63,790 nt of DNA from Fidelibacterota bacterium (GTDB lineage Bacteria > Fidelibacterota > Marinisomatia > Marinisomatales > TCS55), in contig JAPYRG010000010.1 of NCBI GenBank assembly GCA_029936965.1, positions 7,039-70,828 of the forward strand, given 5' to 3'. The position numbers were made by a program, and so were the translations under genes. The notes under the pieces were generated by a model. The model ran no database searches and was not told the origin of the DNA. It was given only the letters and a program-made list of their open reading frames with translations. Positions 1 to 63,790 of this stretch are shown here, one piece after another (positions within the stretch are counted from its first letter, which is position 1; each line of letters starts with the position of its first letter).

Positions 1-1053
1 GATACAATTATATATCCTATTGATATTGATATTGATCAAAAGATGAATGTTTTCTTTATTGATGGTAGCAATCGTATATATCGATGGAATCAATATTGGA
101 ATAAAATAGGAATTGAATCCTATGCAAGTTTTGCAACTTTTCTTAATCCATCAACAGGGGACACAATACGGAGAAGTAATAATGCTATTCAATGGTTTGA
201 ATTAATCAATCATCCTGATTATATCATGATTGAAGTGGAATGGTCAAACAATCAAAGCATTATAGATTCCATTTTGCTTCCACATGTATTTTTTGAAGGA
301 TCTTGGAGTAGGAATCTTTTTGCTGATTTGTACTATGAAAGCGAGAAAAATCTTTTTTCAGGTATATCTACAACTCTTGGTAATGATAATTTCATGTTTG
401 CCCAAGATAATTATCATAACCGTATTATCAAAATTCTTATGGAGAGATCTCAATATATTAAGTTAGTAAATGGCGAAAGAGTATGGGCACATTCAGGCAC
501 GTTTGAACAGACGGTGGTATCGGAAGGAACTGGAGCGGGGACTGTAAATGCCCCCCTAGGAATCGATATTGATTACGCTGGTAATTTATATTATTCTCAG
601 GGTGGCGAATTCTTTTCCATTCATAAAGTAAAGCCAGTTGTGACTGGTGCATATACAGTGTATCAGTCTGCATTTCAAGAAGGAACAAATGAAATTATGG
701 ATCTATTTCGATTTACATCTCCCGCAGACGTTGCAGTGGATTTAAACCAGAATATATATGTGGCAAATACGGAAGATCAGGAAATCCAAGTATTTGATTA
801 TAATGGGAAATTTTTTAGAAAAGCAGGAGTAGACGAGATAACGATTGATACAACCATGTATGTAGAGCATGGTTCTCAATTGGTAGAAATTGATACGTTC
901 ATTGTGAAAGAATTAAAAGGATTTATTACTAGCCCCCAAGCTATTACTGTGGATAAACGTGGTGTAATATACATATGTGATACCCCATCAAGTAGAGTCT
1001 TGCGCTATCGTTTATCAAATCAACTTGATGAGGATTTACAACCGATACAATGA
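1..1053 (+). CDS. NHL-repeat beta-propeller protein, 5' end outside window
   Basis: The reading frame is open to the first base of the window, so this is the C-terminal 350 residues of a longer protein; the first ATG (43) is probably internal. The C-terminal half carries at least three NHL-type blades, each with the pattern P-x-x-[IV]-x-[VI]-D ... G-x-[IL]-Y-[VIS] (around 547-605, 718-800 and 928-1010), for example PADVAVDLNQNIYVANTED. NHL propellers are protein- or ligand-binding scaffolds and are common in exported proteins of FCB bacteria. The stop codon overlaps the next start (ATGA), so the two are probably co-translated. Specific role unknown; whether it is secreted cannot be judged because the N-terminus is missing. 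Confidence 0.75.
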   Translation, partial: DTIIYPIDIDIDQKMNVFFIDGSNRIYRWNQYWNKIGIESYASFATFLNPSTGDTIRRSNNAIQWFELINHPDYIMIEVEWSNNQSIIDSILLPHVFFEGSWSRNLFADLYYESEKNLFSGISTTLGNDNFMFAQDNYHNRIIKILMERSQYIKLVNGERVWAHSGTFEQTVVSEGTGAGTVNAPLGIDIDYAGNLYYSQGGEFFSIHKVKPVVTGAYTVYQSAFQEGTNEIMDLFRFTSPADVAVDLNQNIYVANTEDQEIQVFDYNGKFFRKAGVDEITIDTTMYVEHGSQLVEIDTFIVKELKGFITSPQAITVDKRGVIYICDTPSSRVLRYRLSNQLDEDLQPIQ

Positions 1054-1997
1054 TGCATTTATTTCATTGTATTATTTTTCTAATTGGATTCTTGTATTCT
1101 CAAGAGAAAATTGCATTTATTAAATATTACCAGAATGATCGCGATTTTCTTGGCGATAAAGCTATGCTTGCGACTAATCGAAGAGGAGAAGATCATATAC
1201 AAGTATCCTACAATGACAAGAAGCAGGCAATAATAAAGGAATGGATGAATCAATATGGACAGGCTAAAAAAAGAGAAATATTTTCGTACGACAATGAAGG
1301 AAAGCTCCATGTCCGTACCATACTTAAAAAAGAAAACAAGCCAGATAAAATAATTACCTATGGCGGCAACGAACCGTGGGGGTTAGAATTCAGAAAATAT
1401 TTATATGATGAAAACACAAAGATGTCATATGATAGTCAACGATCCGAATTTCAAATGTCTTCTACGAATCAATTGGAAAAAATAGAATTTTATACTGTTG
1501 ATAATCAGTTTTACGGATCTATTTCGTTTACGTATGACCGTCTTGGTTTTGTGAATAATGAGGTATGGATAAAGGAACCGGAAAACCATATTATTCGAAG
1601 ATTCAAATATCAGTATGATATTATGGCTGAAGTAAAACAAATCTGGGAATATAATAAAAGCGGTAATTTAATAAGCAATCAGACTCTAAAGCATGCCCCT
1701 GCAGATGAGCTATATAAAAAACCACCTCCAAGGACAGGTAATATGCTAAGTGAGGCAGGGTTAATTATTGAAGAATTACGAACAAAAAGAATGGTCGATC
1801 TAAACCCTGCATTTATTCCAGTTACACTTTGGGATCAGTTAATTACAAATAATGGGAACAGAGTCGATATTGACTTTATAAGTGTTGATAAAAATCTTTT
1901 GAAATTTAAAGAACCAAATGGGAAAGAAATTTTGTCTATATCTGCTGATCGGGTTAAATCGGTAGTTTCACGGTTTGGTGAAATAATATACCCCTAA
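1050..1997 (+). CDS. exported protein of unknown function
   Basis: A 315-residue protein with an N-terminal signal peptide (hydrophobic residues 4-15, then FLYSQ as a likely cleavage region). The body is rich in Tyr, Lys, Asp and Asn with short beta-type segments such as ISFTYDRLGFVNNE and FKYQYDIMAEV, loosely reminiscent of YD/RHS-like or MORN-like beta repeats, but I recognise no family. The C-terminus has a compact segment (about residues 275-315) that looks like a small beta domain. The start overlaps the upstream NHL protein by 4 bp (ATGA), and an outer-membrane protein and a TPR protein follow, which suggests one cell-envelope operon. Function unknown. Confidence 0.7.
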   Translation: MMHLFHCIIFLIGFLYSQEKIAFIKYYQNDRDFLGDKAMLATNRRGEDHIQVSYNDKKQAIIKEWMNQYGQAKKREIFSYDNEGKLHVRTILKKENKPDKIITYGGNEPWGLEFRKYLYDENTKMSYDSQRSEFQMSSTNQLEKIEFYTVDNQFYGSISFTYDRLGFVNNEVWIKEPENHIIRRFKYQYDIMAEVKQIWEYNKSGNLISNQTLKHAPADELYKKPPPRTGNMLSEAGLIIEELRTKRMVDLNPAFIPVTLWDQLITNNGNRVDIDFISVDKNLLKFKEPNGKEILSISADRVKSVVSRFGEIIYP

Positions 1998-2027
1998 TAT
2001 TGCTTTACAAAAATATTAGGAGGTAAA

Positions 2028-2069
2028 TTGCAGTATAATTGGATGTATAAATCCAACCACATACAATGA
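2028..2069 (+). CDS. possible 13-codon leader ORF upstream of the outer-membrane protein
   Basis: The strongest Shine-Dalgarno in this stretch, AGGAGG at 2018-2023, does not serve the ATG at 2066 but lies 4 nt before a TTG (2028) that opens a 13-codon frame. This frame ends in TGA at 2067-2069, overlapping the ATG of the next gene in the ATGA arrangement used for translational coupling. A 6-bp hairpin, TTGGAT (2039-2044) with ATCCAA (2051-2056), lies inside it. This may be a coupling leader or chance; I could not establish which. Confidence 0.25.
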   Translation: MQYNWMYKSNHIQ

Positions 2070-2848
2070 GTAAAAGCCAAACTATCAAAGTTTTCCTAAT
2101 AAATACTTTAGTATTGACCTCTCTTTTTGGACAAGATATATCGTATCCACCCCCCACTACTCTTGTTACGATGCCCACAGCTGGGACTCTTGTTAGAGGG
2201 AGTTTTGCACTGGAGATGCGTGTTCAAAAGGGAGGGGGAATGTCTACAGCATTACAGGTAGGTATTACGGATAGATTTCAGTTTGGCTCATCTTTTGGCG
2301 CATCTAATCTCATTGGAGATGATAGTTTACGTTGGTATCCGAGGCCAGAAGTAAATCTTAAATATCGATTAATTGATGAGACTACATCAATGCCTGGAGT
2401 TTCTTTAGGAATTAACACCCAAGGTTTTGGTGGATACAATGGTGCAGATTCTTTAAAAAGATATGATACAAAAGCATATGGAGTTTATGCGGCAGCTAGT
2501 AAAAATTGGCAAACACCAATTGGCAATACTGGTTTGCATATGGGTATGAGTTACAACTTTTTAGAAGTAGCTGATGGAGATGAAGATCCCAATATATTTT
2601 TTGGTATGGATTTTGAGTTTAATCCTGAATTATCAGTTTTATTAGAATGGAACGCTGCTTTAAATGAAAATAATATGCAAAGCAAAAATCTAGCTATTAA
2701 TAAAGGTGGCTACCTAAATGCAGCCTTACGATGGACATTTGTTGACCATTTACACATAGAATTGGATTTTAATAATTTATTATTTGATAATGATAAAGTA
2801 GATTACTTCACTAGAGAATTAAAAATTACCTATATCGAATATTTTTAA
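2066..2848 (+). CDS. outer-membrane beta-barrel protein, family not identified
   Basis: 260 residues. The signal peptide is residues 1-23, ending SLFGQ before DISYPPP. The mature part alternates hydrophobic and polar residues in strand-like segments (ALQVGITDRFQFGSSFG, NLKYRLIDE, GVSLGINTQGFGGY, GLHMGMSYNF, LSVLLEWNAAL, LNAALRWTF, LHIELDFNN) and ends in a phenylalanine (YIEYF), the C-terminal aromatic that the Bam complex recognises. It resembles the YjbH/DUF-type porin-like barrels seen in FCB bacteria. A strong Shine-Dalgarno lies about 40 bp upstream and seems to belong to a short leader frame instead. Substrate or role unknown. Confidence 0.65.
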   Translation: MSKSQTIKVFLINTLVLTSLFGQDISYPPPTTLVTMPTAGTLVRGSFALEMRVQKGGGMSTALQVGITDRFQFGSSFGASNLIGDDSLRWYPRPEVNLKYRLIDETTSMPGVSLGINTQGFGGYNGADSLKRYDTKAYGVYAAASKNWQTPIGNTGLHMGMSYNFLEVADGDEDPNIFFGMDFEFNPELSVLLEWNAALNENNMQSKNLAINKGGYLNAALRWTFVDHLHIELDFNNLLFDNDKVDYFTRELKITYIEYF

Positions 2849-2859
2849 TTCTTTCCTAT

Positions 2860-3627
2860 ATGTTTTCCCGCTGCGTAGTATTTTATTTCATTATATCCTA
2901 TGCTGTGTACGGACAAGGTGACCTTGACAAAGGTATAGAGCATTATAATAATCGTCAAGAAGGCAGTAAAAAAAGCGTTGCTGTAATTACTCCTATTAAT
3001 AATGCAATTAGCAGTTTCAAACTAGCGCTAAATAATCCAACTATAGAAGCTGAAGCAGCATTGTATCTTATCAAATCCTATTATTTCAGAGGAAAATATG
3101 TTCATAGGGATATTGATAATAAGAAAGCAGATTTTAATAATGGAAAAAAGCTAGGTGAGAAATATATTGATCAATATCCAAATTCAGCTCAATTGAGATT
3201 TTGGTATTTAGTAAATCTTGGAAGTTGGGCAGAGGAGTATGGTATAATTGCTGCTGCACGTGAGGGAGTGTCTGACTTAATGAGAAAACATTCCAAGAAG
3301 ATAATATCTCTTGACCCAGAATATGAGAATGGTGGTGGTTATTTTATGCTTGGAGTTGTTCATTATAAATCACCATACATTCCATTTATATTATCTTGGC
3401 CTGATAATGATAAAGCAATTTCTTATATTTCTAAATCAATAAGTATTGGTGAACCAATTCCGAATCAAAAAGTATATTTAGCACAAGCATTGTATAAAGA
3501 TGGGAGAAAAATTGAAGCGATTAAACTCTTAGAAGAAGTTGCAAATATGCAACCTTCAATAGATGATAGAGTAAGAGATTGGGAGCAGATAGGAATTGCA
3601 AAGCAGTTGCTAGCAGATTTTCAATAA
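2860..3627 (+). CDS. exported TPR-repeat protein
   Basis: 255 residues with a signal peptide (residues 1-19, ending AVYGQ). The rest is helical and follows tetratricopeptide spacing: segments around residues 45-65 (INNAISSFKLALNNPTIEAE), 105-125 and 205-235 (KVYLAQALYKDGRKIEAIKL) have the W/L-G/A-Y-A-P-like pattern in degenerate form. It resembles TRAP-T-associated or uncharacterised periplasmic TPR proteins. It starts 11 bp after the outer-membrane barrel gene, so a periplasmic partner of that barrel is a reasonable guess. No catalytic motif seen. Confidence 0.6.
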   Translation: MFSRCVVFYFIISYAVYGQGDLDKGIEHYNNRQEGSKKSVAVITPINNAISSFKLALNNPTIEAEAALYLIKSYYFRGKYVHRDIDNKKADFNNGKKLGEKYIDQYPNSAQLRFWYLVNLGSWAEEYGIIAAAREGVSDLMRKHSKKIISLDPEYENGGGYFMLGVVHYKSPYIPFILSWPDNDKAISYISKSISIGEPIPNQKVYLAQALYKDGRKIEAIKLLEEVANMQPSIDDRVRDWEQIGIAKQLLADFQ

Positions 3628-3649
3628 TAGATAATAACTACATTACTTT

Positions 3650-4186
3650 ATGGCTGAATTAAAAGAATCAACTGTTTCATCTAAAAAGGTATATGATGGT
3701 AGCTTTTTAGATGTGCGAAAAGATATTGTTAATCTTCCCGATGGAAATACATCAACCCGTGAATGGATTAATCATCCTGGAGCAGCTTGTATTATTCCCA
3801 TAATGCCTGATGGAAGACTTGCATTAATCAAACAGTATCGTTATCCAGTACAATCAATAATGATTGAACTTCCTGCTGGGAAACTCGATGAAGGAGAAAA
3901 GCCGGAAGCATGTGCTGTCCGAGAGCTTGAGGAAGAAACTGGCTATTTAGCTAAAAAATTAACTTTTGTATCGAAAATTCATCCTGCAATAGGATTTGCG
4001 AATGAAGAAATGTGGATTTTCCTTGCTGAAAGACTTACAGAAAGTCAAAAGAGAACTGATCATGATGAATTTGTTGAATTGATGCCTACATCTATTGATG
4101 ACGCTGTTCGCATGGTTTGGAATAGTACAATTACAGATGTGAAAACTATTATTGGTATTCTTTGGGCAGAGCGCCTTCTTTCGTAA
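3650..4186 (+). CDS. NUDIX hydrolase, ADP-ribose pyrophosphatase type
   Basis: 178 residues. The complete Nudix box lies at residues 77-99 (pattern G-x5-E-x7-REVxEExGY-like: G77, E82, then RELEEETGY 91-99), which binds the catalytic metal ions. The N-terminal STREWINHPGAACIIP stretch and the RYPV and ELPAGK motifs are those of the NudF/ADP-ribose pyrophosphatase subfamily, which splits ADP-ribose into AMP and ribose 5-phosphate. Length is normal for the family. It sits 22 bp after the TPR gene and 27 bp before queG; the context gives no further substrate clue. Confidence 0.88.
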   Translation: MAELKESTVSSKKVYDGSFLDVRKDIVNLPDGNTSTREWINHPGAACIIPIMPDGRLALIKQYRYPVQSIMIELPAGKLDEGEKPEACAVRELEEETGYLAKKLTFVSKIHPAIGFANEEMWIFLAERLTESQKRTDHDEFVELMPTSIDDAVRMVWNSTITDVKTIIGILWAERLLS

Positions 4187-4213
4187 TCATTTAATTCTTT
4201 TATACATTCTCTC

Positions 4214-5131
4214 ATGTCATATTCTTTAACACAACACATTAAAGATAAAGCAAAAGATATAGGATTCGAGAAAATAGGAATAACACAAGCCGTATCTACA
4301 AATGAGGAAAAGGTTCGATTAGTAGATTGGTTAAAAAATAAGCATCATGGATCAATGTCTTGGATAGAGAAAAGGAAGGATGAGCGAGGAAATATATTTA
4401 ATTATTTTAAGGAGGCCAAATCTGTTATATCCGTTGGTTTAAATTATTATTCTGGGCATGATCAAAATGATCTAGAATCAAATAATAAATTCAGTAATTA
4501 TGCATGGGGTGATGATTATCATCAAATAATAAAATTAAAATTATACGAATTACTGCAATTTATAAAAGTTGAATATCCTGATATAAAAGCAATTGTTTGT
4601 GTAGACACATCACCCATTATGGAAAAAGTATGGGCTCAACGGGCAGGATTGGGTTGGCAGGGGAAACATACTAATTTAATAACAAGGGATTATGGTAGCT
4701 GGTTATTTTTGGGCGAGATTCTCCTTGATATTGAATTGGACTATGATGATGAATTTATTGATGATCTTTGTGGATCATGTACTGCTTGCATTGATTCATG
4801 CCCTACGAACGCATTAGGTGATTATGAAATCTATGCGGAAAAATGCATATCATATTTTACAATTGAACATAGAGGAGAGTTTAAATCTAATACAGAATTA
4901 CATAATTGGATTTATGGTTGTGATATTTGTCAGGAAGTTTGTCCCTGGAATCAAAAATTTTCACAAATAACTAATGAAAAGAATTTTTATCCCAAAATGG
5001 AAATATTATCTTGGACGGATAAAGATTGGGAAAATATTAATGAAAATGAATTCCGTGAAATATTTAAAGGAAGCGCTGTTAAAAGAACAAAGCACGCAGG
5101 GTTATTAAGAAATATTAAAGCAAATAAATAA
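4214..5131 (+). CDS. queG: epoxyqueuosine reductase QueG
   Basis: 305 residues. QueG reduces epoxyqueuosine to queuosine in the anticodon loop of GUN tRNAs, using cobalamin and two [4Fe-4S] clusters. Visible signatures: the first cluster motif C186-x2-C189-x2-C192-x3-C196, the second C236-x2-C239-x3-CP with C211 as a further candidate ligand, the substrate/active-site DTSP motif with D131, and RAGLGWQGKHTNLI, typical of QueG. It is shorter than the E. coli enzyme (about 379 residues) because the C-terminal HEAT-like region is missing, as in many bacteria. The window also contains a tRNA-His (GUG), a queuosine-type tRNA. Confidence 0.95.
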   Translation: MSYSLTQHIKDKAKDIGFEKIGITQAVSTNEEKVRLVDWLKNKHHGSMSWIEKRKDERGNIFNYFKEAKSVISVGLNYYSGHDQNDLESNNKFSNYAWGDDYHQIIKLKLYELLQFIKVEYPDIKAIVCVDTSPIMEKVWAQRAGLGWQGKHTNLITRDYGSWLFLGEILLDIELDYDDEFIDDLCGSCTACIDSCPTNALGDYEIYAEKCISYFTIEHRGEFKSNTELHNWIYGCDICQEVCPWNQKFSQITNEKNFYPKMEILSWTDKDWENINENEFREIFKGSAVKRTKHAGLLRNIKANK

Positions 5132-5144
5132 GCAAGGAGTTTCC

Positions 5145-5798
5145 ATGTCAAAAATTGGAGTAGTTCTTTCAGGTTGCGGGGTAAATGATGGATCAGAAAT
5201 TCATGAAGCAGTCATTACAATGCTTGAGTTAGATAGAGCTGGAGCAGAAATGGTATTAATGGCTCCAAATATTGATCAATTGCATGTTATTAATCATGCG
5301 ACTGGGGAAGAGATGGATGATTCAAGAAATGTATTAATCGAATCTGCTCGAATTTCCCGTGGTAATATTGAGGATATTGCAGGGGTTACATCTGAAAATT
5401 TAGATGCATTAATCTTCCCAGGTGGTTTTGGTGTTGCAAAGAATCTATCTGATTATGCGATGGCTGGCATGGAATGCTCTGTCAATCCAGATGTTTTGAG
5501 ATTATCAAGAGAAGTTCATAATGATGGAAAGCCTATTGGAGTCATTTGTATTGCTCCTGCTATAATGGCAAAGATACTTGCAGGAGACACTGAATTAACA
5601 ATTGGTTTTGACGAAAAGACTGCATCAGATATAGATGCAATGGGAGCTAAGCATGTTTTATGCCCTGTCGATGAAATTGTTGTGGATAAAGAAAAAAAAG
5701 TAGTATCTACACCTGCTTATATGGAAGCACAATCTATTAAGCAAGCTGCTTCTGGAATTGAGAAATTAGTTGCGGAAATACTTAAAATGATAAAGTAG
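5145..5798 (+). CDS. elbB: ElbB-like DJ-1/PfpI-superfamily protein (isoprenoid biosynthesis glyoxalase)
   Basis: 217 residues with the hallmarks of ElbB: N-terminal VVLSGCGVNDGSEIHEAV, the central HVINHATGEEMDDSRNVLIESARI stretch, DALIFPGGFGVAKNLS, and the nucleophile-elbow cysteine in GVICIAPAIMAKIL. The E. coli homologue has weak glyoxalase activity, and links to isoprenoid synthesis have been proposed; the physiological role is not settled. A good ribosome-binding site (AAGGAG) precedes the ATG. It lies between queG and a Rieske protein, 13 and 8 bp away, so it is probably in the same transcript. Confidence 0.9.
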   Translation: MSKIGVVLSGCGVNDGSEIHEAVITMLELDRAGAEMVLMAPNIDQLHVINHATGEEMDDSRNVLIESARISRGNIEDIAGVTSENLDALIFPGGFGVAKNLSDYAMAGMECSVNPDVLRLSREVHNDGKPIGVICIAPAIMAKILAGDTELTIGFDEKTASDIDAMGAKHVLCPVDEIVVDKEKKVVSTPAYMEAQSIKQAASGIEKLVAEILKMIK

Positions 5799-5806
5799 CC
5801 TGAACC

Positions 5807-6121
5807 TTGAAAAAAATTGCTAAAATTGATGAAATACCATTAAATGGAAGTAAGCTAATTATGGTTAATAATCAACCAATAGCATTATTTAACCTTGATG
5901 GTAGAATTATAGCTTGGGATAATCGTTGTCCTCATAGAGGGGCTTCATTAGCTGATAGTCATATATCTAAAAATATTATTCAGTGCAAATTTCATCTGTG
6001 GGAATTTGACACCAATTTAGAATGTTCAGTTGCAAATCATTCAATTAAGATAAAATCTTACCCTATAAAATTAAAAAATGGATATGTTTACCTAGATGAA
6101 AAAAATACAGTTAGTTTATAA
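5807..6121 (+). CDS. small Rieske [2Fe-2S] ferredoxin-type protein
   Basis: 104 residues starting at TTG (5807), 8 bp after elbB; no ATG or GTG gives a full Rieske fold. Both cluster-binding boxes are present: C-x-H in DNRCPHRGASLAD and C-x2-H in IIQCKFHLWEFD. The second box has Leu where Rieske oxygenases usually have Gly. Such stand-alone domains act as electron carriers for oxygenases, or as subunits of NirD type. No oxygenase or nitrite reductase is nearby, so its partner is unknown. The stop overlaps the convergent mdh stop by 6 bp. Confidence 0.85.
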   Translation: MKKIAKIDEIPLNGSKLIMVNNQPIALFNLDGRIIAWDNRCPHRGASLADSHISKNIIQCKFHLWEFDTNLECSVANHSIKIKSYPIKLKNGYVYLDEKNTVSL

Positions 6122-7051
6122 ACCTGTTTCTGCTACGGTTTTTTTCACTGCATCTAATGTTTGATTCAAAGCTTGCTGTTCATGCTTTTCTAACTCAAAA
6201 TCTAATATTCTTTCAACTCCATTAGCCCCAATAACTGTTGGAACACCTATAAAATACCCATCTATACCAAACTCCCCATTACATAATGAAGCGCAAGGTA
6301 TAACTCTTTTTTTATCACGTAGATAAGATTCTGCCATTTCAATTGCAGACTGTGCAGGGGCATAAAAAGCAGACCCATTACCAAATAGTTTGACAATCTC
6401 ACCACCAGCAAAACGAGTTCTTTCTTCGATTGAAGACAATTTTTCTTTACTAATTAAATCTGTAATAGGAACTCCGCCAACTGTAGCTAAACGCGTAATG
6501 GGGACCATTGTATCTCCATGACCTCCAAGAACCATACATGTGACATCCTGTACGGATAGTCCTGTCTCCATTGCAATAAATGTTCTAAATCTTGTACTAT
6601 CAAGAGCCCCAGCCATCCCTACTACTTTTTTGCTTTGAAAGCCAGAGGTTTTATAAAAAGCATAAACCATTGCATCTAACGGATTAGATATGACAATAAC
6701 AAATGAATTAGGAGCTTGAGTTTTAATGTTCTCTGCAACATCTTTCATTATTCCTAAATTAATATCTAATAAGTCTTCTCTGTCCATACCTGGTTTTCTA
6801 GGAATTCCAGCTGTTATAATAAACACGTCAGCATCGCTTACATCTTTCCAATCAGATGTGCCAGTTATATTCACATCATATCCATCATGAGGGCGTAATT
6901 GCATTAAATCGAGGGCTTTTCCTTTAACCATTCCTTCAGCTTTGGGAATATCAAATATTATTATATCAGCTAATTCTTTTTGGGCAGCCAATAGAGCCAA
7001 ATTTCCACCAATTTGACCTCCACCAATTAGTGCAATTCTTTTTTTAGACAT
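6116..7051 (-). CDS. mdh: malate dehydrogenase
   Basis: 311 residues, the LDH-like (type 3) malate dehydrogenase common in FCB bacteria and alphaproteobacteria. The Rossmann motif is at residues 10-16 (GGGQIGG) with the NAD-selective Asp in IIIFDI. The substrate loop IPRKPGMDREDLL carries the Arg that selects oxaloacetate over pyruvate, so this is malate rather than lactate dehydrogenase. SNPLDAMVY and the catalytic histidine in GGHGDTMVP are intact. It catalyses malate + NAD to oxaloacetate in the TCA cycle, and works with fumC and korAB further along the window. Transcribed alone, convergent with the Rieske gene; the rpmA terminator lies upstream. Confidence 0.97.
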   Translation of the reverse strand: MSKKRIALIGGGQIGGNLALLAAQKELADIIIFDIPKAEGMVKGKALDLMQLRPHDGYDVNITGTSDWKDVSDADVFIITAGIPRKPGMDREDLLDINLGIMKDVAENIKTQAPNSFVIVISNPLDAMVYAFYKTSGFQSKKVVGMAGALDSTRFRTFIAMETGLSVQDVTCMVLGGHGDTMVPITRLATVGGVPITDLISKEKLSSIEERTRFAGGEIVKLFGNGSAFYAPAQSAIEMAESYLRDKKRVIPCASLCNGEFGIDGYFIGVPTVIGANGVERILDFELEKHEQQALNQTLDAVKKTVAETGL

Positions 7052-7121
7052 TCAATTCTCCATTCTATAAATTATATAATGATGTGAAATTACACTATGC
7101 CGAGTATTGGTTGATATGAAA

Positions 7122-7142
7122 AACCCCACCTGATGTGGGGTT
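7122..7142 (-). terminator. intrinsic terminator of the rng-rplU-rpmA unit
   Basis: A perfect 8-bp stem, AACCCCAC (7122-7129) with GTGGGGTT (7135-7142), and a 5-nt loop. Read on the minus strand it is followed by a run of T (7123-7119), 12 bp after the rpmA stop. It separates the ribosomal-protein unit from mdh. Confidence 0.9.
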
Positions 7143-7153
7143 GCTGTTGTTTA

Positions 7154-7420
7154 CTATAATTGCAATTTAGAAGCTAATACGCTTACAAATTTTCTATTAT
7201 TTCCTTTTTGAGAAAAAGAAACAGTTCCATCTGCAGTAGCAAATAATGTATCATCACCTGCACGCTTAACATTTAATCCAGGATGAGTCTTGGTGCCACG
7301 TTGACGGAGTATAATTCCGCCGGCAAGTATTGATTGGCCATCGGTAACTTTAACGCCTAATCTTTTTGCATTTGAATCGCGACCATTTCTACTACTTCCA
7401 ACTCCTTTTTTATGTGCCAT
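7154..7420 (-). CDS. rpmA: 50S ribosomal protein L27
   Basis: 88 residues. The N-terminus [17 protein letters not shown] is the classic L27 start that reaches the peptidyl-transferase centre, and [15 protein letters not shown] is the family core. There is no N-terminal cleaved extension (unlike Firmicutes). Its ATG overlaps the stop of rplU by 1 bp, so the two are translationally coupled, and a strong intrinsic terminator follows. Confidence 0.98.
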
Positions 7421-7767
7421 TAATTCGCCTCTTGCTTTTCAGGTTTTGCTGGAGACTTTGCACCAATTTTTACTACTTCTAATAAAGTAATACCTTGTCT
7501 ATGACCATTTTTCCTTTGATATCCTTTACGACGCTTCTTTTTATAGATTAATATTTTTTTTTCTCTATTATGCTCTAGAATTTTAACAGTAACAGAAGCA
7601 CCATTAACCATTGGATTTCCAACAGATATTTTACCCTTATTATCAGTTAGTAGGACATCATTAATCTTTACTTTGTCACCAACTTTCCATTCTTGACGGT
7701 TAACCTTAAGGATATCCCCTTTAGATACTCTAAATTGTTTCCCTGATATATTAACTATTGCATTCAT
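7420..7767 (-). CDS. rplU: 50S ribosomal protein L21
   Basis: 115 residues; matches L21 from the N-terminal [16 protein letters not shown] to [17 protein letters not shown], which contacts 23S rRNA. It is slightly longer than the usual 100-105 residues because of a Lys/Ala/Pro-rich tail ([16 protein letters not shown]). The rplU-rpmA order is the standard one, here placed 42 bp after rng on the same strand. Confidence 0.97.
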
Positions 7768-7809
7768 TTTTTACCTCAAAAGTTCGCGAAGTTACATTTA
7801 AGATTATTT

Positions 7810-9333
7810 CTATACAATATCAACCTTATTTGTTACATCTTTTCCATCTTTTACATTAAAAAACCTATATTGATCTCTTTTTATAGATGTATTAGCCTCA
7901 ATAGATATATGAACAAAGTTTTTCCACATCAATCCTCTTAGAATTTTCTTTTTATTTGTAATTATAAAATCTGCATTTTCAGGATGCAAATCAAGTCGAA
8001 GTCTAAGATTTCTGAATTTACTTTTATAACGACGAACCCAATGATCAATTCTGGTAATAAGTGTTTCAATAGATATAATTTTACCAGCGCCATGACATGT
8101 AGGGCATTCATCACTCATTGAGTCAATAAGACTTAATCTTATTCTCTGACGAGTCATTTCCAGCAGCCCAAATTCAGTAATAGGTGAAACAGCTACTTTA
8201 GCCCGATCTTTTTTTAATTCCTTTTTTAATTCATAATAAATCTTTTTACGATTTTCTTCTTTGCGCATATCAATAAAATCTATTACAATTAAACCTGAAA
8301 GATCTCTCAGTCTTAATTGTCTAGCAACTTCTCTAGCAGCTTCCAAGTTTATTTTTAATGAATTTTCTTCATGCCCTTTTTTACCTACGTATCTACCACT
8401 ATTTACATCTACTACAACCATTGCTTCAGTTTTTTCAATTATTAAATACGCTCCACTTTTTAACCATACTTTTGGTCGTAGTACTTTGCCTATTTCATCT
8501 TCGATTCCCATTCCCTCAAATATTGGAGTCTTCAGTTTATAGTAATCTAACCTAGAAGCCATGTTTGGAGACACTTCATCTAGATATGTTTGCGTCTTAC
8601 GATATAATCTTTTTGAGTCAATAACTATTTTCTCTACATCGGGACTAAACAAGTCGCGTATTATACTTGAAGCAGTTTCTAAATCTTCATAAACTAATGC
8701 CGGCGCCTTAGCACCTTTTACTTTTGCTTCTACTTTTTTCCATTTCTTAATAAGATTTGTATAGTCATTATTTATTTGTTCTTCTGATTTTCCTTCTGCC
8801 ACAGTTCTAATAATTAATCCGATATTATTTTCCTTTATTTTATTTGCAATCTTTTTTAATCGTCTTCGCTCATATTTATCCCACATCTTTTTTGATATTC
8901 CAACATATTTAGAGTTTGGGACTAAGACTAATAATCTTCCAGGTAGAGCAATTCCAGTTGTTACTCTAGGGCCTTTTCCTGCAAATGGTTCTTTTATTAC
9001 TTGAACATATATTTCCTGTCCTGTAGTAAGATCGACTTTAATTGCCCCATTATTACGATTATTCTTTTTAACATTATCTTTTAGATCATCATCATCAAGA
9101 TATTCATCATTTTGGATTTCTGTGAATGGAAGGAATGCATTTATTTCATAACCAATATCTACAAACGCTGCCTGCATTCCTGGCAATACATTTTCAACAA
9201 CACCTCTGTAGACATTACCAACCGTCCTGTGTTTGTCTTGTTTTTCAATATAGACCTCAACAAGTTGGCCATCCTCCATTATAGCAATACGGGTTTCCCC
9301 CATGCTTTCATTTATATAAATTTCTTTTTTCAT
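7810..9333 (-). CDS. rng: ribonuclease G/E family endoribonuclease
   Basis: 507 residues, RNase G length; it lacks the long C-terminal degradosome scaffold of RNase E. An S1 RNA-binding domain is seen at about residues 35-125 (GNVYRGVVENVLPGMQAAFVDIG). The catalytic DNase-I-like domain has the two metal-binding aspartates in VVVDVNSGRYVGKK and LIVIDFIDM. The zinc-link CPTCHGAGK, used for dimerisation, follows at about residue 408. It processes 5S and 16S rRNA precursors and decays mRNA. A Lys/Asn/Asp-rich insertion in the S1 domain (EYLDDDDLKDNVKKNNRNN) is typical of FCB homologues. First gene of the rng-rplU-rpmA unit. Confidence 0.93.
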   Translation of the reverse strand: MKKEIYINESMGETRIAIMEDGQLVEVYIEKQDKHRTVGNVYRGVVENVLPGMQAAFVDIGYEINAFLPFTEIQNDEYLDDDDLKDNVKKNNRNNGAIKVDLTTGQEIYVQVIKEPFAGKGPRVTTGIALPGRLLVLVPNSKYVGISKKMWDKYERRRLKKIANKIKENNIGLIIRTVAEGKSEEQINNDYTNLIKKWKKVEAKVKGAKAPALVYEDLETASSIIRDLFSPDVEKIVIDSKRLYRKTQTYLDEVSPNMASRLDYYKLKTPIFEGMGIEDEIGKVLRPKVWLKSGAYLIIEKTEAMVVVDVNSGRYVGKKGHEENSLKINLEAAREVARQLRLRDLSGLIVIDFIDMRKEENRKKIYYELKKELKKDRAKVAVSPITEFGLLEMTRQRIRLSLIDSMSDECPTCHGAGKIISIETLITRIDHWVRRYKSKFRNLRLRLDLHPENADFIITNKKKILRGLMWKNFVHISIEANTSIKRDQYRFFNVKDGKDVTNKVDIV

Positions 9334-9616
9334 ATTCTACCTCAATAGACTTATTACATGCATTAATTCCGCACAGCACCATGTACCTAACATAATGATA
9401 GGTAACCTATTTTTTCTCTATTATGATAGTATTCTAGAAGGAAGGTACGAGCAATCGCCCGTTAAAAACTTTGTAAAATAATTAGTTATGCGAGTTGATA
9501 AATTTTTCTATTATTAATTTAAATCCTTTAGAATATATCACCTAATATACAAAGTACTTTATAATCTAACGTCTAGCAAGAAATTTTATAATTTGTTTGA
9601 ATTATCACTAAATAAT
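9334..9616. other. divergent intergenic region between rng and metH
   Basis: No protein-coding frame of useful length on either strand. It must hold the minus-strand promoter for rng. An inverted repeat, TACCTA (9384-9389) with TAGGTA (9399-9404), is overlapped by the short palindrome ATAGGT-A-ACCTAT (9398-9410), about 50-75 bp upstream of the rng start. It could be an operator or a 5' UTR hairpin; there is no family match. The remainder is plain AT-rich DNA. Confidence 0.4.
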
Positions 9617-9622
9617 TATAAT
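9617..9622 (+). promoter_or_regulatory. candidate -10 box of the metH promoter
   Basis: A consensus TATAAT lies 22 bp before the riboswitch P1 stem, which puts the transcript start just ahead of the aptamer. A weak -35 candidate, TTGTTT (9593-9598), stands 18 bp upstream. The match is unremarkable in such AT-rich DNA; the position relative to the aptamer is the main support. Confidence 0.4.
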
Positions 9623-9643
9623 ATTTGGCATTAAAGATAACAA

Positions 9644-9695
9644 TGTCGTGTTTTGCTCCGTATTGCCGCGACACAAAACAATGTTGCTAAAAAGG
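9644..9695 (+). promoter_or_regulatory. SAM-II-class (SAM-II/SAM-V) riboswitch aptamer upstream of metH
   Basis: The sequence folds as the compact SAM-II H-type pseudoknot. P1 is TGTCGTG (9644-9650) with CGCGACA (9667-9673), including one T-G pair. The hairpin loop contains CCGTATTGC (9658-9666), identical to the loop of the Sargasso Sea SAM-II element whose crystal structure is known. The 3' strand ends with the diagnostic GCTAAAAAGG (9686-9695). Pseudoknot pairing is possible between ATTG (9662-9665) and CAAT (9679-9682) and between CC (9658-9659) and GG (9694-9695). Known SAM-II elements control methionine and SAM synthesis, which fits metH 36 bp downstream. The SAM-V class shares this core, so I leave the subclass open. 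Confidence 0.88.
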
Positions 9696-9699
9696 TATT

Positions 9700-9735
9700 A
9701 TGACCCCGAATAGCAACGGGGTTTTTTATTTATGA
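9700..9735 (+). CDS. possible 11-residue leader peptide across the metH terminator
   Basis: ATG at 9700 opens an 11-codon frame that runs through the whole terminator hairpin and stops at TGA 9733-9735, overlapping the metH ATG (9732) in an ATGA arrangement. The purine-rich AAAAAGG of the aptamer (9689-9695) is positioned as its ribosome-binding site. If translated, the ribosome would melt the terminator and couple to metH; SAM binding would hide the site. It could also be chance. Confidence 0.3.
9703..9727 (+). terminator. riboswitch-controlled intrinsic terminator in the metH leader
   Basis: The stem ACCCCG (9703-9708) with CGGGGT (9717-9722), loop AATAGCAA, is followed by six T (9722-9727) and ends 4 bp before the metH ATG. 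No + strand gene lies upstream, so the terminator can only act on the metH leader. The segment TAGCAAC in loop and stem (9711-9717) is the exact complement of GTTGCTA (9683-9689) in the aptamer, giving an alternative antiterminator helix. Confidence 0.88.
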
Positions 9736-12700
9736 ATGATATAAAAAAGATATTAAATAAAAAAATTATGGTCTTTGATGGAGCCATGGGAACAATGCTT
9801 CAATCATATGATTTAAGCGAATCAGACTTTCGAGGTGATCGCTTTACTAATCATGTTGTTGATTTAAAAGGCAATAATGATCTGTTATGTCTAACTAGAC
9901 CAGATATAGTTGGAAAGATTCATAAAGCTTATTTTGAATCGGGAGCTGATATTGTTGAGACGAATACATTTAATTCAAATTCAATATCACAACAAGATTA
10001 TCAAGCTGAAAAATTTTGTTATGAAATAAATGTTCAAGCTGCAAAAATTGCAAAATCTATTGCTGAACAGTATACAGATAAACCACGATTTGTTGCGGGA
10101 GCTATTGGCCCTACTAATCGAACAGCCTCTATGAGTCCTGATGTAAATAATCCGGAATTTAGAAATATTACATTTGATCAATTAAGAGAAGCATATTATG
10201 AACAAGCGAAAGGATTAATTGATGGCGGAGTAGATTTATTTTTAATTGAAACTGTTTTTGATACTCTTAACTGCAAAGCTGCAATTTTTGCAGTTAGACA
10301 ATTATTAGATGATTATAATAAAGACTTACCATTATTTGTTTCTGGTACTATTACTGATGCAAGCGGAAGAACTCTTTCTGGTCAGACAGTTGAGGCTTTT
10401 TGGAACTCTATTCGCCATGCAAATCTTACTGCAATTGGATTGAATTGCGCTTTGGGAGCTAAACAGATTAGGCCTTGGTTAAATGAGCTATCAAGTATTG
10501 CTGACACATTTGTTTTTGTTTATCCGAATGCAGGATTACCAAACGAGCTTGGTGAATATGATGAAACACCTGAAGAAATGTCATTAGTTATTGAAGAGTT
10601 TGCACTGAGCGGTCTAATAAATTTAACTGGTGGATGCTGTGGGACAACACCTGAACATATTACAGCTATTTGTGATAAAGTATCAAAAATTAATCCAAGA
10701 ATTATTCCTTCAGTCGATAGTTATACAAAGTTAAGCGGTCTTGAACCTTTTACTATTAGACCCGAAACAAATTTTATTAATATTGGGGAGAGGACAAATG
10801 TGACTGGATCAGTACGTTTTAGAAGGTTGATTAAAGGAGATAATTATGATGAAGCAATAAGTGTTGCTAGACAACAAATTAATAATGGTGCTCAAATTAT
10901 TGATATTAATATGGATGAAGGCTTGCTTGACTCAGAAAAAGCCATAGAAAAATATTTGAGATTGATTGCCTCTGAACCAGATATTTCTAAAGTCCCGATA
11001 ATGTTGGACTCATCTAAATGGACTGTATTAGAAACAGGATTAAAAAATATTCAAGGAAAAGGAATTGTTAATTCTATATCAATGAAAGAAGGAGTTGATG
11101 CTTTTAAAGAACAGGCGCACCTAATTAAGAAATATGGCGCGGCAGTGATAGTAATGGCTTTTGATGAAAAAGGGCAGGCGGATACCTATGAACGTAAGGT
11201 AGAAATTTGTTCTAGAGCGTATAAGATACTAACTGAAGAAGTGAAATTTGAACCGGAAGATATAATTTTTGACCCAAATATTTTTGCTGTTGCAACTGGT
11301 ATAGATGAGCATAATGAATATGCAAATGCTTTTATTGAAGCATCAAGGACCATAAAAAAACGATTCCCAAAGGTTCATATTAGCGGTGGAATTTCTAATC
11401 TATCATTTTCATTTAGAGGGAATGAAGCTTTGAGGGAGGCAATGCACTCATCATTCTTATACCATGCTATTCAAGCAGGTATGGATATGGGAATAGTTAA
11501 TGCTGGACAACTAACACTTTACGATGATATTAATGTAAAATTAAAAAATACTATTGAAGATGTAATATTTAATCGCGGAAATGATGCAACCGAACGATTG
11601 GTAGCAATCGCCAAAGATTATAAAGGAATTAAAAAAGAATCTAAAAAAGATCTTTTATGGAGAGATAATCCTGTAAATCAAAGATTAAGCTATGCATTAG
11701 TAGAAGGGATAGATGATTTTATTATTGATGATACTGAAGAAGCTAGAATGCAACATGATAGGCCAATTCATGTTATTGAAGGACCTTTAATGGATGGAAT
11801 GAATATTGTAGGTGACTTATTTGGTGCTGGAAAAATGTTCCTTCCTCAAGTTGTAAAATCGGCAAGAGTGATGAAAAAATCAGTATCTCACCTTGTGCCA
11901 TTTATAGAGGAAGAGAAAGATAAATTAGGTTTAATTGAAAAATCTAATGGTAAAATAATTATGGCGACGGTTAAAGGCGATGTTCATGATATTGGCAAAA
12001 ATATAGTAAGCGTAGTTTTAGGTTGTAATGGTTATGACGTTGTTGATCTAGGCGTTATGGTCTCTTCTGATAGAATATTATCTACTGCTATTAAAGAAAA
12101 TGCTGATATTATTGGTCTTTCTGGGTTAATTACTCCAAGTCTAGAGGAAATGGTCCATGTTGCAAAAGAAATGCAACGGTTGAATTTTACAATGCCTTTA
12201 TTAATTGGAGGTGCTACAACAAGTCGAAAACATACAGCAATTAAGATTGAGGAAAATTATTCTGGACCAACAATTCATGTGATTGATGCATCAAGGGCAG
12301 TTGGAGTTGTTGGCAGACTTATGAATGTTAATAAGAAAGAAAAGTTCGTTAATGATATAAGGGATGATTTTAAAAAGATACGAATAAACAGGCTTCAAAA
12401 GGATTCAGTTAAAAAATTATCAATTGAAATTGCTAGAGAAAGAAAATTTTTATTTGATTGGCAAAAAACTCAACCTGTAACACCATCTTTTGAAGGAATT
12501 AAAACATTTGATGATTATCCACTGCATGAACTGGTTGATTATATTGATTGGTCACCATTTTTTCATGCCTGGGAGTTGAAAGGCTTATTTCCAAAAATAC
12601 TATCTAATAAAAAATATGGTGAGCAAGCGAATAAACTTTTTAATGATGGAAAAAAGTTATTAAATCATATTATATCTAAAAAATTACTGTCTGCACGAGC

Positions 12701-13265
12701 AGTAATTGGAATTCATTCAGCTTATTCTGAAGATGAAACTGTAATTTGTGAAGGAGTTAAGTTTAATTTTCCCCGACAGCTAATAGATAAAGGAAATAAT
12801 AATAATAATTACTCCCTTGCAGACTTTATTGCTCCAAAAAATGATTATATTGGTACTTTTGCAGTTACAACAGGGCATGGATTAGATAAAGTTGTAAAGT
12901 ATTATGAGGATCAAAATGATGATTATAATGCAATAATGGCTAAAGTTTTAGCAGACAGATTAGCAGAAGCTCTAACAGAAAGAATGCATGAGCGAGTCCG
13001 GAAAGAATTTTGGGGGTATGCTGTAAATGAACAGTTAACAAATAATGAATTAATTAAGGAAAAATATGCAGGTATTCGCCCGGCTCCTGGGTATCCTTCC
13101 TGCCCTAATCACGAGGAAAAAGATAAGATTTGGAAATTAATAAAGGTGAATGAGAACACTGGAATTTCTCTTACTGAAAATCGAGCTATGTATCCTGCCG
13201 CATCAGTATGTGGATGGTATTTTTCTCATCCCAATTCTAAATATTTTTCAGTAATAAATAATTAA
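9732..13265 (+). CDS. metH: cobalamin-dependent methionine synthase
   Basis: 1177 residues, near the usual 1200-1230, with all four modules in order. The homocysteine-binding barrel is at about 1-325 ([16 protein letters not shown] near the start; zinc-binding GGCCGTTP near 298). The methyltetrahydrofolate-binding pterin domain is at about 345-620 ([13 protein letters not shown]). The cobalamin cap and binding domain is at about 640-890, with base-off motif D-x-H-x2-G in [10 protein letters not shown] near 750. The C-terminal reactivation domain, which binds SAM, carries [15 protein letters not shown] near 1115. It transfers the methyl group of 5-methyl-THF through B12 to homocysteine. Expression is likely controlled by the SAM-II-class riboswitch directly upstream. 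Starts a long run of close + strand genes. Confidence 0.98.
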
Positions 13266-13269
13266 ACTG

Positions 13270-13977
13270 ATGAATAAAAATAATATTGATCGTCAAATTA
13301 TCGCAATTGGCGGAGGTGGGTTTGGAAGAGACCCAAAGCATACAAAAATTGAACAATATATTTTAGATCAAACAAATAAAGACAAACCTCATATTCTATT
13401 TTTACCTACAGCTAGCGCGGAAGATAAATCATATATAGATAATTATTATGCTTGTTTTGGGTCTCTTTCATGTAAACCAAGTCATATATCTTTTTTTTCA
13501 AGAACACCAAAATTAAATGGTTTATTTAATAAAGCGGACGTTATTTATGTAGGCGGAGGTAATACAAAAAGTATGTTAGCTGTTTGGCGCGAATGGAAAG
13601 TTGATATATTATTATGTCGTGCCTATGAAAAAGGGATAGTATTGGCTGGAGTTAGTGCAGGTGCAATATGCTGGTTTAAGCAAGGCATTACAGATTCATG
13701 GGCTAGCAATTTAAATACGATTGATGGTCTGGCGTTTATAGATGAAATGTGTTGCCCGCATTATTTAGAAGAATCTGATCGACGACAATCAGTTCATCAG
13801 ATGCTTAAAGATGGGAAAGCAATGAATGGCTATTGCTTAGATGGAGGTTCTGCAGCACACTTTGTTAATGAAAAATTAATTAATGCTATATCTTTTTATA
13901 CTGATCGGAAGGCAGTTTTTGTTGAAAAAAAGAATTCAAGTATTATAGAAAAAGAACTTCCACATATAGTTTTATGA
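13270..13977 (+). CDS. peptidase S51 family protein (peptidase E-like)
   Basis: 235 residues, cytoplasmic. The S51 fold is seen in QIIAIGGGGFGRD at the N-terminus, HILFLPTASAED, VIYVGGGNTKSML and the nucleophile serine in VLAGVSAGAICWF. The histidine region is CPHYLEESDRR. Family members include dipeptidase E (Asp-X dipeptides) and cyanophycinase; the sequence is closest in layout to peptidase-E-like proteins of unassigned specificity. It begins 4 bp after metH and overlaps the following methyltransferase by 4 bp (ATGA), so it belongs to the metH transcript. Confidence 0.85.
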   Translation: MNKNNIDRQIIAIGGGGFGRDPKHTKIEQYILDQTNKDKPHILFLPTASAEDKSYIDNYYACFGSLSCKPSHISFFSRTPKLNGLFNKADVIYVGGGNTKSMLAVWREWKVDILLCRAYEKGIVLAGVSAGAICWFKQGITDSWASNLNTIDGLAFIDEMCCPHYLEESDRRQSVHQMLKDGKAMNGYCLDGGSAAHFVNEKLINAISFYTDRKAVFVEKKNSSIIEKELPHIVL

Positions 13978-14576
13978 TTTACAGCGAAGTAGACAAACAA
14001 TTTTGGGAGGATTTATATATATCTGGCGATCTAAACTGGGATTTAGGAGAAGCAACACCAATATTTGAATCGATTTCTAAAGACATTAGTCCTGGAAAAA
14101 TATGTATTGTAGGATGTGGAAAAGGTCATGATGCAGTAATGTTTGCAAAGAAAAATTATGAAGTCACTGCTATTGATTTTGCCCCTTCAGCCATTAGCTA
14201 TTTAAAGCAACTTGCAGCAGATGCAAAAGTAGATATACATGCTATAAATACAGATATCTTTAATCTGTCTAATGATTATTTTAATCAATTTAATTATGTC
14301 ATTGAACAAACTTGCTTTTGTGCTATTAATCCAAATATGCGCAATAATTATGAAGAGTTAGTTTCTAATTTATTAGTTAAAGACGGTCTATTAATTGGAT
14401 TATGGTTTCCATTAGATAAGAATGTATCTGAAGGGGGACCACCTTGGGCTACATCAGTTGAAGAGGTGAAGAATCTCTTTTCAAATAGATGGGCAATTGA
14501 AAGAGAGGAATTTTCATCCCTATCTATAAAACCTAGAAAAGATAGAGAGAAATTGATCGTATTTAGAAAAGTATGA
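13974..14576 (+). CDS. TPMT-family SAM-dependent methyltransferase
   Basis: 200 residues. The N-terminal FWEDLYISGDLNWDLGEATP is the typical opening of thiopurine/thiol S-methyltransferase-type enzymes. Motif I (CIVGCGKGHDAVMFA), the acidic AIDF after strand 2, and NTDIFNL follow. FNYVIEQTCFCAINP matches the EQTFFCAL-like block of the bacterial TPMT/halide-thiol methyltransferases. The substrate is probably a small thiol, selenium or halide compound, but it cannot be assigned from sequence. It overlaps the S51 gene by 4 bp and lies downstream of metH, which makes the SAM that it would use. Confidence 0.85.
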   Translation: MIYSEVDKQFWEDLYISGDLNWDLGEATPIFESISKDISPGKICIVGCGKGHDAVMFAKKNYEVTAIDFAPSAISYLKQLAADAKVDIHAINTDIFNLSNDYFNQFNYVIEQTCFCAINPNMRNNYEELVSNLLVKDGLLIGLWFPLDKNVSEGGPPWATSVEEVKNLFSNRWAIEREEFSSLSIKPRKDREKLIVFRKV

Positions 14577-14590
14577 ACTAACTTTATTGG

Positions 14591-15373
14591 ATGAATTCAG
14601 ATTTAAATTTAGCTAAAGAAGCAGCCATAGAAGCAGGATCTATTATAATGAAATACTATAAAAAAGATTATGATATTCATGAAAAAAGTTATCACAACCC
14701 TGTTACTACTGCTGATAAAGAAGCTGACGAAAAGATCAAAGAAATTTTGCTTAATAATAATTATGAATATGGTTGGCTTTCTGAAGAGACTGTTGATTCA
14801 AAGGATAGATTAAGCAAAAAATATATATGGGTTGTAGATCCATTAGATGGGACAAAAGAATTCATTGAAGGTGTACCAAATTTTGTTGTTAGTATTGCAT
14901 TGGTAAATGATAATACACCAATATTAGGAGTCTTGTATAACCCTGTAACAGGAGAAATATTTTCAGCTGCAAAGGATAATGGGGCATTTTTAAATGGTGA
15001 ACTAATTTCATGTTCAAAGAAGAATGATTTAAATCAAATGGTTATATTAAATAGCCGATCAGAGACGAATCGTGGTTTATGGAGTTCTTACTCTAATATG
15101 TTTAAGGAATTAAAACCGGTTGGATCAGTAGCATATAAATTAGGATTAACTGCTGCTGGCATAGGTGATATTTTTGTAACCTTAAGGCCAAAGAACGAAT
15201 GGGATATTTGTGCTGGTACTTGTATAATTAATGAGTCTGGTGGAAAAATTATTGACCTAAACGGTAATGATATTACTTTTAATAAAGAAAAGACACTGAT
15301 AGAGCCTGGTTTGATAGCAGGTGAAGTTGGATCTGTTAATAAAACTTATTTAGCTCTTTCAGAAAAGATATGA
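14591..15373 (+). CDS. cysQ: 3'(2'),5'-bisphosphate nucleotidase (CysQ-like, inositol monophosphatase superfamily)
   Basis: 260 residues. The three metal-binding motifs of the lithium-sensitive phosphatase family are present: GWLSEET (motif with the first Glu), WVVDPLDGTKEFI (DPLDGTKEF is characteristic of CysQ), and EWDICAGTCIINESGG near the C-terminus. CysQ hydrolyses PAP, the by-product of sulfate activation and sulfotransfer, to AMP. With metH and a thiol-type methyltransferase just upstream, a sulfur-metabolism theme is plausible. Inositol monophosphatase activity cannot be excluded. Confidence 0.85.
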   Translation: MNSDLNLAKEAAIEAGSIIMKYYKKDYDIHEKSYHNPVTTADKEADEKIKEILLNNNYEYGWLSEETVDSKDRLSKKYIWVVDPLDGTKEFIEGVPNFVVSIALVNDNTPILGVLYNPVTGEIFSAAKDNGAFLNGELISCSKKNDLNQMVILNSRSETNRGLWSSYSNMFKELKPVGSVAYKLGLTAAGIGDIFVTLRPKNEWDICAGTCIINESGGKIIDLNGNDITFNKEKTLIEPGLIAGEVGSVNKTYLALSEKI

Positions 15374-15374
15374 T

Positions 15375-16337
15375 ATGACTGATATACCAAAAGATGCAAT
15401 AAAGTGTTTAGATAAAGGTTTCGTGCGGTTAGTTGATTCAATGGGTGGTGATAATGCAATAGTTCAAGCTGCACGTGTAAGCTATGGGAAAGGCACAAGT
15501 AAGGTAAGCCAAGATAAAGGCCTTATCCGTTATTTAATGAGGCATAGACATACTACTCCTTTTGAAATGGTGGAGTTTAAATATCATTGCAAGATGCCTA
15601 TTTTTGTAGCTAGACAATGGGTAAGACACCGCACTGCTAATATTAACGAATATTCTTTGCGTTATTCTGAGGCACGTGATGAATTTTATTACCCAGATCC
15701 AGAAAATATACAATTTCAAAGCGCTCTTAATAAACAAGGAAGGATTGGAGAGGTTTCTGATGATTTAAAAAAGAAAGTGAACAAGTATTTTAAAGAAATA
15801 TCTGATAGAAGCTTTGAAATATATTCTGAATTAAATAGCGCTGGAGTTGCTAGAGAGCTTGCGCGAGCTGTTTTACCTGTAAATCTTTATACCGAATGGT
15901 ATTGGAAAAATGATTTACACAACCTTCTTCATTTTATTGGTCTTCGATCTGATAATCATGCTCAATATGAGATTAGAGTATTTTCTGATGCAATGGCTAA
16001 ATCAGTAAAGAAAGTTGCTCCTTTTGCTTGGGAAGCATATCAAGACTATGTAGTTAGTGGCCTGAGGTTTTCTAGAGTTGAGCGTGGAATATTGGAAAAA
16101 AATCTACCCAAAAGAGTAATTGAGGATCTTCTAGAGGATTTAGCATATCAGATTACTGCATCACTACATAATAACAAACCGCGCGCTGATAAAGATCTGT
16201 TTCCTTTATATACTAAGCAAGATGGATCTGACTCCAAAGGAGACTTTTTTCTAAAATGGAGTTCAGGAGAAATAGAACCTGGGAATGTAAGAGAGTTACG
16301 AGAGTTTAAAACTAAGCTTAAACAGTTAATGAAATAA
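15375..16337 (+). CDS. thyX: FAD-dependent thymidylate synthase ThyX
   Basis: 320 residues; ThyX methylates dUMP using methylene-THF and FADH2. The signature RHR-x7-S is at residues 84-94 (RHRTANINEYS) followed by LRYSEA. The family block HTTPFEMVEFKYHCKMPIFVARQW precedes it and HFIGLRSDNHAQYEIR follows. It is longer than the classic 220-residue enzymes because of a C-terminal extension (from about residue 250), seen in some ThyX lineages. It starts 1 bp after the cysQ stop. dCMP deaminase and thymidine phosphorylase elsewhere in the window are functionally connected through dTMP supply and turnover. Confidence 0.95.
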   Translation: MTDIPKDAIKCLDKGFVRLVDSMGGDNAIVQAARVSYGKGTSKVSQDKGLIRYLMRHRHTTPFEMVEFKYHCKMPIFVARQWVRHRTANINEYSLRYSEARDEFYYPDPENIQFQSALNKQGRIGEVSDDLKKKVNKYFKEISDRSFEIYSELNSAGVARELARAVLPVNLYTEWYWKNDLHNLLHFIGLRSDNHAQYEIRVFSDAMAKSVKKVAPFAWEAYQDYVVSGLRFSRVERGILEKNLPKRVIEDLLEDLAYQITASLHNNKPRADKDLFPLYTKQDGSDSKGDFFLKWSSGEIEPGNVRELREFKTKLKQLMK

Positions 16338-16344
16338 TTATTTC

Positions 16345-18570
16345 GTGAACCTTTTAGGGCATATGTCCTTATTTAATAGAGCAAAAATTATTGATCAGAA
16401 TTTCACAGATTTTGTGAAATCTGAGAAATTTCCTAAATCAGATATAAGTTTATCACAAAATGGAACGACAACATCTGATTTAATTTCATTATTTGAATCT
16501 CAGGTTTGCAGTAGGCATTTAGATTTAAAAGCCAGAACTATGAAAGAAGAAGGAAAGTGTTTTTATACCATAGCAAGCTCTGGCCATGAAGGAAATGCAG
16601 TATTTGGAAAGATTTTTTCTTATAAGGACATGGCTTTCCTTCATTATCGTAGTGGAGCATTTTTTATAGAAAGGTCAAAGCAAATAGCTGGGACATCTCC
16701 TATCTATGATCTCGCTTTATCTTTTACTGCTTCATCTGATGATCCAATTAGTGGAGGCAGACATAAGGTTTTTGGAAGTAAACTATTAAACATACCGCCG
16801 CAAACAAGCACTATATCTAGTCATATACCTAAAGCAGTTGGATCCGCACTTTCAATTGATAGAGCAAAAGACTTACAGATAAAAGAAAGAGAACTGGAAG
16901 ATGATAGCATAATTCTTTGCAGTTTTGGAGATGCTAGCGTTAATCATTCCACTGCGTTAGGCGGATTCAATACTGCTGAGTTGATTACACATCAAGGAGG
17001 GCATGTCCCAATTGTTTTTATTTGTGAAGATAATGGATTTGGCATTTCAGTAAAAACTCCTAAAAATTGGGTCCAAGATTCTTTTTCTAATAGAAAAGGG
17101 TTCAAATACATACAATGCAATGGATTAGATTTAATAGATTTAATTCAAAAGTCAAAATTAGCAAATGACTTTTGCCGAAAGAATAGGGCACCTGTTTTTC
17201 TACATATGAAGACTATTCGATTAATGGGTCATGCAGGTTCGGATATTGAATTTGGATATAATAGCAAAGAAAATATTGAGCAAAATGAATTTAATGATCC
17301 GTTACTTTATTCTTCACGAATACTTATTAATAATAAATGTTTATCAAAAGATGAAATTTTAAAATTATATGAGCATTCAAGAGAAATAGTTAATTATGTA
17401 TTCGAAGAGGCATCAATTGGACCAAAACTCAATACATCAAAGAGTGTCATGAAATCTATTTTGCCAAATTCGAGAGAAAATATCCTACCAGCAATTCCAA
17501 AAAAGATAAGTAGAGAAAAAGTATTTGGTAAAGAATATCAAAGAATAGATCAACCTCAACATATGGCAAAATTAATTAATTATGCTCTTACTGATATCCT
17601 AAATCAATATTCTAACACATTAGTTTTTGGTGAAGATGTTGCAAAAAAAGGAGGAGTATATAATGTAACTGTAAACTTATTTGAACAATTTGGTGTTCGC
17701 AGAGTATTTGATAGTCCTTTAGATGAAACATCAATTATAGGAACAGCTATAGGTTTTTCGCATAACGGATTTATACCGATACCTGAGATTCAATTCTTAG
17801 CTTATTATCATAATGCAGAAGATCAACTGCGTGGTGAGGCAGCAACTCTACCTTTTTTAAGTAAAGGACAATTTGCAAATCCAATGGTATTACGAATCCC
17901 GGGACTTGCTTATCAAAAAGGTTTTGGAGGGCATTTTCATAATGATAATTCATTAGCCGTATTTAGGGATTTACCAGGAATTATTATTGCATGCCCTTCC
18001 AATGGTGTTGATGCAGTAAAAATGCTTAGAAGAGCAGTTTTTGAAGCCTATATAAATTCGAGAATTACAGTATTTATTGAACCAATAGCGTTATATATGG
18101 TAAAAGACTTGCATAAGCCAAAAGACAGAAAATGGAGTTTTAAATATCCAAATGTAAAAGATGAAATTACTATTGGTGAATTCGCAGTGCATGGTCAAGG
18201 ATCTTCTTTAACGATTATTTCCTATGCTAATGGATTTTATTTATCCATGAAAGCAAAAGTAGAGATAGAAAAAAAATTAAATAAAAAAATAAAAATAATT
18301 GATTTAAGATGGTTGAGTAATATAAATATTGCAAGTCTAATGAAATCGGTAGGTAAATGTTCAAAAATATTGATTGTGGATGAATGTCGAAAAAACGGTT
18401 GTTATGGGGAAGGGTTAGTTGTTGATATTTTTACTGCTAGTACGAAACCATTAAAGATTAGATTGCATGCAGCTGAAAATAGTTTTATTCCCTTAGGTAA
18501 AGCTGCAACAGTTACACTCCCAAGTAAAGAAAGTATAATTGATAACGCTATCAAGTTATATAATGAATAG
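16345..18570 (+). CDS. fused alpha-beta 2-oxoacid dehydrogenase E1 (branched-chain type)
   Basis: 741 residues, GTG start (16345) 7 bp after thyX; an ATG at 16363 is an alternative. Residues about 30-370 match the E1-alpha subunit: SSGHEGNAVFG, HYRSGAFFIER, and the thiamine diphosphate motif CSFGDASVNH ... CEDNGFGISV. Residues about 400-740 match E1-beta: VFGEDVAKKGGVYNVT, FDSPLDETSIIGTAIGF, PEIQFLAYYHNAEDQLRGE. The two halves are separate genes in many bacteria but fused in a number of FCB genomes. Oxidative decarboxylation of branched-chain 2-oxoacids is the likely reaction; lipoyl E2 and E3 are not in the window. It overlaps the next gene by 8 bp. Confidence 0.88.
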   Translation: MNLLGHMSLFNRAKIIDQNFTDFVKSEKFPKSDISLSQNGTTTSDLISLFESQVCSRHLDLKARTMKEEGKCFYTIASSGHEGNAVFGKIFSYKDMAFLHYRSGAFFIERSKQIAGTSPIYDLALSFTASSDDPISGGRHKVFGSKLLNIPPQTSTISSHIPKAVGSALSIDRAKDLQIKERELEDDSIILCSFGDASVNHSTALGGFNTAELITHQGGHVPIVFICEDNGFGISVKTPKNWVQDSFSNRKGFKYIQCNGLDLIDLIQKSKLANDFCRKNRAPVFLHMKTIRLMGHAGSDIEFGYNSKENIEQNEFNDPLLYSSRILINNKCLSKDEILKLYEHSREIVNYVFEEASIGPKLNTSKSVMKSILPNSRENILPAIPKKISREKVFGKEYQRIDQPQHMAKLINYALTDILNQYSNTLVFGEDVAKKGGVYNVTVNLFEQFGVRRVFDSPLDETSIIGTAIGFSHNGFIPIPEIQFLAYYHNAEDQLRGEAATLPFLSKGQFANPMVLRIPGLAYQKGFGGHFHNDNSLAVFRDLPGIIIACPSNGVDAVKMLRRAVFEAYINSRITVFIEPIALYMVKDLHKPKDRKWSFKYPNVKDEITIGEFAVHGQGSSLTIISYANGFYLSMKAKVEIEKKLNKKIKIIDLRWLSNINIASLMKSVGKCSKILIVDECRKNGCYGEGLVVDIFTASTKPLKIRLHAAENSFIPLGKAATVTLPSKESIIDNAIKLYNE

Positions 18571-19606
18571 ACAAAGAATTGTAATTATTTGCCCCGGTCG
18601 TGGAAGTTATACTAGAGAAACTCAAGGATACTTAAAAAAATATATCCAATCATCATCTAACAAAATAAAATATATGGACGATGAAAGAAATAATGCTGGT
18701 TTACCAACCCTAACAGAAATTGATTCTCAGACTTTCAAAGCTAGAGTTCATATGAAAGGAGAACATGCATCAACTTTAATTTATGCATGTAGTCTGATTG
18801 ATTATTATTCAATTGATCAATCGAAATATAAAATTGTTGCAATAATAGGTAATTCAATGGGATGGTACTCTACTCTAGCCTTTTCTGAATCATTGCATTA
18901 TCAAAAAGCTTATGGTCTTATCGATATAATGGGATCAATGATGAAGGACCAAATTATTGGAGGACAAATCATTTATTCAATTACTGATGATAATTGGAAT
19001 ATTAATAATGATCTTATGCAGCGGTGTATGAAGGAAATCGAAAAAGTAGGAGCTCAAATTTCTATCTATCTCGGTGGCTATATAGTTATTGGCGCGGAAC
19101 AAAAAGCATTAAATATGCTTTTAAAGCGACTACCTAAAAAAGGAAATTATCCTTTTCAATTACCTTATCATGCAGCATTTCATACACCGCTTTTACAATC
19201 AATATCTAAAAAGGCGAAAGGGATATTTTCAAAGGATATATTCCTTAAGCCTCAAACCCCAATCATTGATGGAAGAGGATATATTTGGTCCCCATGGTCT
19301 ACAAATGAAACTGATTTGTGGAATTATACGCTAGGTCATCAAGTATGCACCCCATATGATTTTACAAAATCTTTGTCAGTCGCTATTAAAGAATTTTCTC
19401 CGGATAAGATTGTATTACTTGGACCAGGGAATACGCTAGGAGGAGCAATTGGCCAGATTATATCTCAACTTAAATGGAAAAATATTTCTTGTAAGGAAGA
19501 TTTTGTTAGCGCGCAAAATGAAAATCCTTTTTTAATTTCTATGGGGATTCCTGATCAGAGAGAAATAATTTCTCAATTCTATGAAAACCAAATTATATCT
19601 TCGTAA
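18563..19606 (+). CDS. FabD-like acyltransferase with altered substrate-binding residues
   Basis: 347 residues from ATG 18563, which overlaps the E1 stop by 8 bp; an ATG at 18539 would add 8 residues. The FabD (malonyl-CoA:ACP transacylase) fold is clear: CPGRGSYTRE near the N-terminus, nucleophile elbow GNSMGWYS with S98, and the catalytic histidine in LPYHAAFHTPLL. Two key positions differ from E. coli FabD. The oxyanion Gln11 (PGQGSQ) is Arg13 here, and the Arg117 that binds the malonyl carboxylate is Met123, exactly 25 residues after the Ser in both proteins. Loss of that Arg argues against malonyl or methylmalonyl substrates and for a non-carboxylated acyl group. The gene is coupled to the E1 gene. 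Confidence 0.75.
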   Translation: MNRQRIVIICPGRGSYTRETQGYLKKYIQSSSNKIKYMDDERNNAGLPTLTEIDSQTFKARVHMKGEHASTLIYACSLIDYYSIDQSKYKIVAIIGNSMGWYSTLAFSESLHYQKAYGLIDIMGSMMKDQIIGGQIIYSITDDNWNINNDLMQRCMKEIEKVGAQISIYLGGYIVIGAEQKALNMLLKRLPKKGNYPFQLPYHAAFHTPLLQSISKKAKGIFSKDIFLKPQTPIIDGRGYIWSPWSTNETDLWNYTLGHQVCTPYDFTKSLSVAIKEFSPDKIVLLGPGNTLGGAIGQIISQLKWKNISCKEDFVSAQNENPFLISMGIPDQREIISQFYENQIISS

Positions 19607-19626
19607 TTTCTTTAAAAGAATTAGTT

Positions 19627-20796
19627 ATGAAAAATATTGGACCTGATTATTATAATATTTCTGATGAATTAGCTGAGGAGGAGTTGCTTATTCAGCAAAC
19701 AGCAAATGAATTTGTCCAGAATGAGTTTCTTCCTATAATTAATGAACATTATGAAGCAGGAACTTTTCCTAAAGAACTAATCCCCAAACTTGGTGATTTA
19801 GGATTCCTTGGTTCTGCTCTCCCTGTTGAATCAGGTGGTGCAGGTGTAACTAATGTTGCATATGGATTAATTCTACATGAACTTGAAAGAGGCGATTCTG
19901 GCCTTCGATCCTTTGCTAGCGTTCAAGGTTCTTTAGTGATGTATCCCATCTATGCATATGGTAGTTCAGAGCAAAAACAAAAATGGTTGCCTGGACTAGG
20001 TAAAGGAGAGTTGATAGGTTGTTTTGGATTGACAGAATCTAATTTTGGTTCTAATGCCGGAGGGATGGTAACCACAGCTAAAAAAGAGGGCGATAATTGG
20101 ATAATCAATGGTTCTAAAATGTGGATCACAAATGGAAGTATCGCAGATATTGCTATAGTGTGGGCGAAAGATGAAGGAGGTATAGTTCGAGGATTCATAT
20201 TAGAGAAAGGTATGGATGGTTTTAGTAGTAATGATATTCATGGAAAAATAAGTCTTCGATCATCTATTACTTCTGAATTATCTATGGTGAATGTCCGCGT
20301 TCCAGATTCGTCCCGCTTACAAGGTATTGAAGGAATAAAAGGACCTTTATCATGTTTAACTCAAGCACGATATGGTATTGCTTGGGGAATGACAGGTTGT
20401 GCAACTGATTGCTATTTATCTGCATTAAATTATTCAAAAGAAAGAAAACAGTTCTCAAAACCCATTGCAGGATTTCAATTAACGCAAGCAAAACTAGCAG
20501 AAATGCTAACGAAAATAACTAATGCTCAATTAATGGTTATGAAATTAGGCAGAATGAAAGATGCTGGAACTATGACTTTTCATCAAGTTTCTATGGCAAA
20601 ACGAAATAATTGTGCAATGGCTAGAGACGTTGCTCGAACATCCAGAGAAATTTTGGGAGCTAATGGCATAACTCTAGATTATTCTCCCATAAGACATATG
20701 GCAAATATTGAGTCGGTATTTACATATGAAGGCACTCATGATATGCATACTCTAATTCTAGGAGAGGATATTACAGGTATTCCTGCATTTGATTAG
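19627..20796 (+). CDS. gcdH: glutaryl-CoA dehydrogenase
   Basis: 389 residues of the acyl-CoA dehydrogenase family. The C-terminal block YEGTHDMHTLILGEDITGI, with the catalytic base Glu368, is the glutaryl-CoA dehydrogenase version; most other family members place it differently. CFGLTESNFGSN and WITNGSIADIAIVWA contact FAD and substrate, and the N-terminal DYYNISDELAEEE is also GCDH-like. It oxidises and decarboxylates glutaryl-CoA to crotonyl-CoA in lysine/tryptophan degradation and gives its electrons to ETF. EtfAB and a membrane ETF:quinone oxidoreductase are encoded at 35.6-39.2 kb. Confidence 0.9.
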   Translation: MKNIGPDYYNISDELAEEELLIQQTANEFVQNEFLPIINEHYEAGTFPKELIPKLGDLGFLGSALPVESGGAGVTNVAYGLILHELERGDSGLRSFASVQGSLVMYPIYAYGSSEQKQKWLPGLGKGELIGCFGLTESNFGSNAGGMVTTAKKEGDNWIINGSKMWITNGSIADIAIVWAKDEGGIVRGFILEKGMDGFSSNDIHGKISLRSSITSELSMVNVRVPDSSRLQGIEGIKGPLSCLTQARYGIAWGMTGCATDCYLSALNYSKERKQFSKPIAGFQLTQAKLAEMLTKITNAQLMVMKLGRMKDAGTMTFHQVSMAKRNNCAMARDVARTSREILGANGITLDYSPIRHMANIESVFTYEGTHDMHTLILGEDITGIPAFD

Positions 20797-20819
20797 TTCT
20801 TAATAGAGGGGGTGGAAAA

Positions 20820-21785
20820 ATGAAACGTCGTGATTTTATTAAATCAGGTGCAATTAGTCTTGTTGCATCAAGCTCAATATTAACTCAATGTGATAATCCA
20901 ATAAAGAAAGTAAAAAATGATCCTATAGTACTTTCTACTTGGGATCACGGAATTCCTGCAAATAACGCTGCAATGGCTATCATGAATAAGAATGGATCAT
21001 CATTAGAAGCTGTGGAGGCTGGTGTTAGAGTAACTGAGGCTGATCCTTTATCACAATCTGTTGGATTAGGTGGAAGGCCAGATAAAGATGGTCACGTTAC
21101 ATTAGATGCTTGCATAATGGACTCAGGTGGGAATGCAGGATCAGTAGCATTTTTGAGAGATATTAAACATCCAATTTCAGTAGCTAGGAAAGTAATGGAA
21201 CAAACTGATCATGTAATGCTTGTTGGTGAGGGTGCAAAGAGATTTGCTTTAGAGAAGGGTTTTAAAGAAGAAAATCTTCTCACGGATAAATCAAGAGAAG
21301 AGTGGCTGCAATGGAAAAAAGATAATACTATTAAAGATTCTTGGGGTCCGAATGATGAACATGATACAATAAGTACATTAGCTAGAGATAATAATGGAAA
21401 TTTTGCAGGAGCTTGTACCACTAGCGGTTTGGCTTACAAACTTCATGGCCGCGTAGGTGATAGTCCAATTATTGGTGCAGGTATGTATGTGGATAATGAA
21501 ATTGGTGCAGTTGGCGCAACGGGAAAAGGTGAAGAAGTAATAAAAACTTGTGGAAGTTTTTTAGTAGTTGAACTTATGCGTCAGGGATATTCTGCCATGG
21601 ATGCTTGTAAAGAAGCAGTAAATAGAATTCTAAAAAAACAATCTGGAAAATCTGATTTTCAGATTGGTTACATCGCATTACGAAAAGATGGACAGGTTGG
21701 TTTTTCTGCTATACATGATGGATTTCAGTATGCTTTATATAAAAATAACAAAAATAAGCTTTATGATGTAAAAGGTATTGGTTAA
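20820..21785 (+). CDS. exported N4-(beta-N-acetylglucosaminyl)-L-asparaginase / isoaspartyl peptidase family
   Basis: 321 residues with an N-terminal RRDFIKSG twin-arginine-type signal (hydrophobic residues 11-22), so it is probably exported folded. It is an Ntn-hydrolase of the glycosylasparaginase family: autocleavage would occur before Thr183 in DEHDTISTLA, making it the nucleophile of the beta chain, and GRVGDSPIIGAGMYVDNEIGAVGATGKGE is the substrate-binding block. The motif is HDTIS where the human enzyme has HDTIG. It probably releases GlcNAc or aspartate from Asn-linked glycopeptides. A strong purine-rich site (GAGGGGGTGG) precedes the ATG. Confidence 0.9.
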   Translation: MKRRDFIKSGAISLVASSSILTQCDNPIKKVKNDPIVLSTWDHGIPANNAAMAIMNKNGSSLEAVEAGVRVTEADPLSQSVGLGGRPDKDGHVTLDACIMDSGGNAGSVAFLRDIKHPISVARKVMEQTDHVMLVGEGAKRFALEKGFKEENLLTDKSREEWLQWKKDNTIKDSWGPNDEHDTISTLARDNNGNFAGACTTSGLAYKLHGRVGDSPIIGAGMYVDNEIGAVGATGKGEEVIKTCGSFLVVELMRQGYSAMDACKEAVNRILKKQSGKSDFQIGYIALRKDGQVGFSAIHDGFQYALYKNNKNKLYDVKGIG

Positions 21786-21787
21786 TA

Positions 21788-22966
21788 GTGAATGTGATTT
21801 TTGAATCCATTACTAATAGGTATATACCTAAGTCAAAAGAATCTACAAAAAAATACCGAAGCCGAATCGGGAAGTTTCAAGGATGGGTTTCCATCATTGT
21901 AAATGGGTTATTATTTTTTTTGAAGCTTTTAATCGGTGTAATTATAGGATCCATATCTGTTATTGCTGATGCCTTTCATACCTTAACTGATATTGTTTCA
22001 AGTGGAGTGGTAATATGGGGATTTAATGAATCAGAAAAACCTGCCGATAAGGAGCATCCCTATGGCCATGGACGAGCAGAATATGTAGCCACATTAGTTA
22101 TAGCTATTTTATTAATAGTTGCAGGGATTGAATTTATTGAGTCATCGATAGAGCACATTGTTAACCCAACGATAGTTGAGCCTGAATGGTGGATGATAAT
22201 TAGTATTATTATTACAATTTTTATTAAAATGATAGTTGCACTGTATGCTGAATTTTTATCTTCTAAGATTGCCTCAGGTACTTTGCATGCTGACGCATGG
22301 CATCACCGAGCAGATGCTATCTCATCATTTCTAGTCGCATCTGCAATGATATTAGGAAAATTTGGCTATGTTCAAGTCGATGGTTGGACTGGATTAATTG
22401 TTGCTTTATTTATTATGTGGACGGGGTTTGGTATTGCAAAGACTGCTGTAGATGATCTAATTGGTAGGCCACCAACTATTGAGGAAATAAACGACATTAG
22501 ACAATTATCTCAAAATGTTGAAGGAGTTATCGGAGTCCATGATATTGCAGTACATAGCTATGGGAAGGATAAGTTTGCTAGTATTCATATTGAAATTGAT
22601 GAAGATGAGAATCAAATGGATGCACATAATATTTCAGAAAATGTCGAAAAGATATTAAATAAGAAATTAGGAGTTTCACCCACAGTTCATGTTGACCCTG
22701 TTTCAATTACAGATCCTAAAACAAAAAAAGTAAATAAATATTTAAAAGATAATTTTTCTAATCATGAAATTATTACTGGTTTTCATGATGTTCGAGTTGT
22801 GGATACTAATAAACATCATGTGATATTATTTAATGTTGATGTTAAAACAAATTTATCAAAAGCAATAATTATCGAAACATGTAATATTATAGAAAACCAG
22901 CTACAATCAATTTTTCCTGAATTTGAAGTTGATATTAGTGTTTCAGGAATACATAATTTTTCTTAA
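21788..22966 (+). CDS. cation diffusion facilitator (CDF) divalent metal transporter
   Basis: 392 residues, GTG start 2 bp after the asparaginase stop. About six transmembrane helices lie between residues 33 and 220. The metal site of helix 2 is D61-x2-H64-x3-D68 (ADAFHTLTDIVSS), and the partner motif of helix 5 is HADAWHHRADAISS. The C-terminal cytoplasmic part has the ferredoxin-like dimerisation domain (IGVHDIAVHSYGKDKFASIHIE) and a second, similar copy after residue 310, so it is longer than standard CDF proteins (about 300). It probably exports Zn, Mn or Fe; the first motif is DxxHxxxD, so I do not commit to a metal. Confidence 0.9.
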   Translation: MNVIFESITNRYIPKSKESTKKYRSRIGKFQGWVSIIVNGLLFFLKLLIGVIIGSISVIADAFHTLTDIVSSGVVIWGFNESEKPADKEHPYGHGRAEYVATLVIAILLIVAGIEFIESSIEHIVNPTIVEPEWWMIISIIITIFIKMIVALYAEFLSSKIASGTLHADAWHHRADAISSFLVASAMILGKFGYVQVDGWTGLIVALFIMWTGFGIAKTAVDDLIGRPPTIEEINDIRQLSQNVEGVIGVHDIAVHSYGKDKFASIHIEIDEDENQMDAHNISENVEKILNKKLGVSPTVHVDPVSITDPKTKKVNKYLKDNFSNHEIITGFHDVRVVDTNKHHVILFNVDVKTNLSKAIIIETCNIIENQLQSIFPEFEVDISVSGIHNFS

Positions 22967-22980
22967 AAAGATTATTTGAA

Positions 22981-23775
22981 TTACATTAATATTTGTAAGT
23001 CATTTATCGAATCACCAGAGTAATGCATATTTTTTCCATTCACTTCAATAATGCAACTGCCATCGTTTGTAATACTTTTAAAAATTCCACTATGAGTTAC
23101 ATTATCTTTCTGAAAAGAAACTTTTTTATTATTATGTGTACAATAATTGTTCCAATCGTTACTTATATCAAAATTAATAGGGTCATTTTCAAAACGTTTA
23201 AATAATAATTCCATATTATTTAATATGCTTGCAATTACTCTTTCACGTTGAGTATTCTGTCCTAATTCCACAAACAACGATGATGCTTTTTTATCTAGAT
23301 TAGAATCAAAATCATCTTTGCTTTCATTTACATTAATTCCAATTCCAATAACGACCCATTCAATATTAGTTTTTTGGATTTTAGATTCACATAAAATCCC
23401 CCCAACCTTTTTCTCATTTAATATGATATCATTTGGCCACTTAAGATTCCCATTAATATTCAATTCTTTCAAACCGTCTAATACAGAAATACCAGCTAAA
23501 ATTGAGAAAATACCTATTTTTTCAACAGGTAGCCTTTCAGGTTGGTAGATTAAAGAAAATGTAAGGCTCTTTCCAGGTTTAGATTTCCATTCATTCCCAT
23601 TCCTCCCTTTCCCAGATATTTGATTATCAGTAATAATCAAGGTACCAGATTCTGTTCCTTCATTAATTATTTCCCATGCTTCATTATTTGTTGATTCTAG
23701 TTGGGTATAATATTCAATATATTTACCAATAGTATTTGTTTTTAGGTTAGCTTCAATCAGATTTGTAAATATCAT
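22981..23775 (-). CDS. birA: biotin--[biotin carboxyl-carrier protein] ligase
   Basis: 264 residues, the short form without an N-terminal DNA-binding domain, so not a BirA-type repressor. The biotinyl-AMP loop GKGRNGNEWKSKPGKSL, catalytic KWPNDIILNEKKVGGIL and GIGINVN motifs are present, and a C-terminal SH3-like domain follows. It attaches biotin to carboxylases such as acetyl- or propionyl-CoA carboxylase. It overlaps the upstream PAP2-like gene by 4 bp and follows methylmalonyl-CoA mutase in the same unit, which fits propionyl-CoA metabolism. Confidence 0.93.
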   Translation of the reverse strand: MIFTNLIEANLKTNTIGKYIEYYTQLESTNNEAWEIINEGTESGTLIITDNQISGKGRNGNEWKSKPGKSLTFSLIYQPERLPVEKIGIFSILAGISVLDGLKELNINGNLKWPNDIILNEKKVGGILCESKIQKTNIEWVVIGIGINVNESKDDFDSNLDKKASSLFVELGQNTQRERVIASILNNMELLFKRFENDPINFDISNDWNNYCTHNNKKVSFQKDNVTHSGIFKSITNDGSCIIEVNGKNMHYSGDSINDLQILM

Positions 23776-24389
23776 ATTTGTACAAATAAAAAATGAATCT
23801 GAATTAAAGTAAGAATTAATCCTAAAAGTGAGCCAATGGTTACTTGTGGTATGTTATGTGCTTTTAATATCACTCTTGAATAAGCAACGAAAAATAATAT
23901 TATAAACATAATAAATGGGTATTCTTTACTGTGTATCCATAAAACACTTAATAGACAAGATATACCCATAGTGTGTATAGATATTTTCCAATAACGAGTA
24001 ATTGTTATTATTACTATTGTGTTAGTTATCGTACAAAACATTAACCCCTTAACTAGCATTCCAGCTTCTTGAATATGTATTAATAAATAACCAAAAATTG
24101 CAAATACTACACCTAAAAATAATGGCATAATGCGCTCTTCTCTTATGCTAGCATCTAGATCTGATATAACACCTTTCTTTTGCAATAATAATAATGTTAT
24201 AATGGGCATTAGATTGGAAAAAATGAAGCAGGTTATGAGGATTGTAAATGCTTGTGGATGTATTACATTATTATCAAAGATTATTATAATAAATACTAAT
24301 AATGAAAAAATCATAGGGTGAAAAATAATCGAAATAGCTTTTGCAACTTTGAACAATTGAATCTTAAATGCTTGATTGATATTCGCCAA
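23772..24389 (-). CDS. divergent PAP2-superfamily membrane protein
   Basis: 205 residues with about six hydrophobic segments. It retains degenerate PAP2 phosphatase motifs: SIREERIMP in place of K-x6-RP, SIHTMG in place of PSGH, and SRVILKAHNIPQV, which keeps SR-x5-H but has Gln where the motif expects Asp. Similar proteins are widely annotated as PAP2-family in FCB bacteria, and the activity is unproven. The start overlaps the mutase end by 26 bp and its end overlaps birA by 4 bp, so it is translated from the mutase transcript. Confidence 0.65.
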   Translation of the reverse strand: MANINQAFKIQLFKVAKAISIIFHPMIFSLLVFIIIIFDNNVIHPQAFTILITCFIFSNLMPIITLLLLQKKGVISDLDASIREERIMPLFLGVVFAIFGYLLIHIQEAGMLVKGLMFCTITNTIVIITITRYWKISIHTMGISCLLSVLWIHSKEYPFIMFIILFFVAYSRVILKAHNIPQVTIGSLLGLILTLIQIHFLFVQI

Positions 24390-25857
24390 AGATGTCTCTT
24401 AATTCATCAGAGATTTCTCCAATTGTACATTCTGATTTCACACATTCTATAATTGTAGGAATTATATTTTGAGAACTAAGGGCAATAGTATGTAAAGAAT
24501 TTAATTTTTCTTTTACCAAGTTATTATCCCTTGAAGTCTTGAAATTTTTTAATCTATTTAATTGAATACTTACAGAATTATCATTTATTTCCATAGTTTT
24601 ATAATTGCCAATATTATCTGATTTATATTCATTAACACCAACTATTATTCTCTCCTTAGTATCTATAGAATTTTGATATTTTGATGCACTTTGAGCAATT
24701 TCATTCTGTATCCATCCTGATTCAATTCCTTCAATAACTCCGCCCATATTATCTAGGTCATTTATTATATCATTTGCATCTTTTTCAATTTTATCTGTCA
24801 TCTCTTCTATAATATAGCTACCGCCAAGTGGGTCAGGATGATTTGTTAATCCTGATTCATGAGCAATAATTTGTTGAGTACGCAATGCTAACTTTGCTGA
24901 TTCATCTGTTGGCAATGACAATGCTTCGTCTCGGCTATTAGTATGCAATGATTGTGCCCCTCCTAGAATTGCTGAAAGGGCCTGGATAGTAGTTCTTACA
25001 ACATTATTATCTATTTCTTGAGCAGATAATGTTGAACCTCCAGTTTGTACATGGAAACGGCATTTCATTGCTTTTTCATTTTTCACATTAAATCTATTTT
25101 TCATTATTTTTGCCCACATTCTTCGAGCAGCTCTAAATTTTGATGCTTCAATCAGTAAATCATTATGCGCATTAAAGAAAAATGAAATTCTACTAGCAAA
25201 AGTATCAGGATCTAAGCCTCTTTTTATTGCATTCGATACATATGTAATTCCATTAGCAATTGTAAAAGCTAATTCTTGAACTGCTGTGGATCCAGCTTCT
25301 CTTATATGGTACCCTGATATTGATATAGGATTCCATTTAGGGGTATGTGTATTTGCAAATTCTAATAAATCTATTACTAAACGCATTGATGGATCAGGGG
25401 GGAAAATATATGTACCTCGGGCTATATATTCTTTTAATATATCATTTTGTATTGTCCCCATTAGCTTGTTAGATGGAACACCTTGATTTTCGGCTGCAAC
25501 TATATATAAAGCGAACAATATTGGTGCAGTTGCATTAATTGTCATTGAGGTTGATACTTCGTTTAATTTTATATCATCAAATAATATATTCATATCTTGA
25601 ATTGTCGATATTGGAACACCGACTCTTCCAACTTCACCTTTTGCCAATTCATGATCAGAATCATAACCAATTTGAGTAGGTAGATCAAATGCCACAGAAA
25701 GACCAGTTACACCTTGCTCTAAGAGAAATTTGAATCTTTTATTAGATTCTTCAGCAGAAGAAAAACCTGCATATTGTCTCATAGACCACAGTCTATCTTT
25801 ATACATTCCAGAATAAATACCGCGAGTAAACGGAAATTTTCCTGCCTTTTCACCCAT
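24364..25857 (-). CDS. methylmalonyl-CoA mutase, large (catalytic) subunit without B12 domain
   Basis: 497 residues forming the substrate-binding barrel: FPFTRGIYSGMYKDRLW, RQYAGFSSAEESNKRF, GLSVAFDLPTQIGYDSD, FQVQ-like CRFHVQTGGSTLSAQ, and NHPDPLGGSYIIE. The cobalamin-binding module (DxHxxG) is absent, so it must work with a separate small subunit not seen here, as in archaeal-type mutases. It starts directly at the PFTRG motif, about 30 residues shorter than usual; the upstream in-frame codons to the next stop contain no start codon, so this ATG is the only choice. It converts methylmalonyl-CoA to succinyl-CoA and shares 1 bp with the djlA-like gene. Confidence 0.92.
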   Translation of the reverse strand: MGEKAGKFPFTRGIYSGMYKDRLWSMRQYAGFSSAEESNKRFKFLLEQGVTGLSVAFDLPTQIGYDSDHELAKGEVGRVGVPISTIQDMNILFDDIKLNEVSTSMTINATAPILFALYIVAAENQGVPSNKLMGTIQNDILKEYIARGTYIFPPDPSMRLVIDLLEFANTHTPKWNPISISGYHIREAGSTAVQELAFTIANGITYVSNAIKRGLDPDTFASRISFFFNAHNDLLIEASKFRAARRMWAKIMKNRFNVKNEKAMKCRFHVQTGGSTLSAQEIDNNVVRTTIQALSAILGGAQSLHTNSRDEALSLPTDESAKLALRTQQIIAHESGLTNHPDPLGGSYIIEEMTDKIEKDANDIINDLDNMGGVIEGIESGWIQNEIAQSASKYQNSIDTKERIIVGVNEYKSDNIGNYKTMEINDNSVSIQLNRLKNFKTSRDNNLVKEKLNSLHTIALSSQNIIPTIIECVKSECTIGEISDELRDIFGEYQSSI

Positions 25858-26579
25858 TATATATTCCGTTCTTTTTTGATTGTTTGATATGCATTGTTAA
25901 CGGCCTTGAATTTTTCTTCTGCAATATGTTGCAAATCTATACCAAGGTGCGATACTTTATCTGGGTGATATTTATTTGCCATTTTACGATATCCTTTTTT
26001 TACTTCATCATTATTGCACGATGGATCAAGTTCTAATATTTTATATGCATGTTTATTATCTTTTATAAACATTGCTTTAATACTTTCATAATCTTTTTGA
26101 TTAATATTTAGGTATCCTGCAATGGTATGAATGACTTTTATTTCACTATCATCAATATGTCTATCTGCAAATGCTAATCCAAATAAGATATGGATTAATT
26201 CTATTCTACTGGGATGATCCATCGATCGTTGAATTTGTTTGCACACATCTCTTAAAGGATAATCCTGTTTTAAAATATCCTTAAATAGAATCATAAAATA
26301 TTGAACATCAGAAGATTTTAATTCTTTATTTAGAAAATCTTTTACGTATTTAAGCTCTGATCGCAATAGCTTATTATCCGCCTTCATTACTTTTGCAAAT
26401 AACACCATAAGCGACACAATGAAATCACCAGCTTGTGTATTGGATTTACTATAATTTCCTTGATAGTTTTTAACTGAACCTGCGTTCATTGATGCCCAGG
26501 CATAGCCAAGAATTCCGCCTATTGGCCCTCCTAGGACCCATCCTAGCCCACCCCAAAAAAGTTTTTTATTTAATGACAT
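25857..26579 (-). CDS. djlA: DjlA-like membrane J-domain co-chaperone with TerB domain
   Basis: 240 residues. A Gly-rich N-terminal membrane segment (GGLGWVLGGPIGGILGYAW) is followed by a TerB-like helical domain (about 45-165) and a C-terminal J domain (about 175-240) with the HPD tripeptide in MANKYHPDKVSH. This is the DjlA order, so it probably recruits DnaK to the inner membrane. First gene of a four-gene unit with the mutase, PAP2-like protein and birA; the link to those enzymes is unclear. Confidence 0.88.
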   Translation of the reverse strand: MSLNKKLFWGGLGWVLGGPIGGILGYAWASMNAGSVKNYQGNYSKSNTQAGDFIVSLMVLFAKVMKADNKLLRSELKYVKDFLNKELKSSDVQYFMILFKDILKQDYPLRDVCKQIQRSMDHPSRIELIHILFGLAFADRHIDDSEIKVIHTIAGYLNINQKDYESIKAMFIKDNKHAYKILELDPSCNNDEVKKGYRKMANKYHPDKVSHLGIDLQHIAEEKFKAVNNAYQTIKKERNI

Positions 26580-26637
26580 AATGAATTTATTTATTTCAAT
26601 TACTTCTAGTTATAGCTGAAAACTACACAGTATCATA

Positions 26638-27210
26638 ATGGTGAAAAAGTTATATTCATCCATGGACTTTCCTTTAAAGACAAGGCTCGCACTATTTTTT
26701 AATTATCTAATTTATAAGTCAGTTAAAGATTTAACATTAGGAATTAATGATAATAACACTTCTATTTCACGAGTCTTATTTATTCTTCCAGAAGAAATTA
26801 ATTATTCCCGTGTTGTAAGAATATTTTTACAATCTATATATAATGCTATGGGGCCAAATCCAACTATGAACATTGATTATGCTTTATCAAAACAAAGCAT
26901 GATTTCATACGATGGATTAATAAATAATCCGTTAATATTATTTTCTTCTGATGATCAAAATTATTGGGGATTACCAAATAATCAATTGATCAATGTATGT
27001 AAGAGGCTAGAGTTTCATGCAGTGATTGATTTAAATCCTGAATTCAATCCATTTGCAACAAGTTTAATTAAGTATATAAAAGCAAATATTAAAATTGGCT
27101 ATTATTCAACATATGCTGAAAAATATTATAATATACTTATTGAAAGAAAAGATACGGACTTTCTAGAAAGAGGCAATAGTTATATACTGCAGCTATTAGG
27201 CCTAAAATAA
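26638..27210 (+). CDS. conserved-looking protein of unknown function (DUF6913-like)
   Basis: 190 residues, no signal peptide or membrane segment. The segment RLEFHAVIDLNPEFNPFATSLIKYIKANIKIGYYS resembles the core of glycosyltransferase-9-like or DUF6913 proteins of Bacteroidota, where VIDLN ... IGY lies at the same place, but no catalytic residues are evident. It is divergent from the djlA-like gene with only 58 bp between starts. Similarity is from memory and weak. Confidence 0.5.
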   Translation: MVKKLYSSMDFPLKTRLALFFNYLIYKSVKDLTLGINDNNTSISRVLFILPEEINYSRVVRIFLQSIYNAMGPNPTMNIDYALSKQSMISYDGLINNPLILFSSDDQNYWGLPNNQLINVCKRLEFHAVIDLNPEFNPFATSLIKYIKANIKIGYYSTYAEKYYNILIERKDTDFLERGNSYILQLLGLK

Positions 27211-27293
27211 AAAAATTAAACTTTTTTCAACAAATCATTGCCACGGTATAGGTCTCCGATTAATTTAACCGCCGATTTTAGTAGGTATTATTT

Positions 27294-27665
27294 ATGTTAG
27301 ATGAAGGAATAATCTGTCCAAATTGTGGTGCGAACATTGAAGAAATGGATCTTCGCAAAAAACTTGCGTGCACTCATTGTAAAAAAGATCTAAAAGATAG
27401 GAACTATCTTGACTTCCTTGAATACCTTATGGCAAATGGTATCGTAGAGAATTTGGATTTTTTCGATGTATCAGTTTATAGCGAAGATATTGAAAGATTT
27501 GATCCTGAGGATGAAGATGATGTAGATGTAACTGTGCACGAAAAAAGAAAAGAAGTATTTAACTTATATGAGAATGAAATGGTTCAGCAGCAGAAGGAAG
27601 AAGATATGAACTATAAAGATTTTGAAGGTCTTGATGAGGACTGGGAAGATTTTAACAGTACTTGA
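27294..27665 (+). CDS. small acidic zinc-ribbon protein
   Basis: 123 residues. A single zinc ribbon is at residues 7-29 (CPNCGANIEE ... CTHCKK), followed by an Asp/Glu-rich tail (DRFDPEDEDDVDVTVHEKRKE, QQQKEEDMNYKDFEGLDEDWEDF). No DNA-binding helix is evident. It is followed 21 bp later by a DUF3467 gene with a strong ribosome-binding site, so the two are probably co-expressed. Function unknown. Confidence 0.6.
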   Translation: MLDEGIICPNCGANIEEMDLRKKLACTHCKKDLKDRNYLDFLEYLMANGIVENLDFFDVSVYSEDIERFDPEDEDDVDVTVHEKRKEVFNLYENEMVQQQKEEDMNYKDFEGLDEDWEDFNST

Positions 27666-27686
27666 TTTATTTAGGAGGATATCAAC

Positions 27687-28007
27687 ATGGAAGAGAAAAA
27701 AAAAGTTCAGCAGATCAATATTGAATTGGATGAAAAAGTAAGTGGAGGAGAATATGCAAATTTTGTTGTTGTTACACATTCTCCTGCAGAAGTAGTAATG
27801 GATTTCACTAAATTATTGCCTGGAGTTTCAAAAGCTAAGGTCCATTCAAGGATTATTATGGCACCTCCTCATGCCAAAGCATATTTAATGGCTTTGACTG
27901 ATAATTTAAAAAAATTTGAATCTAAATATGGTGAGATTAAAACACCAGGGCAAGAGGGCTTCACTGAATTTGGCGTTAAGCCGCCTGAAGATGTTCTTCC
28001 AAATTAG
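27687..28007 (+). CDS. DUF3467 family protein
   Basis: 106 residues matching the DUF3467 pattern: KVSGGEYANFVVVTHSPAEVVMDF, then SRIIMAPPHAKAYLMALTDNLKKFESKYGEI. The family is small, cytoplasmic, widespread in bacteria and functionally uncharacterised. An AGGAGG ribosome-binding site (27673-27678) precedes the ATG. It ends 3 bp from the convergent PAP2 gene. Confidence 0.85.
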   Translation: MEEKKKVQQINIELDEKVSGGEYANFVVVTHSPAEVVMDFTKLLPGVSKAKVHSRIIMAPPHAKAYLMALTDNLKKFESKYGEIKTPGQEGFTEFGVKPPEDVLPN

Positions 28008-28010
28008 AAT

Positions 28011-28592
28011 TTATTCATATTGAACCCAGGTTCGTCCTCTTTTTAGCTCTCGCATTTTTATTAAGACCCATATAGTGATAAATAACCAAGCTATACCATA
28101 GCCATATAGCCCGCCAAAGATTACATCACCAGGGTAATGAACCCCTACGTATACTCTGCTAATAGAAACACTAAGCGCTAAAAAGAATAATGGGTTTTTC
28201 CATCGTTCATAGAAATATGATAAGATGGTAGTTGCACAAAATATGTTAGCAGCATGTGCTGACACAAATCCATACTTTCCACCCTTACCAATCAATACAT
28301 TGATTGTATCACCCAACGTATGCGAGGGTCGTAGGCGAGCAATCGTAGGTTTAATTACTTCTACAACGGTTAGATCAGTTATTCCAGTAGCAATCAATAT
28401 TATTCCAAGAGCAATCCTTGCACGCTTTCCACCTCTAAAACCTAGAATTAGAACGCCAATTATTACAGGGATTGCCCATAAATCCTCATTTGTTATTGTA
28501 ACAAAAAATAGATCAAAAATAGGATTAGAAAGAAAATCGTTGATTAAGTATAATATTTTCCGATCAATAATATCTAAAAAACCAATCATCAA
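28011..28592 (-). CDS. PAP2-family phosphatase (membrane)
   Basis: 193 residues, five to six transmembrane segments. All three phosphatase motifs are present: KPTIARLRP (K-x6-RP), SAHAAN (in place of PSGH; His kept) and SRVYVGVHYPGDV (SR-x5-H-x3-D). Members dephosphorylate undecaprenyl pyrophosphate, phosphatidic acid or lipid A. It lies 16 bp after the Ni-SOD gene on the same strand. The substrate is not predictable, though undecaprenyl pyrophosphate recycling is the commonest role. Confidence 0.88.
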   Translation of the reverse strand: MMIGFLDIIDRKILYLINDFLSNPIFDLFFVTITNEDLWAIPVIIGVLILGFRGGKRARIALGIILIATGITDLTVVEVIKPTIARLRPSHTLGDTINVLIGKGGKYGFVSAHAANIFCATTILSYFYERWKNPLFFLALSVSISRVYVGVHYPGDVIFGGLYGYGIAWLFITIWVLIKMRELKRGRTWVQYE

Positions 28593-28608
28593 AAGTCAGA
28601 AATAATAA

Positions 28609-29109
28609 TTAACTTTTTTCCAAAGCCCTTAGATGTTCTTTACCATGATCATCAAAGTATAGATTTATAAACTGACCTAATAATTGTTTAACTTTCTTAG
28701 GTTTTGATTGATCGACGTTTTGCTTGCACTTCATGGTAGCAACAATTATTTGCTGTAGAACAAGTGTTTGATCTACATATAATTGTCTTCCATCTTCATT
28801 GTTCATTTTAGGCTTAATTTTTTGGGCAAGAAAATAATCTGCTATCGTAGATTGAATTAATGTTGCATGCTCTTCTTTTGTATTAACCCATCGAATTAAT
28901 TGATTCATATTTTGCGCATTGGAGTCACTTTCAGACAACTGTTCAATTTGATGCATAGCCTTCTCAATTGTAGTAACATGCTCTTTTAGAAGAACAATAC
29001 GAGCGGCATCATCATAGATACCACATGGAACTTGACAATGACCAAACAAATGGTTCGAAGAATTAATAATAACTGCAGCAGCTAAATAAACGATATGCTT
29101 GAATTTCAT
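28609..29109 (-). CDS. sodN: nickel superoxide dismutase with a signal peptide
   Basis: 166 residues from ATG 29109. I prefer this to the ATG at 29118 because AAGGAG would otherwise sit only 1 nt from the start. Residues 1-23 form a signal peptide (hydrophobic core VYLAAAVII, ending NHLFG). The next residues are H24-C25-Q-V-P28-C29-G30-x-Y32, the Ni hook HCxxPCGxY, so signal cleavage would expose His1 as the axial nickel ligand. Classic Ni-SODs instead carry a short propeptide removed by SodX, and no sodX is nearby. The remainder is the four-helix bundle (RIVLLKEHVTTIEKAM, RWVNTKEEHATLIQ). It dismutates superoxide outside the cytoplasm. Confidence 0.93.
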   Translation of the reverse strand: MKFKHIVYLAAAVIINSSNHLFGHCQVPCGIYDDAARIVLLKEHVTTIEKAMHQIEQLSESDSNAQNMNQLIRWVNTKEEHATLIQSTIADYFLAQKIKPKMNNEDGRQLYVDQTLVLQQIIVATMKCKQNVDQSKPKKVKQLLGQFINLYFDDHGKEHLRALEKS

Positions 29110-29201
29110 GAATTTCATACTCCTTAATATTTACGTATTACTAGTTTTAATATTATTGTTTTATATTAAAATATGCAGCTTATCCTAATACAGCCTAGGT
29201 A

Positions 29202-32200
29202 TTAGAATTTTGCTTGAAGACGAAATACGATAACCCGCCCTAATTCAGGTCCTCCTTGTATCTCAGTATGCATGTGATCAAACATGTTATTTAATGTTAA
29301 CATTGCAGATAAATTATCATTGATATCATAGTCCATATGTAAATCAAAAATATTATAGGAGTCTATTATACCATAGTATATGCCTGATGACCATTGGAAA
29401 CCATCTACATGACGAAAATTTAAGGAGAAGGAATATGGCTTATCTTGCGGATCATACTGAAGTTTAAACCCACCTTTGTGTTTTGGCGCATTAATAGGAT
29501 CCTTTGCATTTGTTAATGGATTTAAAAAATCTGTTATACTTAAAAAGGAATAATTCATATCAAAAGATAGACTTCTTGTAATAAAATAAGTGATACTTGC
29601 ATCTATTCCACTAACATCAACTTCACCATAATTTAAATAGCCTACTACAACAGGTGGCGCAAGGCCCTTGATAGTATCCATTGCAGCGACACCTTCAATA
29701 TTATCTCTCCATTTATTAAATGATTCATCATAATCTTCAGCGTCTGCAATTATATTATTATCGGCTACATTAACAACATCATTTGTAATTCCATCTCCAT
29801 TCCAATCCGTTTCTAGTACCGATTTATTAATTATTATAGGCGTAATAAAGGTTGGGCGACTAATAAAATTAGAAAAATGATTAGTGAATAAATCAAGAGT
29901 TCCAAACATTCTTTGATTAATTCTACCTTTCCAGCCAAATTCCCATGTATCAATAATTTCTGCCTCAATTTCCGGGAGATCATCTGTAATATAATTATAA
30001 AAACCATCAATCTTTGGATCTACGGATGGATAAAATAATATATACTTTGATGTATCCATTGGCTCATAATTAAATGTTGTAGTATTAAAGAAGAAAGGTT
30101 GTCCTTCATTATTTCTAGGATATACATATCCTCCATCTGCGCCACGTGCATATACTTTAAATATGGCTACTCTTGTTACAAATATGTCTAGAAAAAGAGC
30201 CTGATTTGTGGGTGTGTTAAATGCCTTTGCCCATGTTAAGCGAAATGTTTGATTTTCTTTTGGACGGTATATTAAACCTACCTTTGGTGAGACTTGCAAT
30301 CCTTCCTTATCATCAAAATTAAATTCCCAATTTCTAATATTTACTTTTCTACCTTCTTCATTATTAAATAGCACCATATTTGTTAGGCGATCATGAACAT
30401 CCCACCTTGTTGCCTGAACAAGTTCAAATTTATCGGTAAGTTTCCAGTTAATTTGATAATAAGCACCTAATTCATTTACTATGCGTCGATTATTTTCATC
30501 ACTTTCATCAATTCCTTCATCAATTAACCCATCCCCATCATTATCAACACCATCTTTTATTGCATACATTACATTATCAATAGGCGTTCCATCTGCAGCC
30601 GTATCAATTGAAGCCCAGGTAGTGTATTGTTCACCACTATCATACCAGGTATTGTCATTTCGATCATAGAATGAATCTGGAGAACCTGCTTCTCCATTCC
30701 CGTTATTATCTCTTCTATCATGTAAATTGTTATCACGTAAAATAGTTCCTCTTGTATCGGGCATTGTCATAAAATAATCAACTCCCCATACAAAACGAAT
30801 TTTCCCACCTAAGAACTCATTTACTTGCTGTAATTGACTGCTAAATTTCTTTGAACGATCATAAATAGTTCCACCAGTTGCTAGATTACGAGTAGGGGAG
30901 TATGCTAAGGGAAATCTTGGGTCATAATCGCCTGAATAACTTGTATTTAGATAGCTTTGAAAGAACCAGTTTTTATATACCATTCTACCATGAACATATC
31001 GATATGTCCAACCATCAGCTAAATATCTTGCAATACCTGTAATATTTATATTTCTTGCTTTTGCATAGCCATGTGAAACGCTGAGTGTTAAATCTGGATT
31101 GATCTCCCAGTCTGCGCGTGTATCATAGCGGTAATTTTCAACATTAAAATCTGGATAATCATCAATGCCATCTTCATTCGCATCCTTTACAATGGTTGGG
31201 AGACCGCCATAATTCATTTTGAAATCACCTTCACCATCATATATACCATCATCGTTTGAATCGAAAATTAATTTCCCATCCTTTGTGTATTTAAAATCGC
31301 CCAATCCAACCTCCGGAATTGTACTACCGATGCGATCTGTCCAAGACATTCCAATTTCATCTAATTCATCTATTTCACCATCGCCATCATTATCTACGCC
31401 ATCATACCATCGCTCTGGATCATCATCTATCCCTGAGTCAATTTTTTCATCAATCAAACCATCATTATTATTGTCAACCCCATCTGCATATTTTTTCCCA
31501 AGCTTTTCTTGAGTAACAAACCATAATATTATTCCATTGGTGAGTATATAGCGATGAAATGGATCACTGGCAGCCATATCAATCATTTCTTGAGTAATTT
31601 CTGGTGAACCCGATTCTCCATCTCGAATAAAATTTTCATTATCAATATTATCTGCAAATCTTCTACCGACCCAATATGCTTCTGATCCTTCCCAGACGCC
31701 TAACATCTCCTCTGTAAACTCTGGGCCTGATTCTCCATTAGTACCCCCATCGTCAATACCATTATTTATTAATCGTGGACGACCGATAAAAGCAGGGTCA
31801 TGTCCTTCAAATTCATCTGGGTTATAATGATGCCAGTCTTCACCACGAAAAATTACACCAGACACTTTAAATCCAAATTTTCCTAATTTTCTTCCACCAA
31901 TACGAAGATCTTCAAAAGTAGATGCGTGACGCATAGTAAATTTTTGCATTGGGTCTGAATTTGTTTGAGACATTAAGCCTCCTTGTATATTTACACTTGT
32001 GGCGGTGCCATCCAAGGGAGAGCTTGTAATAATATTTAAAACACCTGTATATGCATTTGGCCCGTATAATGCAGAGGAGGGACCTAATACAACTTCAATT
32101 TGTTTTACATCTTCAAATGATACTGGAATTACATTATATGCAATTAATCGTAATGATGGAACATTTGCCATTCTACCATCTGTGAGCGTTAGAAGCCTTG

Positions 32201-32720
32201 AACTAAAAGAAGTATTGAACCCCCTTGCGCTTAAATTATAACTATCAATTCCAGATTGTGTGAACTCCACTCCTTTTACTGATTTCATATAGGCACCAAG
32301 ATTGGTATTACTTTCACGGCGGATATCCTTTTCCGTGATTACACTGATAGCAGCAGGGGCATCTTCCACACGCTCCCGCTTTCTTGATGCAGTAACCACA
32401 TATGTTTGCATTTGAATAGTTTTGCTTGCAAGGATAACATCAACAATCAATTCTTCATCCGCATTTACAGTAACGGATTGTTCCTTTATTTCGTAACCAA
32501 TATATGTGATTTTTAAAAGATGCTCACCAGCAGGAACACTAGATATAAGATATGCACCTTGTATATCTGTAGCTGCACCCATTGTCGTTCCATCAATAAC
32601 AATGTTTGCTCCAATAAGCGGATCGCCATTATCAAGATCGGTAACTATTCCTTTGATTGATCCTTTTTGTGCAAAGATTATGGAAATAGATAGTAAAAAA
32701 AGGACAAGATAATTTTTCAT
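29202..32720 (-). CDS. TonB-dependent outer-membrane receptor with N-terminal carboxypeptidase-D-like domain
   Basis: 1172 residues. Signal peptide 1-18 (ends SIIFAQ). A CarboxypepD_reg-like domain follows (about 20-105; GSIKGIVTDLDNGDPLIGANI), then a plug (about 115-235; TASRKRERVEDAPAAISVIT, YGPNAYTGVLNI), then a long barrel ending in a Phe (FRLQAKF). It has several Asp-rich calcium-type repeats, DGVDNDGDG-IDE, in extracellular loops (around 31,350-31,490 and 30,490-30,560 on the minus strand). The substrate is unknown; SusC-type receptors are paired with SusD, which is absent. The start lies 15 bp after a terminator hairpin that follows the T9SS gene. Confidence 0.93.
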   Translation of the reverse strand: MKNYLVLFLLSISIIFAQKGSIKGIVTDLDNGDPLIGANIVIDGTTMGAATDIQGAYLISSVPAGEHLLKITYIGYEIKEQSVTVNADEELIVDVILASKTIQMQTYVVTASRKRERVEDAPAAISVITEKDIRRESNTNLGAYMKSVKGVEFTQSGIDSYNLSARGFNTSFSSRLLTLTDGRMANVPSLRLIAYNVIPVSFEDVKQIEVVLGPSSALYGPNAYTGVLNIITSSPLDGTATSVNIQGGLMSQTNSDPMQKFTMRHASTFEDLRIGGRKLGKFGFKVSGVIFRGEDWHHYNPDEFEGHDPAFIGRPRLINNGIDDGGTNGESGPEFTEEMLGVWEGSEAYWVGRRFADNIDNENFIRDGESGSPEITQEMIDMAASDPFHRYILTNGIILWFVTQEKLGKKYADGVDNNNDGLIDEKIDSGIDDDPERWYDGVDNDGDGEIDELDEIGMSWTDRIGSTIPEVGLGDFKYTKDGKLIFDSNDDGIYDGEGDFKMNYGGLPTIVKDANEDGIDDYPDFNVENYRYDTRADWEINPDLTLSVSHGYAKARNINITGIARYLADGWTYRYVHGRMVYKNWFFQSYLNTSYSGDYDPRFPLAYSPTRNLATGGTIYDRSKKFSSQLQQVNEFLGGKIRFVWGVDYFMTMPDTRGTILRDNNLHDRRDNNGNGEAGSPDSFYDRNDNTWYDSGEQYTTWASIDTAADGTPIDNVMYAIKDGVDNDGDGLIDEGIDESDENNRRIVNELGAYYQINWKLTDKFELVQATRWDVHDRLTNMVLFNNEEGRKVNIRNWEFNFDDKEGLQVSPKVGLIYRPKENQTFRLTWAKAFNTPTNQALFLDIFVTRVAIFKVYARGADGGYVYPRNNEGQPFFFNTTTFNYEPMDTSKYILFYPSVDPKIDGFYNYITDDLPEIEAEIIDTWEFGWKGRINQRMFGTLDLFTNHFSNFISRPTFITPIIINKSVLETDWNGDGITNDVVNVADNNIIADAEDYDESFNKWRDNIEGVAAMDTIKGLAPPVVVGYLNYGEVDVSGIDASITYFITRSLSFDMNYSFLSITDFLNPLTNAKDPINAPKHKGGFKLQYDPQDKPYSFSLNFRHVDGFQWSSGIYYGIIDSYNIFDLHMDYDINDNLSAMLTLNNMFDHMHTEIQGGPELGRVIVFRLQAKF

Positions 32721-32735
32721 ATACTCACTCGTAAA

Positions 32736-32775
32736 AACAGACAGCCCTAATCCATAAGGATAGAGCTGCCTGTTT
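32736..32775 (-). terminator. large intrinsic terminator/attenuator between the T9SS gene and the TonB receptor gene
   Basis: Arms at 32736-32753 and 32758-32775 form an 18-position imperfect stem with an ATAA-type tetraloop. On the minus strand the stem runs into a T-tract (5 T), and the + strand is T-rich too, so it may work both ways. It lies 30 bp after the T9SS gene stop and only 15 bp before the TonB receptor ATG. Confidence 0.8.
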
Positions 32776-32805
32776 ATTTTTTTGTCAACTAATGAAAATA
32801 ATAAA

Positions 32806-35130
32806 TTATTTCATTAATGTCATTTTCTTCGTTGCATTGTATTTACCTGCTTTTACACGGTAAATATACATACCACTGGAAAGCATGCTTCCATTCATAT
32901 CACGACCATTAAAGGTCACATTATGACGACCAGCATTCAGATTCCCTGAATATACAGTTGCAACTTGTTGACCCATAATATTCCATACAGTTAACTCAGT
33001 ATATGCGTCTTCAGGAAGATCGATAGTAATCTGAGTAGTAGGGTTAAATGGGTTTGGAAAGTTATCATATAGTGCAAATTCCTTTGGAATCATTGATTCT
33101 TCAGATTCTACACCAACGCCACCTACATTTGCAAATACAGGGTTGACACGTTGCGTGGAAAAGTCAGGTATACAATTGTTTCCAACTTGGAAAACCAAAC
33201 GACCATTCGTTGTTAGAGCTCCTCCAGACATATAGAAGTCATCCACATAGAAAGATCCATGATCATCCCCAGTTGGTTGCACATGCATTACACCAACCTG
33301 AACAACAGCAGGTGTTTCTGCAGGGACCGTGCAAGCAAGTGATAGTTCATGCCATTCATCAGCTGTAGCACCTCTAAAATGAACTGAATCAATACCAATC
33401 ATACTCCAATTACTATCAAAGTATTTTGCAAATAGAACACCATGGCCATTACCTTGACTTAAGTCATCTGCACTATGCGTATAAAACATAGCGGATGCGT
33501 CAAACATATCGCCTGCTTCAAACTCTCCAGACCAGGATTGGAAAAAATTATTTTCCATATTTTCTCCACCAGAATACATGCCCCAAAGTTTTCGAGCTGA
33601 AGTCCCTTCATAGGCAACAAAGGTATCACTACTGTTATACAATAATTCACCAGTACTTACAGTAGCTTGACTATTTGCATTAGGATAAGTCTCCCAACCA
33701 GTAGCGTCAACTTCACATCCAGCGTTCGCTAAAGCATTACCTGGTGCTCCATAGTCATGATCAGAGTCATCCACTTGCACACCAGCTGACGCCAGTGCCC
33801 CAACAGCGTATGCACCAGCTGCCTGTGCTGTCTGAGTTATTGCAGAGACAGTTCCAACTCCAGCTGTTAGCAATGCTGTAAGAGTTGTTCCTGCATATGC
33901 GCCAACAGCGGCTCCCAATGCAGCTGCGTTTGCTGCAGGAAGTCCAAAAGTAGTAGTAGCAAGTGCTTGCATCCCTAAGTCAGCTAATGAATCTGCTGTA
34001 GCTACCAAGGCCGATACTTGGTCAAGCCCTAGCTGCATATAGTAAACTATCCATGGATGTGTATCAGGTACGCCATCATTATCAGTGTCGAGTAATATTG
34101 CTGGGTCAGAAAATTGACCAAACGTAGCAGCCAAAGCGCCGAGTGCGGATAAGGCATTACCGGTAAAGTAATATCCTGTAAATTGAAATGGTTCGTCACC
34201 GTTAAATGGTACGCCATCTCCTCCAACAGGGTCAAATAGATAACCCCATTCCAGCTCTGGATTAGGGATAAAACCATCATCGCCATCAATTGTTCCATCT
34301 TGATTCACATCAGCGCCAGAAGCACCAATCATTGGATATGTTCCTACATTAATTGCAGGATTTAAAGTTGCTAAATAAGGAATAGTTGTGTGATCACCAA
34401 AAGCACCCGTAACGCCGAATACTCTATTAAGGTTTCCTTCAGTATCAATACCTAATGTGGTTTCTACACCATCTTGCGCTTCCCAGTACACTTCTGCACT
34501 TTCGATTCTTTCAAAATTGGCATCGTATTGTGCAGTGATCATTCCCCAGCAGGTATGATCTGTTCCAATACCAAAATTAACACCTTCTTCATCAACATGT
34601 AAATCAGGAGCGTACATCTGATTCGCAAAGATTCCAGAAGTCACGATTCCAAAACCCCAAGTAGCAGTTCCTGCAGCTTCATCAACGACAGGCTCACCAC
34701 CTAATTGATAGGTAGCAGGATCTTCCACTGGTGGAATTGATATTGCTGTTGAACAGTCCTCTACATCAATAGTTGGATACGTACCACTGATAAACATATC
34801 CCCTTCATCGGATAGATTTAAATATAAATCTACACCATAGGCTTGTAGCAAAGCAGGATATATTAGCGGAACCGGAACTACTGCAATAGTATCACCAACA
34901 TCAAAGCTTAATAGTTCATGAGTGTATACGGGACTAGCAGCACTTGGCCAACTAGCAGTTACAGCATATCCATTTCCTGGATCTTCAACATCAGTCATTT
35001 CTCTTACTACATATGTATAATCTATATACACACTAATCATATGATAATACCCACCTAACTGAGCCTGACTAGGCTGTGGAATGATTATAGCTATAAAAAG
35101 AAAAAGACCTAATAACCTATTTCTATTCAT
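32806..35130 (-). CDS. secreted protein with T9SS type A C-terminal sorting domain
   Basis: 774 residues from ATG 35130, preceded by AAGGAGGT at the right distance; an ATG 42 bp upstream lacks this. Signal peptide 1-24 (LLGLFLFIAIIIPQPSQAQ). The middle part contains a dockerin/EF-hand-like loop (DVNQDGTIDGDDG), an unusual Ala/Thr/Leu-rich stretch (from about ALVATADSLADLG to VGALASAGVQ) and a jelly-roll, CBM-like region (NAGCEVDATGWE ... SFYVDDFYMSGG). The C-terminal about 85 residues are a Por-secretion-tail domain (NFPNPFNPTTQITIDLP, GMYIYRVKAG, KKMTLMK), which directs export by T9SS and cell-surface anchoring. Ligand unknown; a TonB receptor lies downstream. Confidence 0.85.
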   Translation of the reverse strand: MNRNRLLGLFLFIAIIIPQPSQAQLGGYYHMISVYIDYTYVVREMTDVEDPGNGYAVTASWPSAASPVYTHELLSFDVGDTIAVVPVPLIYPALLQAYGVDLYLNLSDEGDMFISGTYPTIDVEDCSTAISIPPVEDPATYQLGGEPVVDEAAGTATWGFGIVTSGIFANQMYAPDLHVDEEGVNFGIGTDHTCWGMITAQYDANFERIESAEVYWEAQDGVETTLGIDTEGNLNRVFGVTGAFGDHTTIPYLATLNPAINVGTYPMIGASGADVNQDGTIDGDDGFIPNPELEWGYLFDPVGGDGVPFNGDEPFQFTGYYFTGNALSALGALAATFGQFSDPAILLDTDNDGVPDTHPWIVYYMQLGLDQVSALVATADSLADLGMQALATTTFGLPAANAAALGAAVGAYAGTTLTALLTAGVGTVSAITQTAQAAGAYAVGALASAGVQVDDSDHDYGAPGNALANAGCEVDATGWETYPNANSQATVSTGELLYNSSDTFVAYEGTSARKLWGMYSGGENMENNFFQSWSGEFEAGDMFDASAMFYTHSADDLSQGNGHGVLFAKYFDSNWSMIGIDSVHFRGATADEWHELSLACTVPAETPAVVQVGVMHVQPTGDDHGSFYVDDFYMSGGALTTNGRLVFQVGNNCIPDFSTQRVNPVFANVGGVGVESEESMIPKEFALYDNFPNPFNPTTQITIDLPEDAYTELTVWNIMGQQVATVYSGNLNAGRHNVTFNGRDMNGSMLSSGMYIYRVKAGKYNATKKMTLMK

Positions 35131-35209
35131 TAGTACCTCCTTAAAGTATCTAATTAACTTTACTTTTTTCATTCTAAGACAAACGAATTTTTATACAATT
35201 CAAAGATCG

Positions 35210-35242
35210 CAGTAGCAAAACTAGTACAGTATTTTGCTACTG
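35210..35242. repeat. 11-bp inverted repeat upstream of the T9SS gene
   Basis: CAGTAGCAAAA (35210-35220) and TTTTGCTACTG (35232-35242) are perfect inverted repeats with an 11-nt spacer, 80 bp upstream of the T9SS gene start. One-turn spacing is compatible with an operator; as RNA it would be a hairpin without a T-tract on the minus strand. Confidence 0.6.
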
Positions 35243-35291
35243 TCAAATATTATTTTTTTCATGTGATGTAGCTTAAACTAATTTTATACAT

Positions 35292-35414
35292 TCATTTTTT
35301 ATTATAATGGCGTGCAATTATCCTAATGATGCTCCATAGCAATAGAAGGGTGCCAATTATAAATAAGATATTTGCAAGGACGATGGTACTTTTTAAAAAT
35401 AATATGGTTAGCAT
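35292..35414 (-). CDS. possible 40-residue single-span membrane peptide
   Basis: This minus-strand frame, ATG 35414 to TGA 35292, is below the length of usual gene calls. It encodes one hydrophobic helix (about residues 9-30, Leu/Ile-rich) followed by a positive tail (RIIARHYNKK), the layout of a small inner-membrane protein with cytoplasmic C-terminus. No Shine-Dalgarno is apparent and AT-rich DNA favours such residues by chance. It sits upstream of the T9SS gene on the same strand. Confidence 0.4.
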   Translation of the reverse strand: MLTILFLKSTIVLANILFIIGTLLLLWSIIRIIARHYNKK

Positions 35415-35477
35415 AAGACAAATTTACTATTACAGTTATCAGTCTATTTAACATTTTTCTTGCGAAAGAAAGTCTAT
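35415..35477. other. AT-rich intergenic stretch between the small ORF and the etf operator
   Basis: No coding signal. Part of the 484-bp region between the divergent T9SS and etfB genes. It may contain the promoter for the 40-residue ORF or the T9SS gene; I could not place -35/-10 boxes with confidence. Confidence 0.3.
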
Positions 35478-35517
35478 CTATTTAAAATAAACCGACCGGT
35501 CGGTTTATTTTAAATAG
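35478..35517. promoter_or_regulatory. 40-bp perfect palindrome, probable TetR-family operator of the etf operon
   Basis: The arms 35478-35497 and 35498-35517 are exact reverse complements with no spacer. The centre is AAACCGACCGGTCGGTTT. ACCGACCGGTCGGT is the type of site bound by TetR-family regulators of fatty-acid metabolism, for instance PfmR/FadR-like proteins of Thermus. It lies 97 bp before etfB. The GC-rich core stands out from AT-rich surroundings, which argues against chance. The cognate repressor is not encoded in the window. Confidence 0.8.
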
Positions 35518-35614
35518 AATATGTATTAGGAAAAATTTGATAAAAAGCAATTATTGGATGCTGAGGTTTTAATTGATTATTATTGGCGTAATAATATTAG
35601 TAATATAGAAATAG

Positions 35615-36376
35615 ATGAAAATTGCAGTATTAGTTAAACAAGTCCCAGGGTCTGAATCACCACTTCCTTTAGTTTCTTCTCAGGATTGGTTGGATGAATC
35701 TCAAGTTGCATATATCATGAATGAAAGTGATAATTATGGTTTGGAAGAAGCTCTCCAGATTCGTGAAAAAAATAATGATGGTGAAGTTGTCGTAGTAAGT
35801 CTTGGCCCAGATAGGACGCAAAAAGTTATTCGTGAAGCTCTAGCCAAAGGAGCTGACCGCGCTATTCATATTCAGACTAATGAAAATTATCCAACAGATC
35901 CGCTGGCGGCGGCCTCTCTTTTTGCTGATGCGCTTAAAGGAGAAGACTTTGATATTATTTTTTCCGGACTGCAGTCTGATGATCTAGGATACGGACAAAC
36001 AGGGGTAATTCTAGGAGAATTATTGGGAATGTCTACTGCTACTTTAGCAATGGCTACAGAAATTTTGGATAATAAAATTAAAGTGAAACGAGAGCTTGAA
36101 GCAGGATATTTCCAGTGGGTGACAATGTCCTTGCCTGCCAGCATCAGTGTTCAATCTGGTTGCAATACTCCAAGGTATCCTTCATTAAAAGGAATTATGG
36201 GAGCCAAGAAAAAAGAATTAAATGTTGTTACACCAAGTGTTGGGGATCAAAATCAATCAATCAAAAAAATATATGCACCTAATACTGCTAAAGAAACTGT
36301 AATGATTAAAGGTTCTGTTGATCAAGTTGTTGAAAAATTAGTAACTATCTTTCGGAATGAAATTAAAATTACTTAA
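35615..36376 (+). CDS. etfB: electron transfer flavoprotein, beta subunit
   Basis: 253 residues, full length. The N-terminal MKIAVLVKQVPGSESPL and NESDNYGLEEALQIRE, the AMP-binding region VVVSLGPDRTQKVIREALAKGADRAI, and the ETF-beta signature VKRELEAGYFQWVTMSLPASISVQSG are all present. With EtfA it carries electrons from acyl-CoA dehydrogenases such as the GcdH encoded at 19.6 kb. Start 97 bp after the palindromic operator; etfA follows 9 bp later. Confidence 0.97.
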   Translation: MKIAVLVKQVPGSESPLPLVSSQDWLDESQVAYIMNESDNYGLEEALQIREKNNDGEVVVVSLGPDRTQKVIREALAKGADRAIHIQTNENYPTDPLAAASLFADALKGEDFDIIFSGLQSDDLGYGQTGVILGELLGMSTATLAMATEILDNKIKVKRELEAGYFQWVTMSLPASISVQSGCNTPRYPSLKGIMGAKKKELNVVTPSVGDQNQSIKKIYAPNTAKETVMIKGSVDQVVEKLVTIFRNEIKIT

Positions 36377-36385
36377 GCGAATTAG

Positions 36386-37357
36386 ATGGATATTTTAGTT
36401 GTTTTAGAAGATAATAATGGGACGATTCACCGGATGGGGATTGAGTCTATTGCTGCGGCACAGCATATGGCCGATTCATTAGGCCTTAGTGCAGGAGCTA
36501 TGGCAATGGGCAAGAATGTAGATTCTTTAGCAACTGAAGCCTCTGGATATAGTGTAGATGAGGTATTAAGCGTAAATCATGAATTGCTTAATGATTATTC
36601 TTCTGATGGATATGCAGAAGCAGTCAAACAAGTCATCAATAAGGAAAACCCAACATATGTTTTATTTGGCCATTCTTATCAAGTAAGAGATTATGTTCCA
36701 AAAATAAGCGCAAAATTAATGAGGCCTTTTTTAGCGGATAGCATCGCTATTGACTTTGATGGAAAGGACGTATCTTTAACAAAGCAAATGTTTAATGCAA
36801 AACTATTTTCTGATATAACTCCAAGTGGAGATGCTCCTTTTTTAATTAGTTTTCAATCTGCTTCTTTTTTATCAGATAATGCTACTACCGGTACCGCAAA
36901 AAAAAGAGAAGTTGTTATAAATTTAGATTCATCAATGATTAAAACAGAATCGGAAGCACCTTTTAAAGAATCGTCAGGTGGTGTTGACCTAACGGCTGCT
37001 GAATTGATAGTTTCTGTAGGTCGTGGTATTGGTAAGGAAGAAAATATTTCAATGGCGCAGGATCTTGCTGCAGCGTTAGGTGCAGAGATTTCATCATCTC
37101 GACCAGTAGTAGATTCGGGTTGGTTATCTCCATCACATCAGGTGGGAAGCTCTGGCCAGGCTGTTTCTCCAAAAATGTATTTGGCCTTGGGTATATCTGG
37201 GGCCATACAGCATGTAGTAGGTATGAAGGCTTCAAAAAATATTGTGGCAATTAATAAAGATCCGGAAGCACCTATTTTTGAAATTGCTGATTATGGAGTT
37301 GTAGGAGATCTATTAGAAATTGTTCCCAAACTTACAGAAGCAATCCAATCCAAATAA
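36386..37357 (+). CDS. etfA: electron transfer flavoprotein, alpha subunit
   Basis: 323 residues. The C-terminal FAD-binding domain (about 195-323) is well conserved: LIVSVGRGIGKEENISMAQDLA, SRPVVDSGWLSPSHQVG, LALGISGAIQHVVGM, IVAINKDPEAPIFEIADYGVVGD. The N-terminal domain (about 1-185) is the more variable Rossmann-like part. It is the partner of EtfB and is followed at 6 bp by the membrane oxidoreductase, so the three form one electron route. Confidence 0.97.
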   Translation: MDILVVLEDNNGTIHRMGIESIAAAQHMADSLGLSAGAMAMGKNVDSLATEASGYSVDEVLSVNHELLNDYSSDGYAEAVKQVINKENPTYVLFGHSYQVRDYVPKISAKLMRPFLADSIAIDFDGKDVSLTKQMFNAKLFSDITPSGDAPFLISFQSASFLSDNATTGTAKKREVVINLDSSMIKTESEAPFKESSGGVDLTAAELIVSVGRGIGKEENISMAQDLAAALGAEISSSRPVVDSGWLSPSHQVGSSGQAVSPKMYLALGISGAIQHVVGMKASKNIVAINKDPEAPIFEIADYGVVGDLLEIVPKLTEAIQSK

Positions 37358-37363
37358 AATTTT

Positions 37364-39211
37364 ATGCATGATATTTATTTTTCTTTTGCCGAAAAAATAG
37401 TTCTCGGTTTAGGAATCATATTATGTTTGGCTTCATTTATATATGAAGTTATGCGCCGATTACTTATTGTATTTAAAGGGTTGGGTAAGCTGCCATTTGA
37501 TCGTACAGGAGCCCGTCTTTGGCGAATGTTTCGCGAGGTTTTCTTGCATGAGAAAGTTGTTAAAGGTCGCTTTTGGCCAGGATTAATGCACGCTTTTGTT
37601 TTCTGGGGATTTGTGATTTTTGGGCTTGTGACCCTTGAACACTTTGCAAAGGGTTTTGGCGTCACGTTATTGAGCCTTAAAACCCACAAAGTATATACGA
37701 TGATTGTTACACCATTTTCAATTTTGGTCATTATTGGTATTTTAGCTCTTGCTTATCGTCGATTTGTAACGAAACCAAAAGCGCTGGGAAAGCTGTCTCC
37801 TACTTCAGGATTGGTGGCATTCTTTATTGTTGTTTTAATGGTTACATATTTAATAGGTGAAAGGGAAATTCCAGTTTTTCTATGGAAAATTAACTGGTGG
37901 ATTCATTCAGTTATTATTCTTGGTTTCTTATTTTTGATCCCTCGTTCAAAGCATCTTCATCTTGTTCTTGCTCCGATAAATATATTTTTTAGACCTTTTG
38001 ATCAACCTGATCACTCTACAGTAAATATTGATCTAGAAGCATCAGAAGAAGAATTAGATGATATGTTGGCTGGATTGACTAAAATGACTAAGAATCAGGC
38101 GCTTGATATTTTTTCTTGCGTGGAATGTGGTCGTTGTGTTGATGTTTGTCCTGCAAATCGTGGAGGGGGTATACTTGACCCAAAACATCATTTTATTCTT
38201 GATTTACGCCAGCCGCTTTTAGATACAAAGGATGTTGATGTTTTATCACAGATAAATGTGGAAGCTGGTTGGGAGTGTACTACCTGTCAAGCATGTACGG
38301 AAGTTTGCCCAGTAGGTAATCATGTAGAAAAGTCTGATGAAATAAGGCGACTAGAAGTACTTGTAGAAGGAAAAGTTCCACAGGAATATCAAAAGTTATT
38401 TACCAATTTACAGGAGACAGGAAATACAGAAGGTGCAACAACTAGCCCTCTAGCGGATAGGTTACCAAAATTTTCCTCTGATAAAGAATATGTTTTATGG
38501 TTAGGCTGTTTTGCCCGATATGAGCTAGACCCTGAATTCACAAAATCTGTTGAAAACTTTACCAAAATTCTTGATGTTGCCAATATTAGTTATGGAATAT
38601 TAGAACAGGAGCATTGTTCTGGAGATCCGGTCAACCGTTTAGGTGATAAGTTGACTTATTCGATGTTAAGAAAGCACAACATGGAACAATTAAGTGAAGC
38701 AAAAAAAGTTGTCACGCTATGCCCCCATTGCGCTCTGAATCTGGAAAAAGAATATCGTAAATATGATACAGTATCTTACACTGTTGAGCATCATACTCAA
38801 GTGATTGAAAAATTGATTATAGATGGGCGTATCCAGGTCAATCAAACTGCGGCTGGAAAAATTACCTATCATGACCCATGTAATTTATCAAGGATGCTTG
38901 ATGAAGTTGATGCACCACGAACCGCAATCAATGCTGCTTCAGACAACTTTATTGAATTACCTGAATCTGGTAAAAACACTCTTTGTTGTGGAGCCGGCGG
39001 TGGGCTTTGGTGGAAAAAAGAAACTACAGGACGAACTCATTTAGTTCGAGCTGAGCAAGTAGTGGAATCTGAAGCAGATACTGTTGTTACGGGTTGCAAC
39101 TTTTGTTATGGTATGATGAACCAAGGATTAAAACCTCTTACACCTGAAGGACGTAATGAGATCCAAGTGAAAGATCTAGCAGATCTCGTTGCTGAAAATA
39201 TATCTCAGTAG
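37364..39211 (+). CDS. membrane Fe-S ETF:quinone oxidoreductase (HdrD/EMO-like)
   Basis: 615 residues. The N-terminal about 200 hold five transmembrane helices (NarI/cytochrome-b-like). Two [4Fe-4S] ferredoxin motifs follow: CVECGRCVDVC (Cys near 252, 255, 258, 262) and CTTCQACTEVC (near 305, 308, 311, 315). Two CCG cysteine-rich domains end the protein, with LCPHCALNLEKEY and CCGAGGGLWW. This is the order of the ETF:(mena)quinone oxidoreductases described in anaerobes and many bacteria. Position next to etfBA supports transfer of electrons from reduced ETF to quinone in the inner membrane. Confidence 0.9.
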   Translation: MHDIYFSFAEKIVLGLGIILCLASFIYEVMRRLLIVFKGLGKLPFDRTGARLWRMFREVFLHEKVVKGRFWPGLMHAFVFWGFVIFGLVTLEHFAKGFGVTLLSLKTHKVYTMIVTPFSILVIIGILALAYRRFVTKPKALGKLSPTSGLVAFFIVVLMVTYLIGEREIPVFLWKINWWIHSVIILGFLFLIPRSKHLHLVLAPINIFFRPFDQPDHSTVNIDLEASEEELDDMLAGLTKMTKNQALDIFSCVECGRCVDVCPANRGGGILDPKHHFILDLRQPLLDTKDVDVLSQINVEAGWECTTCQACTEVCPVGNHVEKSDEIRRLEVLVEGKVPQEYQKLFTNLQETGNTEGATTSPLADRLPKFSSDKEYVLWLGCFARYELDPEFTKSVENFTKILDVANISYGILEQEHCSGDPVNRLGDKLTYSMLRKHNMEQLSEAKKVVTLCPHCALNLEKEYRKYDTVSYTVEHHTQVIEKLIIDGRIQVNQTAAGKITYHDPCNLSRMLDEVDAPRTAINAASDNFIELPESGKNTLCCGAGGGLWWKKETTGRTHLVRAEQVVESEADTVVTGCNFCYGMMNQGLKPLTPEGRNEIQVKDLADLVAENISQ

Positions 39212-39251
39212 TTTTTTTTACATATTTTTGCAATTATATTTTGCGCCTCTT

Positions 39252-41642
39252 ATGGATCAAAAGTATACAATAATTATCTTTTTACTGCTAAGTACAAATG
39301 TATTTGCAGATGATTATCAAGTAGAGAACCCTAATCAATTACGATTTCGTGAAATGGTTGCAACCAGAACTGTTACACCACCAATTATTGATGGGAATAT
39401 TGATGATGAAGTATGGAAGAATGCATTAAAAGAAAGCGAGTTTATTCAGTTTGAACCTTATAATCTTTCTCAACCCTCAGAGACTACAATAGCTAGAGTG
39501 CTTTATGATAATGATAATATATATGTATCCATAAATAATTTAGATTCTCAACCAGAAAAAATTACCGGCAGATTAAGTCGGCGGGATAGTTGGATGGAAG
39601 CTTTTGGACCGCATTCGGATTGGGTAGGTTTAGCATTTGATTCGAATGATGATGACCGAACAGGTTATTGGTTTGCAGTAAATCCTTTAGGATCTCGTAT
39701 GGATGTATCTGTTTCTGGTGAAGGTATGGAAGCGTTTAATAGGTCCTGGGATGTTGTATGGGAATTTGAGGTAGCGTTGCATGATAGCGGTTGGTCTGTT
39801 GAGATGCAAATTCCAATAAGCGTATTTCAATTTGATGCAAATACAGATAATGATTGGGGAATTTTTTTTGCTCGTCATATTCATCGGCTACAAGAAGAGG
39901 TCCAATGGCCAGGTAGATCAAAAGGGCTTAGTGGTTTTGTACCATATTATGGAGTGTTAAAAGGGATGGCGGATATACCATCACCAAAAAAGGCTGAAGT
40001 ATTTCCATACATTTTAAATGGAAATAGTGATCAAACGAATGTTAGCTCCATAGGAATCGATTTGAAATACGGATTAAGTGCACAGTCCTCATTAAACATG
40101 ACTGTTAATCCAGACTTTGGTCAAGTGGAAGCTGACCCATCTCTTTTAAATTTGACAGCATTTGAAACACAATATGAGGAAAGAAGACCTTTTTTTATTG
40201 AGGGTGGTTCTTTTTTTAAAAACCGATACAAGCTATTTCATTCTCGAAGAATTGGCCAAACACCCGGGTTTCTATTACCTGATGATGCTATAATAATTGA
40301 TAGACCGGATGCAACTACAATATTGGGCGCTGGAAAAATATTGGGTCAAACATCAGGGGGCACTAAATATGGTATCATTGATGCAGTTACTAATGAAGAA
40401 TATGGAAATTGGGAATATGAAAGTGGTGATTCAACTATTCAGCAAAAAGGTATGCTGGAGCCTATAACTAATTATTTTATTGGTCGCATAGAGCAACCAG
40501 TATTAAATAATGTGTCAACAATTGGCATCATGATGACGGATATTAATCGAAAAAATTATGGTGGTGCAAATGTAATTGGACTTGACTGGTTTATGAAATT
40601 TTTAGATAATACAGTGACATTTAAAGGACAGTTAGTTCAATCAAAAAAAGATGAAAAAGTAGGCAATGGAGCACGTTTCAATATTGGATATTTGGATCCA
40701 AAATGGTGGGATTTAAATTTTGTGATTGGTTTTACTGATGACAAATATGAGATCAATGATATTGGATTTAATCAGCGTAATGATAATTGGTATTATGGAT
40801 CTTACGGAGGGTTAAGGAAGCAAGATCCCTGGGGACATTTTTTAAGTAATAATTTACAGTTTAGATATTTTAGTAGAGGAAGAGGGGATGGCCTAACCTT
40901 ATCAAAATCCTTATCTATTGAACAAAAGAACCAATTGAAATCTTATTGGAGTTTTGGTGGAGAGCTAAATATGGAGTTTGCTTCCTATAATGATGATGAT
41001 ACGTTTAGAGATGATAGGGCATGGGTTTATAAATCAGAAACAGAGGGCTTTGGAATTCTTTGGTTTCAGACAGATAAACGAAAAAAATTAATTTTTAGAT
41101 CATATCTTGGGTATGGGCGTGGAGAGTTTCGAACCTGGGGATATCGATCGGGTTTGCATCTAAGATTTCGTCCCCGCGATAATATTAATCTAATGATAGA
41201 AGGATTCCAGGATTTGGGAACAAAGTCAATGGAATGGGTTGGTATTGAAGAAGATTCAGTAGGTACAAATATTATTTATGCTAATTCAGCAGCTATAATG
41301 AATGACATCAAAGTTAGATTTAATTGGACATTTAGTCCTGATTTAACATTTGAAGCATTTTTTCAGCCATTTACTGTAGATATGAATTACAAGAATTTTT
41401 ATAAACTGATGGAAGAAAAAACTAGAGATTTAGAACCATATTCATATAATAGTAATCCTGATTTTAAGGTAAATAATCTTGTAGGTACTTTTGTGTTACG
41501 ATGGGAATATCGTCCTGGAAGCACTCTATTTATTGTGTATAATTTGCATAATGATAACTATTTTTCTGCAAGTGATAATGCTTGGACTAAAAATAGTTCA
41601 AATTCTATTTTTTTAAAGTTTAATTATTGGTTGCAAATTTAA
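39252..41642 (+). CDS. outer-membrane protein with CBM9-like domain and DUF5916 barrel
   Basis: 796 residues from ATG 39252; an upstream ATG (39189) inside the previous gene would give a poor signal peptide. MDQKYTIIIFLLLSTNVFA is the signal peptide. Residues about 35-220 form a carbohydrate-binding-module-9-like domain (TPPIIDGNIDDEVWKNA, IPISVFQF) and the remainder a long beta-strand-rich region of DUF5916 type (SSLNMTVNPDFGQVEADPSLLNLTAFE, RRPFFIEGGSFF), typical of FCB outer membranes. The role is unknown, perhaps in binding or uptake of hydrophobic or carbohydrate substrates. It lies 40 bp after the EMO gene. Confidence 0.85.
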   Translation: MDQKYTIIIFLLLSTNVFADDYQVENPNQLRFREMVATRTVTPPIIDGNIDDEVWKNALKESEFIQFEPYNLSQPSETTIARVLYDNDNIYVSINNLDSQPEKITGRLSRRDSWMEAFGPHSDWVGLAFDSNDDDRTGYWFAVNPLGSRMDVSVSGEGMEAFNRSWDVVWEFEVALHDSGWSVEMQIPISVFQFDANTDNDWGIFFARHIHRLQEEVQWPGRSKGLSGFVPYYGVLKGMADIPSPKKAEVFPYILNGNSDQTNVSSIGIDLKYGLSAQSSLNMTVNPDFGQVEADPSLLNLTAFETQYEERRPFFIEGGSFFKNRYKLFHSRRIGQTPGFLLPDDAIIIDRPDATTILGAGKILGQTSGGTKYGIIDAVTNEEYGNWEYESGDSTIQQKGMLEPITNYFIGRIEQPVLNNVSTIGIMMTDINRKNYGGANVIGLDWFMKFLDNTVTFKGQLVQSKKDEKVGNGARFNIGYLDPKWWDLNFVIGFTDDKYEINDIGFNQRNDNWYYGSYGGLRKQDPWGHFLSNNLQFRYFSRGRGDGLTLSKSLSIEQKNQLKSYWSFGGELNMEFASYNDDDTFRDDRAWVYKSETEGFGILWFQTDKRKKLIFRSYLGYGRGEFRTWGYRSGLHLRFRPRDNINLMIEGFQDLGTKSMEWVGIEEDSVGTNIIYANSAAIMNDIKVRFNWTFSPDLTFEAFFQPFTVDMNYKNFYKLMEEKTRDLEPYSYNSNPDFKVNNLVGTFVLRWEYRPGSTLFIVYNLHNDNYFSASDNAWTKNSSNSIFLKFNYWLQI

Positions 41643-41659
41643 ATAAAAAAAGAATCTAT

Positions 41660-42094
41660 TTATTTAGATAGGTCAGTTAATCCTATATCTAGTAGTTTTG
41701 CCAATTCAATAACGTTTTCATCGCGATAGAATTCACCAAAATAAATTTTATTAATTCCACTATTTGCAATCATTTTAAAACAGTTATAACATGGTGATAC
41801 TGTCACATATATTTCACTCTCTTCAATTCTAATGCCATGTTTTGCGGCCTGTACAATTGCATTTGCTTCTGCATGGATTGTCCTTACACAATGATCATTT
41901 TCCATTTCATGTCCAACATCATCACAATGCTCTACTCCTTTAATACTGCCATTGTAACCAGTTGAAAGAATTGTTTTGCCACGAACAATAACAGCACCTA
42001 CAGATTTTCTATCACAGGTTGAACGAGTTGCAACTTCACGAGCAATGTTCATGAAATAATCAGACCAGCTTACTCGATTACGTTTTTCAGTCAT
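41660..42094 (-). CDS. dCMP deaminase
   Basis: 144 residues of the ComEB type. Zinc and catalytic residues are in TIHAEANAIVQAA (HAE) and VSPCYNCFKMI (PC-x2-C). RKSVGAVIVRGKTILSTGYNGS and GVEHCDDVGHEMENDHCVRTIHAE are typical of dCMP rather than cytidine deaminases; the second metal-binding Cys/His loop (EHC ... HC) is present. It supplies dUMP for ThyX. The last gene of the minus-strand run that contains the SUF operon, 8 bp after the DUF2480 gene. Confidence 0.92.
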   Translation of the reverse strand: MTEKRNRVSWSDYFMNIAREVATRSTCDRKSVGAVIVRGKTILSTGYNGSIKGVEHCDDVGHEMENDHCVRTIHAEANAIVQAAKHGIRIEESEIYVTVSPCYNCFKMIANSGINKIYFGEFYRDENVIELAKLLDIGLTDLSK

Positions 42095-42102
42095 TATAAT
42101 AA

Positions 42103-42351
42103 CTAAGCTTTGCGTTTAAAAATTTTCACAGTTGAACATGGTTCACCATATGTTATATCAGCAGCAACCTGTGCAAGCTGAGCAGTTATAATTAAATATG
42201 CCCAAGTGGGAACTGGCACAGAAGTACATCCTTTTATCATTACACGTTTTAAATTGTAATCTTGCCAATTAATAGCTGATATTTTTTCACGAAATGACTT
42301 TTCTCTTATAATTCCATCGTCAAGAAAGTCATCTAGATAGATGGTTTCCAT
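42103..42351 (-). CDS. DUF2480-like protein, short form
   Basis: 82 residues. The segment LDDFLDDGIIREKSFREKISAINWQDYNLKRVMIKGC ... PTWAYLIITAQLAQVAADITYG matches the C-terminal half of DUF2480 proteins, which Bacteroidota carry near their SUF genes at about 165 residues. The N-terminal half is missing. It lies between sufS/the 89-residue gene and the dCMP deaminase, in a close-packed minus-strand run. A role in Fe-S biogenesis is inferred from context only. Confidence 0.7.
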   Translation of the reverse strand: METIYLDDFLDDGIIREKSFREKISAINWQDYNLKRVMIKGCTSVPVPTWAYLIITAQLAQVAADITYGEPCSTVKIFKRKA

Positions 42352-42355
42352 TACA

Positions 42356-42625
42356 TTATTTTTTTTTAATTATTTCTGTAGACATATATGGATCTTTATC
42401 ACCCATAAAATAATGATAATCCAACACTGCATAACCTTCATTATTTCTAGTTGGACAATCAGGTAAACATGGTTCACCATTGCTACGATGACGAACTAAA
42501 TCTAATAGTTTTTGATCGGATTCTTGCGATCCAGATACTAATTCCTCATCTGTTTCTACATACCACCTCATGGTAATCATATATTTATATTTTTTTTGTT
42601 CACTTCCATTTTCGCTCATGCTCAA
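42356..42625 (-). CDS. small protein of unknown function in the SUF operon
   Basis: 89 residues, no signal or membrane segment. It contains a CLPDCP motif near residue 55 (GEPCLPDCPTRNNEG) and YAVLDYHYFMGDKDPY. Two cysteines spaced C-x3-C might bind a metal or an Fe-S cluster, but I recognise no family. It sits 41 bp after sufS and 4 bp before the DUF2480 gene. Confidence 0.6.
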   Translation of the reverse strand: MSMSENGSEQKKYKYMITMRWYVETDEELVSGSQESDQKLLDLVRHRSNGEPCLPDCPTRNNEGYAVLDYHYFMGDKDPYMSTEIIKKK

Positions 42626-42666
42626 ACTCCTTTTTAGACTTTAAGTGCTATGGTAAAATAAGAAAA

Positions 42667-43881
42667 TCATTTGAAAACGCTGGCTGTTTTTTCAATACTT
42701 TCACACAAAGTATCTATATCATCTTCCGTATTATATATATAAAAACTTGCTCGACTAGTTGCAAAGACACCTAACTTATTCATAATTGGCTGAGTACAAT
42801 GCTGACCTGCGCGAATTGCTATTCCATCTTGATCAAGAAATTGTGCTAAATCTTGAGGATGAACATCTTCAATTTCAAAGCTAACCACTGGGCCACGTTG
42901 ATTCTGATTGCCATGAATCTTTAGTCCATCTATTTGATTCAATTTATCTAAAGCATATTTAATCAGTCTTTCACCATAATGATGAATATTATCTAACCCT
43001 AAATCATTTATATATTGAACTGCGGCACCCAAACCAATGGCTTGGGCAATATTTGGAGTTCCTGCTTCGAACTTATAAGGAATTTCATTCCATGTAGCAT
43101 CTTGCATAGAAACTGATTTGATCATTTCACCGCCAGTTTGAAAAGGCTCCATTTCATCAAGAATTTCCGGTTTGCCATATAAAATCCCTACACCTGTTGG
43201 CCCTAACATTTTGTGTCCTGAAAATGCATAGAAATCCGAATTTATGTGGCTTAGATCAGTATGTCCATGGGGAACCCATTGTGCTCCATCAATTAGTGTT
43301 TTTGCTCCTACATTGTGAGCCATCTCAATAATATTCTTTATAGGATTAATTGTTCCCAAAACATTCGACTGGTGAATAACAGCTACAAATTTTGTTTTAT
43401 TATTAAAATACTTATCTGGATCATTTAGATCTAGCGTTCCATCATCATTTAAAGGTATATATTTTAAACTCGCACCAGTTGCTTTTGCTGCAAGCTGCCA
43501 AGGGACAAGATTGCTATGATGTTCCATTTCTGTAACTAATATTTCATCATTTGATGATAAATTATTTCTTGCCCATGCATATGCTACAAGATTGATTGAT
43601 TCAGTAGCCCCTCTTGTAAAAATAATTGATGAATTATCAGCGCCAATAAACTTTGCGATTTTTTCCCGTGCATCTTCATAAGCCTGAGTAGCTTTTTCTC
43701 CAATAGTATAGATTGCACGATGTACGTTTGCATTAAACTGCGTATAGTATTTATTTAATTCATTAAGAACAATAGATGGTCTTTGAGTTGTTGCTGCATT
43801 ATCAAGGTAAACGAAAGGTTTCTCTATGTTAGAATAAATAGGAAAATCTTTGCGAATTTGAATGGGATCAAAGTTTTTCAA
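42667..43881 (-). CDS. sufS: cysteine desulfurase SufS
   Basis: 404 residues, group II PLP enzyme. YLDNAATTQRPSIVL is the N-terminal signature; PLP is bound by the Lys in FSGHKMLGPTGVGILYG; histidine in MEHHSNLVPW; the catalytic Cys362 is in RAGQHCTQP at the right position relative to E. coli SufS (C364). It mobilises sulfur from cysteine, passed to SufE (encoded upstream) and then to SufBCD. Group II enzymes can also act on selenocysteine, which would connect to the selD gene just upstream of this operon. Confidence 0.97.
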   Translation of the reverse strand: MKNFDPIQIRKDFPIYSNIEKPFVYLDNAATTQRPSIVLNELNKYYTQFNANVHRAIYTIGEKATQAYEDAREKIAKFIGADNSSIIFTRGATESINLVAYAWARNNLSSNDEILVTEMEHHSNLVPWQLAAKATGASLKYIPLNDDGTLDLNDPDKYFNNKTKFVAVIHQSNVLGTINPIKNIIEMAHNVGAKTLIDGAQWVPHGHTDLSHINSDFYAFSGHKMLGPTGVGILYGKPEILDEMEPFQTGGEMIKSVSMQDATWNEIPYKFEAGTPNIAQAIGLGAAVQYINDLGLDNIHHYGERLIKYALDKLNQIDGLKIHGNQNQRGPVVSFEIEDVHPQDLAQFLDQDGIAIRAGQHCTQPIMNKLGVFATSRASFYIYNTEDDIDTLCESIEKTASVFK

Positions 43882-43888
43882 GGTAATT

Positions 43889-44449
43889 TTAGAGAAGGCC
43901 CATTTCTAATCGAGCTGCTTCGGAAATCATTGATTGATCCCAAGGAGGGTCCCATACGAGTTCTAAATTAATTTCATCAACACCTTGTACGTTTTTTATT
44001 TTCTGTTTTACTTCATCCGCAATTACAGGACCCATTCCACATCCAGGAGCAGTGAGAGTCATTTTTATATCCACTAGTTTGTTTCCATTATCTTTTGTTT
44101 TGAATTTGCATGAATATATTAAACCTAGATCAACTATATTAACTGGTATTTCTGGATCATAGCAAGTTTTCATTACATCCCATACAGCCTTTTCACTTAT
44201 TTCTGCACCATGAATATTGTTTAATTTTTGTATTTCTTCAGATTCTTCTTTTCCAATAACATCAGCATCCTTGCCATCAATTCGAAAAAGATTTCCGCCG
44301 ATCATCACTGTATAACTTCCACCTAAAGCTTGTGTTATATGTCCATTTTGGCCTTTCTTCAAATTTGTTTTAGCACCAAAGGGTATTGTTATCACATCAA
44401 CATCACGTGAAAGAGTTACTTGTTCATCCATGTGCGTAGTATTAATCAT
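43889..44449 (-). CDS. sufT: Fe-S assembly protein SufT (DUF59 with N-terminal extension)
   Basis: 186 residues. Residues about 85-186 are the MIP18/DUF59 domain with DPEIPVNIVDLGLIYSC and MTLTAPGCGMGPVIADEV (the conserved Cys is a cluster-transfer residue in the family). The N-terminal about 80 residues with VITIPFGAKTNLKKGQ and ALGGSYTVMIGG are the extension that distinguishes SufT. It probably helps maturation of Fe-S targets. Placed between sufE and sufS, and there is a second DUF59 protein, without extension, at the other end of the operon. Confidence 0.9.
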   Translation of the reverse strand: MINTTHMDEQVTLSRDVDVITIPFGAKTNLKKGQNGHITQALGGSYTVMIGGNLFRIDGKDADVIGKEESEEIQKLNNIHGAEISEKAVWDVMKTCYDPEIPVNIVDLGLIYSCKFKTKDNGNKLVDIKMTLTAPGCGMGPVIADEVKQKIKNVQGVDEINLELVWDPPWDQSMISEAARLEMGLL

Positions 44450-44451
44450 TT

Positions 44452-44865
44452 TTAAGCAAGTAATTCACTTTGAATTTTGTGAATAGCAGCTCCAAATCCA
44501 TTTGTCCTTTGGCTGCTAATAGAACCCCCCAGACCTATCTCTTTTAAAATATTATCCCCATTAATTGATAATATATCTTCTTTTTTTTGTCCATTAAATA
44601 ATCTTTGAAGAATATATAGAAGTCCTTTAACAATCATTGCATCTGAATCTGTAAGAAAGTTATACGTTTTATCAGAATTTTCTTCAGATATTATCCAAGC
44701 CTGGGAAGTGCATCCATATACTTTATTTTCATCATTCTGATCAGCGAGATTAATCCCTGGAGACTTTTTTGCAATATCCACCAAGTAAATATACTTTTCT
44801 CTTGCGTCTTCAAAAACAGAGAATTCTTTTCTTATTTCTTCCATTTTATTCTGAATATTATTCAT
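44452..44865 (-). CDS. sufE: sulfur acceptor SufE
   Basis: 137 residues from ATG 44865, which shares one base with the sufD stop (TAATG); a longer frame to 44892 lies inside sufD. The active-site cysteine loop is KVYGCTSQAWII, and LYILQRLFNGQKKEDI and FGAAIHKI are typical of SufE. It accepts persulfide sulfur from SufS and delivers it to SufB. Confidence 0.95.
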   Translation of the reverse strand: MNNIQNKMEEIRKEFSVFEDAREKYIYLVDIAKKSPGINLADQNDENKVYGCTSQAWIISEENSDKTYNFLTDSDAMIVKGLLYILQRLFNGQKKEDILSINGDNILKEIGLGGSISSQRTNGFGAAIHKIQSELLA

Positions 44866-46139
44866 TATGTAACACCTGTATTTTCTAACCAATAAGATAA
44901 TTGCTCATTAACGTATTGATTAATATTTTTTTCAGAAATTATTTTCAAAGCTTCTTTTGCAAATCCATTTATAAGTAATAAATGTGCTGTTTTAAAATCA
45001 AGCCCACGAGATCTCATATAAAATATAGCATTATCATCTAATTGTCCAGTTGAAGATCCGTGAGAACATTTTACATCATCTGCATAAATTTCTAACTGTG
45101 GATTAGAATGAGCAACGGCCTTATCATTTAGTATAAGATTCCTAGTTGTTTGCTTAGCATTAGTTTGTTGCGCATCTTTTTTTACTATTACTTTTCCATT
45201 AAAAATTCCCGATGAAGCATCTGACAGTATATATTTAAATAATTGATTGCTTATACATTTTTCTTTTAAATGATTTACTGTAATAAAATGATCGTGTTGT
45301 TGCTTGAGCTTTGAAAGACAAAGACTGTTTATCGAAGATGAGGCGCCAATATCATTAAGATTCACATTAATATTTTGTCGGTATTTATTTGCACCTGACA
45401 CATAATGGAATGCATTTAATTTCGCATCTTTTTCCAATATATATTCTGTGTCCGCAACATGATAAGAACTATTTCCATCTTCTTGCAGTCGAATGTGATT
45501 GAGGGAAGAATTCTTTAGTAATTCTATTTTTGTTACAGCATTCAGCCAATATTCAATATTAGTTGATCCGTAATAATGTTCAATAATTGTAGCTTCAGAG
45601 CTATTACCTATCTTCATTATAAATAAGGGATGATTCATTATTGGTTCATCTATATCAGAAGTATAATTGATAATATGTATGGGTTCATTAATAATTTCAT
45701 TATCATTCACAATAATTGTTAAACCTGTATTAATCATTGCTGAATTAATGTTATGAAACGGATTTGCATGTGGAGAGAAAATCTCATGGATTAATTCTGG
45801 GTTTGATTTATAAGTCTCACCTATTGTTTCAATAGAAATTTGATTACTAATAGAAGAAAGATCTTTTTGATAATAACCATTAAAAAAAACGATTCGATTA
45901 GAATTATTGATTTCTGGGAATGGATTAGGCAGAGTAGAAATATTCTTTCTTAATCCAAAACGGAAAGACATATTGTTAAGTAATGAAAAATCTGAATATT
46001 TCCAATCTTCCCAGCTTCTATTTGGGAATCCATGTCTGGTAAATTCTTTAAAAGCATTTATCTGTAATGATTTAATAGTATCTGATCCATTAAGGCCAAA
46101 TAGTGGAGATTTATTTATTTCTTTTTCTAAAAATTTCAT
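44865..46139 (-). CDS. sufD: Fe-S scaffold component SufD
   Basis: 424 residues. C-terminal DVKCSHGSSTGQLDDNAIFYMRSRGLD is the SufB/SufD core motif, with the histidine (CSHG) known to be needed for cluster assembly. The beta-helix region is in the middle (LNAVTKIELLKNSSLNH). It forms the SufBC2D complex with its neighbours, sharing its stop codon with sufE and starting 1 bp after sufC. Confidence 0.95.
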   Translation of the reverse strand: MKFLEKEINKSPLFGLNGSDTIKSLQINAFKEFTRHGFPNRSWEDWKYSDFSLLNNMSFRFGLRKNISTLPNPFPEINNSNRIVFFNGYYQKDLSSISNQISIETIGETYKSNPELIHEIFSPHANPFHNINSAMINTGLTIIVNDNEIINEPIHIINYTSDIDEPIMNHPLFIMKIGNSSEATIIEHYYGSTNIEYWLNAVTKIELLKNSSLNHIRLQEDGNSSYHVADTEYILEKDAKLNAFHYVSGANKYRQNINVNLNDIGASSSINSLCLSKLKQQHDHFITVNHLKEKCISNQLFKYILSDASSGIFNGKVIVKKDAQQTNAKQTTRNLILNDKAVAHSNPQLEIYADDVKCSHGSSTGQLDDNAIFYMRSRGLDFKTAHLLLINGFAKEALKIISEKNINQYVNEQLSYWLENTGVT

Positions 46140-46140
46140 A

Positions 46141-46881
46141 TTAACTATCTAACCAACCATATCCTTTTTCTTCAATTGTTTCTGCTAGTTCTTCACCCCC
46201 TGATTTTGCAATTCTACCATCAATTAATACATGGACATGGTCTACTTCTAAGTATCGAAGAATTCTTTGGTAGTGTGTAATGATAATAATTGCACGATCA
46301 TCACTTCGATATTTATTTACTCCTTCAGCAACAATTTTTAGAGCATCTATGTCCAGACCTGAATCTGTTTCATCTAGAATAGCTAGGTTAGGCTCAAGAG
46401 TAATCATTTGTAAAATTTCGTTACGTTTTTTCTCTCCACCAGAAAATCCATCATTTACTGCCCGGTGCAGGTATTTTTCTCCCATACCAACAATTTTTAA
46501 TTTTTTACGGATAAGATCTAAAAATTTAACAGCATCTAACTCAGGTTTTCCTTGATGTTTTCGTTTTGCATTTAAAGCAGCCTTAAGAAAATAGGCATTG
46601 TTTACACCTGGAATAATAACTGGGTACTGAAATGACATAAATATGCCTTCTAATGCGCGATTTTCAGGAGTATCATCTATTATACTTTTATTATTGTAGA
46701 GTATGTTTCCATCTGTAACCTCATAAGAATCGCGCCCAGCAATAATATTAGCTAAAGTGCTCTTTCCCGATCCATTACGCCCCATTATTGCATGAATTTC
46801 ACCATTATTCACATTAAGGTTGATTCCCTTTAGGATTTCTTTTCCTTTTATAGCAGCTTTTAAATCTTTTATTTCTAACAT
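46141..46881 (-). CDS. sufC: Fe-S assembly ATPase SufC
   Basis: 246 residues from ATG 46881, 4 bp after the sufB stop; a start at 46896 would overlap sufB. Walker A is IMGRNGSGKSTLANII, the ABC signature is FSGGEKKRNEI, Walker B is NLAILDETDSGLD, and IIIITHYQRIL contains the H-loop. A soluble ABC ATPase that drives conformational change in SufBCD. Confidence 0.97.
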   Translation of the reverse strand: MLEIKDLKAAIKGKEILKGINLNVNNGEIHAIMGRNGSGKSTLANIIAGRDSYEVTDGNILYNNKSIIDDTPENRALEGIFMSFQYPVIIPGVNNAYFLKAALNAKRKHQGKPELDAVKFLDLIRKKLKIVGMGEKYLHRAVNDGFSGGEKKRNEILQMITLEPNLAILDETDSGLDIDALKIVAEGVNKYRSDDRAIIIITHYQRILRYLEVDHVHVLIDGRIAKSGGEELAETIEEKGYGWLDS

Positions 46882-46885
46882 TTGT

Positions 46886-48337
46886 TTAACCAACACTTCC
46901 TTCGAGACTTACTTCCATAAGTTTTTGTGCTTCGACTGCAAACTCCATTGGAAGCTCCTTGAATACTTCTTTACAAAATCCATTAACAATTAGTGAAACT
47001 GCATTTTCAACAGAAATACCTCTTTGGTTACAATAAAATAATTGATCTTCACCAATATTAGAAGTAGATGCTTCATGTTCCATTTGTGCGCTTGGATTTC
47101 GAACATCTATATATGGAAAAGTATGAGCACTACACTTGCTACCAATTAATATTGAATCACATTGTGAGTAATTTCTGGCCTTATCAGCATTTTTCATAAT
47201 TTTTACCTGACCTCGATACGTATTCTGACCTTTCCCAGCAGAAATGCCTTTCGAAATAATTGTGCTATTTGTGTTTTTGCCAATATGTATCATTTTGGTG
47301 CCAGTATCTGCTTGTTGAAAGTTATTTGCAACTGCTACGGAGTAAAATTCACCGATAGAATTATCACCTTTCAAAATACAGCTAGGGTATTTCCAGGTTA
47401 TTGCAGATCCAGTCTCTACCTGTGTCCAGGATATTTTTGAATTTTTTCCAGCGCAGATACCTCGTTTGGTTACAAAATTATATATGCCGCCTTTACCTGT
47501 TTTTGGATCTCCAGGATACCAGTTTTGAACTGTGGAATATTTGATCTCAGCATCTTTATTAGCTACTAATTCCACCACGGCAACATGTAATTGATTATCG
47601 TCACGCATAGGCGCTGTGCAACCCTCTAAATAGCTGACATGGCTTTCGTCATCAGCTATAATTAACGTTCTTTCAAATTGACCTGTATTCATTGCATTAA
47701 TTCTAAAATATGTAGATAACTCCATTGGACAGCGCACACCTTTTGGGATGTAAACAAAACTACCATCGCTGAATACTGCAGAATTAAGAGCTGCAAAATA
47801 ATTATCTGTATAAGGGACTACAGAACCCAGATGTTTTTTTACTAGGCTGGGATGATTTTGAACAGCTTCTGAAAATGAACAGAATATAACCCCCTCTTTT
47901 TCCAAACCTTTTTTGAAAGTTGTAGCAATTGACACACTATCAAAAACAGCATCTACAGCTACACCAGATAGCATTTTTTGTTCCTCTAATGGAATACCTA
48001 ATTTATTATATGTCTTGATTAATTCTGGATCAACTTCATCAAGGTTTTTTGGCCCATTAGATTGATCTTTAGGAGCAGAGTAATAACTGATGGAATGATA
48101 ATCAATTTTAGGGTAATCTACTTTAGCCCAATTTGGTTCATCCATATTTAGCCAATGTTTATATGCTTTAAGTCTCCAATTTAATAGCCAATCTGGTTCT
48201 CCTTTTTTATGAGAAATAAAGCGTATAACGTTTTCATCTAGACCAGGAGCAATTGTATCTTGTTCTATATCAGTAACGAACCCGTATTGGTAATCCTGAG
48301 AAGTAAACTCCTCAATGGTTTTATTTTTTGCTTTCAA
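46886..48337 (-). CDS. sufB: Fe-S scaffold SufB
   Basis: 483 residues, full length. It carries [18 protein letters not shown] near residue 105, [19 protein letters not shown], and the C-terminal core [21 protein letters not shown] with the persulfide-accepting cysteine, followed by [20 protein letters not shown]. It is the platform for de novo cluster assembly. The gene follows sufA by 9 bp. Confidence 0.97.
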
Positions 48338-48346
48338 TTGTATACT

Positions 48347-48712
48347 CTAAACTGAAAAGCTTGTACCGCAACCGCAGGAACGATTTGCATTTGGATTATT
48401 TATTTTAAAGCCACCATTAAGCATATCATCTAAGAAATCAACTTCAATCCCACGTACATAAAGCCAACTATTTATATCACAAAATATTTTTAATCCGTTG
48501 CTTTCAAAAACTTTATCATTTTCACTTCGTTTATCATCAAAGGTCATCTTATAGCTCATTCCTGAACAGCCACCTTGCTCAACAGACATACGCAAGCCCC
48601 AACCTTCCTTATCTTCTAGTTTCATAGCTTTTTTTATTCTCTCGCAAGCTTGAGGTGTTACTGAAATAGATGCGGAGGTAAATTCTTTTAATTCTTTTTC
48701 TTTAGTATTCAT
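48347..48712 (-). CDS. sufA: A-type Fe-S carrier SufA/IscA
   Basis: 121 residues. The three conserved cysteines are C49 in EQGGCSGMSYKM and C113/C115 in SCGCGTSFSV, the HesB/IscA/SufA pattern. It receives clusters from SufBCD and passes them on to apoproteins. Its N-terminal about 12 residues are longer than in E. coli SufA. It starts 3 bp after the small DUF59 gene. Confidence 0.95.
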   Translation of the reverse strand: MNTKEKELKEFTSASISVTPQACERIKKAMKLEDKEGWGLRMSVEQGGCSGMSYKMTFDDKRSENDKVFESNGLKIFCDINSWLYVRGIEVDFLDDMLNGGFKINNPNANRSCGCGTSFSV

Positions 48713-48715
48713 TAC

Positions 48716-49081
48716 TTACTCCCATTCTGAGTTTTCTATTTTTTCTGATGATGCGGGCGTTGGATAAAAACCAAGTTTTTCCTTTGCATCATCAGTCATC
48801 ATTTCTGGTTTCCAAGCAGGATCAAAGGTTACAGTAACTGTAGTGTCTTCTACACCATCAAGGGATTCTACTTTTTGTTTAATATCATTTGCCATTTGAT
48901 CTGCCATACCACATCCAGGTGTGGTAAGTGACATAGTAATATCAACATTTGTCGGCTCACTTGCTTGGTCATCAAAAGCTATATCATAAATTAATCCCAA
49001 GTTCCAAAGATCAACAGATATCTCTGGATCATAACATTGCTTCAACACATTTATAATATCTTCTTGCGCTAACTTTTTCAT
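48716..49081 (-). CDS. MIP18/DUF59 metal-sulfur cluster assembly factor
   Basis: 121 residues consisting of a DUF59 domain alone: CYDPEISVDLWNLGLIYDIAF, then DITMSLTTPGCGMADQMANDI, and DTTVTVTFDPAWKPEMMTDDA. It is related to PaaD and to SufT but lacks the SufT extension. It is the second gene of the SUF operon, between the regulator and sufA, so it presumably acts in Fe-S maturation. Confidence 0.9.
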   Translation of the reverse strand: MKKLAQEDIINVLKQCYDPEISVDLWNLGLIYDIAFDDQASEPTNVDITMSLTTPGCGMADQMANDIKQKVESLDGVEDTTVTVTFDPAWKPEMMTDDAKEKLGFYPTPASSEKIENSEWE

Positions 49082-49089
49082 ATCAAAGA

Positions 49090-49488
49090 TTAGTTTGTTA
49101 TATCCTGCACACTCATACTACGAAACATATTAATCATATTATCATTAATACGTTGTATAGGGGTACGGATATTGCAGTGTTCAATTTGCATACAATTAGC
49201 ATCGTAAAAACAATCACTCAAACCAAGCGGTCCCTCTACTTTCTCAAAAAATTCAGCAAGATTAATATTATTCAGCTTTGCTTTAATACGATAACCGCCT
49301 CTGGGGCCATTTATTGCTTCAATAATATTTTCTTTTGCCATATGTTGCAATGTCTTTGCCAATATTTCTAAAGGTATATTATAATGAGTAGCAATTTCTT
49401 TTGTCGATGACACTGAATCAATAGATTTCCTTTGCATATGACGAAGGGCAATAAGTGAGTATTCAACTTTTCTTGTTAGTTTAAGCAT
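49090..49488 (-). CDS. Rrf2-family regulator, IscR-like
   Basis: 132 residues. The winged-helix DNA-binding part has MLKLTRKVEYSLIALRHM and IPLEILAKTLQHMAKENII. The cluster-binding loop has C93, C99 and C105 spaced C-x5-C-x5-C, as in IscR, so it probably holds a [2Fe-2S] cluster and senses Fe-S status. It leads the SUF operon, and a perfect dyad sits immediately in front of its start codon, indicating autoregulation. It plays the role that IscR or SufR has in other bacteria. Confidence 0.92.
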   Translation of the reverse strand: MLKLTRKVEYSLIALRHMQRKSIDSVSSTKEIATHYNIPLEILAKTLQHMAKENIIEAINGPRGGYRIKAKLNNINLAEFFEKVEGPLGLSDCFYDANCMQIEHCNIRTPIQRINDNMINMFRSMSVQDITN

Positions 49489-49492
49489 TTTT

Positions 49493-49517
49493 ATATCCGA
49501 TATAAATTATCGGATAT
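49493..49517 (-). promoter_or_regulatory. IscR-type operator of the SUF operon
   Basis: A perfect 10-bp inverted repeat, ATATCCGATA and TATCGGATAT, separated by 5 nt (25 bp overall), located 4 bp upstream of the regulator start codon. It has the length and the ATA-x-YYGA ... TCRR-x-TAT outline of the E. coli type 1 IscR site, with several mismatches in the inner half. Binding here would block transcription or the ribosome-binding site. Confidence 0.82.
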
Positions 49518-49549
49518 ATTACACTAAGTCTTATATGTTATACAAGTTA

Positions 49550-50599
49550 TTAAGAAACGGTAATCAAACTTTTAGTTCTTGTATGTACTGAGCCAATTTG
49601 AACAGCAGGAATAGAAGTCTTGCGATTATAATATTTAATAAATTGATTAGCATTATCTTGAGGCAATGAAATTAATAAACCGCCTGATGTTTGCGCATCT
49701 GCAATCATTAATCTTTCAAATTCAGAAAATGAATCTGAGAAACTAGTAAATTGATTTGCATGCAATAAATTTCTCTTAGTACCACCAGGAACAACTCCTT
49801 GTTCAGCCAATTCTTTTACTCCAGGTAAAAATTTTAAATCATTATAATTAATTTGAAATGATACATCACTACTTCTGCATATTTCTGCAGCATGTCCTAG
49901 TAAGCCAAAACCTGTTACATCTGTAGCTGCATTAACTGAAAATTTTGTTAATATTGACCCTGCTAGTTTATTTAACATTACCATTGATTCTATCGCGTGC
50001 TTGATTGAATCGGCAGTGGCTTTTTCTTTCTTAATTCCAGCACTAATAATTCCTGTCCCAAGTGGTTTAGTTAATAATAATACGTCTCCTGGTTTTGCCC
50101 CTTTATTTTGTATTAGATCCTCTTTTAAAACTTCACCAGTTACAACTAAGCCATACTTAGGTTCTTGATCATCAATACTATGACCACCAATAATGGATAT
50201 TTCAGCTTCATTCGCTTTATCAGCCCCACCTTGCAATATTGCTGAGATAATATGTTTAGGAATATCATTTACTGGAAAACCAAGTATATTTAATGCAAAA
50301 AGTGGTTTTCCGCCCATAGCATAAATATCAGATATAGCATTAGCTGCTGCTATTTGTCCAAACATATAAGGGTCATCAATAATAGGCGTGAAAAAATCAA
50401 CAGTCTGTAAAATAAATTTATTATCTAGTAAACGTACAACAGCCGCATCATCAGAATTATCATATCCAACAACTACTCGATCATCTTTTTTTTGCACTAA
50501 ATTACCCAGAACCTGGGCTAGGTCATCCGGACCAATTTTGCATGCTCATCCAGAACCATGCGATAAAGTACTTAATCTAATCTGTTCTTTTGTTTTCAT
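49550..50599 (-). CDS. selD: selenide, water dikinase SelD, a selenoprotein (Sec18)
   Basis: 349 residues when an in-frame UGA is read as selenocysteine. Plain translation gives a truncated start at GTG 50497. Continuing the same frame upstream gives ATG 50599 and the N-terminus MKTKEQIRLSTLSHGSG-Sec-ACKIGPDD, with UGA at 50548-50546 in the position of the catalytic Cys17 of E. coli SelD and the essential Lys (K21) intact. The rest matches SelD: NSDDAAVVRLLDN, TVDFFTPIIDDPYMFGQIAAANA, DVTGFGLLGHA, DAQTSGGLL. It makes selenophosphate from selenide and ATP for tRNA-Sec and selenouridine. A SECIS-like hairpin follows. Its own start lies 35 bp after an unknown gene. Confidence 0.95.
50505..50517 (-). 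promoter_or_regulatory. SECIS-like hairpin of selD
   Basis: On the minus strand, 28 nt after the UGA, CCCAG and CTGGG form a 5-bp stem around a GTT loop, giving the AGGTTCT apical sequence close to the AGGTCT loop that SelB recognises in E. coli formate dehydrogenase mRNA. The distance from UGA is within the usual range for bacterial elements (about 16-37 nt). Confidence 0.65.
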
Positions 50600-50634
50600 A
50601 AAATCTTGTAATTTAAAAAAATATATAAATGAAG

Positions 50635-51444
50635 TTATAAGCTATCCGCTAATTTTCTTATATCTTCAATAGTGTTTATATCTCTATCAATAAGATATTC
50701 TAGATGAATGGTTTTAAATCTAGAATGAATTTGCAGTTGAGACTGGTATTGATGTAGCACCATCGGAATGTGCATTGTTTTAAATACCATTAAAGAAAAA
50801 GGGAAATCTAATTCAGTGTGTTTTAAAGCTGATAGAGTAGTATTATCCTTTCTCATCTGCTTACGGCATTCCTGAATATCTTTTAACAATAATTTTTTTC
50901 GAAATTCCCAAGGGGCTGTAATATCAGATAATGAATCAATAAATTCATATCCGCGTGTAAAATGTTCTAAAAAATATTTTCCATATATTCCACCGCTTAG
51001 TTCTTTATTAAGAAATTCATTTATCTCATCTTTTTTTGATGATAGAAAAAGTTTCCAATTGCTGAAATCTGACCGGAAGAGAAAATAACCGAAAGGTGTT
51101 TTAAATGAATTTCTTGGTGTAAAGAATGCCTTTATTTCATATGTAAGTTTTTTAAGGTCATTACGTAATTCATGAGAAAAAAGTTGTACAGTTATAGGAG
51201 AATAATTTTTAGGTATTTTCAAGAAATCTTTTGGGATAATAGATTCTGAAAGATTTAAAGTATAGCTTTTTTCAAAACCTTGAATATTGATCTCAATAAA
51301 CGCTCCAAGGTCACTTAATTTAATAAGATTATTTAATGCTTGGTCAAATTCTGGAAAGGTTGCTATCGAAGGATTAGAAGAACTAGGGATCTCTCCAAAT
51401 AATGATAATTGACGTGGATCATTTGAATCTCGCTTATTCACCAT
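50635..51444 (-). CDS. protein of unknown function with a beta-clamp-binding-like motif
   Basis: 269 residues, soluble, Lys/Phe/Leu-rich. Residues 12-16 near the N-terminus read QLSLF, the pentapeptide that many DNA polymerase and repair proteins use to dock on the beta sliding clamp (consensus QL[SD]LF). I recognise no domain in the rest (KNYSPITVQLFSHELRNDLKKL, FKTPFGYFLFRSDFSNWKLFLSS), which reads as mixed alpha/beta. It is transcribed with selD, which starts 35 bp downstream. Function unknown. Confidence 0.6.
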   Translation of the reverse strand: MVNKRDSNDPRQLSLFGEIPSSSNPSIATFPEFDQALNNLIKLSDLGAFIEINIQGFEKSYTLNLSESIIPKDFLKIPKNYSPITVQLFSHELRNDLKKLTYEIKAFFTPRNSFKTPFGYFLFRSDFSNWKLFLSSKKDEINEFLNKELSGGIYGKYFLEHFTRGYEFIDSLSDITAPWEFRKKLLLKDIQECRKQMRKDNTTLSALKHTELDFPFSLMVFKTMHIPMVLHQYQSQLQIHSRFKTIHLEYLIDRDINTIEDIRKLADSL

Positions 51445-51674
51445 AGTGGTAAATATTACGTTCTAATGAATTGAAGTGCAACAATGCAGAAATAATAAAA
51501 AATAAAATAAATAAATTCTTTATAGCGATTTTATTGTGTGTAATAAAAAAGTGATGCTAAATTTTGTACTAATGATTATGCAATATTTCAATACATATTT
51601 TGCTGTACCTAGAAAATAGGATCATTATTAAATCATAGTAATCGATAAATAAAAAAAATCCCACTATATACAAA

Positions 51675-53510
51675 TTGAGTATTAAGACAAAAAATTTAGA
51701 TAAAGTAGTAATACGATTTGCTGGAGATTCTGGAGATGGAATGCAGCTTACGGGTACACGTTTTACTGAAACCACTGCAATTGTTGGTAATGATTTAAGC
51801 ACATTACCTGATTATCCTGCTGAGATTAGAGCGCCAGCTGGATCCTTAGCGGGAGTAAGTGCTTTTCAGTTACATTTTAGTTCTAAAAAGATTCATACCC
51901 CAGGCGATCAGCCTGATGTACTTGTTGCAATGAATCCTGCAGCATTAAAAGTGCATTTATCAGAGTTAAGACCTGGTGGGATAATCATTGTAAATGAAAA
52001 TGCATTTAGTTCAAAAAATTTGAAACTAGCCGGTTATGAATCTAACCCCTTAGAAGATGGAACGGTGGATAGTTATGAAATATATTCAGTACAAATGAGC
52101 ACTTTAGTAGCCAAGGCTTGTGAAGGTATGGATATTTCTCCAAAGACCGTTGATCGTACTAAAAATATGTTTGCACTTGGCCTTTTGTATTGGATTTATA
52201 ATCGTCCTTTAGAGCCTACTATTAAGTGGCTTGGAAAAAAGTTTGCTAAAAGGCCTGAGTTAGTTGATTCAAATATTAAAGCGCTGAACACTGGATATAA
52301 TTATGGTGAAACAGTAGAAATATTTACTACTCGATTTGCTGTAGATAAAGCACCTCTTTCTGCTGGCAAATATAGAAATATCAATGGTAACTATGCTACT
52401 AGCGTGGGTCTACTTGCAGGTTCAATCAAAGCAAATATACCTTTATTTTATGGTGGATATCCAATTACTCCTGCAAGCGATATCCTCCACACCCTTGCAT
52501 CTTTTCGTCATTTCGGCGTTAAAACATTTCAGGCTGAGGATGAAATTGCAGGCATAACTTCTGCGATTGGGAGTTCATTTGCAGGAAACCTTGGAGTTAC
52601 TGCATCATCTGGCCCAGGCATTGCTTTAAAAGGAGAAGCAATTGGTCTTGCAGTTATAGCTGAATTACCTTTAGTTATTGTTAATGTTCAACGAGGTGGT
52701 CCTAGTACAGGGTTGCCAACGAAGACTGAGCAGGCTGATCTTTTTCAAGCGTTATATGGGCGGAATGGTGAGGCTCCTGTTCCTGTCATCGCTGCGCAAA
52801 CGCCTGGAGATTGTTTTTATGCTGCCTTTGAAGCATGTCAGATAGCGATTAAGTATAGAACTCCTGTATTTTTACTCACAGATGGATATTTAGCAAATGG
52901 ATCTGAACCATGGTCTATCCCTAATTTTGATGATTTACCTATTATCGATCCAAATTTTGCTACTCAGAATGATGATTTACCATTTATGCCTTATGACCGT
53001 GATGAAAAAACTCTTGCCAGGCCCTGGGCCATACCTGGCACGGCTGGATTGGAACATCGAATTGGTGGCCTTGAAAAAGAAGATCTAACCGGGAATGTTT
53101 CTTATGATCCAGAAAATCATCATAAAATGACAGAGTTAAGAGGACAAAAAGTACAGAATATAGTTGATGATATTCCCAAGACAGAAGTTTTAGGTAATGA
53201 AAGTGGCGATGTATTGATTCTTAGTTGGGGAGGCACATATGGATCATGCCGTTCAGCGACAGAAAGATTACAAAATGATGGAAAAAAGGTCAGTCATGTT
53301 CATTTACGATGGATTAATCCATTGCCTAAAGATCTAGGAGAAATATTAATACGATTTAATAATATCCTTATTCCAGAATTAAATATGGGCCAATTATTCA
53401 AAGTAATTCGGGCAGACTATCTTGTAGATGCTATTGGTTTAAATCTTGTTAAAGGCCGCCCTTTTAAAGCAAGTGATATTGTAGATAAAGTAAAAGAAAC
53501 TATAGGTTAA
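51675..53510 (+). CDS. korA: 2-oxoacid:ferredoxin oxidoreductase, fused gamma-alpha subunit (KorA type)
   Basis: 611 residues, start TTG 51675. The N-terminal about 190 residues are the gamma domain (FAGDSGDGMQLTGTRFTETTA, LPDYPAEIRAPAGSLAGVSAFQ). The alpha domain follows from about residue 230 (YGGYPITPASDILHTLAS, EDEIAGITSAIGSSFAGNLGVTASSGPGIALK, VNVQRGGPSTGLPTKTEQADLF). This is the Kor/Oor arrangement that oxidises 2-oxoglutarate to succinyl-CoA with ferredoxin as acceptor. Pyruvate or 2-oxoisovalerate as substrate cannot be ruled out. Its partner korB begins 4 bp downstream. Confidence 0.9.
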   Translation: MSIKTKNLDKVVIRFAGDSGDGMQLTGTRFTETTAIVGNDLSTLPDYPAEIRAPAGSLAGVSAFQLHFSSKKIHTPGDQPDVLVAMNPAALKVHLSELRPGGIIIVNENAFSSKNLKLAGYESNPLEDGTVDSYEIYSVQMSTLVAKACEGMDISPKTVDRTKNMFALGLLYWIYNRPLEPTIKWLGKKFAKRPELVDSNIKALNTGYNYGETVEIFTTRFAVDKAPLSAGKYRNINGNYATSVGLLAGSIKANIPLFYGGYPITPASDILHTLASFRHFGVKTFQAEDEIAGITSAIGSSFAGNLGVTASSGPGIALKGEAIGLAVIAELPLVIVNVQRGGPSTGLPTKTEQADLFQALYGRNGEAPVPVIAAQTPGDCFYAAFEACQIAIKYRTPVFLLTDGYLANGSEPWSIPNFDDLPIIDPNFATQNDDLPFMPYDRDEKTLARPWAIPGTAGLEHRIGGLEKEDLTGNVSYDPENHHKMTELRGQKVQNIVDDIPKTEVLGNESGDVLILSWGGTYGSCRSATERLQNDGKKVSHVHLRWINPLPKDLGEILIRFNNILIPELNMGQLFKVIRADYLVDAIGLNLVKGRPFKASDIVDKVKETIG

Positions 53511-53514
53511 TATT

Positions 53515-54537
53515 ATGGCAGAGACTAAAGTTAAAACTCCAAAATTAGATCGTAGAGATTTTGTATCTGATCAAGCTGTTCGTTGGTGTCCTGGATGTGG
53601 CGATTATGCTATATTAGCACAAACACAGAAAGTTTTTCCTGATTTAGGAGTGGATAGAGAAAAATTTGTTTTCATTTCTGGAATTGGATGCTCCAGTAGA
53701 TTTCCATACTATATGAATGCTTATGGATTTCATACCATTCATGGTAGAGCGCCAGCAATAGCATCTGGAGTGAAATTGGCAAATCCTGATCTTTCAGTAT
53801 GGGTGATCACAGGAGATGGAGATGCTCTTTCCATTGGTGGAAATCATACCATTCATCTGCTTCGCAGAAATTTAGATATCAATGTCATGTTATTTAATAA
53901 TAGAATTTATGGTTTAACGAAGGGTCAATATTCGCCAACATCAGAATTAGGAAAGATTACTAAATCAACACCTTTAGGTTCATTAGATCGTCCTTTTAAT
54001 CCTCTAGCGCTTGTTTTGGGTTCTCATGCAAGTTTTGTAGCTAGAGCAATTGATCGTGAAACTGCTCATTTACAATCCATGATACAAAGAGCTCATAGTC
54101 ACAAAGGGAGCTCCTACATTGAGATATATCAAAATTGTAATATTTTCAATGATGGAGCATTTGCACCAATGACTGATAGAGAGACCAAATCAGATACAGT
54201 GCTGAGGTTAGAAAATAAGAAACCTCTTTTATTTGGGGCTGAAATGAATAAGGGGATTTTTATTGATGGTCATACACCAAAGGTCGTTGAATTGGGTGAT
54301 AAATGGAGTATAGATGATTTGTTAGTGCATGATGAAACTGATTGGACAATTGCCATGATGCTCAGCAATTTTACATATCAAGATGATTTTCCAAATCCAA
54401 TCGGTGTTTTTTATTGTGTAGATGAGCCTGTTTATGAAGTTATGCTTAATGAACAGATTGAATTCGCGATAAAAAACAAAGGAAATGGCGATATTCAGGC
54501 ATTGATAGATGGCGCAGATAACTGGGTGGTAGAATAA
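53515..54537 (+). CDS. korB: 2-oxoacid:ferredoxin oxidoreductase, beta subunit (KorB type)
   Basis: 340 residues. The cluster and thiamine diphosphate signature is WCPGCGDYAIL near the N-terminus, then GIGCSSRFPYYMNAYGFHTIHGRAPAIASG, and the thiamine-binding VITGDGDALSIGGNH ... FNNRIYGLTKGQYSPTS. It completes the enzyme with KorA; a separate delta ferredoxin subunit is not adjacent, as usual in two-subunit KorAB. It would feed either the oxidative or the reductive TCA cycle. Confidence 0.93.
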   Translation: MAETKVKTPKLDRRDFVSDQAVRWCPGCGDYAILAQTQKVFPDLGVDREKFVFISGIGCSSRFPYYMNAYGFHTIHGRAPAIASGVKLANPDLSVWVITGDGDALSIGGNHTIHLLRRNLDINVMLFNNRIYGLTKGQYSPTSELGKITKSTPLGSLDRPFNPLALVLGSHASFVARAIDRETAHLQSMIQRAHSHKGSSYIEIYQNCNIFNDGAFAPMTDRETKSDTVLRLENKKPLLFGAEMNKGIFIDGHTPKVVELGDKWSIDDLLVHDETDWTIAMMLSNFTYQDDFPNPIGVFYCVDEPVYEVMLNEQIEFAIKNKGNGDIQALIDGADNWVVE

Positions 54538-54560
54538 TTATTATTTATTAGCTTCCTACT

Positions 54561-55961
54561 ATGGCTTATCGCACTGAAAAGGACAGTATGGGATCTGTTA
54601 AAGTGCCAAATAATCGCTATTATGGAGCCCAAACGCAACGATCCCTTAATAATTTTAAAATAGGTAGCGAGAATTTTCCTAGAGAATTCATTAGAGCTTA
54701 TGGTATTGTTAAAAAAGCAGCTCTTGAAGTAAATACTTCTGCAGGTTTAATAGATCGTAAGATATCAAAAGCAATATCTGCTGCGGTAGATGAAGTAATA
54801 TCTGGAAAGTTAGATGATCATTTTCCTTTAGTAGTATGGCAAACAGGGTCTGGAACACACACTAATATGAATGTTAATGAAGTAATTGCTAATCGTGCCA
54901 TTGAAATTTTAGGGGGAAAACTAGGAAGTAAAGATCCGGTTCATCCAAATGATCATGTTAATATGGGTCAATCAACAAATGATACTTTTCCAACAGCTAT
55001 AAATATATCAGCTGTAGAAACTGTTGTACATAATTTACTCCCAAAACTTGAAGCGTTAAGAGATGGTTTAAATGCTAAAGCAAAAGCATTTTCTAAGATT
55101 ATTAAGTTGGGAAGAACACATTTACAGGATGCAACTCCTCTAAGTCTTGGACAAGAATTTTCAGGATATGTAACTGCAGTTGATTATGGATGTCAACGAA
55201 TTAGAAATGCAATAAAAAGCTCTTATAGCTTAGCAATGGGTGGTACAGCAGTAGGTACTGGAATTAATACTATTGAGGGGTTCGGTAAGAAGGCCGCAAA
55301 AGAAATTGCAAGTTTAACGAAATTGCCATTTCGTACAGCTGAAAATAAATTTGAGGCTTTAGGCGGTCAGGACTCAATAGTAGAACTTTCTGGGGCTTTA
55401 AAGACGGTGTCAGTTTCACTTTTTAAAATATCCAATGATATTCGATGGCTCGGTAGCGGGCCTAGATCAGGTTTAGGAGAATTAATTTTACCGGCGAATG
55501 AACCTGGATCTTCCATAATGCCTGGTAAGGTAAACCCAACACAGTGTGAAGCTATGACAATGGTATGTGCTCAGGTAATGGGTAATGATACAACAATTTC
55601 TTTTGCAGGAGCTAGTGGTAACTTTGAGTTAAATGTATTTAGGCCGGTTATCGGTTATAATATTTTACAATCAATTAGATTATTATCGGACGCTAGTGAA
55701 TCTTTTTTGATCAATGCTATTAATGGTATTGAACCAAATGAAAAGAGAATAAGTGAAAATTTATATAATTCACTAATGCTAGTGACTGCGTTAAATCCTC
55801 ATATTGGATATGATAAAGCAGCAAAAGTTGCTAAAAAAGCATATTCTGAGAATCTTTCATTACGCGATGCAATTCAGAAATTAGGGTATATGACAGGAGA
55901 TGAGTTTGATAAAATTGTGAAGCCAGAAAAAATGATTAGCCCAAGAAAGGCGAATAAATAG
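54561..55961 (+). CDS. fumC: fumarate hydratase, class II
   Basis: 466 residues, full length. The superfamily signature is [16 protein letters not shown], with [17 protein letters not shown] and [13 protein letters not shown] for substrate binding, and the catalytic histidine region is in [18 protein letters not shown]. It interconverts fumarate and malate and needs no Fe-S cluster. It sits 23 bp after korB, so 2-oxoglutarate oxidation and this step may be co-expressed. Confidence 0.97.
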
Positions 55962-56042
55962 ATTACTCCACATTAAATTAATGGGAAAACTATTTCTCAT
56001 CACTCATTTAAATATTAATAATAAATAAATGTAAATTTCATT

Positions 56043-58172
56043 ATGGCCAATAAGTCAAATGATAACCTCTGGGCTGTTCCAATCATACGATCATTCTGGA
56101 TTGTATTAACTGGGGCGATTGCTTTAATTATATATATTTTTGTTTTATCTCAAGATTTGCCTTCCATCGAACAACTAGAAAATTTTGATCCGGATCTTGT
56201 TACAAGAATTTATTCATCTGATGGAGAGATTATTCATGAATTATTTGTAGAAAAACGAGTATTCGTTGAATTAGAAGCTATTCCAAAACATATGCATGAT
56301 GCAGTTATGGCATCAGAAGATAGAAGGTTTAGAGATCATTGGGGTATCTCATTAAGAAGTGTTGCTAGAGCAATTATAACCAATGTTTTAGCGCTTAGCT
56401 ATCGTCAAGGTTTTAGCACTTTAACGCAACAATTAGCCAGGAATTTATATGATACAATAGGTTTCAAAAAGACTGTTACTCGTAAAATTAAAGAAATGAT
56501 AACGGCAATTCAGATTGAAAAAACATATACGAAAGATGAAATTCTTGAAATGTATTTAAATAGTGTTCATTTTGGTCATGGGACCTATGGCGTTCAGGCT
56601 GCCGCAAAGAGATTTTATGCTAAAGATATTAGCGATCTAAACATAGATGAGTGCGCATTGCTTGTTGGATTATTACCGGCTCCTGCACGATATTCCCCGA
56701 TTCGACATCCAGATAAAGCTTTTGCCCGAAGAAACACTGTCCTTCGATTAATGCGAGAACAAAAATATATATCCGATGCTGTTTATGTAGAAACACGATC
56801 TACTGATATAGATCATATACAGAAAAATCAATTTACAGGAGTCGCCCCATATTTCACAGAATATGTTCGTAGAGTATTGGAAACGGAAGATGAGCGTCTA
56901 GGAATAAATATATATCGTGATGGCTTGAAAATATTTACTACTCTTGATTCAAGACTCCAACGATATGCGGAAGATGCAATAATGCAGTCGATTATTGCCA
57001 ATCAGAATCGATTAAATAAACGTTTATTTAAAGAAAAAGAGGAATTTGAAAATCTAGCTTATTTAGGGATTTTTAATGAGGATACAGTTCGGTTAATGAT
57101 GAAAGGAGAGTTGCCATTGTACGAAGACTTAAGAGATAAGTTGCTCGTGCAATGTGCATTTGTAGCTTTGGATACAAAAACTGGAGCTATCCTTGCAATG
57201 GTAGGAGGTCGACCGGATTATAATGATCAATTTAATCGTGCTACTCAAGCAAAAAGGCAGCCAGGAAGTGTTTTCAAGCCATTTGTTTATACGACAGCAA
57301 TAGATAATGGAGTTCCAGTTACTAAGCAGCTATTAAATCAACCTGTAGTTCTTAAAGTGCCAACACCTGAAGGAGGATGGGAAAATTGGAATCCTAGAAA
57401 CTATGATGAAAGTACGGGGGGATTAACAACTATAAGAGAAGGATTGCGGAGATCGTTAAATCTTGTTTCTGTACGTATGGTTCAAGAGGTTGTACCTGCT
57501 AGAGAAGTTGCACGTACTGCAAAAAATTTAGGCATATCAACAAATATACGTGCTGTTGATGCTATTGCACTAGGCACGTCAGAAGTGTACCCCATAGAAA
57601 TGGTTGCTGCTTACTCAGTATTTGCCAATAAAGGTGTGTATTCAAAACCGTTTGGAATTACAAAAATTGAAGATCGTTATGGTAATACATTAATTGAATA
57701 TTTTCCAAAACAGGAGGAAATACTAAGTGAAGAAACTGCATTTATGGTAACCAATTTAATGCAGACTGTTCTTGATAGAGGAACTGGTGGGAGCGCAAGA
57801 TGGAAATATAATTTTTATCACCCAGCAGCTGGAAAGACTGGAACAACACAAGGATGGACTGATGCATGGTTTGTTGGTTTTTCATCCCAAATAGCAGCAG
57901 GAGCATGGTTTGGGGTTGACGATCCACAAGTAAGTCTTGGTCAAGGAGCAGATGGAACGCGTGCGGCACTTCCTTCTTGGGCACGATTTATGAAAACTGC
58001 TCATGATTCTCTTTATTATCCTAAAGAAGAATTTGAACAACCTTCAAAAGTAAACACATTTTCTATTTGTCAAGTGTCAAAGCAAAAGCCAACTGCATTA
58101 TGCCCAATTGAAAAAGAATTATTTATTTTAGGCACAAATCCATCTAGGTTGTGCAAAATACATCGGCGTTAG
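56043..58172 (+). CDS. class A penicillin-binding protein (PBP1A)
   Basis: 709 residues. One N-terminal transmembrane helix (about 17-36). The glycosyltransferase (GT51) domain has the catalytic Glu92 in MASEDRRFRDHWG and STLTQQLARNLY; the transpeptidase domain has S-x2-K in RQPGSVFKPFVY (Ser near 409), SLN in LRRSLNLVSVRM and KTGTTQGWTDAWFVG near 597. It polymerises and crosslinks peptidoglycan. The end overlaps the convergent thymidine phosphorylase gene by 4 bp. Confidence 0.94.
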   Translation: MANKSNDNLWAVPIIRSFWIVLTGAIALIIYIFVLSQDLPSIEQLENFDPDLVTRIYSSDGEIIHELFVEKRVFVELEAIPKHMHDAVMASEDRRFRDHWGISLRSVARAIITNVLALSYRQGFSTLTQQLARNLYDTIGFKKTVTRKIKEMITAIQIEKTYTKDEILEMYLNSVHFGHGTYGVQAAAKRFYAKDISDLNIDECALLVGLLPAPARYSPIRHPDKAFARRNTVLRLMREQKYISDAVYVETRSTDIDHIQKNQFTGVAPYFTEYVRRVLETEDERLGINIYRDGLKIFTTLDSRLQRYAEDAIMQSIIANQNRLNKRLFKEKEEFENLAYLGIFNEDTVRLMMKGELPLYEDLRDKLLVQCAFVALDTKTGAILAMVGGRPDYNDQFNRATQAKRQPGSVFKPFVYTTAIDNGVPVTKQLLNQPVVLKVPTPEGGWENWNPRNYDESTGGLTTIREGLRRSLNLVSVRMVQEVVPAREVARTAKNLGISTNIRAVDAIALGTSEVYPIEMVAAYSVFANKGVYSKPFGITKIEDRYGNTLIEYFPKQEEILSEETAFMVTNLMQTVLDRGTGGSARWKYNFYHPAAGKTGTTQGWTDAWFVGFSSQIAAGAWFGVDDPQVSLGQGADGTRAALPSWARFMKTAHDSLYYPKEEFEQPSKVNTFSICQVSKQKPTALCPIEKELFILGTNPSRLCKIHRR

Positions 58173-59476
58173 TTGGCTTTATTATCATCTAATATTAGAT
58201 GATGCTCTAATTTATTTTCATCAATTTCCACTGAATCTTTAAGAAGTTTTAAGGCTTTATCTAATTTCTCTTTATCTGTATTGAATAACCGCATCAATGG
58301 TTCTCCCTCCAATACTTGATTGCCAATCTTATGGTAGAATTCTATACCAGCAGTAGGGTCTAAATTATCAGATAATTTCTTTCTTCCACAGCCAAGCTCA
58401 CAATGAGCAAGACCAATAAGTAGAGTATTCATATTTGTTATATAGCCAGGTTTTTCTGCGGATAATACAGTTTCTTCTTTTGGTAAATGGAGGGTATGTA
58501 AAGAAGCTATATCTGATAAACTGCCATCATGTATTGCGACCATCTTTAAAAATTTTTCTAATGCATGTCCTGATTCAATTAATTGTTGTTGTAGATTCAA
58601 AGCTTCATTTTCATCACTTACAATTTGAGCTTGTAATAACAATTTTGTTCCCAATGCAAACGTCACTTCCATTGTATCATCACTACCTTCATTTCGTAAA
58701 CAGTCTATGGCTTCTTTTATCTCACACCATAGACCAGCATAACGTCCTAAAGGTTGGTCCATACTTGTAAAAACAATATCAGATTTAACATTAAAATTCT
58801 CTCCAATATCTCGAATCAATGCTGCTAATTCTTTTCCTTCTTGAATGGTTTTCATAAATGCGCCATTTCCTATTTTTATATCCATTACTAACCCTTCTAT
58901 TCCTTCAGCAATTTTCTTACTCATTATAGATCCACAAATTAATGGAATTGAGGCAACAGTTCCTGTCACATCACGTAAGGCATACATTTTTCTATCCGCA
59001 GGGCATATCTCCTCTGTTTGTCCAATCATTGAAATTCCAATATCATTTACATTTCTTCTAAATTCATCAAGACTAATATTTGTTCTATAACCAGGAATGG
59101 TTTCTAACTTATCTAATGTTCCTCCTGTATGGCCTAAACTCCGTCCGCTAATCATAGGTACGGCTAAACCAGCCGCAGCCATTAATGGACCTAAAATAAT
59201 TGAGACTTTATCTCCAACGCCTCCAGTACTATGCTTATCAGCAACATAATTACTTAAAAATGAAAAATCCATTTTTTCTCCAGAGTCAATCATGCTTTCA
59301 GTTAAAGCAAATATTTCCTCTCTTGTCATTCCATTTTTAAATATAGCCTTTAATAACTTTGTCATATCCTTATCGGATATTTGTTGATGAGAATATTCCC
59401 AAATAAATTGTTTTAAATCAACGGCAGGTATTTCCCGTTTATTTCTTTTTATACGGATAATATCATTTGGAATCAT
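58169..59476 (-). CDS. deoA: thymidine phosphorylase / pyrimidine-nucleoside phosphorylase
   Basis: 435 residues from ATG 59476 (MIPNDIIRIKRNKREI), which follows the LptF gene with a 16-bp gap; a start at 59536 would overlap lptF. Family signatures are DKHSTGGVGDKVSIILGPL (phosphate binding), SGRSLGHTGGTLDKLE and LALRDVTGTV-like YALRDVTGTVASIPLI. It splits thymidine or other pyrimidine nucleosides with phosphate. Substrate range (deoA or pdp) is not decided by sequence; the gene ends in a C-terminal domain of the nucleoside phosphorylase type. Confidence 0.9.
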   Translation of the reverse strand: MIPNDIIRIKRNKREIPAVDLKQFIWEYSHQQISDKDMTKLLKAIFKNGMTREEIFALTESMIDSGEKMDFSFLSNYVADKHSTGGVGDKVSIILGPLMAAAGLAVPMISGRSLGHTGGTLDKLETIPGYRTNISLDEFRRNVNDIGISMIGQTEEICPADRKMYALRDVTGTVASIPLICGSIMSKKIAEGIEGLVMDIKIGNGAFMKTIQEGKELAALIRDIGENFNVKSDIVFTSMDQPLGRYAGLWCEIKEAIDCLRNEGSDDTMEVTFALGTKLLLQAQIVSDENEALNLQQQLIESGHALEKFLKMVAIHDGSLSDIASLHTLHLPKEETVLSAEKPGYITNMNTLLIGLAHCELGCGRKKLSDNLDPTAGIEFYHKIGNQVLEGEPLMRLFNTDKEKLDKALKLLKDSVEIDENKLEHHLILDDNKAN

Positions 59477-59492
59477 TACTATTTTCCAGGGA

Positions 59493-60845
59493 CTATTTTT
59501 TCCAAGGCCAATTGAATCGTATGGAAGCGCTATCACGAACTGTATTGAGTGTTAAATAAATTCCACTAATAAGTAATAGAAAATTGGGAGCCCACATTCC
59601 AATAAATGGAGAGACTCGATTTCGATCTGCAAGTTCTTCGCCTCCTATAAGAAAAATATAATAGATTAAGAAGAAGCCAAATCCCATACTAAGGGCGACG
59701 ATGAATCCACCTTTTCGTGTCAATGTACCTAATGGTGCTCCAACAAGGACAAATAATATACATGCAATTGGTAAAGAAAATTTCTTATGAATTTCCACTG
59801 CATATTTATTTTGACTTTTCTGATAATTCTGAATTAAGCGGTATTCATTATTCATTTGTCGTTCAAGACTCTTTAGTTTTCTTTCTTGCCGTCTTTGTTC
59901 TACAGAGGTAAGGTTTTTGTTATCCAACATCTCTGCACGATAATTATCCATTTTAAGTAAAGCATCATCAAGAGAAATTGGTACTAAGCTATCTCCAATC
60001 ACTTTGTTGAATGCTCTCCCTATACGACTTTTTACACGATCTGATCGTTTATTATAGTTCGCTTTTTTATCAAGCATCATTGGAACAGTCATTTCCCGAT
60101 CCGAACGATTGGATGTATCTCTTCTGGCAAGCATCATATCATCAGCTGGTATAATAATTTTATGCTTTTTAAAATTAATTCGACGGTAACTTTTATAATC
60201 ATTTAAATCTAGTTCATGTATTTCACCATCATATAACATTAAAACGATTGCATCATCTAACATTTCCAATTCACCCGTTAAAGAGTAGATGCTGGTTTGA
60301 ATTTCTTGATTCTCCTTGCTAAAGATTCGCACATCCTCCATCAATCCATTATTATCTTTTCTAATAATCATGCTATAGTCTGGTATACTATTAATGAAAT
60401 GACCTGGTTCTATATCCAAACCAGGTCTTTTTTTATGAATATCACCCTGAAGTAATCGAGCATAAAAATTCATTTCTGGCAATATATAATTATTAAAATA
60501 TGTAAGTGATAGGCAGATAATAAGACCAAAAATTAACGCAGGTTTTAATATAGATGTAAAACTGATACCGGAAGCCCGCATTGCATTAATTTCATTATCT
60601 TCAGACATTCTTCCAAAAGCCATTAATGTAGCAATTAATACTGCCATCGGAACCGCCAAAGCAAGGATCCATGCAAAATTAAGAAATAAGTATTCAAATA
60701 TTGTCACAGCACTAAGTCCTTTGCCTAAGAACCGATCAATTGCTCTAAGAAAAAAATTGATAAATAACATAAGAGCTATGATCATCAAAGAATAAATAAA
60801 TGGCAGGATGAGCTCTTTAATGATATAGCGAGATATTAGTAGCAT
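59493..60845 (-). CDS. LptF/LptG-type lipopolysaccharide export permease
   Basis: 450 residues. Three transmembrane helices near the N-terminus (PFIYSLMIIALMLFINFFL; WILALAVPMAVLIATLMAFG; SILKPALIFGLIICLSLTYF) and three near the C-terminus (SLPIACILFVLVGAPLG; IVALSMGFGFFLIYYIFLIG; FLLLISGIYLTL) flank a long periplasmic domain, the YjgP/YjgQ topology. GRMSEDNEINAMRASGIS and PLGTLTRKGG are family motifs. It is part of the LptB2FG transporter that extracts LPS from the inner membrane; longer than E. coli LptF because of the middle domain. Its partner is not in the window. Confidence 0.9.
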   Translation of the reverse strand: MLLISRYIIKELILPFIYSLMIIALMLFINFFLRAIDRFLGKGLSAVTIFEYLFLNFAWILALAVPMAVLIATLMAFGRMSEDNEINAMRASGISFTSILKPALIFGLIICLSLTYFNNYILPEMNFYARLLQGDIHKKRPGLDIEPGHFINSIPDYSMIIRKDNNGLMEDVRIFSKENQEIQTSIYSLTGELEMLDDAIVLMLYDGEIHELDLNDYKSYRRINFKKHKIIIPADDMMLARRDTSNRSDREMTVPMMLDKKANYNKRSDRVKSRIGRAFNKVIGDSLVPISLDDALLKMDNYRAEMLDNKNLTSVEQRRQERKLKSLERQMNNEYRLIQNYQKSQNKYAVEIHKKFSLPIACILFVLVGAPLGTLTRKGGFIVALSMGFGFFLIYYIFLIGGEELADRNRVSPFIGMWAPNFLLLISGIYLTLNTVRDSASIRFNWPWKK

Positions 60846-60966
60846 GGAAAAAATTACTTAGTATTACTTTAATATAAAATGAGTCCTTTAAATGACTTTA
60901 CATCTTGTGTTGCATAAGGAAAGCCGGTAATTTTGCCTGCCTTTTCGATTGCGAAATAGGCCATAT

Positions 60967-61041
60967 GGTGGGCGTAGCTCAGCTGGTTAGAGCACCTGGT
61001 TGTGGCCCAGGAGGCCGTGGGTTCAAGTCCCATCGCTCACC
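60967..61041 (+). tRNA. tRNA-His (anticodon GTG)
   Basis: The cloverleaf is complete. Acceptor GTGGGCG (60968-60974) pairs with CGCTCAC (61034-61040). The D arm is GCTC/GAGC, the anticodon arm CCTGG/CCAGG with loop TTGTGGC (anticodon GTG) and the T arm GTGGG/CCCAT with loop TTCAAGT. A G at 60967 can act as the encoded G-1 pairing with C73 (61041), the histidine identity element. CCA is not encoded after C73. The upstream 120 bp (60846-60966) between lptF and this gene hold no coding frame and presumably its promoter. Confidence 0.97.
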
Positions 61042-61054
61042 CAAAAGTTTGATT

Positions 61055-61666
61055 TTATAGCACCTCGATATTTTTTAGCTCCGTTTCCATTTGAGAGGCC
61101 GATAAAAAATGGATTGTGCGGAAATCTAGATCATTAGCTGCTTCTATATTTTCTAGTGCATCATCAATAAATACGGACTCTTTTGCGTTAACATTATATC
61201 GATTTAGTAATATTTGGTAAATTTTGTAATCGGGTTTTTTTATTTTTTCATCCCCTGATACTACAATCCCCTCAAAATAATTAAGAAATGCATATAAATC
61301 TTTTGCAGGGTAGAATGTTTCGGCAGACCAATTTGTTAATGCCAGCAGCCTATGTTTCTTTTGCATGTGCAGTTGTTGAAGAATACGTGCCGAATGTGCA
61401 TCATAATCACCAAACATTTCTTCCCATCGTGTATAATAGGCATTTATTTCATTTATATATTTTGGATGTTTTTTGATCAAATTACTTGTTGCTTGTTTTA
61501 TTGGATAACCGGCATCTTGATTTTCATTCCATTCCTTTGTACAAATATTATCAAGAAAAAAACGCATATCTTTTTCATTTGTAAATATTTGTTTATACAA
61601 ATATTCAGGATTCCAATCGATAAGCACACCCCCAAGGTCAAAGATGATTGTATTTATATGGCTCAC
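61055..61666 (-). CDS. HAD-superfamily hydrolase (subfamily IA)
   Basis: About 203 residues from GTG 61666 (VSHINTIIFDLGGVLIDW), which is the natural start of a HAD protein; ATG 61708 would lie inside the upstream SDR gene. Motif I is FDLGGVLID (nucleophile Asp and general acid Asp missing one position: D-x-G-G-V rather than DxD, common in this subfamily). Motif II is in LALTNWSAE, motif III Lys in EKIKKPDYKIY, and motif IV FIDDALENI. It dephosphorylates small metabolites or sugar phosphates. It follows the SDR gene with 13 bp and lies downstream of the tRNA-His on the opposite strand. Confidence 0.85.
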   Translation of the reverse strand: MSHINTIIFDLGGVLIDWNPEYLYKQIFTNEKDMRFFLDNICTKEWNENQDAGYPIKQATSNLIKKHPKYINEINAYYTRWEEMFGDYDAHSARILQQLHMQKKHRLLALTNWSAETFYPAKDLYAFLNYFEGIVVSGDEKIKKPDYKIYQILLNRYNVNAKESVFIDDALENIEAANDLDFRTIHFLSASQMETELKNIEVL

Positions 61667-61679
61667 TATAAAGTTATTA

Positions 61680-62474
61680 TCATAGAATTGTAGGTATTGT
61701 TCCGCCATCTACCCGAAGGGCAGCACCATTATTTGCTGCAGCTAGGGGGCTTACAAGATACGTAACAAATGTTGCTACTTCTTTAATAGTAGCAAATCGT
61801 TTTATAAGGCATGTAGGTCGTACAGTCTCAAAAAATTCTCTTTCAATTTCATTGATTGTTTTGCCCTGTTCCTTTGCTAGATCTGTAATAAATTTTTCTG
61901 CACCTTCAGACCTTGTTGACCCTGGAATGACTGAATTAACTGTCACATTTGTTCCGGAGGTTTGTTGTGCAAGTCCTCTTGCAACACCAAGCTGTGCGGT
62001 TTTTGTAGTTCCATAGTGTATCATATCAGAAGGGATTTGCACACCTGATTCGCTAGATATAAAAATGATTCTTCCCCAATTCTTCTCTAACATTTTAGGC
62101 AAATAATGCCGCGATAAGCGAACGCCACTTAATACATTTACTTCGAAGAAGTGCATCCATTCTTCATCCGTTATCTCTTCGAATGATTTTGGAGCAAATA
62201 TACCAACATTATTTATTAATATATCCACTGAGTCATGAGCAGCAATAAGTTGATCTATTTGTTGTTTATTTGAAAAGTCAGCAACGCACCCCGTAACATT
62301 ACATTCTGGAATAGAACGCTGAAGTTGAATTATAGCACTATTGATTCTCTCTTCTGTCCGCCCATTAATTATTACATGCGCACCTTCTTTCAAAAGTTGT
62401 CGAGCAATTCCGTAACCAATTCCTGCAGTTGATCCTGTAACAAGGGCTTTTTTATCTTTTAGTTCTAGATCCAT
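61680..62474 (-). CDS. short-chain dehydrogenase/reductase
   Basis: 264 residues, classical SDR. The cofactor motif is TGSTAGIGYGIA, NNVGIF replaces NNAG, and the catalytic Tyr-Lys pair is in IHYGTTKTAQ with Ser in FISSESG. A C-terminal segment with RFATIKEVATFVTYLVSPLAAANNGAALRVDGG fits FabG-like/SDR52-type reductases. The N-terminal RTEERINSA after strand 2 suggests NADP preference. The substrate cannot be predicted. Divergent from the phospholipase-like gene. Confidence 0.9.
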   Translation of the reverse strand: MDLELKDKKALVTGSTAGIGYGIARQLLKEGAHVIINGRTEERINSAIIQLQRSIPECNVTGCVADFSNKQQIDQLIAAHDSVDILINNVGIFAPKSFEEITDEEWMHFFEVNVLSGVRLSRHYLPKMLEKNWGRIIFISSESGVQIPSDMIHYGTTKTAQLGVARGLAQQTSGTNVTVNSVIPGSTRSEGAEKFITDLAKEQGKTINEIEREFFETVRPTCLIKRFATIKEVATFVTYLVSPLAAANNGAALRVDGGTIPTIL

Positions 62475-62582
62475 TTATATCTTATTGAATATAATTAATT
62501 AATAAATTACATCATTACAATGGCAATTATGAATGTAATAGTTATGGTTTTCTATAATCATATCATTTGTAAATTTTCAAAG

Positions 62583-63725
62583 ATGTTTAAGATCAAAACA
62601 CATATATATATGTACCTATCACTAGTCTTCTTTGGGTGTGATAATAATGAAGATTCCATGATAGTGGATGATCTCAAATTGAATCAAATTCAAGTAATAG
62701 GGAGTCATAATAGTTATCGTATCAACACCGCGATTGATATGCATAACCTTATTGCAAGTTTCCAGCCAGATCTTGCTCAGGATTTAGATTATGGACATCC
62801 TATATTGGAGACCCAATTTAGTCAGCATGGAATTCGTCAGATAGAAATTGATATATATCATGATCCAGAAGGCGGATTATTTTATAATCAGCGGGGCAAT
62901 CTTTTTATTGGCATGCCAGTTGCTTCTGGAATTGAAGAATTATTAAGTCCAGGTTTAAAGGTTTTACATTTTCCTGATATTGATTATCGAACTCATTATT
63001 ATACATTTATTGATGCTCTTAATGCTGTAAAAAATTGGTCAGATCAAAATTCCAATCACATTCCTATATTTATTTTGATTGAAGCAAAGGAGGAGAGCCT
63101 TACCAGTTTATATCCTTCCTTAAGCGGCTTTACTCAGCCACTACCATTTGATAATACAGCTTTGGATGCCGTTGATGCTGAAATTCGATCTGTGTTTGGT
63201 GAAAATTTAGATAAAGTGATTACCCCAGATGATATTCGAGGTGATAATGAATCATTAGAATCAGTTATATTAAATGGTGGATGGCCGACGATTGGTGAGT
63301 CAAGAGGGAAAATATATTTTGGTCTTGATAATGGCGGCACCACTCGTGATGCATATGTATTAGGGCATCCGGCACTTGCAGGAAGAATACTGTTTACAGC
63401 CTCAGATCCCGGTACACCAGAAGCAGCTTTTTTAAAGTTGAATACTCCAACTGAAAGTATAGCTGATTTTGTATCTCAAGGGTATATAGTTCGTACCAGA
63501 GCAGATGCTGATACAAAAGAAGCAAGGTCTGGCGATACAGGTCCTCGCGATCTTGCTTTATCAAGTGGAGCACAATTTATTTCAACAGATTATTATGTAG
63601 CCGATGCACGGGCAGATACAAGTGAAGATTGGACCAACTATTCCGTATCATTATCAGGCAACTTTATTGCAAGAGAAAATCCAGTAAGTGGATCAGGAAA
63701 TTTTTTTGATATGGAAATTGAATGA
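62583..63725 (+). CDS. lipoprotein with calcium-dependent phosphoinositide-specific phospholipase C-like domain
   Basis: 380 residues from ATG 62583 (MFKIKTHIYMYLSLVFFGC), giving a lipoprotein signal with Cys19; an upstream ATG (62520) would bury this signal. The PLC X-like domain has IQVIGSHNSYRIN (first catalytic His) and IRQIEIDIYHDPEGG (second His/Asp), with PIFILIEAKEESL and GKIYFGLDNG further on. The family cleaves phosphoinositides in eukaryotes, but bacterial members act on unknown phosphodiesters. It lies divergent from the SDR gene and ends 65 bp before the window edge, where nothing further is seen. Confidence 0.82.
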   Translation: MFKIKTHIYMYLSLVFFGCDNNEDSMIVDDLKLNQIQVIGSHNSYRINTAIDMHNLIASFQPDLAQDLDYGHPILETQFSQHGIRQIEIDIYHDPEGGLFYNQRGNLFIGMPVASGIEELLSPGLKVLHFPDIDYRTHYYTFIDALNAVKNWSDQNSNHIPIFILIEAKEESLTSLYPSLSGFTQPLPFDNTALDAVDAEIRSVFGENLDKVITPDDIRGDNESLESVILNGGWPTIGESRGKIYFGLDNGGTTRDAYVLGHPALAGRILFTASDPGTPEAAFLKLNTPTESIADFVSQGYIVRTRADADTKEARSGDTGPRDLALSSGAQFISTDYYVADARADTSEDWTNYSVSLSGNFIARENPVSGSGNFFDMEIE

Positions 63726-63790
63726 TTTGGATAATGGTATTAATTCTCATAATTTCGCCGGCTTTTAAAAATAATATTCGGGGTGTAGCG

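Follow-up and report, generated by a model that had tools for sequence, protein, structure and literature searches.

Bacterial selenophosphate synthetases that contain selenocysteine (Sec), the Sec-type SelD/SPS2 proteins, have long been known. As described (PMC4561486, PMC1794560, PMC2398784), they carry a single Sec at the position of Cys17 in the E. coli enzyme, an in-frame hairpin follows downstream, and the genome also holds SelA, SelB, tRNA-Sec and other selenoproteins. The window (the whole 63,790-nucleotide stretch of DNA analysed here) contains a selD gene that is alike in all of these respects and differs in nothing essential. What distinguishes it is its lineage, SAR406 or Neomarinimicrobiota, from which some single-cell genomes have been listed as having an orphan SelD. 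The gene is ordinary for its phylum and leaves the understanding of selenoprotein synthesis unchanged; the additions are modest, namely a reinterpretation of the orphan SelDs of SAR406 and the differing places of the hairpin among the selD lineages of the phylum.

Two other described forms are useful for comparison. Fusions of an NADH dehydrogenase with SelD have been reported as Cys forms (PMC2398784, PMC4561486); they share the SelD domain with the window protein, but have Cys in place of Sec and a long frame with an N-terminal extension, and the probable members found in this phylum show no SECIS hairpin at the site. The window protein, a single-domain Sec form of 349 amino acids, is not such a fusion. 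E. coli SelD (3u0o) belongs to the same family and has the same active-site motif, HGxGxxCK, but it carries Cys17 and no UGA where the window protein has Sec18.

Reading frame and start of selD

The gene for this selenide, water dikinase (selenophosphate synthetase) occupies positions 49550-50599 on the minus strand. Its frame runs from ATG 50599 to TAA 49550 over 349 codons and is interrupted by a single in-frame TGA (50548-50546), residue 18, in the context SHGSG-U-ACKIGPDD. When this codon is read through, the protein matches TIGR00476 over residues 8-316 with 395.9 bits (curated cut-off 125), contains the Pfam domains AIRS and AIRS_C, and matches E. coli SelD (3u0o_A) with E = 2.4e-74. In the 3u0o alignment residue 18 faces Cys17, and Lys21 (codon 50537-50539, minus strand) faces the active-site lysine Lys20, which is invariant in the SelDs compared. 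The pair of active-site residues that marks the family, Cys or Sec and Lys, is therefore present as U18 and K21, and the in-frame UGA stands where homologues have their catalytic Cys, with coding sequence on both sides, as in other bacterial selenoproteins. This is the reading that the first-pass annotation had proposed, with the frame continuing through the UGA to ATG 50599, Sec opposite Cys17 and K21 kept, and it held in each particular. That annotation had also expected automated annotation to truncate the gene. Plain table-11 ORF calling does so, beginning at GTG 50497-50495 (minus strand) and giving a frame of 315 amino acids, but a selD of Cytobacillus spongiae that contains a UGA is annotated at full length in RefSeq, its CDS starting at a GTG ahead of the UGA and running through it.

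We next consider the 17 codons ahead of the UGA (50549-50599, minus strand), which plain translation loses. The closest SelDs, at 93%, 81%, 80% and 72% identity, come from metagenome assemblies of Candidatus Neomarinimicrobiota (Marinimicrobia, SAR406), the 80% one being labelled only 'bacterium'. Comparison with relatives of 93-64% protein identity gave ratios of synonymous to nonsynonymous differences of 10:1, 10:1 and 9:1 (L021, L022 and L023) in these codons, whereas in the remainder of selD nonsynonymous differences were about as many as synonymous ones. The 40 nt 5' of ATG 50599 are identical at 13-18 positions in the relatives and at 37 in the closest one. Since substitutions in the codons ahead of the UGA are nearly all silent and the 40 nt preceding the ATG diverge, we place the start of selD at ATG 50599. 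For a gene that plain translation misses, this fixes both the N-terminus and the active site.

The UGA itself is strongly conserved. It is present at the Sec codon in 79 of 80 related loci, and the remaining one, from Evansella caseinilytica (L044), has TGT, encoding Cys. In a sample of 199 Neomarinimicrobiota genomes, 145 SelD matches extend to the N-terminus, and about 121 of these contain exactly one TGA. The other 24 have none, and nearly all of them lie in frames of about 470-760 amino acids. Among these, candidates for a fusion have frames of about 700-760 amino acids, and the long-frame SelDs whose site was read have Cys there; judged by frame length and Cys, the long-frame SelDs without TGA in this phylum are probably NADH-dehydrogenase-SelD fusions.

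The hairpin downstream of the UGA

The transcript of positions 50503-50519 (minus strand) can fold into the hairpin (A)GCCCAG-GUU-CUGGGU(A), with the GUU loop at 50510-50512. Its core, CCCAG-GTT-CTGGG, begins 27-28 nt after the UGA, with the loop 33 nt after it, in agreement with the SECIS-like hairpin that the first-pass annotation had noticed 28 nt downstream; the support for it comes from relatives and not from a single fold. Taken alone, the hairpin fold of this sequence is unremarkable (z = -0.7 to -1.4 against dinucleotide shuffles). We therefore did not use it as proof, and the hairpin is significant only by way of its relatives. A 41-nt fold of the window sequence (-12.6 kcal/mol) contains two hairpins together, the second being a putative short upstream one, GGUC-CGGAU-GACC (50521-50533, minus strand), which was found by folding and lies in the region used by the SECIS-like hairpins of two other selD lineages, described below.

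To describe the pairs we number from the U of the UGA; the stem then joins positions 30-36 to 40-46, with a GUN loop between them. RNAalifold was applied to 56 Neomarinimicrobiota sequences and to a set of 64 others (Bacillota and one Tectomicrobia), and in each set the consensus was the distal hairpin alone, at -9.8 kcal/mol. Column shuffles gave -0.8 and -1.6 kcal/mol for the two sets, and 0 of 100 were as stable as the real consensus. At pair 33-43 the Neomarinimicrobiota sequences have for the most part C-G or U-A, and sometimes U-G. The other set has G-C or A-U there; in it, position 33 falls on the wobble base of an Ala, Ser or Thr codon, and a Gly, Ser, Arg or Cys codon begins at position 43. 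Pair 36-40 joins the wobble base of a Gln codon to the first base of a Leu codon, both silent, and is G-C in 49 sequences, A-U in 68 and an A-C mismatch in one (117 of 118 agree); Fisher p-values for such counts are only indicative, since the sequences are related and significance is overstated. This silent covariation is common to both groups, and the changes are compensatory and keep the structure, as required of a SECIS element. The Cys-type SelDs of the phylum lack the hairpin, each having 0-3 of the 6 pairs and the group no consensus structure. Comparison across relatives indicates that selection acts on this downstream hairpin as an RNA element, because it shows silent covariation and an RNAalifold consensus in relatives and is absent from Cys-type SelDs. 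Synonymous covariation combined with a Cys-SelD control seems to us a clean way of proving a bacterial SECIS real.

The published bSECISearch rules ask for an apical loop of 3-9 nt, a stem of 4-16 bp, a G in the first two loop positions, a distance of 16-37 nt from the UGA and an energy of at most -7.5 kcal/mol (PMC13188914). The window hairpin has a GUU loop, a stem of 6 bp (7 in the consensus), a spacing of 33 nt and an energy below -7.5 kcal/mol. An Rfam search of the hairpin region and of the window gave nothing relevant. In the Evansella caseinilytica gene with TGT at the Sec position, the SECIS stem is still intact (CGCAA-GTT-TTGCG), which probably reflects a recent change from Sec to Cys with a leftover SECIS.

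A loop 33 nt after the UGA is common to the window's lineage and to Bacillota. The selD genes of two other families of the phylum, f19 (5 sequences) and f21 (4 sequences), lack the distal hairpin. The f19 genes (L162-L166) instead have a hairpin of 7-8 bp, its loop GGA or GGC, 17 nt downstream of the UGA. Of the four f21 genes, three have one of 7 bp with a GGA loop at a distance of 20 nt. Altogether, a nearer SECIS-like hairpin (at about 17 or 20 nt) is seen at L162-L166 and, in f21 and f26 genomes, at L168-L170 and L181; those of f19 and f21 conform to the bSECISearch rules for loop, stem and spacing. We tentatively suggest, with slightly more doubt than conviction given sets of only 5 and 4 sequences, that the selD SECIS may have changed its place inside the gene within a single phylum. 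If the f19 and f21 genes are orthologous to that of the window, SECIS hairpins would have been replaced within one gene, possibly by way of two-hairpin intermediates like the window's. Some genomes of the survey contain two SelD matches, both of Sec type in G103 and in G165, and one of Sec type and one long-frame Cys type in G126; contamination of the assemblies is possible in all three.

Selenocysteine machinery and rival readings

The source genome, a Neomarinimicrobiota (SAR406) assembly of 2.14 Mb in 50 contigs, is 96.65% complete. It contains selB (C36:64079-65908, 329.6 bits) adjoining selA (C36:65928-67274, 492.9 bits) in a selAB operon, and a tRNA-Sec with the anticodon TCA (UCA) on C10 (65.5 bits). 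None of the three lies in the window, where a tRNA search found only tRNA-His. The first-pass annotation had reasoned that the organism must possess SelA, SelB and tRNA-Sec outside the window, and had named their absence from the genome as grounds for giving up its reading; all three were located elsewhere. SelU/MnmH (TIGR03167) and YqeC (TIGR03172) had no match in the genome at E <= 0.001, in searches whose controls were recovered, and the Sec trait is therefore the only one found of the three known selenium traits.

Besides selD, the genome holds at least four Sec genes, found in a non-exhaustive search by stop read-through at loci outside the window (L140, G000:C47:10500-11300; L139, C2:64000-65300; L137, C6:5000-6500; L138, C44:50200-51900). 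They encode a SelW-like protein with the motif YCNSUNY (CxxU), a Sec peroxiredoxin with STPGUTIE (TPGU) and two thioredoxin-like proteins with WUNSC and YUGLC (UxxC), the genes of the last two having hairpins with a GGC loop 17 nt downstream of the UGA. SelW-like, SelD, peroxiredoxin and thioredoxin-like proteins are among the commonest selenoprotein families in surface sea water (PMC1088965, PMC2398784). We scanned the window from end to end for TGA read-through and judged the candidates visually by their fold, the overlap of frames and neighbouring Cys; none was convincing as a second Sec gene. In the genome there was no match to AhpD-like proteins (PF02627), and its sole molybdopterin oxidoreductase match contains no UGA; a search for GrdB/PrdB (PF07355) also gave no match, but its control did not respond either and it carries no weight.

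The frame, the protein family, the position of the UGA, the selected hairpin, SelA, SelB and tRNA-Sec, and the further Sec genes can all be read from the DNA. From these data we conclude with very high confidence that selD encodes a selenoprotein selenophosphate synthetase, with Sec18 inserted by means of the GUU-loop hairpin; nothing that we found speaks directly against this. That Sec is actually inserted, that Sec18 acts in catalysis and the route that selenium takes are inferred from established biochemistry. SelB with Sec-tRNA-Sec would bind the hairpin with the GUU loop, 33 nt past the UGA, and this binding would let the ribosome add selenocysteine as residue 18, where E. coli SelD has its catalytic Cys17. 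The full-length SelD would convert selenide and ATP to selenophosphate, which SelA would use to form Sec on tRNA-Sec. The charged tRNA would in turn supply SelD itself as well as the SelW-like protein, the peroxiredoxin and the two thioredoxin-like proteins.

The UGA could instead be an ordinary stop and GTG 50497 the true start, as in the ORF that plain table-11 translation yields, leaving an N-terminally shortened SelD or a decaying gene. Such a protein would have lost the catalytic Cys/Sec and the lysine, and this reading is extremely improbable given the almost purely synonymous change in the 17 codons before the UGA, the retention of the UGA in nearly all Sec-type relatives and the presence of SelA, SelB and tRNA-Sec. 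The source is a draft assembly in 50 contigs, which leaves room for an error at a codon that is really TGC or TGT (Cys), the other outcome that the first-pass annotation had named as fatal to its reading. We regard its probability as negligible, because genomes of the phylum that were assembled independently have the same UGA, as do nearly all of the loci from outside Neomarinimicrobiota; moreover, the UGA is accompanied by the selected hairpin that the Cys-type SelDs of the phylum lack. Just as little can be said for decoding of the UGA as Trp or Gly (codes 4 or 25). No other gene in the window plausibly continues through a UGA, we saw neither a tRNA-Trp or tRNA-Gly with a UCA anticodon nor widespread in-frame UGAs, and the only alternative residue at the site is Cys. 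The genome has a tRNA-Sec(UCA) with SelA and SelB, and its other read-through UGAs stand at redox sites (CxxU, UxxC).

A different kind of objection is that this SelD might serve some selenium trait other than Sec synthesis. Three SAR406 single-cell genomes were listed in 2016 in a table of 'orphan SelD' genomes, for which an unknown selenium trait was suggested, with PF00005 and PF00266 as candidate neighbour families (PMC5029168). These are families of ABC ATPases and cysteine desulfurases, and the window selD does adjoin a SUF operon that holds genes of both kinds. We consider this reading very unlikely, if a little less so than the other three, given a complete Sec system with at least five Sec genes in the genome, the lack of SelU and YqeC matches, and the company of SelA in 131 of the 143 genomes of the phylum that have SelD.

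Selenium use in the phylum and surroundings of selD

In the survey of 199 Neomarinimicrobiota genomes, SelA was found in 146 and SelD in 143, both in 131, neither in 41 and only one of them in 27. By these gene counts the survey shows the marine Neomarinimicrobiota to be a widespread user of Sec, a trait for which a literature search found no describing paper in this phylum. We think it more likely that the SAR406 'orphan SelD' cells are incomplete genomes of Sec users. Judging from genomes other than those three, incompleteness of single-cell genomes together with the SUF operon may account for the listing, and the phylum-wide figures for SelD and SelA make an unknown selenium trait an unlikely reason for it. 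Small genomes of 0.7-1.0 Mb in family f2, which belongs to the same order (G006, G023, G032, G060, G083, G098, G102 and others), have neither SelD nor SelA, and some of them are 95-98% complete; here selenium use appears to have been lost with genome reduction.

Directly upstream of selD lies a gene for a conserved protein of 269 amino acids (50635-51444, minus strand) that has no Pfam or NCBIfam match; in eight relatives it is 43-99% identical and is likewise found upstream of selD. Directly downstream is the SUF Fe-S operon (42667-49488, minus strand), which encodes an Rrf2 regulator, a SufT-like protein, a HesB/IscA-like protein, SufB, an ABC ATPase in the position of SufC, SufD, SufE, SufT and SufS. 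Its synteny with selD is kept in relatives, and we regard both neighbours as context, the operon not being a Sec signal in itself. SufS might supply SelD with selenium. The operon also contains two SufT/PaaD-like genes, a long one at 43889-44449 and a short one at 48716-49081 (both minus strand).
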